From a virus: a DNA stretch of 39,853 nt. Both the position numbers and the translations under genes were made by a program. The notes beneath the pieces were generated by a model that searched no databases, was not told where the DNA came from, and saw only the letters and a program-made list of their open reading frames with translations. The stretch spans positions 1-39,853 of the IMG/VR virus record IMGVR_UViG_3300046459_000303; one strand, written 5' to 3'. Below are positions 1 to 39,853 of this stretch, piece after piece; within the stretch, counting starts at the first letter, position 1, and each line of letters starts with the position of its first letter.

Positions 1-81
1 GCCATATCGTATTCGAAAGGACTGTGCCTCGTCAACCTCTACATATCGTAAAGTGGACGGCTTTACTCTGTTGGGGGTTTC

Positions 82-324
82 ATGTCAAGCATTTTTTATC
101 TTGACTCACGCTTCCGTTTGGTTGTCAAGGTTCTTTTTGCGTTTTTCGCGGTTTTTTCGGTTGGCTGCGCGTCCACGCGAGTGGCTAATGAAGTAGTCCG
201 TGTGTTGCGCGTGAATTCCGACCTGATGTGCCCTGACGGAGCGCCCGTGAAGTTGTTTCAAGACCCGCGATGCAAGTCTGGCTTGTGCGGCTACACCTGC
301 GCGCCTGAACGCTGGCGACCGTGA
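82..324 (+). CDS. Small predicted lipoprotein
   Basis: An 80-residue protein with a basic N-terminus, a hydrophobic stretch at about residues 14-27 and a Cys in FSVGC at about residue 29 that could be a lipobox, although Ser at -3 is not ideal. The mature part is short and has further Cys residues (MCPDG, CKSGLCGYTC) that could form disulfides outside the cytoplasm. A GGGGG run lies a few bases before the ATG and serves as the ribosome site. It is the only plus-strand gene before the minus-strand block. A role as an outer-membrane spanin is possible but unproven, since it lacks the usual proline-rich body and no inner-membrane partner lies beside it. Confidence 0.6.
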   Translation: MSSIFYLDSRFRLVVKVLFAFFAVFSVGCASTRVANEVVRVLRVNSDLMCPDGAPVKLFQDPRCKSGLCGYTCAPERWRP

Positions 325-346
325 ACCTCTTTACGATCCAAAGCAC

Positions 347-571
347 TTACGGTTCAAAGAGACTACCTGCCTCTTGGCGCAGACATCGTTTGCAGCGGCG
401 CGGCGAATTGGTGTGGAACTTCGAGCGGCGGTGTTCCCCACAGCGCGCACACCAGTAGGGCCGAGAGCACGGGCAGTGCGGAACGGTGCCGAGACAGCGT
501 TCGCAGCGTTCGAGGCCGACGCCATCACGATACGTCGTCTGTTTCGTACGTCTCGGCTCGTGGATCATCAT
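347..571 (-). CDS. Small zinc-ribbon-like protein
   Basis: A 74-residue protein with four closely spaced Cys pairs (CERC, CPC, CARC, CKRC) in a basic background, as expected for a small zinc-binding domain. The start is the first of two consecutive ATGs, which overlaps the end of the upstream gene by about 45 bases. It is the last gene of the leftmost minus-strand block. The function is unknown; nucleic-acid binding is a guess from the Cys pairs and charge. Confidence 0.5.
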   Translation of the reverse strand: MMIHEPRRTKQTTYRDGVGLERCERCLGTVPHCPCSRPYWCARCGEHRRSKFHTNSPRRCKRCLRQEAGSLFEP

Positions 572-710
572 CTGGCACCACGTACCACTCTGTGTTTTCG
601 TCTGTGATGATGTTGTAGTGGCTGCGCACTTTCCCATCGGCGTCAGGGACGCTGAACGCTCCCGCCTTAGTTGCTCCGAGCAGCATCTCGTACCGACTGA
701 GCGACGTCAT
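525..710 (-). CDS. Hypothetical phage protein, 61 aa
   Basis: A short acidic protein rich in Asp and Glu at its C-terminus, with no domain I recognise. I chose the ATG start; an in-frame TTG ten codons upstream is possible. It overlaps the genes on both sides by about 45 bases in different frames, which fits translational coupling in this block. The codon pattern looks coding and no other frame competes better. Confidence 0.5.
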   Translation of the reverse strand: MTSLSRYEMLLGATKAGAFSVPDADGKVRSHYNIITDENTEWYVVPDDDPRAETYETDDVS

Positions 711-1296
711 GGCCGTCCGCACGCGTCCGAGCGGAGACAAAGCGCGTCGTCACATCGCTCGATTGACTGTCGGCAGTCATCGGCGGATCGTGCCGGCTGT
801 CCGCCTTGGCAATCAGAGCTGTGATGTAGGCTTCGAATTCTTGGGCTTCTACGTCGGCTGGATCGGTTGAGTTGCGGAACTCCCGATCGACCGTCAGTTG
901 ATAGCCCTGCATCCGCTCAAAGACCTGTTTGAGCGCGATCAGTAACTCCACTTCCAATGGTGTCATCGTTTGGATCGTGTCGTTCACGCGTTGACACATC
1001 GCCTGATGGCCGCGGAGCGCCGCCTCGCGTGACGTGTAGCGATCCATCTCCCCATCGAGGACACCGCCGAACACCAGTGTTTCCCACAGAATGGGCGGCC
1101 CCTTCCCGAAATAGTTGTGATCGAGCCCGAGGAATACCGTGGAGACGCGTACGCGTGTTCCATCTGCGTCGTTGCCTTCGTCTAAATCTTGTGCGACGCG
1201 GCGCCGGTCGCTCTCGTAGAAGCGCGCCCATTCGGTCAGATCTTCGCAGGGCTGCGGATTGTCGTGCTCATCGAGGATATAGCGATCCGTGGCCAT
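667..1296 (-). CDS. Conserved phage hypothetical protein
   Basis: A 209-residue protein with the N-terminal pattern MATDRYILDEHDNP followed by VRVSTVFLGLDHNY and an LWETLVFGG...DGE stretch. From memory, this combination recurs in hypothetical proteins of many tailed phages of G+C-rich hosts. The motif order and the regular charge pattern make it clearly coding, but no enzymatic motif is visible and the function is unknown. The C-terminal 60 residues are low-complexity and probably disordered. It follows the XRE regulator gene after a gap of about 40 bases. Confidence 0.8.
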   Translation of the reverse strand: MATDRYILDEHDNPQPCEDLTEWARFYESDRRRVAQDLDEGNDADGTRVRVSTVFLGLDHNYFGKGPPILWETLVFGGVLDGEMDRYTSREAALRGHQAMCQRVNDTIQTMTPLEVELLIALKQVFERMQGYQLTVDREFRNSTDPADVEAQEFEAYITALIAKADSRHDPPMTADSQSSDVTTRFVSARTRADGHDVAQSVRDAARSN

Positions 1297-1336
1297 CTAC
1301 TTTGCTCTTGCGAGGGGCATGAAGAAAACTGAAAAT

Positions 1337-1651
1337 TCACTCAAATGTAGGCCGCTGAAAGAATCGACGGCCAGACGCATCCGGTTCCGCGAGATGGTAT
1401 CTCATGTCGAGCGGTGGCATCGTCGGCGTCGCGCGTACTTCGAGCTGACGACAGAATTCGCTCAGCGGGAATCCGAAGATCCGCGCGAGCCGTTCGTAAT
1501 AGCCTAAGCCGTCGTTGCGTCGTTTACCCGACAACATGAAACTGATCGCGCCTTGGGTGATGCCCAATTTATGCGCTAATTTACGCTGCGACCATCCCTT
1601 CTCCAGCAGTAGTTCGCGGACCCGATCAGTGAGCGCCTGTGAGAGTGTCAC
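1337..1651 (-). CDS. XRE-family helix-turn-helix regulator
   Basis: A 104-residue protein whose N-terminal 65 residues form a Cro/CI-type HTH domain: WSQRKLAHKLGITQGAISFML is the helix-turn-helix, followed by GYYERLARIFGFPLSEF, the usual last helices. The C-terminal 35 residues look unstructured. It begins with GTG, which overlaps the TGA of the preceding gene, so translation is probably coupled. By family it binds operator DNA; the targets are not known. It lacks the dimerisation or peptidase domain of a full CI repressor, so it is closer to a Cro-like or antitoxin-like regulator. Confidence 0.85.
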   Translation of the reverse strand: MTLSQALTDRVRELLLEKGWSQRKLAHKLGITQGAISFMLSGKRRNDGLGYYERLARIFGFPLSEFCRQLEVRATPTMPPLDMRYHLAEPDASGRRFFQRPTFE

Positions 1652-1851
1652 TTGCTTTTGTGCAGGAAGCGGCCCAAGTTTCGATGGGGATGCGCAACGT
1701 GCTGCGGCTTCCCTTTCTCGCTGCCGCTGGCAAAATCGTGGAGTTGCTGATGGGTAAGTGTGGCGCGCAGTTTTTGCGCCTTTGGGAATTGCGCTCCGTG
1801 TTCCGCTGCTTGAAATAATCTCTGCTGACTTTTTGACTTGCTCGGGCTCAT
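1648..1851 (-). CDS. DUF3008-like small phage protein
   Basis: A 67-residue basic protein beginning SPSKSKSQQRLFQAAEHG, then an LTHQQLHDFASGS segment. This layout (Lys/Ser-rich start, QxRLFxAA, later FASG) matches the small DUF3008-type proteins common in phages. The start chosen is the ATG in front of SPSKS; the longer upstream reading frame would run into the neighbouring gene. Its stop overlaps the GTG of the XRE gene downstream. The function of the family is unknown. Confidence 0.65.
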   Translation of the reverse strand: MSPSKSKSQQRLFQAAEHGAQFPKAQKLRATLTHQQLHDFASGSEKGKPQHVAHPHRNLGRFLHKSK

Positions 1852-1861
1852 TCGTAATTCC

Positions 1862-2254
1862 TCACTGAAGGCTCTTGGCCAGCTTGGCCACATCGGCGCA
1901 ACAGCGCGCCACGGTGACGTCGCCGGCGGACCACTGTTCACACAGCAGAACTAATTGCTCGGTGATCTCCGCGCGAGCGGTGTCGAGAATCGCCTCAATC
2001 TCGGCGCGGCGCTGGGCAAACTCCACGCTCGGCCGGCTGGAGGGTTTTGATGCTGGCGGCGGCGAGACAGCCGGTAGCGTGGCCTTGGCGCGTTGGCGGG
2101 CCTCCCGTGCCTGCGCCCGCTCGGTAGCCAAGCGTTCCATGACGGCCGTGCGCCGATCGATGGCCTCCACCTTTTTTGTTTCGAGCGCAAGCCGCTTCGA
2201 GACGGCCTGCCCCCCGAGGGCGAACGACCGGAAGGCCGGCGCGAGCTTCGCCAT
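1862..2254 (-). CDS. Coiled-coil phage protein, 130 aa
   Basis: Two helical, charged segments (about residues 15-60, rich in Arg, Glu and Ala, and about 78-128) are joined by a Pro/Ser linker. The protein is probably an elongated helical oligomer. The ATG directly abuts the stop of the preceding zinc-ribbon gene. No family is recognised. Confidence 0.65.
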   Translation of the reverse strand: MAKLAPAFRSFALGGQAVSKRLALETKKVEAIDRRTAVMERLATERAQAREARQRAKATLPAVSPPPASKPSSRPSVEFAQRRAEIEAILDTARAEITEQLVLLCEQWSAGDVTVARCCADVAKLAKSLQ

Positions 2255-2524
2255 CTACCGATACCATCCGGTTTCCGCGAAGGCGCGAATCTTGGCCAAG
2301 TCGCGTTGCTGATCGGGATGGAGTGCGTCGTATTCTTCGGCCGTCATGGTCCGTACTTGCATTCCGGCGCCGTAGACGAGCCGCTGACCGCACGCCATGC
2401 ACCCGGTGATATCGCCGATCTCCGGTCGCCCTTCCCCACCGCCCACGAGCCCTGCCGCGTTGATCACATAGCCGCATTTCGGGCACATCGACGTCGGCAC
2501 GATGGCGAAGGGCAACTCGGCCAT
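2255..2524 (-). CDS. Zinc-ribbon phage protein, 89 aa
   Basis: Two CxxC knuckles, CPKCG near residue 13 and CMACG near residue 42, are spaced as in a zinc ribbon. The C-terminal half (EEYDALHPDQQRDLAKI) is helical. The start is the ATG of MAELPF; a longer upstream frame overlaps the neighbour and is less likely. It sits directly after the TIM-barrel-like gene. Binding of zinc is inferred from the Cys pattern; the role is unknown. Confidence 0.7.
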   Translation of the reverse strand: MAELPFAIVPTSMCPKCGYVINAAGLVGGGEGRPEIGDITGCMACGQRLVYGAGMQVRTMTAEEYDALHPDQQRDLAKIRAFAETGWYR

Positions 2525-2531
2525 GTTCACC

Positions 2532-3656
2532 TCAGAGTGGGAGCCCGTCGCTTCGCTTCGCGCCATTGCCGTAGCCACGGAGGTGGCCCCACTGGCTCGT
2601 GGTGCACATCAGGATATACCCGCGCTGATCGCCTTCATCCTCACTGATCGCGTACGGATTGTCGGGCTGGTCATCGAACTGATCCTGTGCCGAACACTCG
2701 AACACCGTCAACGCGTAGGGCTTCGCGGTCCCGGTGCGCAACGATTGGCCCATGTCGCCCTTGCCGGTGTCGCGCCCGTGCTCGTCGCCGAAGTAATCAA
2801 GCGTGTCACACAGGCGGTCTTGGTACTCCTTGCACAGCATTCGGGTGTTGCCCTGATGATGGCCGCCGCTCAAGTAGTAGCGCATCGCGTACCACCACGA
2901 GAAGCGGTCATGCACGTTCATCGTCTGGTATGCGTCGCTCCACACTTCCCCCCCGTCGCGCCACCACGCGAGCGCTTCGTTGACCCAATGCGTGTAGAGC
3001 GGGATCTCCTTCGGGAGCTTCGCCGCCACGTCGGCAATGATCGAGATGATCGGATTGCCGGGCACGTTCCACTGATCCATCTGCCAGCCGACGCACGCCA
3101 GATCGATGCAGCCGGCGTCGAGCAGCTTCTTGATGTAGGGGTCGAGCACCGGCCCCCAGTACGACGCGTCGGCATCGCGGCGGAACTCAGGCAGCTCGTT
3201 GGCGATGAACCAGACATCGGAGAGTAGGCCGAACTGTTCGCGCGCTTTTCTGGTGAGCGCGATGAACGACTCGATCGAATGGCCATAGCCGAGCGCGTGG
3301 CCCATCGAGCGTTGCAGATGCGTGTAGCCGTAGGACGCGTACCAGTCGAGGAACTCGTTTTGAATATCCTCCGGGTAGTTGTCGAGCAGACACGCCATGA
3401 TGCAGTCGGGGTTAGCGCCGTTGCTGCCCGGCACGACGGGCGCGCCTTTGACGCGCAGGCCGCAGAACTGGCCGCGGTAGAAGTCGAGCGTGCGGCCGGC
3501 CGGCGGCGTGAACGGGAGCACAGACTTGTAGTCCTGCGGCTCCGGCCACGTGTCGAACGCGCTGCGCCGCATGGTGGGCAAGGAGGGGGCGAGCGGGCTC
3601 CGGCCACCGCCACCGCCGGCGCCAGAGGGACTCGCGCTGAGCGACAGGATGCTCAT
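2532..3656 (-). CDS. TIM-barrel (glycoside-hydrolase-like) phage protein
   Basis: A 374-residue protein. After a Gly/Ser-rich lead of about 45 residues comes FYRGQFCGLRVKGAPVVPG, followed by alternating hydrophobic strands and helices typical of a (beta/alpha)8 barrel, including LACVGWQMDQW (residues 186-196), IPLYTHW (about 218-224) and ALTVFECSAQDQFDD (about 315-329). Similar proteins with an FCGLRI...VPGG start occur in many phages, usually near tail genes; this comes from memory and was not searched. In a hydrolase, acidic residues at strand ends 4 and 7 or 8 would be catalytic. Here E320 is present, but the strand-4-like position carries Gln (Q192). It could be a tail-associated polysaccharide-binding or cleaving protein, or an unrecognised lysis enzyme. 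Confidence 0.6.
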   Translation of the reverse strand: MSILSLSASPSGAGGGGGRSPLAPSLPTMRRSAFDTWPEPQDYKSVLPFTPPAGRTLDFYRGQFCGLRVKGAPVVPGSNGANPDCIMACLLDNYPEDIQNEFLDWYASYGYTHLQRSMGHALGYGHSIESFIALTRKAREQFGLLSDVWFIANELPEFRRDADASYWGPVLDPYIKKLLDAGCIDLACVGWQMDQWNVPGNPIISIIADVAAKLPKEIPLYTHWVNEALAWWRDGGEVWSDAYQTMNVHDRFSWWYAMRYYLSGGHHQGNTRMLCKEYQDRLCDTLDYFGDEHGRDTGKGDMGQSLRTGTAKPYALTVFECSAQDQFDDQPDNPYAISEDEGDQRGYILMCTTSQWGHLRGYGNGAKRSDGLPL

Positions 3657-3928
3657 GCCGACTCCACGATCCGGAAACCGACGACCGTGGGACCGGCCGG
3701 GTCGGTGCGATAGACGAGGAACTCCGCGCAGCGATCCGCCCAACACCACGGCGAGTCGGCCTCCTCGCCCGGCCGCAGATCGCGGATGAGGCCGCTCGGT
3801 TCCACGACGAGCGCGAGCCCGTTCTCGGAGTAGCAGATCGTCCGGCCGGGCGCCCGCACGGAGGGTTGATAGGTGCAGGGGACGAGTTGCGCGGTCACGT
3901 CGCTGACATTGACGCGGTAGCAGGGCAT
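3653..3928 (-). CDS. Hypothetical phage protein, 91 aa
   Basis: A compact protein of alternating beta-type segments (YRVNVSDVTAQLVPC, GLALVVEPSG, EFLVYRTDPAG). The ATG was chosen because RBS-like GGGAGAG lies about six bases upstream. Its stop overlaps the start of the TIM-barrel-like gene as ATGA, so the two are probably made together. No family is recognised. Confidence 0.65.
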   Translation of the reverse strand: MPCYRVNVSDVTAQLVPCTYQPSVRAPGRTICYSENGLALVVEPSGLIRDLRPGEEADSPWCWADRCAEFLVYRTDPAGPTVVGFRIVESA

Positions 3929-3985
3929 AGGCTCTCCCGATGGATGTCGTGGCGACGGGGGGATTGTACCGCCGCGCGCAAGACG

Positions 3986-4011
3986 ATCACGTACCGCACT
4001 ACGTGGCAGGT
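3986..4011. repeat. 26-bp dispersed repeat, copy A
   Basis: Matches copy B at 4385-4410 in 24 of 26 positions. On the minus strand its core reads ACCTGCCACGTAGTGCG followed by ACGTGAT. It covers the stop codon of the 78-aa gene and lies upstream of the next minus-strand gene. It belongs to the wider CACGTG-type intergenic element family seen near minus-strand genes. Confidence 0.8.
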
Positions 4012-4235
4012 GTTCGCAGGGCGGGCTTGCCGAGCGCCCGGTGCATGTGGCGGGCGTCGTTGCGGTGGCCCTCACGGCGCCATCGGAGCAGCTCCCAGCA
4101 CTTCAGGGCGACCGACTCCGGACAAATCGCGTCGGTGAGCTGTTCTAGCTCGGCGTCATCTAACCCCAGCCAGTAGGGATCGCTGGCGCGAGCGGGAATA
4201 ACGCGGCGTCGCCTCGTGGTCTTTTTGGGCCGCAT
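3999..4235 (-). CDS. Hypothetical phage protein, 78 aa
   Basis: A basic, helical protein (RPKKTTRRRR start, then DPYWLGLDDAELEQLTDAICPE). The ATG gives an 80-base overlap with the preceding gene, which is long but still seen in phages. The D/E-rich helix followed by a W/R-rich helix looks coding. The function is unknown. Confidence 0.5.
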   Translation of the reverse strand: MRPKKTTRRRRVIPARASDPYWLGLDDAELEQLTDAICPESVALKCWELLRWRREGHRNDARHMHRALGKPALRTPAT

Positions 4236-4386
4236 GTCGGAGCACCCGTTCCGCCGCGCGAAAGTACCACACTTGGTCTTTCGCCGGCACCATGCCCCAC
4301 AGGACCGCCGTGCGCTGGCGCGCGTCGCAGTCCGCAAAATAGATGCAGGCGGCGAGTCGGTCAGTGATCGCGTTGGGCTGTTTCAT
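4156..4386 (-). CDS. Hypothetical phage protein, 76 aa
   Basis: The protein opens with QPNAITDRLAACIYFADCDARQ and continues VWYFRAAERVLRHA, a pattern I associate with small helical proteins in phage early regions. Its ATG is embedded in copy B of the 26-bp repeat, preceded by CACGTG and without a clear ribosome site. It is the first gene of the left minus-strand block and is divergent from the HTH regulator, with the operator array between them. Confidence 0.55.
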   Translation of the reverse strand: MKQPNAITDRLAACIYFADCDARQRTAVLWGMVPAKDQVWYFRAAERVLRHAAQKDHEATPRYSRSRQRSLLAGVR

Positions 4387-4410
4387 CACGTGACGCACTA
4401 CGTGGCAGGT
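4385..4410. repeat. 26-bp dispersed repeat, copy B
   Basis: Pairs with 3986-4011 (24 of 26 identical). It overlaps the start codon of the 76-aa gene on the minus strand. Its position at the head of a transcription unit suggests a control function. Confidence 0.8.
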
Positions 4411-4445
4411 AATCCCCGGTTCTCGGATCCGGAGTATATGCCCCT

Positions 4446-4501
4446 TTTCTGAGAAATATTTCTGAGAAACTTTCTGTGAAATTTCTACAACTTCTGTGAA
4501 A
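4446..4501. promoter_or_regulatory. Operator array of TTTCTGAGAAA-type palindromes
   Basis: TTTCTGAGAAA occurs at 4446-4456 and again at 4459-4469, TTTCTGTGAAA at 4471-4481 and CTTCTGTGAAA at 4491-4501; a degenerate unit starts at 4482. The spacing is about one helical turn. Each unit is a near-perfect palindrome, as expected for binding sites of a dimeric regulator. The array lies between two divergent genes, so one protein bound here could control both. The neighbouring two-HTH protein is the obvious candidate; this is inferred. Confidence 0.7.
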
Positions 4502-4512
4502 TCTGGTAAACT
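4484..4512 (+). promoter_or_regulatory. Candidate promoter for the HTH regulator
   Basis: TCTACA, a 17-base spacer and an extended -10 TGG-TAAACT (TAAACT at 4507-4512). The predicted start site falls within a base or so of the ATG at 4520, so the mRNA would be leaderless. The promoter overlaps the last operator unit, which fits autoregulation. Confidence 0.4.
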
Positions 4513-4519
4513 CGGCCAT

Positions 4520-5083
4520 ATGTCTATCCTTGATACCGACCATGAACAGTGGCTCACGAAACAACAGGCGGCCGACCAGCTCGGCGTCACCACAAAAACG
4601 GTGGAAGCCTACGCGCGAGAACATCGGATGCGCTGTGTCCCGAACTATAAACGCCAGACCGGCGGCGCCCGTATTACGATTTTTCACCCGGAAGACGTGA
4701 AGACTCTCGCCGACGCACGACATTCTGGCACCGTGCCTGACGCCGTGTTGCCGGCCCCGCCCCTGACCGTGGGTCGCGTCGTGTCCGTCTCCGGCCCGAG
4801 CCCGAGCGTGGAGATCGAACGTGCGCCGCTGGCCTATCTGCCGCCGCCGAGCACGACGGCGGCGTTCATCGAGGCGTTGACTGCGGTGTTAGAGAAATCT
4901 CAGAATTCTCGGAAGTCTGAGATTTCTGAGATTTCACAGAAGTTCTATCTGACGATTCCCGAGGCCGCGCGCTTGTCGGGCTTCACGGAGACGCGGATTC
5001 GCCGGCTCTGCCACGAGGGGAGCCTGAAGGCGCTCAAAGATGGCGGATGGAAGATCAAGCGCGCCGACCTGCTGGCCCTATGA
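4520..5083 (+). CDS. Two-HTH DNA-binding regulator
   Basis: A 187-residue protein with one helix-turn-helix at each end: WLTKQQAADQLGVTTKTVEAY near the N-terminus and YLTIPEAARLSGFTETRIRRL near the C-terminus, both of the MerR/excisionase type. The middle is a Pro/Ser-rich linker. I chose the ATG before SILDTD. An in-frame ATG eight codons upstream lies inside the operator array, and neither start has a Shine-Dalgarno site. Part of the linker coding sequence (4897-4942) is built from the same motif as the upstream operators. It probably controls its own gene and the divergent minus-strand block, as a repressor or excisionase-like switch protein. No peptidase or recombinase domain is present. 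Confidence 0.75.
   Translation: MSILDTDHEQWLTKQQAADQLGVTTKTVEAYAREHRMRCVPNYKRQTGGARITIFHPEDVKTLADARHSGTVPDAVLPAPPLTVGRVVSVSGPSPSVEIERAPLAYLPPPSTTAAFIEALTAVLEKSQNSRKSEISEISQKFYLTIPEAARLSGFTETRIRRLCHEGSLKALKDGGWKIKRADLLAL
4897..4942. repeat. Operator-like motifs inside the HTH gene
   Basis: A run of TCTCAGA and TCTGAGA motifs in both orientations, ending in TTTCACAGAAG, the exact reverse complement of the operator unit at 4491-4501. It encodes the Ser/Glu/Ile-rich linker between the two HTH domains. Confidence 0.65.
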
Positions 5084-5123
5084 CCTAGCCTGTCACGTGG
5101 CCGCAGGGCTGGCGATCGGAGAT

Positions 5124-5139
5124 GGGGGGGCTACCCCCC
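5124..5139 (+). terminator. G/C hairpin after the HTH gene
   Basis: A run of seven G, a CTA loop and six C form a short strong stem about 40 bases after the stop codon. No U-run follows, so it could be a Rho-independent terminator only in a loose sense, or an RNA 3'-end stabiliser. Confidence 0.35.
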
Positions 5140-5568
5140 TAGCCGAAACCGGCGCGCGTCGCTCCTGCGGCATCCTCGCGAATTTAGTCATATAAAATGA
5201 TCGTAAGAGACGACAGATATGGTGCTGGCATATCTGGTAGGTGTCATTAGTGGCCTACTAATACACGCGGACAGGAACAGACCTAAACAGCCATCTTAGT
5301 CGGCACTGGCAGATTCGACAGTCCCGAGACTGCGTGCCCTCACAGCTTGCGCAGGGCGGCGGGCATTTGGAGAATGCCCATAAGTCGTTACGCGTGTGTT
5401 AGGTTTTGAACAATAATTAGGGTTTGGCCTTCGGGGGGGGGCCGAGTTGAGGGAGGCCCGGCGTGCTCAGTAGTGACCCCCCACTTGACCACGCACCCCA
5501 CCAGATACGGGGCAGCGAAGCCCTCTCAGCACAACAACTTGACAACCGCGCTATAGTTGAGGCGCCAC

Positions 5569-5606
5569 AAAAGAAAACGGCCCAAGAGTTAGACGCTCTT
5601 GGGCCG
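5569..5606 (-). terminator. Intrinsic terminator, minus strand
   Basis: Arms CGGCCCAAGAG (5578-5588) and CTCTTGGGCCG (5596-5606) are perfectly complementary with a 7-base loop. On the minus strand the stem is followed by TTTTCTTTT. It has all the features of a strong Rho-independent terminator. Confidence 0.85.
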
Positions 5607-5648
5607 CGTGGCGAACTGGCGACGGGGGGCCACCCATCGCCGAACTCA
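5569..5648 (-). ncRNA. Candidate small RNA, about 80 nt
   Basis: On the minus strand an extended -10 promoter is followed within about 80 bases by a textbook intrinsic terminator, with no open reading frame between them. The predicted transcript starts near 5648. It has a first hairpin at 5641-5618 (GGCGA/TCGCC stem extended by GGG/CCC) and ends with an 11-bp stem and TTTTCTTTT. No minus-strand gene lies upstream that this terminator would otherwise serve. By position it could act on the adjacent replication gene or regulator, or on the host. Expression is not shown by sequence alone. Confidence 0.5.
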
Positions 5649-5654
5649 AGACGG

Positions 5655-5684
5655 ACGATAGCACGGCCGGATCGTCTAGGTCAA
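5655..5684 (-). promoter_or_regulatory. Extended -10 promoter for the candidate small RNA
   Basis: Minus-strand TTGACC (5684-5679), an 18-base spacer and TGC-TATCGT (-10 at 5660-5655, with an extended TG). Five of six bases match the -35 consensus, and the TG extension compensates for the imperfect -10. Confidence 0.5.
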
Positions 5685-5727
5685 CCAAAGCCCCCCGTCA
5701 CCACTTCAACCTTTTTTCCGCGCGGCT

Positions 5728-6711
5728 ATGCCGTGTCAGAAACGGTGTGAACTGGTGAGTCCTCAATCGGACCCGTCCCAACGCAAGCCCATCGTCATCG
5801 GTTTCGACCTGATCAAACGCATCCGCGATTCTGATTTAGACACCCTCGACAAACTCACCGCCCTCGTCTTCGCCAGCCACGTCAACGAGGCCGGCTTAGC
5901 GTGGCCGGCGATCGAAACCATCGCCGCGATGATCAGCCGGGACCGACGCACCGCGACGCGCTGCGTGACGAAGCTGATCGAGTATGGCTTTCTCGAACCC
6001 AGAAGCTCACGCAAGGGTGGCCCCGGCCTCTCCACGATTTTCTTTTTGAACGCGGCCCCGCTGCGACGGGATCCGAAGCTGGATGCGCTGGCCGCCGCCC
6101 GCGAAGCTCGGCGGCGTGGATCGGGCCGCTTTATGGATGAGATGGATAATAACCCTGACACCGATGTCATGGTTAATGACCACGATAACCCTGACACGGG
6201 TGACATGGTTAACAACCAACCATGTCACCCACGACCGCTAACCATGACACCGGTGACCGCTAACCATGACACCGGTGTCAGGGGAACAGTACATAGAACA
6301 GTACAAGGAACAGTACAAGCACTAACCACCGCCGAGTGTACAGAACTGGATCAAGAGCAGGTGCGCACAAAACGCGCACCGCCTCAGGATGTCGTTTCCG
6401 TTGTCGGTTGGGGGATTCGTTCCGCTGATCGCGCCGCTTTCGAAACTGAATTGACGACGCTGGCGATGCCCGGCCCGTTCGCGTCAGCGAAGACGGCGCG
6501 CCTCTGGGGCTATCGCGTCTTCGACCATCGGCCCAATCTGGCCTTCGATGTTCACGCCGATCGTCTGCTAACTAAACTGCTGAAGTTGGGAATTGCGACG
6601 TCGATCGAGCAGTGCCGATCTGCGATGTGCGATGTGTATGACCAACGCTCAATGCGTGATCGTGCATGGGATCCACAGGCGGCACGTGACCGCCGGGTCG
6701 GACGCCGATGA
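5728..6711 (+). CDS. Winged-helix phage replication initiator
   Basis: A 327-residue protein. Residues about 20-110 form a winged helix: LDKLTALVFASHVNE, then WPAIETIAAMISRDRRTATRCVTKLIEYGFLEP, the pattern of phage replisome organiser and lambda-O or DnaT-like N-terminal domains. A low-complexity centre (about 140-205) is encoded by iteron-like repeats. The C-terminal 110 residues form a helical domain that could recruit a host helicase loader. The start is uncertain: ATG at 5728, or GTG at 5755; neither has a good ribosome site. No primase or helicase gene accompanies it, so replication probably depends on host proteins. It overlaps the next gene as ATGA. Confidence 0.7.
   Translation: MPCQKRCELVSPQSDPSQRKPIVIGFDLIKRIRDSDLDTLDKLTALVFASHVNEAGLAWPAIETIAAMISRDRRTATRCVTKLIEYGFLEPRSSRKGGPGLSTIFFLNAAPLRRDPKLDALAAAREARRRGSGRFMDEMDNNPDTDVMVNDHDNPDTGDMVNNQPCHPRPLTMTPVTANHDTGVRGTVHRTVQGTVQALTTAECTELDQEQVRTKRAPPQDVVSVVGWGIRSADRAAFETELTTLAMPGPFASAKTARLWGYRVFDHRPNLAFDVHADRLLTKLLKLGIATSIEQCRSAMCDVYDQRSMRDRAWDPQAARDRRVGRR
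6150..6318. repeat. Iteron-like repeats; candidate replication origin
   Basis: Two imperfect palindromes (6150-6176 and 6186-6212) have arms TAACCCTGACA and TGWCATGGTTA. A half-site lies near 6217-6229. Two exact 22-bp direct repeats (6234-6255, 6256-6277) contain TAACCATGACACCGGTG. Three 12-bp repeats of (G/A)GAACAGTACA(A/T) follow (6283-6294, 6295-6306, 6307-6318). All lie within the coding sequence of the replication protein, as the lambda origin lies within gene O. Origin function is inferred. Confidence 0.65.
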
Positions 6712-6956
6712 CCGAATGGACGCGCTTTCCCATCCCCGTGCGCTGCGGCTTCTGTGGGGCCACACTCCCGCCGCAGGCGCCCGTCCGTGTCACGCACGTG
6801 GTCGGCGTCACACGCGATTTCGTGCGCTGTGAGGAATGCGTCGGCGACGCGCCGCGGGACGTGCCCGACCACAAGCTATCGCCGCGTCCGGCCCGTGTCG
6901 ATGGGTCGGTCTTACTCAAAGACGCCGGGCCGGGCTGGATGCCCTACCGCGAATGA
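6708..6956 (+). CDS. Zinc-finger-like phage protein, 82 aa
   Basis: CGFCG near residue 13 and CEEC near residue 41 form a likely treble-clef or ribbon zinc site. The rest is short and charged. It overlaps the replication gene by ATGA and the next gene by ATGA, so the three are probably translationally coupled. A role in replication or DNA binding is only suggested by position. Confidence 0.7.
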   Translation: MTEWTRFPIPVRCGFCGATLPPQAPVRVTHVVGVTRDFVRCEECVGDAPRDVPDHKLSPRPARVDGSVLLKDAGPGWMPYRE

Positions 6957-7141
6957 CTACACCGGTTCCACCGGACGAATCGATTGGCGACAGTGGGCGA
7001 GAACACCTGCGGCGGCACCGGGTTGCCCGCCCTATGCCGCGGAGGTGCGCCTATGTCTCGCTTCTCTGGGAGGGGTGCGCGCGATCGTTGCCAGCGATTC
7101 GTCCGGACGGGAAATCTGAGAAGTGTGAGAAGCACGTGTGA
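6953..7141 (+). CDS. Hypothetical protein, 62 aa
   Basis: A short basic reading frame that starts on the ATGA overlap of the preceding gene. It has two Cys in its second half and ends in KSEKCEKHV, encoded by the TCTGAGAAG repeats. No family is recognised. The start overlap supports translation, but the composition is not strongly coding. Confidence 0.45.
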   Translation: MTTPVPPDESIGDSGREHLRRHRVARPMPRRCAYVSLLWEGCARSLPAIRPDGKSEKCEKHV

Positions 7142-7220
7142 GAAGTGAGAAACATAACACCGTGAATTTCCTTAAGGAATTGCGCATGACCCCGCAATCT
7201 GAGAAGCACTCGTGAGAAGT
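7113..7220. promoter_or_regulatory. Second cluster of TCTGAGAAG motifs with a palindrome
   Basis: ATCTGAGAAG occurs near 7114 and near 7198, with further TGTGAGAAG and CGTGAGAAG units between. The block TGAGAAGCAC-NN-GTGAGAAGT appears twice. Between the clusters lies the 12-bp palindrome TTCCTTAAGGAA (7168-7179). The motifs resemble the operators at 4446-4501, so the same regulator may act here, just upstream of the nuclease-to-terminase operon. A nine-codon reading frame (7186-7215) overlaps the second cluster. Confidence 0.45.
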
Positions 7221-7240
7221 CGAATGGCACAGGTGTTGCC

Positions 7241-7654
7241 TTGAGTCGCTGGACCCTTGCAGATGTCGCCCGCGTACAGGCCCGGCACGCGCTCGCGCCC
7301 GAGCCGGCGCCGCGGGCCAAGTACGGGAACAAAAAACAGACCGTCAACGGCCTTACCTTTGACTCGAAAAAGGAAGCCGAATTTTACCTGATGCTCAAGA
7401 TGCGCGAGCGCCTGAAGGAAATCGACGGCCTCGAATTGCAGCCCGTGTTCGCGCTGTATGTCGAACCGCCCGGCCGGGGCCGGATTCACATCGGAGACTT
7501 TACGCCCGATTTCCGCTATTGGGAACGCCTGCCGAGTGGGGAGGACGCCTTGCGCGTCGTGGACGTGAAAAGCGAGCCGACGAAAACCGAAGCCTATCGT
7601 CTCCGGAAAAAAATGGCGGAGGCGCTGTACGGCATCGAGGTACTTGAGGTGTAA
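7241..7654 (+). CDS. DUF1064 family nuclease-like protein
   Basis: A 137-residue protein with the DUF1064 layout: AKYGNKKQTVNGLTFDSKKEAEFY, then LELQPVF, HIGDFTPDFRYWE, RVVDVKSEPTKTEAYRLRKKM and ending in ALYGIEVLEV. The E in KKEAE, the D of DFTPDF and the DVK motif are in the order expected of a PD-(D/E)XK nuclease core. Members occur in phage DNA-metabolism regions and are thought to be resolvase or endonuclease-like. The start is TTG with AGGTG five bases upstream; no ATG fits the frame. Confidence 0.85.
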   Translation: MSRWTLADVARVQARHALAPEPAPRAKYGNKKQTVNGLTFDSKKEAEFYLMLKMRERLKEIDGLELQPVFALYVEPPGRGRIHIGDFTPDFRYWERLPSGEDALRVVDVKSEPTKTEAYRLRKKMAEALYGIEVLEV

Positions 7655-7656
7655 CG

Positions 7657-7962
7657 ATGGAACGACGACGCAAGATCACCGACGAACTTCGCGAACTGAT
7701 CCGCCATTGGCTCGGGCGCGGCGTGGTGCTCTCGTTCGCAGACATCGACGCGCTGCGCGAGACGCACCGCCTCGCCGAGTGGCCCCGCTGCCTCACGTGC
7801 GGGCGCGTGCTGATACCGACTGACGTGAAAAGGAGTTCCTATGAACGCCGTGCATCTACCACTCGGGATCATCGAACTCCTCACCCGCGTCGGCGAGCCG
7901 TACCTCCGCGTGCAGTCATTGATCACGAGCTTGACCAACGCGAAGACGCGTCCGCGGGGTGA
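7657..7962 (+). CDS. Hypothetical phage protein with CxxC
   Basis: The first 55 residues look genuine: a helical start (KITDELRELIRHWLGRG) followed by CLTCG. The C-terminal third overlaps the next gene in another frame and is Arg-rich, so it may be passenger sequence. The ATG follows the DUF1064 stop by two bases. The function is unknown. Confidence 0.5.
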   Translation: MERRRKITDELRELIRHWLGRGVVLSFADIDALRETHRLAEWPRCLTCGRVLIPTDVKRSSYERRASTTRDHRTPHPRRRAVPPRAVIDHELDQREDASAG

Positions 7963-8125
7963 TACCCTGCTGACGTTCGGCACCGACCAGATCACGGCGC
8001 GGGATCTGGCGCACAAGTACTACCCGATGACCGGCCTCATCGTGTGGGTGCCGACGCATCGCCTACAGGACGCGCTGCGCACACCGGAACTCGTCATCGA
8101 CGTAGAGGAGACGCCCACATGTTGA
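7841..8125 (+). CDS. Hypothetical phage protein, 94 aa
   Basis: A well-formed small protein (LPLGIIELLTRVGEPYL ... TLLTFGTDQITARDLAHKYYP) preceded by a strong AAAGGAG ribosome site. It overlaps the end of the previous gene by about 120 bases and the following membrane gene by a few bases. No family is recognised. Confidence 0.7.
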   Translation: MNAVHLPLGIIELLTRVGEPYLRVQSLITSLTNAKTRPRGDTLLTFGTDQITARDLAHKYYPMTGLIVWVPTHRLQDALRTPELVIDVEETPTC

Positions 8126-8256
8126 CCATCGCGTTACTCCTTGGCTTGGCGGCGTTCATCGTCACGATCGCGGCGGCGCTCGGACGCGCCCCCTTGTGGA
8201 TCGCGGTACTCCTACTATCCATCGCGCTGTTGCTGCAAAGCATCCCGCTCCGCTGA
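8119..8256 (+). CDS. Small membrane protein, 45 aa (holin candidate)
   Basis: The ATG is preceded by GAGGAG. The protein is almost entirely two hydrophobic segments (TIALLLGLAAFIVTIAAAL and LWIAVLLLSIALLLQSI) joined by GRAP, so it should form a membrane hairpin with both ends on one side. Its stop overlaps the next start as TGATG. Two-segment proteins of this size can be holins, but no endolysin gene is beside it, so this is only a possibility. Confidence 0.65.
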   Translation: MLTIALLLGLAAFIVTIAAALGRAPLWIAVLLLSIALLLQSIPLR

Positions 8257-8792
8257 TGGCTACTGATCCGCTGATCCCCCGCCTGAGAGCCCTTGCCGAT
8301 GAATGGCGCAAGTCTGGTGAGCCTGCTTTCAGTCTTGTCTACAGAATCGACGCCCTACTCTCCGCGCACGAGGCCGCGACACTAGCCTGTCCGCATTGCG
8401 GATTACCGTCCGTCATGCCAGAGGTCTGCACGCCAGAACTCAACGCCGTGATCCAAAAGGATCTTGAACGTGATGGTCAGTTGTTCTACGCCGGGATGGA
8501 ACATCAGGCGGCGCAGCATGTCATTCCAGAGGCCGCGACACCAGCGCCGATTGCGCTGAATGCCGCGCAAGAACATGACATCAAGCGATGGGCCGCTGAT
8601 GATCGGCTGTGGACGACTCAGGAGACTGTTGAATTCAACCTGCGGACAGTTGCTCGAAAGATTCTGGCCTCAGCCGAGGCCGCACCCATGGAGAGGCCAG
8701 AACGACGTGTCCACGCTTGTGGTGCTGAGCATGATGCTTCAGGTTGTCCATTGGGTTATCCTGCCCTTCACCCGTCCACGGAGCGCCCATGA
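8256..8792 (+). CDS. Hypothetical phage protein, 178 aa
   Basis: N-terminal helices (LIPRLRALADEWRKSGEPAF) lead into a CPHCG zinc knuckle near residue 48. This layout recurs in many small phage proteins. The C-terminal part has scattered Cys and His residues. The ATG overlaps the upstream TGA, and the downstream stop overlaps the terminase ATG, placing it in the packaging operon. The function is unknown. Confidence 0.65.
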   Translation: MATDPLIPRLRALADEWRKSGEPAFSLVYRIDALLSAHEAATLACPHCGLPSVMPEVCTPELNAVIQKDLERDGQLFYAGMEHQAAQHVIPEAATPAPIALNAAQEHDIKRWAADDRLWTTQETVEFNLRTVARKILASAEAAPMERPERRVHACGAEHDASGCPLGYPALHPSTERP

Positions 8793-10264
8793 GCGCGGCC
8801 CTCGAATTCCGCGGCGTCCACGCGGAGATCCTGCGCGACCGCAGTCCCGAGGTCGATGTGGAAGGCGCGCTCAGTTCTGGAAAAACGGTGGTCTGTCTCT
8901 GGAAAGAACTAGAAGCGCTGCGGCGCCATCCGGGGATCTGGAGTCTGATCGCACGCTACACCGGGGACGCCACTGACACGTTGCTGCGTCCGCAGTTCGA
9001 GCAGCTCGCCCGGCTGCACAACACGACACTGAAGTGGAACGCGGACGACAGCGCGTATGAGACGTTGAACGGCTCGCGCGTGTTTGCGTTCGGGCTCAAG
9101 ACGCAATCGTCGCGCGCCGAAGATCGGTACGGCAAGATCCGCGGCCTGCCCGTCTCGCGCATCTACGTGGATCAGGCCGAGCAGCTCCCCGGCGATCTCG
9201 CGCTCGAATTGCGCGCCCGGCTGCGGCCCGACATCGAGGCGCGCGTGCGCGGCAAAGTCTATCCGCGGCAACTGACTTTCAGCCCGAACCCCTGCAACGA
9301 GGAGCATTGGCTCGCGAAGCAGTTTCCCGAGAGCAACACGATCAAGGGCCGCCGGTACTACGCGCTCTCGCTATTCGACAACGCCCACAACTTGCCGCCC
9401 GACATGATCGACACGATGTTGACGGCGTACCCACCGGAACATCCGAAACACCAGACGGTAATCTTGGGCCGGCGCGGGCTCAACGTGATCGGCGATGCGG
9501 TGTATGAGAACTACTTCGATCGCGCCCGGCATGTGCGCCCCGTGCAGGCCACCGCCGGCCTCCCGCTGCTCGAAGCGTTCGAGGTGGGGCGCCACAATCC
9601 GGTGTGGATCGTCGCACAGCGATCGTTCTACGGCGGCCTGACGCTGCTGGGCGGCGTGCTCGGCCGGCGCATGGCGCTCGAAGATTTTTTGCCCCTCGTC
9701 GCCGAGAAGCGGCGCGCGTGGTTTCCGCCCGACGCGTGGGCGTTCAAAACCTGCACGTCGCCGATGGGCGCGAAAGCGAAAGTGAAATTCGGGCGCTACA
9801 CGCTGTTGCGGCAACTCGAACACGCCGGCTATCGGCCGGAGTATCGCGACGGCGGCAACGCGCCCGATGTCCGGCTGGCCATCATCGAGGAGGTCGCCAG
9901 CCTGTTGCGCCGGCAGACGCGGGACCACGGGCCGGCGCTCAGTCTCGCCGACACGCCTGACCACTGGCGCTCGGTGAGTCTGGACGGCACCGACAAGCCG
10001 CTGGCGTTTGCGAGCTTCGCCTTCGAAGGCGGCTATGTGTGGGATGAGCACACGATCAGCGTGGCCAACAAGGACGTCCGACAACCGCACGAAGATGACG
10101 AGTACGCCAACGTCATGCACGCCATCGAACACCTGATCCTGAATTTCTGTGTGGATGAACTCTCGGCCGACGAGCGCGAGACGCGCCGCTTGCGCGTGCG
10201 CCAGCAACAGCGGCAACAGGCGCCGCCGCCGCCGACCATCAAGCACGGATGGATGGCGCAATGA
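8789..10264 (+). CDS. terL: Terminase large subunit
   Basis: A 491-residue packaging motor. The ATPase domain has a variant Walker A, GALSSGKT (residues 26-33), and Walker B IYVDQAE with D128 and E131. The RNase-H-like nuclease begins around FEVGRHNP (residues 264-271); the first acidic residue there is E265 where Asp is usual. The region to about residue 460 keeps the terminase pattern (TIKGRRYYA, DGGNAPDVRLAI). The start is the ATG overlapping the preceding stop as ATGA. It cuts and translocates phage DNA into the prohead with the portal. No small-subunit gene is recognised among the neighbours. Confidence 0.92.
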   Translation: MSAALEFRGVHAEILRDRSPEVDVEGALSSGKTVVCLWKELEALRRHPGIWSLIARYTGDATDTLLRPQFEQLARLHNTTLKWNADDSAYETLNGSRVFAFGLKTQSSRAEDRYGKIRGLPVSRIYVDQAEQLPGDLALELRARLRPDIEARVRGKVYPRQLTFSPNPCNEEHWLAKQFPESNTIKGRRYYALSLFDNAHNLPPDMIDTMLTAYPPEHPKHQTVILGRRGLNVIGDAVYENYFDRARHVRPVQATAGLPLLEAFEVGRHNPVWIVAQRSFYGGLTLLGGVLGRRMALEDFLPLVAEKRRAWFPPDAWAFKTCTSPMGAKAKVKFGRYTLLRQLEHAGYRPEYRDGGNAPDVRLAIIEEVASLLRRQTRDHGPALSLADTPDHWRSVSLDGTDKPLAFASFAFEGGYVWDEHTISVANKDVRQPHEDDEYANVMHAIEHLILNFCVDELSADERETRRLRVRQQQRQQAPPPPTIKHGWMAQ

Positions 10265-10581
10265 GAACCTTCTGGTTGTCGTTTAGCGATCCCGAGCTAC
10301 CCAATGGCGAGCAATTTCTCGGTGTCGCCCTCATCGACGTCACCGACGCCGACGCGGCGACAGCCATCGTGCAGCTCAGGGCGAAATTTCCAGCGGCGGC
10401 ACCGGGCGCTGAGTGGATCGCCGCGGCGATCCAATGCGCATGGGACATGCAGTGCAATCCCGGCGGCGAGATTCTGACGATCGACGTGACCGGCGAACAC
10501 GAAGCGGACAAGGTGCCGCGCAATCGGCTGTTGTCGAAGGCGGACCTGAGCGATCTCGGAATCGGCGTAGTCGAGCCGTGA
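10261..10581 (+). CDS. Hypothetical phage protein, 106 aa
   Basis: A mixed alpha/beta protein starting RTFWLSFSDPELPNGEQFLGVALIDV. Its ATG overlaps the terminase stop as ATGA. The opening FWLSFSD and FLGVALID pattern is found in small proteins next to phage terminases, which supports coding, but the function is unknown. Confidence 0.7.
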   Translation: MRTFWLSFSDPELPNGEQFLGVALIDVTDADAATAIVQLRAKFPAAAPGAEWIAAAIQCAWDMQCNPGGEILTIDVTGEHEADKVPRNRLLSKADLSDLGIGVVEP

Positions 10582-10594
10582 GGAGGAGAGTGCC

Positions 10595-10726
10595 ATGGTG
10601 AATGTGGTGATGGTTGCGGCAACGATCGCGGTACTCATCATGGGGATTGAGGTGAGCCGCCATCTCGTGGTCGGGCGCCGGCTCCAGCCATCGACCTTGG
10701 ATCGGCTCCGGGCGCTGAAGCGCTAG
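10595..10726 (+). CDS. Small membrane protein, 43 aa
   Basis: A strong GAGGAGGAGAG ribosome site precedes the ATG. The N-terminal half (VNVVMVAATIAVLIMGIEV) is one transmembrane segment; the C-terminal half is basic (RRLQPSTLDRLRALKR). This is the architecture of single-pass phage membrane proteins. Function unknown; a lysis or virion-assembly role is speculative. Confidence 0.6.
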   Translation: MVNVVMVAATIAVLIMGIEVSRHLVVGRRLQPSTLDRLRALKR

Positions 10727-10734
10727 GATTGAGA

Positions 10735-11256
10735 ATGATTTACATTCAGACAAGTTCCACGGCCGACACGCGCACCTGCGATTACACGACGGTGACAAAA
10801 GAGACGTTGCGGGCGAGTTCCGTGCAACATATTGGTGACGTCCGCGCGTCGCTGGGGTTCTTTCAAGATGAACTCCATGCGGCCGGGGAGCGGCACGACA
10901 GGGACAAACTCACGGACCTTGATGGGTTCCATCGCGATTTCGTGACCGGCTTTACGGTCACGGAGTGGTGGGACCGTCACCGCAAAGTGAATCGCCACCA
11001 CTTGGATGAGGCGGACGGCATCCCCGAGGATGTGAACCTGATCGACGTGCTGGATTTCATCGCGGATTGCGTGATGGCCGGCATGGGCCGATCCGGGAGC
11101 GTCTATGCGCTCCACCTGCCGCCAGAACTCTTGGAACGTGCGTTCCAGAACACGGTCACGGCGCTCAAGGCCGTCGTGGTGGTTGACGAAGACGTGACAA
11201 CGACGCAGGACGCCCTAGCCACGCGTCCCGACAACCGGGGGAGACAGGAACCATGA
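10735..11256 (+). CDS. DUF5662-like phage protein
   Basis: A 173-residue helical protein. The core has HIGDVRASLGFFQDEL, GERHDRDKL, RKVNRHHLDEAD and VNLIDVLDFIADCVMAG, which matches the His/Asp-rich pattern of DUF5662 (H-D-K-L, later HH, then LID). Conserved His and Asp could bind a metal. An upstream TTG is possible, but the ATG with an AGGATTGAG site is preferred. The biochemical role of the family is not established to my knowledge. Confidence 0.75.
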   Translation: MIYIQTSSTADTRTCDYTTVTKETLRASSVQHIGDVRASLGFFQDELHAAGERHDRDKLTDLDGFHRDFVTGFTVTEWWDRHRKVNRHHLDEADGIPEDVNLIDVLDFIADCVMAGMGRSGSVYALHLPPELLERAFQNTVTALKAVVVVDEDVTTTQDALATRPDNRGRQEP

Positions 11257-11259
11257 TCC

Positions 11260-12600
11260 GTGACGAACGAGCAAATGTCCGCGACGCTCACGGCGGCGAT
11301 CGCGCTGACGACGCAGGTGCGCGACGCGCTCGCGGTCACACCGCCGCCGGCTGACATCATCGACGTCAACCCCGGCGCGAATCTCCAAGCGATCATCGAC
11401 AGCGCCGCCGCCGGCGCGACGATCCGCTTGGCGCCCGGCTGGTATGACGGCGCCCTGCAGATTCGCAAGTCGCTGCACGTCATCCCGCTCAACCCCCCGC
11501 CCAACGGCCAAGCGACGGCGGACGCGCCGGTGTGGCTCACGAGTCACGCGGACGACACCGTGTGGATCACGCCGGAGGCCACCGATGTGAGCTGGCTCGG
11601 CATCGGCGTCCGCAATCAGAATGCGGCGGGGGAGTGGTTCGCGGTGCAAGGGTCGCGCGTCATCTTCGATCGCTGCACCGGGCTCGGCGACCCCACCCAT
11701 GGGCAGCATCGCGGCTGGCGCATGGAAGGCCCAACGATCGTGATGGTGAACTGCTACGCCGATGACGTCGGGCTGCCCGGTCGCGACTCGGCGGTGGTCG
11801 GCGGCTGGCAGGATATCAATGGCCTCGATATCGACAAATGTTATTTCAGGGGCGGTGCCGAAACGGTGTTGTTCGGCGGGGCCGATGCGCCGGCGGCGGA
11901 TCGGATGCCGCGCAATATCCGGATCACGTCCAGCACGTTGAGCAAGAACCCCGCGTGGTATGGCATGGGCTGGCAGCTCAAAAATGCCTTCGAGTTGAAA
12001 TGCGGCGTCGGCGTCTACATGGCCGATTGCCTGCTCGAATACGGCGGCGTCGCCGAAGGGCAGGCCGCGTACCTGATCGTGCTGACCGTGCGCAATCAGG
12101 ATGGCGGCGCGCCGTGGTCCACCGTCGAAGATGTGCTGATCGAACGCTGCTTGTGCCGGTACGGCGGCGGCGGCGTCAATGTCTTGGGTACCGACAACGT
12201 GCATCCGTCCGGCCGGATGACGAACGTCACACTCCGGGATTGCAAGTTTACCGGCCTCAACCCCGAGGGCGTGTGGTCACAGGGGGGCTACAAGGGATCG
12301 GGCCGGTGCGTGATGTTCGATGGGGCGCCGCACCGCCTGACCTTCGACGGGATCACCATGGAAGGCACCCACATGGGCGCGCTCGGCTATTTCCTCAATC
12401 GCCCGCAGCAACCGACACAGTTGACGCTCCGCAACTGGAACTACTGTACGAGCGAATACGGATGGATCATCGACGCCGATGGGATGGATCTCCCGCCCGC
12501 GTCAACGAATCTTCACGCGCTCATGCCGGATCTCGTGTACGAGATCACGGCGACTGATCCCGGCGCGTCAGTCGGCGCGCCCTTCCGCCAGTGGGTCTGA
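11260..12600 (+). CDS. Right-handed beta-helix tail spike
   Basis: A 446-residue protein. About 30 helical residues are followed by DVNPGANLQAIIDSAAAGATIRLAPGWYDG, the usual entry of a pectate-lyase-like beta helix. Repeated short strand turns follow, with IDKCYF, IRITSSTL, VLIERCLCRYGGGG, VTLRDCKF and LTFDGITMEG. Such proteins form trimeric tail spikes that bind or cut surface polysaccharide. No catalytic residues can be assigned by eye. The start is GTG after an AGGA site; ATG at 11275 is also in frame. It stands between the terminase and portal genes rather than at the end of the tail genes. Confidence 0.75.
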   Translation: MTNEQMSATLTAAIALTTQVRDALAVTPPPADIIDVNPGANLQAIIDSAAAGATIRLAPGWYDGALQIRKSLHVIPLNPPPNGQATADAPVWLTSHADDTVWITPEATDVSWLGIGVRNQNAAGEWFAVQGSRVIFDRCTGLGDPTHGQHRGWRMEGPTIVMVNCYADDVGLPGRDSAVVGGWQDINGLDIDKCYFRGGAETVLFGGADAPAADRMPRNIRITSSTLSKNPAWYGMGWQLKNAFELKCGVGVYMADCLLEYGGVAEGQAAYLIVLTVRNQDGGAPWSTVEDVLIERCLCRYGGGGVNVLGTDNVHPSGRMTNVTLRDCKFTGLNPEGVWSQGGYKGSGRCVMFDGAPHRLTFDGITMEGTHMGALGYFLNRPQQPTQLTLRNWNYCTSEYGWIIDADGMDLPPASTNLHALMPDLVYEITATDPGASVGAPFRQWV

Positions 12601-12603
12601 GTC

Positions 12604-12996
12604 ATGTCTGAATTAACCCAACAACTCGCCCGTCTCGTGCTCTCGCGGATTGCGCGCAAGCCGCCCGAAGAACCCCTCACCGTCGCGCAATGGCTGGCCC
12701 GCGCGCAGGCGGCGCATCTCGCCTACCGCCGCGCGCACGACGACCGCCAGCACGCGCCGGCCGCTGCGGCCTTAGAGGAAGCCGCGGAAGCTCGCGCACA
12801 GGCCGAACTCTTGGATCCGGATCATCTCGATCCGGCGTGGACCGACACCGGCGGCACGCATCCGCACGGGGAAGCCACGCATGACGCCTTTCAGGAACCA
12901 CTCTTGCGCTACTACGTGACCAAGCTGGAACTCGTGCGGCCCGGTGATCCGCCGATCCCGCCGCCGTCGCCCACGGCGACCCTGACGACGCACTAA
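12604..12996 (+). CDS. Hypothetical phage protein, 130 aa
   Basis: The first 75 residues are strongly helical and Ala/Arg/Glu-rich (VAQWLARAQAAHLAYRRAH, AAALEEAAEARAQ). A His/Pro/Thr-rich tail ends with a polyproline segment. It sits between the spike and portal genes with only three bases after the spike stop. No family is recognised. Confidence 0.65.
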   Translation: MSELTQQLARLVLSRIARKPPEEPLTVAQWLARAQAAHLAYRRAHDDRQHAPAAAALEEAAEARAQAELLDPDHLDPAWTDTGGTHPHGEATHDAFQEPLLRYYVTKLELVRPGDPPIPPPSPTATLTTH

Positions 12997-13069
12997 CACC
13001 GGCGCCTTGCCACGGGCGCATCACCTGACACGTCGTTGACACACGAGAGGGGGGAGACAGGACCATGCG

Positions 13070-15475
13070 ATGGCTCGCTCGCGCGCCGACATCACGGACT
13101 CGATTGCCGATGCGATCGACTGGCTGAAATTCACGCAATCGGTCTTCGACGCGCAGCGCAAGCGCGAGAACGAGGATCTCGAATTCCAAACCGCGTCCGG
13201 CGCATGGCCGGATGACGTCAGCAAGCAGCGCGCGGCCCAGCCGGCCAACGGGAAGCTCCCGGCCTTACCGGCGCGGCCCATGCTCTCGGTCGCTTCGATC
13301 GATGAACCGATCGCGCTGGTGGCCGCGGAGGAGCGCAAGGCCCATCTCGGGGTCACGATTCACCCGCTCTCCGAAGACGCCACCGACGAGACCGCGAACA
13401 CCTTGCAAGGCTTGTATCGGTCGATTGAAACCGACTCGCACGCGACGAACGTCCGCTCGTGGGCCTATCAACGGGCGTTGTGGGCCGGCTGGGGCGTCTA
13501 CCGCGTCAGTAAACAGTTCGATCCCTACGGCGGCCACCCGTTCGATCAGAAAATCGTACTCGAACGGATTCTGTTTCAGGCCAACGTCTTTCTCGATCCG
13601 TTCGCGCGCAAACCGGATTGGTCCGACATGCGCCGCGCGATGGTGGTCGATGATCTCCCGTGGCCGATCTACAAAGACAAATATCCGAAGTCGCAAGTCG
13701 CCAAATATGGGATGGCCGGTCTTGAGGATCTCTGCGCCGAGTACCCCGAGTGGGCCAACCGCGGCGACAAGGATGACGATACCGCCACCGTGCGCATCGT
13801 GGAGGAGTGGCGCGTGGAAGTCACCGAGCTGCGCCATCACCTGCTCGATGATGGCAGCACGGCGCGGGAGGACGCGATCCCTGAGGATCGCACCGTGGTC
13901 GAAGGCGACGACGCGCGCTTCGCCGTTGAGGAACAGCGGCGCGTGTTCTGGCGCGTGATCAATGCGCGCGAAGAACTGGAACCGGAACAGGAGTGGGATG
14001 GCCAGTACATTCCGCTCGTCCCGACGATCGGCCGCGAACTCCAACCCGTGAAAGGCAAACGCCAGTGGCTCGGCATGGTCTCCAACGCGAAGGACGCCGT
14101 GCGGCTCACCAACTACGCGGCCTCGGGGGCGATCGAGATGGCCGCGCTCGAACCCCGCGCGCCCTTCGAACTCGATCCCGAACAGATCGAAGGCTACGAA
14201 GCGTGGTGGGATCAATCGAACCTGCGCAACTTCCCATACCTGCCGGTGCATCGGTTCCTGCACGGGCAGCCGGTCGAACCGCCGCAGCGCGTGCAAGCGG
14301 ACGTGTCGCGCATGGGGCCGTCGATGCAACTGCTCGGCATGGGCCGCCAGTTCGTGCAGGCGGCGACCGCGATCTATCCGCCGGCCCTCGGCGAGAACAC
14401 CCCCGCACATCGCAGCGGACGCGCGATCACCGCGCTGCAAGATCAGAGCTTGCAAGCCAACACGCCGTACCTCGATAACCTCGCCTCGGTCTCGATGCCA
14501 TACGAGGCGACCGTTGTGCTCGATCTCATCCCGCACGTCTACGATCGGCCCGGTCGCGTCGCGCGCATCCTCGATGAGCAGGACCGCAGCACGCAAGTTA
14601 TGCTCAATGCGCCCTTCACGCGCGATCCCGCGACCGGGCGCCCGCGGGCGCTGCCCACCGGCACCCCCGATGAGCAATCGATGGCCACCGCGATGGTGAA
14701 CAATCCGCAACATCCCGCCAAGCACTACGACCTCAACAAAGGCCGCTACGGCGTGAGCGTCACCATCGGGCAAGGCAAATCGTCGCGCCTGCAGGAAGGC
14801 AACGACGCGATCAGTCAGCTCATGCAAGCCGATCCCGCCCTCGTGCCCGTGCTCGGGCCGGAGTGGGCGAAGTTCCAAGATTTCCCCGGTGCCGACACGA
14901 TCGCCACACTGCTGACCAAGATGCGCGATCACACGATGCCGTGGCTCTCCGATCAGCCGGTGGACGCCGCGATGGATCCGCAGAAACTCATGGCGGAAAA
15001 CCAACAACTCAAGCAGCAACTCGGGATGGCGGGGCACGCGCTCCAGACGAAGCAAATCGAGCAACAGGGCAAGATCCACGTCGCGCACATTCAGGAAGAT
15101 GCCGAGACGCAGCGGTCGCGCGAAGCGAACGAAACCAAAATTACCGTCGCGGCGCTCGGCTCGAAAGTCGAAAACCTGTCGAACCTCATGCAGCTCTTTA
15201 TGGAGGAGCGGTCCAGACTCGGCAGTCAGGCGCACGAAGCGACGCAATCCGCGCTCGATCGGCAGCAGGAGGGCCAGATGGCGGGCGGCGACGCGCTGCA
15301 GGCCGCCCTCCAGCGTCGCCATGACGCGACGATGGCCTCAGGGCAACAACAAGCGACGATGCAGCAGGCGGCCCTTCCGCCGTCCGGCGCCCCCCAGACG
15401 CCAAATGGCGGCCAAATAGCACCCGTCCCACCACCGGGACCGGGGGAAGGGAACGGCCAGCCGCCGCTCGGGTAA
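13070..15475 (+). CDS. Portal protein, P22-like
   Basis: An 801-residue protein of about the size of P22 portal (725). It starts with a helical IADAIDWLKFTQSVFDAQRKRENEDLEF, followed by the capsid-entry core with RPMLSVASIDEPI, SWAYQRALWAGWGVYRV and FLDPFARKPDWSDMRRAM, as in P22-type portals. The C-terminal 150 residues form a long coiled coil rich in Gln and Ala, corresponding to the P22 barrel. The ring forms the DNA channel, packs DNA with the terminase and nucleates the coat. The ribosome site GGGGGGAGAC lies about 10 bases upstream of the ATG. Confidence 0.88.
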   Translation: MARSRADITDSIADAIDWLKFTQSVFDAQRKRENEDLEFQTASGAWPDDVSKQRAAQPANGKLPALPARPMLSVASIDEPIALVAAEERKAHLGVTIHPLSEDATDETANTLQGLYRSIETDSHATNVRSWAYQRALWAGWGVYRVSKQFDPYGGHPFDQKIVLERILFQANVFLDPFARKPDWSDMRRAMVVDDLPWPIYKDKYPKSQVAKYGMAGLEDLCAEYPEWANRGDKDDDTATVRIVEEWRVEVTELRHHLLDDGSTAREDAIPEDRTVVEGDDARFAVEEQRRVFWRVINAREELEPEQEWDGQYIPLVPTIGRELQPVKGKRQWLGMVSNAKDAVRLTNYAASGAIEMAALEPRAPFELDPEQIEGYEAWWDQSNLRNFPYLPVHRFLHGQPVEPPQRVQADVSRMGPSMQLLGMGRQFVQAATAIYPPALGENTPAHRSGRAITALQDQSLQANTPYLDNLASVSMPYEATVVLDLIPHVYDRPGRVARILDEQDRSTQVMLNAPFTRDPATGRPRALPTGTPDEQSMATAMVNNPQHPAKHYDLNKGRYGVSVTIGQGKSSRLQEGNDAISQLMQADPALVPVLGPEWAKFQDFPGADTIATLLTKMRDHTMPWLSDQPVDAAMDPQKLMAENQQLKQQLGMAGHALQTKQIEQQGKIHVAHIQEDAETQRSREANETKITVAALGSKVENLSNLMQLFMEERSRLGSQAHEATQSALDRQQEGQMAGGDALQAALQRRHDATMASGQQQATMQQAALPPSGAPQTPNGGQIAPVPPPGPGEGNGQPPLG

Positions 15476-15585
15476 GATGCACCGCTCCCCGGCGGCGCGG
15501 ACGAGGGTCGCTGCATCGCGGCAGTTTCAGTCGCGGCGGTGGGATGTTCCGCGTCGCCGGCCCAGCCCGGCGGTATACTTCCGGG

Positions 15586-15762
15586 ATGGATGACCGTGAA
15601 CGCGCGATCGCGCGCAAGATTTACGAGCTGCACCTGCAGTTGTGGGACTCGCAGGGTGACGAAATCGTCGCCCTCCGCCACGCAAATGAGGCGTTGCAGA
15701 AATCGCACGAAACCATCGGCGAACTGATGAAGCTCACCGGCGAGCTGGTCGGATTCTCCTAA
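15586..15762 (+). CDS. Small helical protein, 58 aa
   Basis: A single amphipathic helix of about 50 residues (ARKIYELHLQLW, EIVALRHANEALQKSHETI), likely a coiled coil. It stands between portal and scaffold genes. It has no clear ribosome site, although a TATACT box lies just upstream. Function unknown. Confidence 0.55.
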   Translation: MDDRERAIARKIYELHLQLWDSQGDEIVALRHANEALQKSHETIGELMKLTGELVGFS

Positions 15763-15772
15763 AAAAGTCACC

Positions 15773-16093
15773 TTGACAGGTGTAAACGTCGGCGGTAATC
15801 TCCTCGCCTCCTCCCAATCGGGCGTTCGAGGGTTTTTGCCACGGTTTTCGTCGGCCATTCCTAACCAGATTCGAGCCTTTGCTCCAGTGTCGGCCCCTGT
15901 ACGCGTCGCGGTCGCGCGTCCGGTCGCCGCCGCCGTCGTCGCGCGTCCCGCGCTGCCGAGAGCGGTCGCGCGTGTGGCCCTGCCCGCCCCGATCGCCCGC
16001 CCGGCCGCCCCGCGCCGCAGCGGCGCCGTGAGCGCGAGTCACCCTGCCAGAAACTTGGGTTCTTGGCTACACAGTCGTCGGCGAACACGGTAA
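15773..16093 (+). CDS. Doubtful Ala/Pro/Arg-rich reading frame
   Basis: A 106-residue frame that ends on TAATG, overlapping the scaffold start, which argues for translation. Against it, it begins with TTG inside a TTGACA box, has no ribosome site, and its C-terminal half is a low-complexity Ala/Val/Pro/Arg run. It may be a real basic protein or only the 5' leader of the scaffold gene. Confidence 0.3.
   Translation: MTGVNVGGNLLASSQSGVRGFLPRFSSAIPNQIRAFAPVSAPVRVAVARPVAAAVVARPALPRAVARVALPAPIARPAAPRRSGAVSASHPARNLGSWLHSRRRTR
15774..15802 (+). promoter_or_regulatory. Candidate promoter for scaffold and coat genes
   Basis: TTGACA, a 17-base spacer and TAATCT. The -35 is perfect and the -10 is weak. 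It lies directly before the scaffold-coat gene pair, whose products are needed in the largest amounts, so an extra promoter here would make sense. Confidence 0.35.
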
Positions 16094-17082
16094 TGGCTGA
16101 GGACGACGGCACCGTCGATCCGACTGCGGAAGGCGAACTCTCGGTCGAAGAATTTTTCGAGCGCGGCAACGCGCGGGATCGCGGGGATGAGGTCGGCGAC
16201 GCGCCGGCGCCGCTGCCAGACGCCGCCCCGGCTGAGCCCGCAGACAAGACCAAACCCAAGGCCTCCCCGGCGCGCCGCAAGGGATCGATCCAATCCGAGA
16301 TCGACGCGCTCACGACCACAAAGCATCAGACGCGCAAGGAAGTCGAGGAGACGCAGGCGGAACTCGCGCGGCTGCGGCAGGAACTCCGCGAGCTGCCGCG
16401 CGCACCGGCGTCGCCCAACGGGAACGGCCAGCAGGCGCAGCCCCCCGCGCCGCCGCCGCAATCGCCACAACCGCCGGCCTACGTGCCCCCGGAGGATCCG
16501 GAGCCGCGGCTCGAACAGTTCGCCGGCGCGCCCGACCCCTACAGCGCATGGTCACGCGAGACGGCGCGCTGGGATGTGCGACAGGAACACCGCCGCATCC
16601 AAAGCGCGCAACAGGCGCATGCGATCTATGCGACGCGCACGTCCCGCCTCACCGAGAAACTCGCGCAGTACGAAACCACGCATCCGGGCTTTTCGGCCGC
16701 CCTCCATCCCGACGTCGCGAACATCAAATTTTCGACGCCGCGCGAATTCGGGACGCCGGTCGGGGATCTGATTGTCGATTCGCCGCACACGGCGGCGCTA
16801 CTCGAATACTTCTCCACGCATCACCAAGACTTTCAGCGGATCTCAACGCTGCACCCACTCCTCGCCGCGCGAGAATTGGGCAAAATTGAATCCCGGTTTG
16901 ACGCCGCCGCTGCTGGCCCGGCGTCCAAGCCACCGCCCATCAGCAAAGCGAAGCCGCCCAATAAGCCAGTGGGAAGCTCGCCCGTTATCAGTGACGATAC
17001 TGAGGACGAAGGCGAGTTGCCCATCGAAGAATTTGTCAAACGGGGCAACGCTCGGGACGCTCGCTCCTCCGGTCGCCGCTGA
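16093..17082 (+). CDS. Scaffold-like protein
   Basis: A 329-residue, charged, mostly helical protein between portal and coat, where P22 has its scaffold (303 aa). An acidic N-terminus is followed by a coiled coil (about 75-110), a Pro/Gln-rich hinge (about 115-145), a helical core and a basic C-terminal tail. A 17-residue motif, EGEL(S/P)(V/I)EEF(F/V)(E/K)RGNARD, occurs at residues 13-29 and again at 306-322 near the C-terminus. In P22 the C-terminal helix-loop-helix of scaffold binds coat; the duplicated motif is a candidate contact here. ATG overlaps the preceding TAA; TTG at 16063 is an alternative start. Confidence 0.65.
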   Translation: MAEDDGTVDPTAEGELSVEEFFERGNARDRGDEVGDAPAPLPDAAPAEPADKTKPKASPARRKGSIQSEIDALTTTKHQTRKEVEETQAELARLRQELRELPRAPASPNGNGQQAQPPAPPPQSPQPPAYVPPEDPEPRLEQFAGAPDPYSAWSRETARWDVRQEHRRIQSAQQAHAIYATRTSRLTEKLAQYETTHPGFSAALHPDVANIKFSTPREFGTPVGDLIVDSPHTAALLEYFSTHHQDFQRISTLHPLLAARELGKIESRFDAAAAGPASKPPPISKAKPPNKPVGSSPVISDDTEDEGELPIEEFVKRGNARDARSSGRR

Positions 17083-17123
17083 TCACTTGAGACGCCGGGA
17101 GGCGTCTCGGGAGATGAGCGCGC

Positions 17124-18365
17124 ATGAACACCGTTGCGACGCCGCTGTGGACGACCAAAGAGACCGCCCGGTACTTCATCAATGACCTGACGATTCTCGC
17201 CGATGGGAACGTCAATCGCGATTATGACGACCAGTACGTGGTCGCCGGCGCGAAGGTCGGCAACACCGTCAACGCGCGCATGCCGCAACGCTTCCAAGCG
17301 ATGGACGGGCAGGCGCTTCAACTCCAAAACATTTTCGATCAGGTGGTGCCGATCACCCTGACGAATCAGAAGCAAGTCGCGTTCGGGTACTCCAGCGCGC
17401 AGGCCACCACGGAGCTGGACGACATTCGCCAGCGGTACGCGCAGCCCGGCGCCGAAGCGCTCGCCAACGCGGCGGAAGTGCTGTTCTTTCAGGCGGTCTA
17501 TCGCGACATCTCGAACAACGTCGGCGCCCCCGGATCCACACCGGGCTCGCAGACGCTCTACCTGCAAGCCGGCACGAAGCTCACCGATCTGGCGACACCG
17601 CTACGCGGACGCAAGGCCGTGCTCGATCCGCTCGCGATGCAGACGCTGGCCGGCACCAGTGCCACGCTGTTCAATCCGTCCGCGACCATCAGCGAGAACT
17701 ATCGGATGGGCATGTTCGGGCGTCAGCAGCTCGGGATCGATGAGTGGTATCAGGATCCGGCGCGGCCGGTCCACACCACGGGATCCTTCACCGCCTGTAC
17801 GCCGGTGGTGAACGGCGCGCTGCAGACCGGATCGGTGTTGAACACCAACGGCTGGGCGGTCGGCGCGACGACGCTCAATCGCGGCGACACGTTCACGATC
17901 GCCGGCGTCAACACGCTCAACCCACTCGCGTATTCGAGCAATGGCCGCTTGCAGCAGTTCGTCGTCAAGGCCACCACGTCGGATACGGGCGGCGCGATCG
18001 CGGCGCTCGTGATCGATCCCCCGATCATCACCAGCGGCCAGCTCGCGACGGTCGATGTGTCGCCGGCCGCCGGCGCCGCGATCACCGTGACGGGCGCGAC
18101 GTCGGCCGTAGGCGGCACACTCGCCGCCACCGTCTCGCCGCAGTCGTTTGTCTATCACCCGGATTTCGCCACGTTCGTCATGGCGGATCTCATCAAGCCG
18201 GGCGCGGGCGCGGAGGCGACCGTGGTGAACTCGAAAGCGTTGCGCTTCTCGATTCGCATGGTCGAACAGTACCAGATCGGATCGGACCAACTGCCAACAA
18301 GGCTGGACATCTTGATCGGCGCCGCGACGCTGCAACCCCGTCTCGCGTGTCGCGTGTGGGGCTGA
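17124..18365 (+). CDS. Major capsid protein, P22 coat-like
   Basis: A 413-residue protein, near the 430 of P22 gp5. The N-terminal motif TVATPLWTTKETARYFINDLTILADGNVNRDYDD and the FDQVVPITLTNQKQVAFGYSSAQ segment fit the P22 coat family, an HK97-fold shell protein with an extra insertion domain. The middle part, rich in Gly, Thr and Val (about 215-330), would be that insertion. A GGGAGATGAG ribosome site precedes the ATG. It follows the scaffold gene by 41 bases and should be the most abundant virion protein. Confidence 0.88.
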   Translation: MNTVATPLWTTKETARYFINDLTILADGNVNRDYDDQYVVAGAKVGNTVNARMPQRFQAMDGQALQLQNIFDQVVPITLTNQKQVAFGYSSAQATTELDDIRQRYAQPGAEALANAAEVLFFQAVYRDISNNVGAPGSTPGSQTLYLQAGTKLTDLATPLRGRKAVLDPLAMQTLAGTSATLFNPSATISENYRMGMFGRQQLGIDEWYQDPARPVHTTGSFTACTPVVNGALQTGSVLNTNGWAVGATTLNRGDTFTIAGVNTLNPLAYSSNGRLQQFVVKATTSDTGGAIAALVIDPPIITSGQLATVDVSPAAGAAITVTGATSAVGGTLAATVSPQSFVYHPDFATFVMADLIKPGAGAEATVVNSKALRFSIRMVEQYQIGSDQLPTRLDILIGAATLQPRLACRVWG

Positions 18366-18410
18366 TCCGGATCCGCGATCCGTTTTCTTTTTGGAAAGGA
18401 CGAACACGCT

Positions 18411-19046
18411 ATGGCACTCGCAAAAACGACGCTCGCGTCTCCGTTGGGCGTCAACGACGTCGCGATGGTGGTCGCGTCGGCCGCGAATCTGACGGCCGGG
18501 CGACTCGCCGAGATCGATCAGGAAACCGTGCAAGTCGTGCAGGGCTACACCGGCGCCAGTACCACGGTGCCGATCCTGCGCGGCCGGGAAGGCTCCGCCA
18601 CGGCGGCGCACAAGGCTGGCGCGAACGTGAGCCACGGGACGGCGGGCGATTTCGCCACACCGGCGCCGCAAGCGATCGTGACCTATGCGGTGCAGCGGCC
18701 TCGGGTGGTGATTAGCGTGAGCGCGACCTCCACGCTCGTACTGCCCCCCGGCCCCTCCGATGTCGATGTGATCCTCAACGGCGCCGCGGCGATCACGTTG
18801 ACGATCCCCACGCCCACGCTCGATATGGACACCTCGCGCTTGACGCTGCTCGGCAACGGCATCGCGGCCCATGCGCTGGTGTTCACGGGCGGGCTGGGTG
18901 GCGTCGGCGCCGGCTACACCACCGTGACCAACAACGCATCGGGGCCAACCGCGCTGCAGGCGGTCGCGGCGAATGGCCTGTGGGTGCCGTTCACGGCGGG
19001 CGGCCTGAGCGGCACCGTCGCCAAAGTAGTTGCGGGTATCGCCTGA
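18411..19046 (+). CDS. Capsid-associated structural protein
   Basis: A 211-residue, beta-rich protein with the start ALAKTTLASPLGVNDVAMVV and VQGYTGASTTVPILRGREGSATAAHKAGANV. The latter resembles short beta domains found in phage head decoration or accessory proteins. A GAAAGGACG ribosome site precedes the ATG. Position directly after the coat gene suggests a capsid decoration protein; a strong hairpin follows it. Confidence 0.6.
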   Translation: MALAKTTLASPLGVNDVAMVVASAANLTAGRLAEIDQETVQVVQGYTGASTTVPILRGREGSATAAHKAGANVSHGTAGDFATPAPQAIVTYAVQRPRVVISVSATSTLVLPPGPSDVDVILNGAAAITLTIPTPTLDMDTSRLTLLGNGIAAHALVFTGGLGGVGAGYTTVTNNASGPTALQAVAANGLWVPFTAGGLSGTVAKVVAGIA

Positions 19047-19077
19047 TCCCCCCGGTTCAAGGTACCTGCGGCTCGGT

Positions 19078-19117
19078 GGGGGGTCGGTCGGAGTTGTGGC
19101 GACACGACCGACCCCCC
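19078..19117 (+). terminator. Strong hairpin after the capsid genes
   Basis: Arms GGGGGGTCGGTCG and CGACCGACCCCCC are perfectly complementary over 13 bp with a 14-base loop. There is no U-run, so it may be a partial terminator or an mRNA 3'-end stabiliser that keeps the coat message abundant. A CCCCCC run near 19048-19053 can pair with the same G run, giving a competing fold. Confidence 0.55.
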
Positions 19118-19151
19118 GCCTCCTATCAACGACGTGAGGAGTGTTGCACAC

Positions 19152-19748
19152 ATGCCTGTCGTCATCCCGGTCGAAAGTGCGTGGGGTAAGGAACTCGCGC
19201 GGTGGAACACGCCGCGCAATCGGTTTGTCGAGGATTCGCAGGGCGAGACACTGCGCGACGAACAGGGCCATCCGATCCGGGGCATGGGCGCCGTGGGCTT
19301 GGAGCCCTACCCGCGGATGCTGTACAAGGCGCAAAAAAACGCACTCGGCAAAGTGCTCTGTCGCGACGTGCCGCCCTCGCCCGAGTGGTATCCCGGCGAC
19401 GATCGCGCGTTCGCGGCGGCGTGTCTCAGCGTCGAGCAATTCAATCGGCGGTGTGAATGCGTCGTGCCGGACGAGGACCAGTACCGCCAGAAGGTGCGCG
19501 ACGGCTGGTGTGACACGCCGCAGGAGGCGCTGGCGGCCCATGAGCGTCTCGAACAAGCGATCGGCAATGCCGCCGCGGAGGCCAACTATGCCGCGAAGCG
19601 GCTCTCGAAACACGCGCAAGACGAACTCGCCGCGGCCGGCCAAGAAACGCACCAGCACGTTACCGACGTCCGCGGCGTCCCGAAGTCCGTCCGCGGCCAC
19701 CACAAAAAGAAGTTCGCCCGTGTCGTCGCCGAGCCCGAAGGCCGCTGA
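19152..19748 (+). CDS. Hypothetical structural-region protein, 198 aa
   Basis: The N-terminal half is rich in turns and Pro (WNTPRNRFVEDSQGETLRD, GLEPYPRMLYKAQKN), and the C-terminal half is helical with EEAL/AAHERLEQAI. A GAGGAG lies about 11 bases upstream of the chosen ATG. An in-frame GTG six codons earlier is an alternative. Such proteins with an EPYPRMLYKA motif appear next to phage coat genes; the function is unknown. Confidence 0.7.
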   Translation: MPVVIPVESAWGKELARWNTPRNRFVEDSQGETLRDEQGHPIRGMGAVGLEPYPRMLYKAQKNALGKVLCRDVPPSPEWYPGDDRAFAAACLSVEQFNRRCECVVPDEDQYRQKVRDGWCDTPQEALAAHERLEQAIGNAAAEANYAAKRLSKHAQDELAAAGQETHQHVTDVRGVPKSVRGHHKKKFARVVAEPEGR

Positions 19749-19773
19749 CGTCATCGAGCAGGAGCCCACAGCC

Positions 19774-20088
19774 ATGACTGACGTACACGAACCCTCCGCC
19801 CCCGCGAAAGGCACCGGCCATCCGCCGACGAAGAAGCCCGGCCTGACGCCGGAGCAGATCGCGGCGCTCTCGGCGGACGAGAAACAGCAGTTGATCGATG
19901 AACTCGAAGCGGCGCTCGTGGAGCTGCGCCGGCCCGCGCCCGAGCCCTATCCCAAGTGGGTCGAGATCGGCGGCGTGCCGATGGTGGTGGAGAGCCCCGA
20001 GGAGGAGGAGCGCAAGACCAAGGCGGACGCGGAGTTTCACAAGGAGCACGACAAAAAGCACGAGAAAGAACACGCCGGGAAATCATGA
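19774..20088 (+). CDS. Small charged protein, 104 aa
   Basis: Centre: LTPEQIAALSADEKQQLIDELEAAL, a helix-turn-helix-like pair of helices. The end is a strongly charged helix of Lys, Glu and His (HKEHDKKHEKEHAGK). ATG is preceded by CAGGAG. Its stop overlaps the following ATG as ATGA. Probably a small assembly or virion protein; not recognised. Confidence 0.65.
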   Translation: MTDVHEPSAPAKGTGHPPTKKPGLTPEQIAALSADEKQQLIDELEAALVELRRPAPEPYPKWVEIGGVPMVVESPEEEERKTKADAEFHKEHDKKHEKEHAGKS

Positions 20089-20429
20089 GCAACACGGCCG
20101 TCGCCAATCAATATCTGCTCGGCACGCAGAGCGCGCCCATCACGACGGGGACCGGCGGCTGGTGCGCCGTCGTCGGCGGCCCGATCAGTCTCGCCATCAC
20201 CACGACGCTGCTCGGCGCCGTGTCGGCCGGGACGATCCTGATCGAAGAAACCGACGATCCGCAGGATGGATCGATCGGCACGATGGCGTTGGTGGTCAGC
20301 ATCACCGCCGCCGCCGGCCCCGCCAAACTCGTCAACCACTTGCCCGCGGCGTCGTACGGGTATGTGCGCGCTCGCATCACGTCGGCGATCGTCGGCGGCT
20401 CGGCCTACGTCGAGATCCAAGGCTGGTGA
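20085..20429 (+). CDS. Beta-rich virion protein, 114 aa
   Basis: Alternating hydrophobic strands with many Gly, Ile and Thr (PISLAITTTLLGAVSAGTILIEET, YGYVRARITSAIVGGSAYVEIQGW). This is typical of small head or tail structural proteins. Tightly coupled upstream by ATGA and followed closely by the adaptor gene. Confidence 0.65.
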   Translation: MSNTAVANQYLLGTQSAPITTGTGGWCAVVGGPISLAITTTLLGAVSAGTILIEETDDPQDGSIGTMALVVSITAAAGPAKLVNHLPAASYGYVRARITSAIVGGSAYVEIQGW

Positions 20430-20434
20430 TCTGA

Positions 20435-21187
20435 ATGTCTACCGTGGCGGACATCCTGACGGCGGCCTTCAGACGCCTCAACGTCGTGGAGAGTAACGCG
20501 GTGCCGTCGCCGGAGGACATGGCCGATGGCTTCCTCCGCTTCAAGGCGATGCTCGGCGTGTGGCGGCTCCAGCGGCTGACCATCCCGTTTGTCCAGCGCG
20601 TCACGACGCCCATCGTGCCCAACCAGCCGACGTACACCGTGGGCACCGGGGGCGCGCTGTTGTGTACGCGTCCCACGCAACCGGCGGCGCTGACGTGGAC
20701 CCTGCTCACCGGCACCGGCCCGACCGCGCTGGAAACACCCCTCACGTTGTTGACGGAGGAACAGGCGATCGCGGTCGCGCAAAAACAACAGCCGGCCGCG
20801 CGGCCGGTCTTCGTGTGGTATCAGCCGGTCAACGGGCTCCCGCCGACGACGACGTTGGGCTTGGCCACGCTCTACCCGGTGCCGCTCGGGTCGGGCCTCA
20901 CGCTCTGTGTCTATGCGCCCATCGGGATCGACAACCCCGCCGCGACCAGTAGCACGCTGGTGGTGCCCGAGGGGTACGACCTCCCGCTGATGGACAACTT
21001 GGCGCGCGTGCTCTGGCCCGAGTGGCGCGAGAACGTGCCGCTCGATCCGGAGCTGCGCGCCAGTGCCATGGAGGGGCTCGGCTGGCTCAAGACCAACAAC
21101 GTGCGCATGCACGATCTCGCGATCGATACCACGTGGTTGTTTCAGGGCTTCGGCAACTACGACATCGACTCGGATCAGGGGAGCTGA
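20435..21187 (+). CDS. Head-tail adaptor, P22 gp4-like
   Basis: A 250-residue protein starting VADILTAAFRRLNVVESNAVPSPEDMADGFLRFKAMLGVW, the pattern of phage head-completion or tail-accessory-factor proteins of the gp4 family. It is longer than P22 gp4 (166 aa), with an extra beta-rich middle part. The C-terminal helices (YDLPLMDNLARVLWPEW) fit the family. It would sit under the portal ring and seal DNA in the head. It overlaps the next gene as TGATG, matching the P22 order gp4-gp10. Confidence 0.75.
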   Translation: MSTVADILTAAFRRLNVVESNAVPSPEDMADGFLRFKAMLGVWRLQRLTIPFVQRVTTPIVPNQPTYTVGTGGALLCTRPTQPAALTWTLLTGTGPTALETPLTLLTEEQAIAVAQKQQPAARPVFVWYQPVNGLPPTTTLGLATLYPVPLGSGLTLCVYAPIGIDNPAATSSTLVVPEGYDLPLMDNLARVLWPEWRENVPLDPELRASAMEGLGWLKTNNVRMHDLAIDTTWLFQGFGNYDIDSDQGS

Positions 21188-22638
21188 TGGAGTTTCGCGG
21201 CTTTGTTGGCGGCTCGTATACGTCGGCGTCGCGCGTGGCCGATAGCGAACTGCTGATGAATTGGTACCCGGAAGCGATCGAATCGCCGAATGCGGCGGTG
21301 CAAGCCGCGCTGTACCCGACGCCGGGCTTTACCACCTTTCTCAACCTCCCGAATGACACCGCCACGCGCGGCCTGTTCAGCATGAACGGCCGCACGCTCG
21401 CCATCGTCGGCGGCACGCTCTACGGCATCAACGGCACGACGGCGGCGCCGACCAGCGCGGCGTACGGGGCGGTGGCCCACGATGCGAACCCGTCGCAGAT
21501 CGTGTTCAACGGCACAATCGGGAATCAAGCCTTCATCGGCAGCGGTGGCAATGGCTACTGTCTGGCGCTCGGGACGAATGCGCTCACGCAACCGCTCACG
21601 AATAAATCCACGCTCGTCGGGATGATCGATGGCTTCGTGATCAGTTTCGATATCAACACCGGCCGGATCTGGCTCTCGAATCTCAATGACTGTACGACGT
21701 GGGATCCGACGCAGTTTGCGCAGCGGTCCACCGCGCCCGATGCGTGGAAGGCGATGATCGTCGTCCCGCCCGACATCTGGATGCTCGGCTCGGTGTCGGG
21801 CGACATCTGGTACAACGCCGGCGCGTATCCGTTCCCGCTCGCCCCGCGCGTCGGGCTCAACTTCAAGTACGGCATCGCCGCGCCCTTCTCTGCCGCCGCG
21901 ATCGGATCGACCGTCATGTGGCTCGCGCAGGCCATCGAAGGCACCGGCGTCGTCGTGCGCAGCGTGGGCTATGACCCGCAACGCGTGAGCACGTACGCCG
22001 TCGAACGGATGATTGCGCAGTACGCCCTGCTGCCCGGCGGGATCGCCAACGCGGAAGCGATGACCTACACGGATCAGGGCCATCCGTTCTACTGCCTCCG
22101 CTTCCCGACGCCCGAACGGACGTGGGTCTACGACCTCACGATGAACACGTGGCACGAACGTGGCTATTGGAACCCCGCGCGCAATCAATTCGAAGTGTGG
22201 CGCCCGCGCGTCCACACCTACGCCTTCGATCGGCACCTCGTCGGCGATGACGTCACCGGCACCATCCAAGCGATGGATGTGTCGTATGGGTCCGAACTCG
22301 ATGGGTCGGCGATTCGGCGCGTGCGCCGGACGCCCGCCGTCTTCAGCGAATTCCGACAAGTGCCGATGCGCGTGGCGGAAGTGCTGCTCGAAAACGGCGT
22401 CGGCAATGCGGTCGCGCCGGGCGATGCCCCGCTCGTCATGTGGCGCAGCAGCGACGACGGCGGGCGCACATTCGGGAACGAACGACAAGGACAGGTCGGC
22501 CGCATCGGCCAGACCCGCGTGCGCGTCCGCTTCTGGCGGCTCGGCATCCCGCGCGATCGCGTCGTGGAACTCTCGGCGAGTGACCCGGTGCCGTGGCGGA
22601 TTTTGTCGTGTTTTCTCAACAACGACGTCGCCACATGA
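21187..22638 (+). CDS. P22 gp10-like packaged DNA stabilisation protein
   Basis: A 483-residue protein close to P22 gp10 (472). It starts EFRGFVGGSYTSASRVADSELLMNWYPE, and later blocks (GRTLAIVGGTLYGINGT, ISFDINTGRIWLSNL, FCLRF...TWVYDLTMNTWHERGYW) form beta-propeller-like repeats with regular Trp-Tyr-Asp strands. The protein closes the tail tube after packaging and keeps DNA in. ATG overlaps the preceding stop. Confidence 0.85.
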   Translation: MEFRGFVGGSYTSASRVADSELLMNWYPEAIESPNAAVQAALYPTPGFTTFLNLPNDTATRGLFSMNGRTLAIVGGTLYGINGTTAAPTSAAYGAVAHDANPSQIVFNGTIGNQAFIGSGGNGYCLALGTNALTQPLTNKSTLVGMIDGFVISFDINTGRIWLSNLNDCTTWDPTQFAQRSTAPDAWKAMIVVPPDIWMLGSVSGDIWYNAGAYPFPLAPRVGLNFKYGIAAPFSAAAIGSTVMWLAQAIEGTGVVVRSVGYDPQRVSTYAVERMIAQYALLPGGIANAEAMTYTDQGHPFYCLRFPTPERTWVYDLTMNTWHERGYWNPARNQFEVWRPRVHTYAFDRHLVGDDVTGTIQAMDVSYGSELDGSAIRRVRRTPAVFSEFRQVPMRVAEVLLENGVGNAVAPGDAPLVMWRSSDDGGRTFGNERQGQVGRIGQTRVRVRFWRLGIPRDRVVELSASDPVPWRILSCFLNNDVAT

Positions 22639-22641
22639 ATT

Positions 22642-23112
22642 ATGCAACTCGATCCCCCGCCGACCATTGCGCCGATCACCAATCCCAAGACCGGCGCGGC
22701 GACCGCGGACTGGACCCGGTGGTTGCTCGCGCTCTTCGGCGTGGTGTCGTCGCAGCCGACTGTGCTGGGGACGCGCATCAACAAGACGGCGCAGAACGCC
22801 TCGATTGGCGTGACGGTGTTTCCGACGCCGGCGTTGCAGGGCGGCTTGGTCCGCGTGAGCTGGTACCTGCGGATCACGACGGTGGATCCGGTCAGCAGCT
22901 CGGTCAGCGTGACGATCGGCTACACCGAGAGCGGATTGGCGCTGTCGGTGACGAGTACCCCGGTGACGGGGAACACGTTGTCGAGTGTGCAGGCGGGCTC
23001 GGCGTTGCTGATGACCGACCAAGCGAGCGCGGTCACGTACCGCACGACGTACGTGTCGAATACGCCGGGCACGATGAAATATCGGTTCGCCGCCGTGGTG
23101 GAGCAGGTCTAG
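22642..23112 (+). CDS. Hypothetical virion protein, 156 aa
   Basis: An N-terminal Pro-rich stretch and a helix containing WTRWLLALFGVV are followed by a beta sandwich-like C-terminal half (QNASIGVTVFPTPALQGGLVRVSWYLR). It sits between gp10-like and acetyltransferase genes. Similar short proteins with a beta C-terminal domain accompany phage tail genes. No better name. Confidence 0.65.
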   Translation: MQLDPPPTIAPITNPKTGAATADWTRWLLALFGVVSSQPTVLGTRINKTAQNASIGVTVFPTPALQGGLVRVSWYLRITTVDPVSSSVSVTIGYTESGLALSVTSTPVTGNTLSSVQAGSALLMTDQASAVTYRTTYVSNTPGTMKYRFAAVVEQV

Positions 23113-23552
23113 TGCGCCGGCCCGCCACCCTCGCCGATGTCGAGGCGATCGTCATGATGGGGGAGCGCTTCCGATCCCAAACCCCGTATGCGGCGACCGT
23201 CGCCAAGTCCCCGGAGTCGGTGCGCACCTTGACGACGCGCATGGTGAGCGGCGACGACAGCATCGTGTTCGTCGCCGAAGATCCGGCGACCGGCGATCTC
23301 GTGGGCATGCTCGCGGTGCTGCTCTACACGCATTACATGAGCGGCGTGCGCAAAGCGATCGAAGTCGTGTGGTGGGTCGATCCCGATCAACGCGGGGCGC
23401 TGGGCGTCCGCCTGTTGCGCGATGCCGAAGGCTGGGCGCGCGAGCACGGCGCCGAGGCACTCGAACTGGTCGCCCCCTCCCCACGGGTCGAACAGCTCTA
23501 TCACCGACTGGGTTATACGCCGGTGGAGCGCATGTATTTCCGGAGGCTGTGA
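23112..23552 (+). CDS. GNAT-family acetyltransferase
   Basis: A 146-residue GNAT fold: RRPATLADVEAIVMMGERF (first strand and helix), GDLVGMLAVLL, EVVWWVDPDQRGALGVRLLRDAEGWA with the acetyl-CoA loop QRGALG, and LYHRLGYTPVERMYFRRL, the usual last helix and strand. The start is GTG, overlapping the preceding TAG. GNAT genes are often found inside phage head-tail clusters; the acceptor is unknown and could be a virion or host protein. Confidence 0.85.
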   Translation: MRRPATLADVEAIVMMGERFRSQTPYAATVAKSPESVRTLTTRMVSGDDSIVFVAEDPATGDLVGMLAVLLYTHYMSGVRKAIEVVWWVDPDQRGALGVRLLRDAEGWAREHGAEALELVAPSPRVEQLYHRLGYTPVERMYFRRL

Positions 23553-23555
23553 CCC

Positions 23556-24230
23556 ATGTTGCTGTCATTCGAGGCGGCGCGCCAACACCTGCACGAGAAA
23601 GGGACACGTGGCGAGATGGCGACCGACACGACGCCGGCGCCGTCCGCGCGGCTCGGCCTCGATGCGTTACAGATCGCCGATGGCGTGATCGCCGATCTGC
23701 CCGCGTACCGCGCCGCCGTGCTCGCGTTGCCGTTTCAGACGGTCATGGTCGGGCCGCTGGCGTTCCATGGGATCGCGCCGTGTGCGGATGCCACGCTCGC
23801 CGACTGGATCACGGCGCGCTATCCACACGCCCGGCCGCACATGACGTTCTTTCGGCAGAGCCCGGCTGGGCAAGTCGAGCCGAACTTCATCCACACCGAT
23901 CGCGACATGGGCGACTGGTCCGGCATTCTCTACCTGACCGCGCACCCGCTGGTCGGTGACGGGACGAGCTTCTGGCGCGACCGGACGACGGGCGCGACGG
24001 CGAGCACGGCAACCACGGCGGCCGATCTCCTCGCCGAAGGCGTGACGTGGCGTGAGCGCGATCGCTGGGACGAGTGGGCGCGCGTGAAGGCGCAGCCCAA
24101 TCGGCTTGTGCTGTTTCCGGGGTCGCTCTTTCACTCGCGCGCCATCTTCGAGAACTACGGTACGGGCGATGAGGCGCGCGTCATTCAACTGGTGTTCGGG
24201 ACCGGCTCGCTCAATCGGAGGAGACCATGA
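23556..24230 (+). CDS. 2OG-Fe(II) oxygenase-like protein
   Basis: A 224-residue protein. FIHTDRDMGDWSGILYLT gives the H-x-D metal pair (H113, D115), LVLFPGSLFHSRAIF the distal His (H193), and EARVIQLVFG the Arg that binds 2-oxoglutarate (R208). This spacing fits the double-stranded beta-helix oxygenase superfamily, prolyl-hydroxylase side (DUF6445-like). The substrate is unknown; a virion protein or host surface target is possible. It is coupled to the GNAT gene by three bases and overlaps the next gene by ATGA, so the two enzymes are probably made together. Confidence 0.75.
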   Translation: MLLSFEAARQHLHEKGTRGEMATDTTPAPSARLGLDALQIADGVIADLPAYRAAVLALPFQTVMVGPLAFHGIAPCADATLADWITARYPHARPHMTFFRQSPAGQVEPNFIHTDRDMGDWSGILYLTAHPLVGDGTSFWRDRTTGATASTATTAADLLAEGVTWRERDRWDEWARVKAQPNRLVLFPGSLFHSRAIFENYGTGDEARVIQLVFGTGSLNRRRP

Positions 24231-25069
24231 GCAGCGTCACGACGACCCTTGCAATTGCGGCGGGCATCGCCGGCGGTTCAGGGGCGGCCTACGCTGGACA
24301 TAAAGCCGCCAGCGCGGCCACAAAGGGCGCGGAGTTGACGACGACAGCGGCGAACTATGCGGCCGACAAAACCTCCCAAGCCGCCGCCGCCTCGCTCGCG
24401 TTCGAGCAACAGAAAGATCGGGAGGCGCAAGCGCAAGCCGCGGCGACGCAGAAGGCCAACTACGATCAGTGGGCCGCGAAAGAGACGCGCATGAATGACA
24501 TCCGGACCTCACTCGGGATGCCGGCGCATCCGATCCCGGCCTATGTTCCCACGACGACGCCGGGGAGCACGCCGCCGAGCGGCACGACGCCGCCGGTACC
24601 GGGCAGCGGGCCGTCACCGGGGCTGGGGTACGTGCCGCCGCGCGCGACGCCGCCGGGGGTGAATCCGGCCAATCCGGCCAATCCGGCCACTGCGGGTAAT
24701 CCGACTGATCGCAACGTCATTCTCCAGAACCTCACCAACGTCTACAAGACGCTGGGCGTGTCGCCGACCGGCCGCGGCACCGGCCCGACCGACATCGCGT
24801 ACATGGCCGATCAGGTCGCCAAGACCGGCGGCTGGACGTCGGCGAATGCGGGCTACTGGCCGGATCGCATCAAACAGGAACTCGCGAAGGCCGGCGGCGG
24901 CGCGCCCGGTGCCAGTCCCACACCCGGCCCGGCCAACACGCTGGCGGCCTTTCTGCCGACGTCGGCGATGAGCGCCGCGCCGGGCGCCGTCCGCGCACCC
25001 CTGCCGTACCTGAATCCGAACGGCAACATCTACAACCCCACGATCGGCAGCTACGCGCCGCAGTATTAA
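24227..25069 (+). CDS. Internal virion or ejection protein, 280 aa
   Basis: The start (TTLAIAAGIAGGSGAAYAGHKAAS) is hydrophobic and Gly/Ala-rich, then a helical, Gln/Ala-rich segment with QQKDREAQAQAAATQ follows, and a Pro/Gly/Thr-rich middle (about 110-150, three NPA repeats). The C-terminus is mixed. This is the layout of small P22-type ejection proteins that leave the capsid with the DNA and form a channel. Inference from position and composition. Confidence 0.6.
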   Translation: MSSVTTTLAIAAGIAGGSGAAYAGHKAASAATKGAELTTTAANYAADKTSQAAAASLAFEQQKDREAQAQAAATQKANYDQWAAKETRMNDIRTSLGMPAHPIPAYVPTTTPGSTPPSGTTPPVPGSGPSPGLGYVPPRATPPGVNPANPANPATAGNPTDRNVILQNLTNVYKTLGVSPTGRGTGPTDIAYMADQVAKTGGWTSANAGYWPDRIKQELAKAGGGAPGASPTPGPANTLAAFLPTSAMSAAPGAVRAPLPYLNPNGNIYNPTIGSYAPQY

Positions 25070-25079
25070 AGAGACGCCG

Positions 25080-26294
25080 ATGGCCAAGTCCGATTATCAA
25101 ATTCAAGATCCGAGTACCGGCCAGTGGGTGCCCTTCGATCCCAGTAGCGGGATGACGGGCAACATCCGCGACGGCAGCGGGACGACGTATTCGTACTACG
25201 GAGGGCTGGCGAAGTACAACGCGGAGCCCGCCGCCGCCACGCCCGCGCCCGCGCCGGCCTCTCCCGATCCCGGCCCGATCCCCACGAATCCCGATGGGAC
25301 ACAAGTCAGTGGCGGGTGGGATCCGGGTGCCAGTGAACCGAATCCTGTGCCGGGGTACCACTGGGATCCGACCTACGCGATGTACATCGCGGATGATGCC
25401 CCAGCGGCGCCGCCGCCCGACACGTCTGGCGGTGGGGGAGACGGGGGCTACACACCGCCGCCGGCCGAGGCGCCGCCGCCAACCTCGTACACGCCGCCGC
25501 CGCCCTCCGCTGGCGGGGGCTATACGCCACCGGCCTACTCGCCGCCGCCGCCGCCGCAGTCGGCGCCCGACATCGCGGCGGCTCCGCCGGTGTTCAAGCC
25601 GCCGGCCTACACGCCGCCGCCGGCGTTCTCCTATGGGGATTTCACCTCGCCGGTGGACAAGCCGGGCGCGTTCAGCTATGCCGATTTCACGGCGCCCACG
25701 GCCGAGGATGTGTACAAGGATCCGAGTTATCAGTTGCGCTTTCAGCAGGGGCAGAACGCGATCGAGAATTCCGCGTCCGCCCGCGGCGTGCTCGGCACCG
25801 GCGGTACGATCAAAGACTTCATCAACTACGGCCAGAATTTCGCGAGCCAAGAGTACGGCAACGTCTATGGTCGCCAGCAGCAGGACTATCTGACGAACCT
25901 CGGCAACGCCTACAACACCTACAAGACGAACTACCAGACGCAGTACACCGACCCCTACAACGAGGCGATGCAGACCTACGGGGCGAATCGGGCGAACGCC
26001 ATCGCGAACTACAACACGAACTACCAGACGCAATATACCGATCCGTTTCAGATGGCATTCTCGAATGCGCAGGCCGAACTGCAGCCGCAGGAGCTGGCCT
26101 ACACGTCGAAGATCGGCGCCGCGCAGCACGCGACCGATGCCGCCGCCGCCGCCGCACAGCACGATGCCGATCAGAGCGCCTTGTATGGGTTCAACAACAA
26201 GGTGTTCGATGCGAACTATGGACTCCAGACCCAGCAGTCCAATTTCGATGAATGGTATCGCCGCTATCTGTTGCAGATTCAAGCGAGCCAGTGA
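25080..26294 (+). CDS. Proline-rich internal virion protein, 404 aa
   Basis: Residues about 60-190 are dominated by Pro, Gly, Ser and Thr with YTPPP-type repeats. The C-terminal half is a helical, Gln/Tyr/Asn-rich region with the segment TNYQTQYTDP(Y/F) twice (around 285-320). It follows the preceding gene by about 10 bases. Such proteins are DNA-transfer or ejection proteins in podoviruses; no catalytic motif is visible. Confidence 0.6.
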   Translation: MAKSDYQIQDPSTGQWVPFDPSSGMTGNIRDGSGTTYSYYGGLAKYNAEPAAATPAPAPASPDPGPIPTNPDGTQVSGGWDPGASEPNPVPGYHWDPTYAMYIADDAPAAPPPDTSGGGGDGGYTPPPAEAPPPTSYTPPPPSAGGGYTPPAYSPPPPPQSAPDIAAAPPVFKPPAYTPPPAFSYGDFTSPVDKPGAFSYADFTAPTAEDVYKDPSYQLRFQQGQNAIENSASARGVLGTGGTIKDFINYGQNFASQEYGNVYGRQQQDYLTNLGNAYNTYKTNYQTQYTDPYNEAMQTYGANRANAIANYNTNYQTQYTDPFQMAFSNAQAELQPQELAYTSKIGAAQHATDAAAAAAQHDADQSALYGFNNKVFDANYGLQTQQSNFDEWYRRYLLQIQASQ

Positions 26295-26308
26295 CAGAAT
26301 GACGCGGC

Positions 26309-26773
26309 ATGGACGCAGCGAAGCGGCTGAAGAAATTTCACGCACGCATTCGGAAAAGGAAATCTGGTTGTTGGCGATGGACAGGCGCGAAACATCCGAG
26401 CGGCTATGGGATGGCGTGGTCGCCAAGAGACTCGCGCACGACCTACGCGCATCGGGTCGCGTACCAGTATTTCGTCGGCGAGATTCCGGTGGGTCTGGAA
26501 ATCGACCATGTGTGTCGGAATCGTGGCTGCGTGAATCCGGAGCACCTCGAACTCGTGACGCGTGGCGAGAACACGAAACGCGCGAACGATGCGCGTACGC
26601 ATTGCCAGCACGGTCACGCCTTCACACCAGACAACACCGCCGTCTACAACGCCATGCGCTACTGCGTGAAATGTCGGCGCGACGCCGCGATGAATTACTA
26701 CTGGCGGACAATGGGTCGCCCCGAGGTGGGGACGCGCACGCCCCGACTGCGGCGCAAAGTAGAGGACCAATGA
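26309..26773 (+). CDS. HNH homing-type endonuclease
   Basis: A 154-residue protein. Its centre, LEIDHVCRNRGCVNPEHLELVTRGEN, is the HNH core (the HNH_3 type): DH, then C-x(n)-NPEHL. A second zinc site (CQHGH ... CVKC) follows. The N-terminus (GCWRWTGAKHPSGYG, YAHRVAYQYF) is typical of this family. A weak ribosome site and a location between two ejection-protein genes suggest a free-standing homing endonuclease acquired by transfer. Confidence 0.88.
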   Translation: MDAAKRLKKFHARIRKRKSGCWRWTGAKHPSGYGMAWSPRDSRTTYAHRVAYQYFVGEIPVGLEIDHVCRNRGCVNPEHLELVTRGENTKRANDARTHCQHGHAFTPDNTAVYNAMRYCVKCRRDAAMNYYWRTMGRPEVGTRTPRLRRKVEDQ

Positions 26774-26798
26774 TGTCGCGGGACGGCGGGTAAACACG

Positions 26799-28706
26799 AT
26801 GCCGCCATTCAGTTACCAAAACTACGTTTCGCCATATTCGAACACCATCGCGGAGCTGCTCGCGCACCAAGGCGATCCGCAGGCGCAGGCGGCGCAGACG
26901 ATCGCCGCGGCGAATGCCCGCGCCGGCGAGCAGGTCGCGAGCGCGTACGGCGGCATGGCCACGGGCCTCGCGAACGCGTTCACCAACACCGTGCAAACGG
27001 TGCAGCGGGAACAGGAGATCGCGCCGAAGCTCGCCACCGAGAAGGTTAACCTTCAGGAACTCCAAACCGGCATCGCGGAGCATGATGCCTTCAAGAAAAT
27101 TCTGAAGGACACGCCGCCCCTCGAAGAAAACGGGATGCAGCTCTACGATCTGCCGACGCTGGCGGCGAAGTCGGTCAATGCCCTCGTGAAGCTGCCGGAT
27201 GGCACGATCAGCGTCGGCATCGATCCCTCGGCCTATCTGCAAAAATATGGGGAAGTCAATAACGCGTTCCGGCAGGAGTATCAAGCGAAACTCGCCACCA
27301 TCCAGTTAGGGGCGCAATCGCTCATGCAGGCGCCGGACGCTGACCTCGCCTTGAACTTTCTGGATCGGCTCGAAGCGAATAAGACCATTAGCGCGCAAAC
27401 ACATCAGCATTTCACGGAGCTGATCACGGCCGATCCATCGGCGGCCAATATCATCAAGGTCGTCACGCCCTTTGCGGGTGCGCAGAAACCGATCATGGGC
27501 GCGAAAGGCACGACGCCGGTGAATCCCATCACGGGTCTACCGATGGGGCCAGCACTCCCCGAGACCGTCATCCTGCCGCGGCCGGGGGCGGAAGCGGTGC
27601 AGACCGGTGGACCGAACGGTCCACGGGTGATCGCGACCGCGCCGCCGGGACCGCAAACCTTGTCCGAAGCGAATCTCGCGCTGCGACCGATCTACGCGAA
27701 ACGCGCGAGAGGCGAGCCGCTCACGCCGGCCGAAACGGATCTCATCGCGGGCGCTGAAGGGCAGATCGGTGCGAATGACGCGCTCGTCCCGGTCAAGACG
27801 ATGGAGAACGGCAAGCCGGTCGAAAAAGTGCTGACGCGGACGCAGGCATTAACACAGGGGCCGTTCCCGTCGCAACCGCCGGCGGCGATCCAAGTGCAAA
27901 ATCTGGTGAGCAGTCAGACACCGACGACGCCCATCGATGCGAGCCGACCGGATCCCACGACCGCGAATATTCCCGATCGCCTCACGGGCCTCACGCCGAA
28001 TGCGGTCTATCAGGCAGGCGCGGAATGGGCACTCACGGGCAAATTCCCCCCGACCGGGTTGGGCGCCAGTCCGCGATCACAAGCCGTGCGGGCCATCGTC
28101 GCGAACAAAGGGGCGGCGATGGCCGCGGCGGCGGGCACGGATATCCCGACGTTGCAAGCGGAGTATCGCGGCAACGCCGCCGCGCTCGGCAAGCTCGTGC
28201 CGCAAGCGCAGGCCACGACCAACTTTGCGAATACCGCCTCCGACAACCTCGATCTGGCGCTGCAATCCAGCCCCAAGGTGGGACGCACCGATTCGGCATG
28301 GGTCAATTCAATGGCGAATGCGTTCGTGCGTGGCGCGACGCCGGCCGCGAATCTGACAGACTTCGAAACCAAGATTTATACCGCGGCGCGCGAATACGCC
28401 AAGGTGACGACCGGCGGGGCGATGTCGGCGGCGGGCCTCTCCGACACCGCCGCGCGGGAAGCCACCAAACTCCTGAACGCCGCGCAGTCGCCCGCCGCCT
28501 TTGCCGCCGCCGTCGCGGCGATGAAGCAGGACATGGGCAACGTCATTGCGGAGCAGGCCAGCGGCATTGGCCGGGTGTCGTCCACGCTGGGGAGTTTCTT
28601 TAGCCGCTCCACTGGCGGCGGTGGCGTCGCACCGCCGCCGGGGGCGGCTCCCGTCGTGTGGGAACGTGGACCTGATGGCAAGCCGAGAATCAAGGTCGGC
28701 GGCTGA
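26799..28706 (+). CDS. Large internal virion protein, 635 aa
   Basis: A long, Ala-rich helical protein with an N-terminal helix region (AQAAQTIAAANARAGEQVAS), a central Pro/Gly region and a helical C-terminal 200 residues (AREYAKVTTGGAMSAAGLSDTAAREATKLLNAAQ). No enzymatic motif is seen. Size and position fit the large ejection protein of P22-like phages. The next gene starts on TGATG overlap. Confidence 0.65.
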   Translation: MPPFSYQNYVSPYSNTIAELLAHQGDPQAQAAQTIAAANARAGEQVASAYGGMATGLANAFTNTVQTVQREQEIAPKLATEKVNLQELQTGIAEHDAFKKILKDTPPLEENGMQLYDLPTLAAKSVNALVKLPDGTISVGIDPSAYLQKYGEVNNAFRQEYQAKLATIQLGAQSLMQAPDADLALNFLDRLEANKTISAQTHQHFTELITADPSAANIIKVVTPFAGAQKPIMGAKGTTPVNPITGLPMGPALPETVILPRPGAEAVQTGGPNGPRVIATAPPGPQTLSEANLALRPIYAKRARGEPLTPAETDLIAGAEGQIGANDALVPVKTMENGKPVEKVLTRTQALTQGPFPSQPPAAIQVQNLVSSQTPTTPIDASRPDPTTANIPDRLTGLTPNAVYQAGAEWALTGKFPPTGLGASPRSQAVRAIVANKGAAMAAAAGTDIPTLQAEYRGNAAALGKLVPQAQATTNFANTASDNLDLALQSSPKVGRTDSAWVNSMANAFVRGATPAANLTDFETKIYTAAREYAKVTTGGAMSAAGLSDTAAREATKLLNAAQSPAAFAAAVAAMKQDMGNVIAEQASGIGRVSSTLGSFFSRSTGGGGVAPPPGAAPVVWERGPDGKPRIKVGG

Positions 28707-30073
28707 TGCCTGACCCGCAGACGCAGACGGTGATCTTTGACGGGAAGCCCAACGTCTTCCCGGCCGATTTCACGCCGTACGAGATCAGTGCCGCGCTCGC
28801 CGGCACGCGACTGCAGACGTCGCAGGATGTAGACGCGATCAAGAAGAAGTTAGAGGACAACGCCTCGTATGTGAATCAGGTCAGCGCCGCAAAGCTCAAG
28901 CACGATGCCGAGCAGGCGATCGTGGGGGCGTATCACGGCGCGAAGGCGATCGCCTATCAAGCCCTGACGGACCCGTTGGGCCTCAGTCAACCGGCGAGCG
29001 TGCAGGCGCGTGACGAGCAATTCCAGCGTGGCAGCGCCACGCCGCCCTCCTCGCCGGCGTCCGCGTCTGACGGGCTCGGACGTATTGGCGCGTTCCTGCA
29101 CCATCCGATCGATACGACGGTCGATGCGCTGCAGGCCGCCGGCGTGACGCCGGAGAGCTTCGCCCAAGGCGCGGGCGCCACGTCGCTGGCCGCGGCAGCG
29201 CCAGCCCTCGTACACGGCACCGTACAAGCGGGGCCGACCGTGGGCCGCGGCCTGACGGCGACCGGCGACACGATCCAGACCGTCGCCGAGATGCCGGGCT
29301 ATGCCAAAGGCGCCAAGGCCGTGGGGACGCTCGCAGGAACGGCGCTCGGCACCAAAGTGCTGCCGGGGGTCGGGTCAACGGCGGGGGCGGCGACCGGCTT
29401 CGTCGCGGGCGAAGCGATCCCGGCGGCCACCGGCGCCGTGGGTCGCCTTGTCAGCCGCGCCGGGGATCTTGTGGCGGGGACGCGCGTGCCCGCGGGGGAG
29501 ATCGACGCCGCCACCACGCTCTTGACGGAAGCCGGCATGAAGGACGCCGCCGCGGGCACACAGGTCCGCGCGTGGAAACGCCAAGGCGTGACCGACCTGC
29601 CGCGGGCCGCCGAATTCTACATTCAACAAAATTTAACCCCTGAGCCCAAGCGGTGGACGGTCGCGCTCCCGACGCGGACGCCGACGCCGGCCGCGACGCC
29701 GAACCCGCGGTGGACGGTCACACTCCCGACGCCGACGCCGACGCCGACGTCGGCCGCGACGCCGACGAAGGTGGTTGCGCCGCCGCCCCTCCGATGGCCG
29801 CCGGGGCAGGAACCCGTCTCCAATACGGTGGGGGACTTCGCGCCCGGCGCAGGCACGTCACCGGCCACGCCAGCCGCCGCCGCGCCGGCCGCCGCGCCGC
29901 GCGCCACCGGCTCGGCGCTCGCCGCCAAAGTCAACACGGCGACCAATCTGTTGGTGGATGCCGGCATGGCGCCGGGGCGGGCCACCAAGACGGTCACGGC
30001 ATGGCTCCGCAACGGCACGACCGATCTCGTCGGAGCGGCCAAGTTCTATGTGGGCCAGTTCCTGAAAGACTAA
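28706..30073 (+). CDS. Internal virion protein with duplicated helical motif
   Basis: A 455-residue protein. The N-terminus (VIFDGKPNVFPADFTPYEISAALAG) carries the short motif often seen at the start of phage ejection proteins. A Gly/Ala-rich membrane-like stretch follows (about 155-250). A helical unit of about 46 residues occurs at 265-310 and again at 408-455 (x-ATxLLxxAGM...VxAWxxxGxTDLxxAAxFYxxQ), separated by a Pro/Thr linker in which RWTV(A/T)LPT appears twice. The stop precedes the tail-fibre start. Confidence 0.65.
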   Translation: MPDPQTQTVIFDGKPNVFPADFTPYEISAALAGTRLQTSQDVDAIKKKLEDNASYVNQVSAAKLKHDAEQAIVGAYHGAKAIAYQALTDPLGLSQPASVQARDEQFQRGSATPPSSPASASDGLGRIGAFLHHPIDTTVDALQAAGVTPESFAQGAGATSLAAAAPALVHGTVQAGPTVGRGLTATGDTIQTVAEMPGYAKGAKAVGTLAGTALGTKVLPGVGSTAGAATGFVAGEAIPAATGAVGRLVSRAGDLVAGTRVPAGEIDAATTLLTEAGMKDAAAGTQVRAWKRQGVTDLPRAAEFYIQQNLTPEPKRWTVALPTRTPTPAATPNPRWTVTLPTPTPTPTSAATPTKVVAPPPLRWPPGQEPVSNTVGDFAPGAGTSPATPAAAAPAAAPRATGSALAAKVNTATNLLVDAGMAPGRATKTVTAWLRNGTTDLVGAAKFYVGQFLKD

Positions 30074-30085
30074 GCAGGAGGCGTT

Positions 30086-31117
30086 TTGGCGACAGGTACC
30101 TACGCACCGGATCCCGACCTCCACGTGGTGGACGCCAACGGCGTCCCCGTCAGTGGCGGGCTCGTCTGGACCTACATCGCCGGGACGACGACGCCCACGC
30201 CGACGTACACCGATGTCGGGCTGACGGTCGCCAACACCAATCCGATCGTGGCGGGCAGCGATGGCCGGTTCGTCGCGTTTCTCGTGGGCGGCAACTCCTA
30301 TAAATTCGTGTACGAGACGCCCGCCATCCCCCCGGCGCACGGGGCCGGGCTCGCCACGCGCGATAACATCCTCGCGGTCACGACAATCGTGCCGGGCACG
30401 GGCGGCGGGATTATTCAATTCACGACCCTGAGCGGCACCGTCAACGATCTGGCGCTGATTCCCGGTTGCTCGATCCTGTCGTGTCGCAATTCGTCGCCCC
30501 TGACCATCACCGGCCTGTCGGCCGGCGTGTCGGGGCAGCGTCTCACCATTTGGTCGGCGCCGTCCACCGTGGCTCTCGCGCATCTCAATTCGGGCTCGCT
30601 GGCGCCGAATCGGCTCATGAATTGGGTCTCCTCGGCGCCGACCATGCTCGCGAGTGGACCCTCGTTCGCCGGCGGCGCGGCGACGTACGTGTACGACGAT
30701 GCCTTAGGTCGTTGGTCGCTGGTCGCGCACGAACAAGGCGCATGGATCGTTCCCCCATTCAATGCGGCCGATTTCACCGCCAGCGGCGGTACATGGACGG
30801 TCGCGTCCAACAATGTCTTGAATAGTTATCGCCTCAGCGGGCGCACGCTCATGCTCCGCATCTATATCTCTGGTACGACGATCACGGGCTCGCCGGGGTC
30901 GCTGACCATCACGATCCCGAACGGCTATACGCTCGCCAGCGGTGCGTTCGATCCGTTCACTCCGGCGCGCGTGGTTGATTCGGGCCCGTTCATGGGCATG
31001 GTCGCCGTACAAGGCGGTCCCACCTTATTAAGCGTGCTCACTGGTGTCGCTGGATCGGGCTGGACCGCCGGGTCCAGCCGGCAAATAGAGTTCACGAAAT
31101 TCTTCGAAGTGGCCTAA
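30086..31117 (+). CDS. Tail fibre or receptor-binding protein
   Basis: A 343-residue protein whose start (DPDLHVVDANGVPVSGGLVWTYIAGTTTPTPTYTD) and NTNPIVAGSDGRFVAFL are typical of the N-terminal attachment domain of phage tail fibres. The rest is beta-rich (Ser/Gly/Thr) as in trimeric fibres and ends in a strand pair. GCAGGAGG lies upstream of a TTG start. It is the last large gene of the virion operon. Confidence 0.7.
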   Translation: MATGTYAPDPDLHVVDANGVPVSGGLVWTYIAGTTTPTPTYTDVGLTVANTNPIVAGSDGRFVAFLVGGNSYKFVYETPAIPPAHGAGLATRDNILAVTTIVPGTGGGIIQFTTLSGTVNDLALIPGCSILSCRNSSPLTITGLSAGVSGQRLTIWSAPSTVALAHLNSGSLAPNRLMNWVSSAPTMLASGPSFAGGAATYVYDDALGRWSLVAHEQGAWIVPPFNAADFTASGGTWTVASNNVLNSYRLSGRTLMLRIYISGTTITGSPGSLTITIPNGYTLASGAFDPFTPARVVDSGPFMGMVAVQGGPTLLSVLTGVAGSGWTAGSSRQIEFTKFFEVA

Positions 31118-31135
31118 AAAGAAGGGACACGACCA

Positions 31136-31429
31136 ATGAGTGTGGGATTACCCGTCACCAAAAGCGAGATTGACACGCGCGCCGGCGACACCGCCCGCGC
31201 GTTTCAGCGCGCCTTCGAAGATGTCGCGACGCTGCAAACATTCTTGTCGAGCACGGCTGACCCTGACCTGATCGCGCTCGGCTACACCGCCGGGGAAGTG
31301 GCGACGCTCAAATCGGCCTATAGCGATCTCGTGCAGCTCGCGACGATCTGGACCGGGAGCGCCGCCTTGCCAGCGGCGAAGGACTTCCGCGCCTTCGTGC
31401 GGCTCTTGTGGGGCGTCGGGGCCTTCTAA
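31136..31429 (+). CDS. Hypothetical phage protein, 97 aa
   Basis: A helical protein with the sequence IDTRAGDTARAFQRAFEDVATLQTFLSST, preceded by an AAGAAGGGACA site. It resembles short proteins placed after tail fibres. It ends four bases into the convergent minus-strand gene. Confidence 0.7.
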   Translation: MSVGLPVTKSEIDTRAGDTARAFQRAFEDVATLQTFLSSTADPDLIALGYTAGEVATLKSAYSDLVQLATIWTGSAALPAAKDFRAFVRLLWGVGAF

Positions 31430-31593
31430 ATCACCGGGGAGAGTGACGCGAGTGCGTGCGCGAGCCGATCCACAAGCGCACGCAGATCGCGGATCTCGTC
31501 GTCGTCCCGTTTAATCAGGTGCTCAAGTCGCGTCAGTCGAATGTTCATCACATCCTCGACGCGCCGCAGTTCAGCCTGCCAGAGCTTCGTCAC
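31426..31593 (-). CDS. Coiled-coil protein, 55 aa
   Basis: Begins GTG overlapping the TGA of the upstream gene (GTGA), then TKLWQAELRRVEDVMNIRLTRLEHL, a heptad-type helix that continues to the end. It resembles the C-terminal half of the 78-aa membrane protein at 34396-34632 (LWRAELHRVEEVLDARLKHLEE), so the two are likely paralogues. Its 3' end overlaps the convergent tail-region gene by four bases. The function is unknown; it may interact with its paralogue. Confidence 0.65.
   Translation of the reverse strand: MTKLWQAELRRVEDVMNIRLTRLEHLIKRDDDEIRDLRALVDRLAHALASLSPVI
31453..31484 (+). terminator. Hairpin at the convergent gene junction
   Basis: TGCGTGCGC (31453-31461) and GCGCACGCA (31476-31484) are perfectly complementary. 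The structure lies just beyond the last plus-strand gene, inside the minus-strand 55-aa gene. No U-run follows, so it could terminate or only slow transcription. Confidence 0.3.
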
Positions 31594-31817
31594 TTCACAT
31601 CGTCCTGCTGGTCGCCAATCTTGATGGCGGCATCCACCGCACGATCGATCCGCTCCACCATGATCTGCAGCAACCGATTCACCTTCACGATCTGTTCTTC
31701 GCTTTCCACGAGGTGTTCCACGGCGGCGCGCATGAACTTGCCGCTGTCGCGTAGATCATGCGCCACCGCCGCGAGTTCATCGCGTAGCGCGTGAAACGGG
31801 TTATCACTCGTTGCCAT
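31590..31817 (-). CDS. Helical protein, 75 aa
   Basis: A single long amphipathic helix region (HALRDELAAVAHDLRDSG, AVEHLVESEEQIVKVNRLLQIMVERID), probably a coiled-coil oligomer. It has a weak upstream site. It lies in the row of small coiled-coil genes; function unknown. Confidence 0.6.
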   Translation of the reverse strand: MATSDNPFHALRDELAAVAHDLRDSGKFMRAAVEHLVESEEQIVKVNRLLQIMVERIDRAVDAAIKIGDQQDDVK

Positions 31818-31858
31818 GTTCTGTATCCTCACGGTGGACGTTCATCACATTCACGCGA

Positions 31859-32062
31859 TCACTTGATGATCAGGAGACGGCCCAAGACGGCCAGCGTCAG
31901 CGCGACGTTGGTGCCGAGCATCCACTTCAGGAGTGTGAGGTCGCGCTCGATCGCATTGAATCGGTTGTCGTAGCCAGCCAACTCCTCAGCCGCACGGGCG
32001 GCTTTCTCCGCATTGCCGGGGTCGAGTAGGGCATCTTGCAACGCGCCAAGACGGAGACTCAT
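31859..32062 (-). CDS. Coiled coil plus C-terminal membrane segment (XhlA-like)
   Basis: A 67-residue protein: helical, charged N-terminus (GNAEKAARAAEELAG), then YDNRFNAIERDLTLLKW and a terminal hydrophobic segment MLGTNVALTLAVLGRLL. This architecture (coiled coil, then one membrane span at the very end) is shared by XhlA-type haemolysin/holin-associated proteins. A lysis role is plausible, not proven. Confidence 0.55.
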   Translation of the reverse strand: MSLRLGALQDALLDPGNAEKAARAAEELAGYDNRFNAIERDLTLLKWMLGTNVALTLAVLGRLLIIK

Positions 32063-32076
32063 CGTCCGATCCTTTC

Positions 32077-32439
32077 TCACCATGCGAGCGGCGCTTTCAG
32101 GTCCACCAGATCCTCAAGGCCGGCGATCTTGTCGGCGTGCGTGTGGCGCTCCCAATCATCGGGCCGTTCGGGCAGAGCCACGAAGACCCCCTCGCGATCC
32201 TCGTCGGTGATCTTCCATGTGAATTTCCCGGTCGGGGTGTGGACGCATACCACCCACCGCCATGTATCGGTCGCCGTGGTCGCGGTCGCCGCCGGCGCCA
32301 CGTGCGCCGGGAACTGCGCGCACAACAACCGCAACAGGAGATTGCGCTCGTACAAGAGTTCGTAGCGATTGCGGCGCGCGGCGTCGCGTTGGGCGGTCGC
32401 CGACGAGGGCCGCCGGCCGCGGCGGGGCTTCTCCGTCAT
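32077..32439 (-). CDS. Conserved phage hypothetical protein, 120 aa
   Basis: A basic N-terminus (KPRRGRRPSSATAQRDAARRNRYELLYERN) precedes WRWVVCVHTPTGKFTWKITDED, a strand pair that recurs in small phage proteins. It overlaps the preceding gene by ATGA. No function is known. Confidence 0.7.
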   Translation of the reverse strand: MTEKPRRGRRPSSATAQRDAARRNRYELLYERNLLLRLLCAQFPAHVAPAATATTATDTWRWVVCVHTPTGKFTWKITDEDREGVFVALPERPDDWERHTHADKIAGLEDLVDLKAPLAW

Positions 32440-33029
32440 GCGTGCGGTCCCAACGCGTAGCGGCCTTTACTGACCCGCGTGAACCTGCCGGATTTCAAGC
32501 CCGCGGCCATGCAGGTCACGACGTTCGAGGCGCCCTTCTTGACCCCCGCCATCAGGTCTTTGAGGCTGGATTCGCCGTGGGCTTGCAGGTACGCGTGAAT
32601 GCCATCCACGACGGGTCCGCCGAGCCGGCTTCCCCTGCGGCTGCCGCCCGTCTTGGCCACGGCGCGCTTCGCGGCCTTGGCCTTGTGGATGGCCTTCGAA
32701 CGCTGCTTCATCAGCCGCGCCATCTTGGCGCGGCGGGCCGGCGTCCATGACGCCTTGAGGCGCTGCGCGTGGACCTTGCGCTCGGCGAGCAGGCGCTCGA
32801 TCGTTACCGCGTCGTCGCCCGCCGTCTCGGGCGCGGGCTTCGTGGCGACGATTGGCCAGTGCCCGGTGCCGTTCCCGTTGCGCAGGGGCGCCTTCAGTAG
32901 TTGCGGCGCGGTCGGACTGAGAAACATCTCCGGCCATTCCCGATGGTAGATCGCTAACTCCTGTTCGATCGCGGCGACCTTCTGTGCGACGCCCGCCGCG
33001 GCGAAGGCGTGTAGTTCAGCTTTGTTCAT
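32436..33029 (-). CDS. Basic protein with C-terminal winged-helix-like domain
   Basis: A 197-residue protein. The N-terminus is helical (NKAELHAFAAAGVAQKVAAIEQEL), the centre is very basic (ARRAKMARLMKQRSKAIHKAKAAKR), and the C-terminus is VVDGIHAYLQAHGESSLKDLMAGVKKGASNVVTCM followed by RFTRVSKGRYAL, which reads as a small winged helix (helix, helix, wing). It may bind DNA. It has a good GGAGAG site and overlaps the next gene by ATGA. Confidence 0.65.
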   Translation of the reverse strand: MNKAELHAFAAAGVAQKVAAIEQELAIYHREWPEMFLSPTAPQLLKAPLRNGNGTGHWPIVATKPAPETAGDDAVTIERLLAERKVHAQRLKASWTPARRAKMARLMKQRSKAIHKAKAAKRAVAKTGGSRRGSRLGGPVVDGIHAYLQAHGESSLKDLMAGVKKGASNVVTCMAAGLKSGRFTRVSKGRYALGPHA

Positions 33030-33072
33030 CGCTCTCCATCCCCCCTCGTGTGACACGTGCGTGTGGCGTGGT

Positions 33073-33489
33073 CTAACGTCGGCGCCTCTTGCGGGGCTTC
33101 GTGTCGGCCTCTTCCTTCAACGCGCGGTCCTTGATCGTCTGATAGGTCACATCCGCGGCATGCACCTGTGCGACGTTGTAGCCAGCGCCTTCGAGAATCG
33201 CGAGCACGGTCCAGTAGGACGTCACGCCGAGCCCTTTGAAGGTGCCGATCTCGTGGGCGCGGTCGGCCAGATCGCCCAACGTCGTAATGTTCATCTGCTG
33301 AATGACGCGGTTGAGTTTCGCCGCGGCCATCGGATGCGGACAGCCGAGCCGGCCGAGACTCCACCGGTTCCATTCGAGGCGGCCGATCACCAGCAACGGC
33401 CGGTGATCGCGGGTCGCAAAGCCCTGTCCGAGAATGCGGGCGTGCGTCGTGGGGTCCACAAATTTCGGTGGCGATTGGGTCGGCTTCAT
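33073..33489 (-). CDS. Helix-hairpin-helix protein similar to RNAP alpha-CTD
   Basis: A 138-residue protein. The stretch LNRVIQQMNITTLGDLADRAHEIGTFKGLGVTSYWTVLAILEGAGYNV follows the helical pattern of the C-terminal domain of the RNA polymerase alpha subunit: (N/S)-x-LxxxxI-x-(T/Y)-(L/I)-GDL, then G-x-G and a last helix ending in G. In alpha that domain binds UP elements and activators. A basic Lys/Arg tail ends the protein. It overlaps the RHH gene by ATGA and shares its promoter. Distant general HhH proteins are an alternative. Confidence 0.55.
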   Translation of the reverse strand: MKPTQSPPKFVDPTTHARILGQGFATRDHRPLLVIGRLEWNRWSLGRLGCPHPMAAAKLNRVIQQMNITTLGDLADRAHEIGTFKGLGVTSYWTVLAILEGAGYNVAQVHAADVTYQTIKDRALKEEADTKPRKRRRR

Positions 33490-33635
33490 CGCTTCTTGGG
33501 CGCCGCGGGCACCTTGGCCCACGCGGCGATCAGGTCCACGATCTTTTGTTTCATCGTGATGCCTTCGAGGGCCGCCTTGCTCTTGGCCTGTTTCCAGACC
33601 GAATCGTCAATGTGTCGAATCACAAAACTCGCCAT
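33486..33635 (-). CDS. Ribbon-helix-helix protein, 49 aa
   Basis: ATG with AAAAGGAG upstream. ASFVIRHIDDSVWKQAKSKA followed by LEGITMKQKIVDLIAAWAK fits an Arc/CopG-type RHH fold: a short beta strand (FVIRHI), helix 1, the G-T/S turn and helix 2. Such proteins bind operators as dimers. It is the first gene after the promoter at 33662-33690 and could be autoregulating. It overlaps the next gene as ATGA. Confidence 0.7.
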   Translation of the reverse strand: MASFVIRHIDDSVWKQAKSKAALEGITMKQKIVDLIAAWAKVPAAPKKR

Positions 33636-33661
33636 GCGTCGGAGTCTCCTTTTAAGTAGTC

Positions 33662-33708
33662 AAGATAATCGAGGTAACGTAAGATGTCAACATCACGTCC
33701 CACGTGGT
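33662..33708 (-). promoter_or_regulatory. Minus-strand promoter with CACGTGGGACGTGATG element
   Basis: TTGACA (33690-33685), 17 bases, TATCTT (33667-33662). CACGTGGGACGTGATG abuts the -35 upstream, as at 36048-36092. The predicted mRNA starts about 20 bases before the RHH gene ATG. The shared upstream element could be an activator or repressor site. Confidence 0.75.
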
Positions 33709-33728
33709 GGCGGATGTGATATGTCCCC

Positions 33729-34037
33729 TCATCCTTTCAATTTCAGCAGCGTCACGAGACCCGAAAACAGCGCGGTCATGAAGCCGAGCATGACCACGTT
33801 CCACTTAATAATGTTGGCCTGCATCTGGCCCATGTCTGCGTGGAGTTCCGATCGGAGTTCTCGGATATCCGCCTTAGTTAATTGAATATCCGCCTTCGTG
33901 TCTCGAATGTCCGCTTTGGTGGCGAGCTGTTCGTAGTCCTGAATGCCCATCACCGAGGTCGCCGCGGCCCGCGCGGTATCCTCCTCCAGTCCCGCTTTCA
34001 GGAGGGCCGTGTAGAGTTCGGCAACAATTTGTGTCAT
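33729..34037 (-). CDS. Coiled coil with C-terminal membrane segment
   Basis: A 102-residue protein with a repeated (T)KADI heptad (KADIRDTKADIQLTKADIRELRSEL) and a final hydrophobic segment NVVMLGFMTALFSGLVTLL. It resembles DUF1640-type coiled-coil membrane proteins. Together with the XhlA-like gene it is a candidate member of the lysis set. The function is not established. Confidence 0.6.
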   Translation of the reverse strand: MTQIVAELYTALLKAGLEEDTARAAATSVMGIQDYEQLATKADIRDTKADIQLTKADIRELRSELHADMGQMQANIIKWNVVMLGFMTALFSGLVTLLKLKG

Positions 34038-34039
34038 GT

Positions 34040-34336
34040 CTACACGAAGCCGAAGGGACGGGGGGTGGTGTCGTCGGGTACCGAGTCGTCGTCTTGGGGC
34101 GGCCGTTCGACGTTGAGATCCAGCACAACGCCGCCCGCGAACGATTGCCGCAGAGTGAGGAAGTCGGCCGTCTTGATCGTCGTCATGGCCGGCGCCGCCG
34201 CGTGAATGTCGTTCCATTCGTCGCGCGTGTCGATAAATTCGTTGATCCGATGGCCCGACAGCGGAATGCTGGGGTGGGCGTCGAGAAAATCCGCCAGTTC
34301 GCGCAGTCCTTGAATCGTCATCGTTCGTTCAGTCAT
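34040..34336 (-). CDS. Conserved phage hypothetical protein, 98 aa
   Basis: Starts MTERTMTIQGLRELADFLDAHP, a helical motif (LRELADFLDAHPxxPL) seen in small proteins of phages of G+C-rich hosts. The rest is mixed with TADFLTLRQSFAGG. A clear GGAGAGCGAG site precedes the ATG. The function is unknown. Confidence 0.65.
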   Translation of the reverse strand: MTERTMTIQGLRELADFLDAHPSIPLSGHRINEFIDTRDEWNDIHAAAPAMTTIKTADFLTLRQSFAGGVVLDLNVERPPQDDDSVPDDTTPRPFGFV

Positions 34337-34395
34337 GTCTCGCTCTCCTGTCACGTGGTTGTGGGGTGTGGGGTGGTGCGTCCTGTGAACATCGG

Positions 34396-34632
34396 TCAAC
34401 GGCGGCGGTCCTCCTCCAGATGTTTAAGCCGGGCGTCGAGTACCTCCTCAACGCGGTGAAGCTCCGCGCGCCAGAGTTCGACCAGATGGCGTTGGAAATC
34501 GCTAAACCGTTGGTTCATCTGCCGGTCAAGTGCGTCGATGCGTGTCGAGAGCGCGGACCACATAAACAGGGACAGCGCCGTGTTGACGAGCAGCGGGACG
34601 CCAATCGCGAGATAGAGTTGCGTATTAGTCAT
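34396..34632 (-). CDS. Membrane-anchored coiled-coil protein, 78 aa
   Basis: N-terminal hydrophobic segment (LYLAIGVPLLVNTALSLFMW) followed by a long coiled coil (STRIDALDRQMNQRF, LVELWRAELHRVEEVLDARLKHL). The last 24 residues match the start of the 55-aa protein at 31426-31593. The predicted topology is one span with a cytoplasmic or periplasmic coil. It may be a spanin-like or holin-accessory protein; unproven. Confidence 0.6.
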   Translation of the reverse strand: MTNTQLYLAIGVPLLVNTALSLFMWSALSTRIDALDRQMNQRFSDFQRHLVELWRAELHRVEEVLDARLKHLEEDRRR

Positions 34633-34664
34633 TAGCGTAGAGAGTCTCCAATCACAACCTTAGC

Positions 34665-34685
34665 TGTCAAGGCTACGTACCACGT
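34665..34685 (-). promoter_or_regulatory. Degenerate copy of the promoter-upstream element
   Basis: ACGTGGTACGTAG followed by CC and TTGACA, related to the elements at 33690 and 36076. No good -10 box is found at 16-18 bases, so activity would need help from a protein or be weak. Confidence 0.35.
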
Positions 34686-34704
34686 CGTGCTATGGATGAT
34701 TCCG

Positions 34705-34887
34705 TCAGTCCTTTGTGCCAGCGCGCTGGCGGGTAATCGCTTCATTGAGGAGGTGCCGCAGCTCGTCGCCGGGCCGGCGGAAGTCCCGCTCGGCGAGCCA
34801 CTGCAGGCCCGTGACCTCTTCGTCGGTCAGCTTGAGAAGAAAGACGCGCGTGCGCTTCGTGGCGACCTTTCGGATGTCGTCCGCCAT
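34705..34887 (-). CDS. Ribbon-helix-helix protein, 60 aa
   Basis: After a basic lead, RVFLLKLTDEEVTGLQWLAERDFRRPGDELRHLLNEAI fits strand, helix, turn and helix of an Arc/CopG/MetJ-type RHH. The ATG overlaps the stop of the preceding zinc-ribbon gene as TGATG. Probably an operator-binding regulator of this cluster. Confidence 0.65.
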   Translation of the reverse strand: MADDIRKVATKRTRVFLLKLTDEEVTGLQWLAERDFRRPGDELRHLLNEAITRQRAGTKD

Positions 34888-35069
34888 CACGCCCTACTCA
34901 CGTGGTGGATGAGTTGCGCACAGTATTCGCACGCCGTGCAGGCCATGAACGGCCGGGCGACTTCACGCATCGGGATCGGGGCGTCGCGCCGCTGGAACGC
35001 CGGGGCGAACGGGACCGCGATGGTCCCGTCCGTCACGAGTTCGAGCACGCCGCCGCAGCGGGGGCACAT
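34887..35069 (-). CDS. Zinc-ribbon protein, 60 aa
   Basis: CPRCGG at the start and CTACEYC near residue 45 form a two-knuckle zinc site, with short strands between. Coupled at both ends by TGATG overlaps. Function unknown. Confidence 0.65.
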   Translation of the reverse strand: MCPRCGGVLELVTDGTIAVPFAPAFQRRDAPIPMREVARPFMACTACEYCAQLIHHVSRA

Positions 35070-35515
35070 CACGCCCCACTCGCTTTCCGTGCGCGCTTGG
35101 CGCGCCGCTTCGCTGCGTTGGCCTTCCGGGTCTTGAGCGCCTTGGCCCGCATGGCCGGGGTAAACACCGGCTGGGTGCCGCTGGCCTTGCGCTCGGCCGC
35201 GAGCCGCCGGCCGTGGCGCCGCCGCACCATCGTACTCACCGCGTCCTGTTGCCGCAGCAGCAGGCGCACGACAGACGGCGGCAGCGTGTAGCGGGCGGGC
35301 TTCGTGGCATTCATCATCTGGACAAACACCGTGGTCCCCTCCGCCCACTTCACCGTCTGCACGATGTAGCTCGTCGCGTTGCCATAAAAATCCACATCCT
35401 GTTGCACCGCCGGGAGCGTGTGGGCGCCATCGGGATGGCCGAGCAAGTTCGCCAGCGTGAGTTCAAACGGGTCAGTCGGCAGCAGTGGGCTGCGCTCGTC
35501 GGTCGTGATCGTCAT
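35069..35515 (-). CDS. Basic hypothetical phage protein, 148 aa
   Basis: The N-terminal 95 residues form a small globular domain (DPFELTLANLL, VQQDVDFYGNATSYIVQTVKWAEGTTVFVQMM). The C-terminal third is an extended Arg/Lys-rich tail (VRRRHGRR, MRAKALKTRKANAAKRRAKR) suited to nucleic-acid binding. A GGAGG site precedes the ATG, and its own promoter lies just upstream. Confidence 0.65.
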   Translation of the reverse strand: MTITTDERSPLLPTDPFELTLANLLGHPDGAHTLPAVQQDVDFYGNATSYIVQTVKWAEGTTVFVQMMNATKPARYTLPPSVVRLLLRQQDAVSTMVRRRHGRRLAAERKASGTQPVFTPAMRAKALKTRKANAAKRRAKRARKASGA

Positions 35516-35539
35516 CAGTGTCTCGCCTCCATGCCAATC

Positions 35540-35568
35540 ATGGTATCACAAGTAGCTTTGATTACCAA
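35540..35568 (-). promoter_or_regulatory. Minus-strand promoter of the 148-aa gene
   Basis: TTGGTA, 17 bases, TACCAT. ACGTGGGACACCG lies directly upstream, related to the CACGTGGGACGTG element of the other two promoters. The predicted leader is about 18 bases and includes the ribosome site. Confidence 0.5.
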
Positions 35569-35595
35569 ACGGTGTCCCACGTCGTTGTCTGGTGA

Positions 35596-35859
35596 TCAGG
35601 CGCCGGGCTTATTCAGGGACAAGAGCTGAACATCGCGCCATGCCACCGCTTGCGCGGGGTAGATCAAGGTACCGATGCGCTGGCGCAACACCAGCCGATC
35701 GGTTTCGTTCTCGCAGGGCGGGGCCGCGAAGGTGCCGTACACGTGGGCGGTGCCGCCCCACACGTTGGCGAGCCCGGCCCGCTGCGCCTCCGCGGCATAG
35801 TGGGCGACGTGGACCGGGCCGACATAGATCCGCACACGGTAATAATGCGTGGTGCTCAT
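35596..35859 (-). CDS. Hypothetical phage protein, 87 aa
   Basis: STTHYYRVRIYVGPVHVAHYAAEAQRAG opens a compact alpha/beta protein. It overlaps the preceding gene by ATGA and ends shortly before the 148-aa gene promoter. Not recognised. Confidence 0.65.
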   Translation of the reverse strand: MSTTHYYRVRIYVGPVHVAHYAAEAQRAGLANVWGGTAHVYGTFAAPPCENETDRLVLRQRIGTLIYPAQAVAWRDVQLLSLNKPGA

Positions 35860-36041
35860 CGCTTGGTCGCCGCTTCGATGGCGGCCCACAGGCCCGCCGC
35901 CTGATACAGAAACATCTCTGCCGCCGCCCGACTGTAAAAGGTGTCGGGGTGGCCGTCGATCGTGAAGACGTTGCGTTCGCGGTCATAGCGGATCACCGTA
36001 CCAAGACACGGGACACAGAAGGCGGGGCGCTGTTTAGTCAT
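35856..36041 (-). CDS. Hypothetical phage protein with CxxC, 61 aa
   Basis: The first gene of the right minus-strand block. It contains CVPC and the sequence TVIRYDRERNVFTIDGHPDTFY, a beta hairpin, then a helix. The -10 box ends six bases before the ATG and no ribosome site exists, so the mRNA should be leaderless. Function unknown. Confidence 0.65.
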   Translation of the reverse strand: MTKQRPAFCVPCLGTVIRYDRERNVFTIDGHPDTFYSRAAAEMFLYQAAGLWAAIEAATKR

Positions 36042-36047
36042 GCAGTC

Positions 36048-36092
36048 AAGATAGCCGAAGTAATCTAGGCTGTCAACATCACGTCCCACGTG
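36048..36092 (-). promoter_or_regulatory. Minus-strand promoter, leaderless mRNA predicted
   Basis: TTGACA (36076-36071), 17 bases, TATCTT (36053-36048). The start codon begins seven bases after the -10. CACGTGGGACGTGATG abuts the -35, identical to the block at 33690-33706. This is probably the main promoter of the right minus-strand block. Confidence 0.75.
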
Positions 36093-36112
36093 CGTGTCGT
36101 GTGAGGGCGCCG

Positions 36113-36232
36113 CGATCCGATTCCCTCGACACCAGCCGTGTCGCCGCGGTGCAGTTTGTAGAAGGGGCTGCGCTCGCGCCGGGCGATCCAATTTCATCGA
36201 AACCAGCCGTGTCTTCCGGTTGCATTTTTAGG
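36113..36232. repeat. Two imperfect direct repeats of about 50 bp
   Basis: The stretch starting at 36113 recurs at 36184, 71 bases later, sharing CGATCC, TCGA, ACCAGCCGTGTC and further matches. The pair lies between the minus-strand promoter and the minisatellite. No reading frame here is credible; a regulatory-protein binding region is possible. Confidence 0.65.
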
Positions 36233-36273
36233 AGCTGGGTGGGGCTGGACGTCAGGTGGCCGGGGGCCGGCCC

Positions 36274-36392
36274 GGAGCCCGCCGCCGGAGCCCGCCGCCG
36301 GAGCCCGCCGCCGGAGCCCGCCGCCGGAGCCCGCCGCCGGGGCCGCCGGAGCCCGCCGCCGGAGCCCGCCGCCGGAGCCCGCCGCCGGAGCC
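36274..36392. repeat. 13-bp minisatellite (GGAGCCCGCCGCC)
   Basis: Eight perfect copies: five in a row, one 9-base variant (GGGGCCGCC), then three more and a partial. It marks the left edge of the compositionally different right-hand segment. Confidence 0.9.
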
Positions 36393-36455
36393 AATCATCG
36401 CGCCGATCGTCCCGACTCGCAAGGTCGCACGTCAACGCGTTAGTACGCGATCGGC

Positions 36456-36479
36456 CTTAGCACGGATCCGTGTACTAAG
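36456..36479. repeat. Palindromic hairpin CTTAG-CACGGATCCGTG-CTAAG
   Basis: The 12-bp palindrome CACGGATCCGTG is framed by CTTAG and CTAAG. It could be a protein-binding site or a bidirectional RNA hairpin between the divergent operons. Confidence 0.5.
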
Positions 36480-36609
36480 AAACAATCAAAAACGATAGGC
36501 TCTAGAGCGCATGAGGATTCGCTAGGACGCGCGATCGCCAATTCCGGCGGGCTCAGTATGACCATGCCGCCGATCCGCGCTCCTGAGCCAAATTCCGTTT
36601 TACGTAAAT

Positions 36610-36623
36610 CACGCGATCGCGTG
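36610..36623. promoter_or_regulatory. 14-bp perfect palindrome
   Basis: CACGCGATCGCGTG, just upstream of the MoxR operon promoter. A candidate operator; it also contains the octamer GCGATCGC. Confidence 0.4.
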
Positions 36624-36631
36624 GTACGCGG

Positions 36632-36678
36632 TTGACAGTATCTTGACAACCTAAGTAATATTGACAACCTACGTAACA
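36632..36678 (+). promoter_or_regulatory. Promoter and tandem 18-bp repeat of the MoxR operon
   Basis: TTGACA (36632-36637), 18 bases, TAATAT (36656-36661). Downstream copies of TTGACAACCTA(A/C)GTAA begin at 36643 and 36661, a tandem 18-bp direct repeat that overlaps the -10. A repressor bound to it would block transcription. The leader to the ATG is about 40 bases and holds an AGAGG site. Confidence 0.65.
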
Positions 36679-36707
36679 ATCGTTAACCCGCGACAGAGGT
36701 ATGAGAG

Positions 36708-37727
36708 ATGACTATTTCAGAGATGATCGTGTTTTTAGGCAAAGCCATTGCGGCACGGTTGCCAGTACTGATTACTGGTGCTCCCGGTATTGGTAAATCG
36801 GATCTGGTCGACCAGTCGGCACGTGCCGCGGGAGCCGATATGATACTGAGCCATCCAGCGGTATCCGATCCAACAGACGCTAAGGGGTTGCCTTGGGTTG
36901 TTGACGGCGCAGCTACTTTCCTCCCGTTCGGCGAATTGCATCGGGCCATACACGCGACACAACCGACTGTATGGTTCCTAGATGATCTTGGGCAAGCCAC
37001 GCCAGCGGTACAGGCGTCCTTCATGCAATTACTGTTAGCCCGCCGCGTCAATGGCCATGCACTATCAGATTATGTGACGTTCATTGCCGCCACCAACCGA
37101 CGAGCCGATCGCGCGGGCGTTAGCGGCATATTGGAACCCGTCAAAAGTCGGTTCGCGTCGATCGTCGAATTAGTGCCAGACGTCGATTCATGGTGTCAGT
37201 GGGCGTTAGATCACAACGTACCGCCGGAACTCATCGCGTTTCTACGGTTCAAACCGGATCTACTGTGTGCGTTCACTGCGAGTAATGATCTCGTCAATTC
37301 TCCCGTGCCGCGTACATGGTCCCATGCCGCGAAAATTTTAGATCTCGGGTTGCCTGCTGGTGTGCAACATGCCGCGTTAGCGGGAGCGGTGGGTGATGCC
37401 GCCGCCACTGAATTACTCGCTTTCCTCCGGTTGTACGCTCAGCTCCCGAACATTGATCAAATTCTGTTGACGCCTACGACGGCGCCAATACCAACCGCTC
37501 CCGCAAGTCTGTACGCGGTGGCGTCTGCTCTGGCGTACCGAGCGAACAAAGGTAATTTTGATCGCATCGCGCAATACTGCACTCGGCTCATGTCAGCACA
37601 TGGAGAATTTGCGGCTCTGTGCGTACGTGATTGCGTCCGACGTCAACCGGACGTGACACAAACGACGGCTTACGTTCGTCTGGCGGTTGGTGATTTCGGA
37701 CAATTAATTTCAGGAGGAATACGTTAA
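36708..37727 (+). CDS. MoxR-type AAA+ ATPase
   Basis: A 339-residue protein. Walker A GAPGIGKS (24-31), Walker B VWFLDDL (88-94), sensor-1 FIAATNR (N130) and KSRF with the likely arginine finger R148 are all present. The remaining 190 residues form the helical lid and a C-terminal extension. MoxR ATPases act with VWA proteins as chaperone-like machines (RavA-ViaA in E. coli; MoxR and VWA proteins of archaeal virus ATV). It overlaps the next gene as TAATG and is the first gene of the operon. Confidence 0.88.
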   Translation: MTISEMIVFLGKAIAARLPVLITGAPGIGKSDLVDQSARAAGADMILSHPAVSDPTDAKGLPWVVDGAATFLPFGELHRAIHATQPTVWFLDDLGQATPAVQASFMQLLLARRVNGHALSDYVTFIAATNRRADRAGVSGILEPVKSRFASIVELVPDVDSWCQWALDHNVPPELIAFLRFKPDLLCAFTASNDLVNSPVPRTWSHAAKILDLGLPAGVQHAALAGAVGDAAATELLAFLRLYAQLPNIDQILLTPTTAPIPTAPASLYAVASALAYRANKGNFDRIAQYCTRLMSAHGEFAALCVRDCVRRQPDVTQTTAYVRLAVGDFGQLISGGIR

Positions 37728-38590
37728 TGGTTGCTCAGACGTCGATCCATTCGCGGGCTCTGTTGGTATGGTTGCGGATCTCAACATGGTCGGCACGTCG
37801 GTACGACAAAAAGGTTTCAGCGGAAGTGAACGCCAGACACAATGCAAGCGACGATGCCGGACGCTATAACAAAATGTTACTACCGGGAGATGCCACCGCC
37901 TACAAACAATTGACGGCTCTCGCGGGTTCTATTCGCGCGCAACATTACGCGCATACGCTGGCATGGTCTGATGAGGGTTGGCGGTTGTTGCCAACCGCGA
38001 ATTACGCGAACTATACGCAATGGTTGCGCGATCGCCAGCGGGAGTTCACAAACGCCCTGAACGTATTCGCGTCGGACTATCCTGCACTCCGAGCACAGGC
38101 GGCACGGTTGCTGAACGGGTTGTATCGCGATGAGGATTATCCGGACACGCAAGATCTCCGTTCACGGTTTGCACTGTCAGCGGAATTTGAACCAGTACCG
38201 GCACACGGAGATCTACGCGTCGACCTTGGAGCCGACCAGATAGCCATAATAGAATCCGCGATCGCCGACCGTACGACACGTGCCGTACATGACGCGATGA
38301 GAGACGCATGGACACGTCTACACGACGTCGTAGCGAAAATTGCCGATCGTCTGTCACAACCCGATGCAATCTTTCGTGATTCTCTAATCAGCAATGCTGA
38401 GGAAGTATGCGACGTCCTAGAACGGCTGAACGTAACAGACGATCCGAACCTTGAAGCGATGCGCGTACGCGTCCGACGTGAACTCACACGTTTTTCTCCG
38501 GACGTTCTTCGTGATGTACCATCGCATCGCCAGCAAACCGCCGAACGTGCCGCGAATATTCTGCAAGCTATGTCTGGGTTGCTGTCATGA
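37727..38590 (+). CDS. DUF3150-like protein
   Basis: A 287-residue helical protein. VWLRISTWSARRYDKKVSAEV, YNKMLLPGD, HYAHTLAWSDEGWRLLPTANYANY and LYRDEDYPDTQDLRSRFAL follow the DUF3150 pattern (W-S-x-R-x-x-D-K-K, later pW-x-D-x-G-x-R-L-L-P, and DYP). DUF3150 genes are seen in phages beside AAA+ and VWA genes; this is from memory. It is not an enzyme by any motif I can see and may be an adaptor or substrate of the ATPase. AGGAGG precedes the ATG, and ATGA links it to the VWA gene. Confidence 0.75.
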   Translation: MVAQTSIHSRALLVWLRISTWSARRYDKKVSAEVNARHNASDDAGRYNKMLLPGDATAYKQLTALAGSIRAQHYAHTLAWSDEGWRLLPTANYANYTQWLRDRQREFTNALNVFASDYPALRAQAARLLNGLYRDEDYPDTQDLRSRFALSAEFEPVPAHGDLRVDLGADQIAIIESAIADRTTRAVHDAMRDAWTRLHDVVAKIADRLSQPDAIFRDSLISNAEEVCDVLERLNVTDDPNLEAMRVRVRRELTRFSPDVLRDVPSHRQQTAERAANILQAMSGLLS

Positions 38591-39753
38591 ACGCATTAGC
38601 CCGCGTCATAGCGGCACGTGCCGCGTTAGTGCTGGATCAACCGTTTTTCGGTGTACTCGCTCTGCAATTAACGCTTGTGTCGGATGACACGTGCGATACG
38701 GCTTGGACGAACGGCCGATCGCTCGGATTTAATCCGGCATTCGTCGCAACCTTGACCGCCGAACAATTGATCGCTCTCATCGCGCATGAAGTACTGCACT
38801 GCGCTTGCGGTCATCCATGGCGCCGCGATGGGAGAGATCCAGAACGCTGGAATAATGCATGCGATTACGCGATAAATCCCGTGGTACGCGATGCTAGTTT
38901 TACCTTGCCAGACGGCGCCTTATTGGATCCATCGTACGACGGTCGACACGCGGAATACATTTACGATCGGCTCCCGCAGCAGGGAGCGCAGCAGGGAGCG
39001 CAGCAGGGAGCGCAGCAGGGAGCGCAGCAGGGAGCGCAGCAGGGAGCGCAGCAGGGAGCGCAGCAGGGAGCGCAGCAACCGAATCCGCAAGGTGAACTCC
39101 GAGATGCACCAGCAGACACGGATCCAGATTCGCTGAGCGAATCCGATTGGAAAGAAATTACGACGCAAGCACAAGCACTTGCACACGGTACGTTGAGTGC
39201 TGATGCATCGCGTGGGATTACTGCACTGAAACGGCCGATCGTTGATTGGCGATCGGCTCTACGTCGGTTCATGCAAGCGATCGCAATGGCGGATTATTCG
39301 TGGACACGTCCTAGCACGCGTTATCTGGCGTCCGGCTTATTTCTCCCATCGATGAGAAGCGATGCATGCGGCACGATCGTTGTTGCGATCGACACCAGCG
39401 GATCGATCGATACCGTGTTACTTGCGCAATTCCAAAGTGAACTCCGTTCAATCGTCGACGAATTAAAACCGCGATCGGTTCATGTCATCTATTGCGACTA
39501 CGACGTGTGCGGTACTGCGGAATTTTCAACCGACGATCCGATCGATCTAGTGCCGCGTGGCGGTGGCGGTACTCGCTTTGCACCAGTATTCGATCATGTC
39601 GACACGCAACAGATCGAACCGTCTGCACTGGTGTATATGACCGATCTAGATGGCCCGATGCCGGACGTACCGCCCGCCTATCCTGTGCTTTGGGCAAGTA
39701 CGTCCGGACGCGATCGCTCGGTACCGTTCGGCGAAGTAATCCCGTTAGTCTGA
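38587..39753 (+). CDS. DUF2201-type metallopeptidase-like plus VWA protein
   Basis: A 388-residue protein. The N-terminal domain has LIALIAHEVLHCACGH (HExxH with H67, E68, H71, and a third His H76), the zincin-like pattern of the DUF2201 N-terminal domain. Residues 131-162 are eight QQGA repeats. The C-terminal VWA domain has the MIDAS motif DTSGS (D269, S271, S273), GGGGTRF with T329, and TDLDG with D353. In related modules the VWA partner binds the MoxR ring through its metal site. Protease activity is not certain; the domain is only putatively catalytic. Confidence 0.85.
   Translation: MNALARVIAARAALVLDQPFFGVLALQLTLVSDDTCDTAWTNGRSLGFNPAFVATLTAEQLIALIAHEVLHCACGHPWRRDGRDPERWNNACDYAINPVVRDASFTLPDGALLDPSYDGRHAEYIYDRLPQQGAQQGAQQGAQQGAQQGAQQGAQQGAQQGAQQPNPQGELRDAPADTDPDSLSESDWKEITTQAQALAHGTLSADASRGITALKRPIVDWRSALRRFMQAIAMADYSWTRPSTRYLASGLFLPSMRSDACGTIVVAIDTSGSIDTVLLAQFQSELRSIVDELKPRSVHVIYCDYDVCGTAEFSTDDPIDLVPRGGGGTRFAPVFDHVDTQQIEPSALVYMTDLDGPMPDVPPAYPVLWASTSGRDRSVPFGEVIPLV
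38977..39072 (+). repeat. 12-bp in-frame minisatellite (CAGCAGGGAGCG) x 8
   Basis: Eight perfect tandem copies encode QQGA repeats between the peptidase-like and VWA domains. Because the unit is a multiple of three, expansion or loss would change linker length without a frameshift. Confidence 0.95.
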
Positions 39754-39760
39754 CAACCGC

Positions 39761-39787
39761 GGGCTCTGGCCACCGCCGCCAGAGCCC
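39761..39787 (+). terminator. Hairpin after the VWA gene
   Basis: GGGCTCTGG and CCAGAGCCC are perfectly complementary with a 9-base loop, eight bases after the VWA stop codon. No U-run follows. It merges into the terminal minisatellite. Confidence 0.4.
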
Positions 39788-39853
39788 GCCACCGCCGCCA
39801 GAGCCCGCCACCGCCGCCCGAGACCGCCACCGCCGCCCGACCCCGCCGCCCCC
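39781..39853. repeat. 19-bp G+C-rich terminal minisatellite
   Basis: Two perfect copies of AGAGCCCGCCACCGCCGCC and two degenerate ones run to the window edge, so the true length is unknown. It shares GAGCCCGCC with the repeat at 36274-36392. Confidence 0.85.

Follow-up and report, generated by a model that had tools for sequence, protein, structure and literature searches.

The window, the whole stretch of 39,853 nucleotides analysed here, was identified as phage DNA by its P22-type coat and portal genes. The three overlapping genes of the original prediction, at 36708-39753, were confirmed as open reading frames with ATG starts and with overlaps of 1 bp and 4 bp. Directly upstream of this operon lies a 13-bp tandem array (CCGGAGCCCGCCG, 9.6 copies, 36272..36392), and a 19-bp tandem array (GCCACCGCCGCCAGAGCCC, 39769..39847) follows it, neither being assigned to a strand; the units of the two flanking arrays are related. 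The operon had been placed at the genome edge, which cannot be claimed because the contig simply ends inside the second array; we looked for an end overlap of the window contig and found none. A sigma-70-like promoter match (TTGACA-18-TAATAT, 36632..36661, + strand) precedes the first gene by 46 bp, in a region where such matches were near chance (3 found vs 2.1 expected).

The first gene (36708..37727, + strand) encodes an AAA+ ATPase of 339 aa that profile searches placed among MoxR-NorQ-midasin-like proteins. It matched the Pfam family AAA_5 with 30.5 bits (cut-off 22) and phrog_1297 with an E-value of 2e-68 over residues 1-323, and its closest solved relatives by profile include midasin (E 1e-26). 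Walker A (GAPGIGKS, residues 24-31, 36777..36800, + strand) was read from the translation, and all 32 aligned ATPases keep Walker A, the sensor-1 Asn and the candidate Arg finger. These motifs were intact as predicted, but Walker B in the window's clade is LDD rather than the canonical DE. Likewise, the name MoxR held in the broad sense of an AAA_5 match over the cut-off, while the MoxR-specific family AAA_3 was absent from the Pfam matches of the ATPase at E <= 1; judged by these profiles, the protein appears to be a MoxR ATPase in the broad sense only.

The middle gene (37727..38590, + strand) encodes a DUF3150-type protein of 287 aa. The protein itself gave no direct match to PF11348 (E <= 1, and E <= 0.1 in a second search); 3 of its 27 relatives matched DUF3150 (PF11348; best 7e-6), and one viral record cleared the cut-off of that family. 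The AlphaFold model (pLDDT 91) has a small N-terminal alpha/beta part and a long helical bundle, and it superposed on a named phage DUF3150 protein with a TM-score of 0.87 (E 3.7e-20). The relatives' matches and the model suggest that the middle protein is a diverged DUF3150 relative, not a direct Pfam member. A Foldseek search with the full-length model returned no PDB fold at E <= 0.001, and the VIA-align matches, all of them helical bundles over residues 160-287, were uninformative. In the literature searched, with subscription journals outside its scope, DUF3150 was not mentioned.

The third gene (38587..39753, + strand) encodes a protein of 388 aa in which a zincin-like DUF2201_N domain is fused to the VWA domain DUF2201. 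Both Pfam matches were over the cut-off (PF13203 and PF09967; E 6.9e-50 and 7.7e-29), and phrog_1314 matched with an E-value of 3.6e-96 over residues 6-385; the PHROGs label of this family, 'HNH endonuclease', looks like a misannotation. The HExxH motif is HEVLH (residues 67-71, 38785..38799, + strand), and H76 and E123, which are also invariant, are candidate further zinc ligands. The Gln/Gly/Ala-rich linker between the two domains is encoded by a 12-bp tandem repeat (38975..39077, + strand). The MIDAS motif DxSxS (residues 269-273, 39391..39405, + strand) is completed by T329 and D353. Both motifs had been predicted as intact and are so; among the relatives, HExxH was present in 26/27 and MIDAS in 27/27. 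The zincin domain may act as a protease. The top Foldseek row for the model was the MDN1-MIDAS/NLE1-UBL complex, a weak match (E 4.5e-3), and midasin was among the best PDB relatives of both the ATPase and the zincin-VWA halves. Four papers in the searched literature (again outside subscription journals) mention DUF2201, none treating its function. Taken over the three genes, the predicted domain calls held, by profile matches, by the relatives' DUF3150 matches and by the fold match.

We then examined the distribution of the triad. All three genes were present in 25 of the 27 untruncated viral loci, 23 of which keep the window's order, although the other genes of these phages are unrelated to each other. 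The bacterial loci, found by a genome scan with the ATPase alone as query, carried the triad in 47/50 cases, mostly in Burkholderiales and many on plasmids. Mantel tests showed the three genes to be co-inherited (r 0.90, 0.78 and 0.70, p 0.001) and not merely scattered. One phage relative has lost both HExxH and the DUF3150 gene, indicating that neither is always needed. The zincin-VWA protein was matched by 524 phage records. By sequence, the triad appears to be a horizontally mobile module of unrelated phages, conjugative plasmids and chromosomal loci resembling integrative elements.

Among the matches listed, the annotated phage flanks of the triad encode DNA polymerase, polymerase/primase, exonuclease VIII, SbcC, endonuclease VII, methylases and terminases, these being raw neighbour annotations, uncorrected for the background rate of accessory genes near DNA-metabolism genes. 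No head or tail protein was among the best 25 of 91 phage flank families, and, apart from the triad itself and antisense ORFs, no phage neighbour recurred beyond two loci. Several loci are arranged with recombination genes: RecT, SSB, primase, triad and RadC in a Dechloromonas chromosome; SSB, triad and primase in a second locus; and triad, exo and Bet in a phage contig, this Bet being 51% identical to that of IncC. In a Rhodovastum plasmid, a Toprim-domain gene is immediately upstream of the triad. A RecT/Bet relative was found in only 2/32 viral loci in these searches, and tblastn detected no relative of bet, ssb, exo or primase in the window, so the recombination link is absent from the genome described here. 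In 36/44 Burkholderiales loci, the triad is succeeded by a VirB11/VirB4 type IV secretion operon; these 36 come mostly from one plasmid lineage and include a diverged Undibacterium locus. PRTRC was considered as an obligate partner and rejected because its ThiF gene was found in 5/10 plasmids and 0/14 viral records searched.

The ATPase and zincin-VWA pair has already been described, which the original prediction had missed, as it had the set common to conjugative plasmids. In N4, gp24/gp25, core genes of Schitoviridae, likewise place an AAA+ ATPase (PHROG 1297) near a zincin-VWA protein (PHROG 1314), at about 30% identity to the window proteins. The group 2.2 jumbo phages of Iyer et al. 2021 have a MoxR-vWA pair with an N-terminal metallopeptidase, the same pair architecture as in the window, and the passages available from that paper propose virion assembly and mention neither a DUF3150 subunit nor plasmid relatives (PMC7824862). 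Unlike the window, the N4-like, jumbo, phage G and phiFa regions searched have no DUF3150 gene near the pair. We found neither this third gene nor the wide spread in mobile elements described in the literature searched, subscription journals being outside its scope.

The order in IncC plasmid pAR060302 is AAA, hypothetical, ssb, bet, exo, DUF3150 and HExxH-VWA. This set has the same three component kinds in the same order as the window triad, and its VWA protein carries an N-terminal HEAAH and the MIDAS DMSSS; it differs in having ssb, bet and exo between the AAA and DUF3150 genes. The divergence is too great for confident sequence-profile alignment, and PF09967 did not match the IncC plasmid, so kinship is argued from the shared order, from the match to DUF3150 and from the layout of HExxH with VWA. 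SXT/IncC elements may carry AAA, DUF3150 and VWA genes near bet/exo, as seen in the one IncC plasmid examined.

RavA-ViaA and ATV p618/p892 also combine an AAA+ protein with a VWA co-chaperone, but lack the metallopeptidase domain of the window's VWA protein, and no RavA-ViaA-specific model was matched by the window proteins in the Pfam search. In midasin (Mdn1/Rea1) and NorQ-NorD, an AAA+ motor and a MIDAS/VWA unit remodel a target (PMC8837202, PMC13036017). Both lack a zincin and DUF3150, unlike the triad, and their mechanism is transferred here by analogy only. For each half, the nearest relatives of solved structure belong to remodelling machines; this was counted for a remodelling role, in support of the MoxR/VWA-type remodelling originally suggested.

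Our preferred, still tentative, reading is that the triad is a midasin/NorQD-like remodelling module, perhaps proteolytic, that serves the DNA metabolism or transfer of the element and not virion maturation. We infer that the AAA+ protein most likely assembles into a ring and, like midasin and NorQ-NorD, exerts a pull or a twist on its MIDAS/VWA partner, whose zincin domain may cleave the protein being remodelled. The DUF3150 protein, a co-inherited third subunit, would probably be an adaptor. The machine probably removes, remodels or cleaves a protein of the element's replication, recombination or transfer pathway, probably acting early or midway through infection or establishment. A role in copying, repairing or moving element DNA is probable because the triad is mobile and often stands beside recombination or transfer genes; among the roles considered, host takeover, as first proposed, or element DNA metabolism fitted best.

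It is possible, though rather unlikely, that the triad is an assembly chaperone-protease for a DNA-delivery machine, which in phages would mature the virion and in conjugative elements the type IV secretion apparatus. Iyer et al. proposed assembly for the group 2.2 jumbo phages, citing the ATV MoxR-VWA pair as required for tail assembly (PMC7824862), and the VirB11/VirB4 operons point the same way; these secretion-linked loci are mostly of a single lineage, however, and the Variovorax, Rhodovastum and Simplicispira plasmids and the Dechloromonas locus have the triad without secretion genes in the stretch examined. The virion mass-spectrometry list of coliphage phAPEC6 includes a 49.52 kDa ATPase whose size and gene order fit the homologue of slurp01, a related phage (49.51 kDa, phrog_1297), but gp263c and gp264c, the expected place of the zincin-VWA protein, are absent from it, and since thymidylate synthase and a PhoH-like protein are listed as well, co-purification of soluble proteins is possible. 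Roseophage RPP1 encodes four virion proteins near its gp24/gp25 homologues, yet in N4 gp24/gp25 are transcribed as middle, not late, genes (PMC4193335). Over 18 contigs, proximity of the triad to terminase was not significant (Fisher p 0.15-0.32). As a general role, the virion maturation originally suggested loses weight: the triad also occurs in plasmids, which have no virion, and in chromosomal loci like integrative elements, and its annotated phage neighbours are DNA-metabolism genes.

The composition of the operon was as shifted as predicted, with a GC content of 55.3% vs 64.3%, and a GC3 of about 0.52-0.54 vs about 0.76-0.85 in structural genes and 0.64 in the HTH gene. GC and GC3 fall abruptly right past the array at 36272-36392, which would also suit a chimeric contig joined at this low-complexity array, with an operon foreign to the window phage. 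The closest relative, G033, shares about 86% DNA identity with the window across the aligned blocks and keeps its gene order as far as about 36108; at that point, inside a different tandem array, the G033 contig begins, and the claim that this relative lacks the triad was therefore dropped. Its end at this point and the finding of the junction in one contig only favour a chimera, which we nevertheless consider improbable: the triad is also present in three contigs that encode a relative of the window's portal, one of which closes into a circle of 41,252 bp through a 27-bp end overlap, and related arrays flank the operon on both sides. In the phages sharing the portal family, the triad lies at a different place and orientation; together with the foreign-looking composition and the unrelated phage carriers, this upholds the earlier view of cargo rather than core genes.

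A conflict module is equally doubtful, in which the zincin or ATPase would disable a host or rival protein in superinfection exclusion or counter-defence. MoxR-VWA cores do serve in predicted conflict systems (PMC7159879), and the mobile distribution, variable location and foreign composition would fit. However, none of the three proteins had a PADLOC match at E <= 1, the flank matches were mostly DNA methyltransferases (best 25 of 84 families), and the VWA protein carries no variable effector domains in the relatives aligned. The bpMoxR model scored 13.7 bits, below its cut-off of 27, and no other ternary-system model (VMAP etc.) matched. The defence cassette also suggested thus gained no positive evidence.

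More speculatively still, the triad could be an AAA+ unfoldase-protease clearing a host DNA-end or ssDNA-binding protein (e.g. a RecBCD-type nuclease or an SSB/RecA filament), which would allow the DNA of the element to recombine or become established. It would then supply the exonuclease V inhibitor for gam-less Red-like systems such as SXT/R391, where Garriss et al. raised an unidentified inhibitor as one possibility (PMC2786100). A viral CobS/CobT-like metal-chelatase pair boosting cobalamin synthesis, a role put forward for tailed-virus cobST, is very improbable: tailed viruses of archaea and bacteria do have AAA+ and VWA pairs annotated as cobST, and in cyanophages cobT reportedly often bears a peptidase annotation (PMC8651126), but no CobS or CobT Pfam model matched at E up to 1, the HExxH-bearing DUF2201_N at the N-terminus is clearly of zincin type, and a DUF3150 subunit and recombination or transfer neighbours fit cobalamin synthesis poorly.

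The ATPase and zincin-VWA pair belongs to the core genes of a large phage family, and its role is now directly testable in N4 or in SXT-type elements. That a third subunit constantly accompanies the pair, whether in unrelated phages, on conjugative plasmids or at chromosomal loci, together with the diverged IncC counterpart around ssb-bet-exo, moves the likeliest field from virion assembly to the DNA metabolism or transfer of the element. If a substrate is found, this would be, as far as we know, the first case in prokaryotes of a midasin-like remodeller with protease activity as well.

The triad, three adjacent genes with overlaps of 1 bp and 4 bp, lies on the plus strand at the right end of the window (36708-39753), an IMG/VR virus record that also encodes a portal (13070-15472), a P22-type coat protein (17124-18362) and a head-closure protein (21022-22635). 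Pfam and PHROGs profile matches identified protein 1 as an AAA+ ATPase (AAA_5, phrog_1297) and protein 3, the partner, as a zincin-like domain joined to a VWA domain (DUF2201_N and DUF2201, phrog_1314). PHROGs and many phage records label phrog_1314 'HNH endonuclease' despite its DUF2201 domains; no HNH domain was found in this family, and the label is probably an error. Protein 2 had no direct Pfam match in the window; 3 of its 27 relatives reached DUF3150, and its predicted model (mean pLDDT 91) matched a phage DUF3150 protein over the full length (TM 0.87). Directly upstream of the ATPase gene, TTGACAACCTAAGTAA / TTGACAACCTACGTAA repeats at 36636-36680 overlap a promoter-like match and represent a possible operator. 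Outside the operon, near-identical (86%) 49-bp repeats at 36044-36092 and 33658-33706 contain ACGTCCCACGTG and are possible regulatory sites.

We then compared residues across 32 ATPases and 27 partners. Walker A, the sensor-1 Asn and a candidate arginine finger were kept in all ATPases, as was a PRxW-type sensor-2 motif, bar variants in two distant members; LDD ends Walker B in the window's clade. The MIDAS was intact in all 27 partners, HExxH was present in all but one, and H76 and E123 were invariant, making them candidate further zinc ligands. The exception, a phage relative (L013:8938-10113), has VKxxQ in place of HExxH and an intact MIDAS, and its DUF3150 gene is absent.

A viral pattern scan yielded 31 loci with the ATPase query and one more with the partner query, of which 5 were cut by contig ends. 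All three genes occurred in 25 of the remaining 27 loci, and the order ATPase, DUF3150, zincin-VWA in 23. A terminase match was found in 17 of the 24 triad-carrying contigs searched, indicating that most are phages. No other gene in the near flanks was common to more than two loci, except for ORFs running antisense to the triad. Pairwise distances of the three proteins were concordant (Mantel r 0.70-0.90, p 0.001), and in the trees the triads of plasmids were placed among those of phages. Together, these results indicate that the triad moves as a unit.

Beyond viruses, the zincin-VWA protein matched 106 plasmids (best identity 46%), and a relative's DUF3150 protein matched 41, mostly from Burkholderiales. 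The ATPase query retrieved 50 bacterial loci, 47 of which held all three genes. A protein of about 506 aa (L070:4840-6357 and homologues) precedes the triad in 39 of the 50; it had no Pfam or PHROG match. VirB11 and/or VirB4 came next after the triad in 36 of the 44 loci with enough downstream sequence, and a diverged Undibacterium locus (ATPase 35%) kept this order. PRTRC genes lay upstream in only part of the VirB-linked lineage. In Burkholderia cenocepacia plasmid pBcp895-1 (L076:5605-8959), an IS21-type insertion splits the DUF3150 gene while the ATPase, VWA and secretion genes are retained, a naturally occurring third-subunit knock-out.

Other loci linked the triad to recombination genes. 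A Dechloromonas chromosome carries RecT, SSB, Toprim primase, triad and RadC in this order and an AcaB-like regulator close by, suggestive of an integrative element. In a second bacterial locus (L081), the triad is preceded by SSB and followed by primase; the same metagenome-assembled genome holds another AAA, DUF3150 and VWA set (L131), IncC-like at 29-36% identity. On IncC plasmid pAR060302, an AAA gene and a hypothetical gene precede ssb, bet and exo, after which come DUF3150 and a VWA gene whose product has HEAAH and DMSSS motifs; profile comparison with the triad families was weak, so kinship is likely rather than proven. In one phage contig (L031), a DUF3799 exonuclease comes after the triad, together with a Bet relative 51% identical to the IncC Bet. 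The window itself yielded no relative of bet, ssb, exo or primase, which limits the reach of the recombination reading there. Among 119 phage flank proteins (a raw tally), the 25 of 91 PHROG families listed included methyltransferases, DNA polymerases, polymerase/primase, exonucleases VIII and VII, SbcC-like proteins, endonuclease VII, recombinase, replisome organizer and terminases, and no head or tail protein; Pfam matches agreed. No significant nearness of triad to terminase was found.

A serious rival is that the triad assembles a delivery machine. An assembly role has already been proposed for the jumbo-phage pair (PMC7824862), and type IV secretion genes follow the triad in many Burkholderiales loci. 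The phAPEC6 virion list also includes an ATPase that, by mass (49.52 kDa in the list against a computed 49.51 kDa for its slurp01 homologue) and gene order, fits the phrog_1297 protein; the zincin-VWA product is absent from that list.

The low-GC triad operon of the window (55.3% vs 64.3%; GC3 near 0.53 vs about 0.8 in most structural genes) has a raised CGATCG density (5.3 vs 1.7 per kb), as do the triads of three other viral contigs (G018, G014 and G020). A relative of the window's portal and the triad occurred together in three contigs. In G018, a 41,252-bp contig that a 27-bp end overlap marks as circular, the triad is divergent from the portal and about 3.3 kb upstream of it; in the window it is placed elsewhere and runs in the direction of the structural genes. 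Collinearity with the closest relative, G033 (DNA identity mostly 82-87%), extends from window position 199 to about 36108; the G033 contig begins at that equivalent point, inside a different tandem array, and does not cover the stretch corresponding to the triad. The composition and placement of the triad fit imported cargo. The junction through the array at 36272-36392 was seen in one contig only, and a contig chimera there is a minor alternative. A defence system and a cobalamin-related system have little support.

The ATPase and zincin-VWA pair, and its proposal as a chaperone, are already known; its best known relatives, gp24/gp25 of phage N4, are transcribed as middle genes (PMC4193335). 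In the literature searched, we found no description of the constant DUF3150 third gene, of a triad common to unrelated phages, conjugative plasmids and chromosomal loci, or of its repeated linkage to annealing-type recombination genes. The best PDB match of the ATPase profile was midasin (E 1e-26). The top Foldseek row for the partner model was the midasin MIDAS domain with its UBL ligand, a weak match (E 4.5e-3) that nevertheless fits a remodelling role, and its VWA domain aligned with I-domains (Z up to 11.7, rmsd 2.5-3.1 over 127-155 residues). In NorQ-NorD, cryo-EM shows that a VWA finger sits inside the AAA+ pore and that the force exerted twists and stretches (PMC13036017). By analogy, the triad ATPase may be a motor remodelling a target held by the MIDAS of its partner, to which a protease-like domain would be attached. 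From the triad neighbourhoods, this target would lie in the DNA replication, recombination or transfer of the element.
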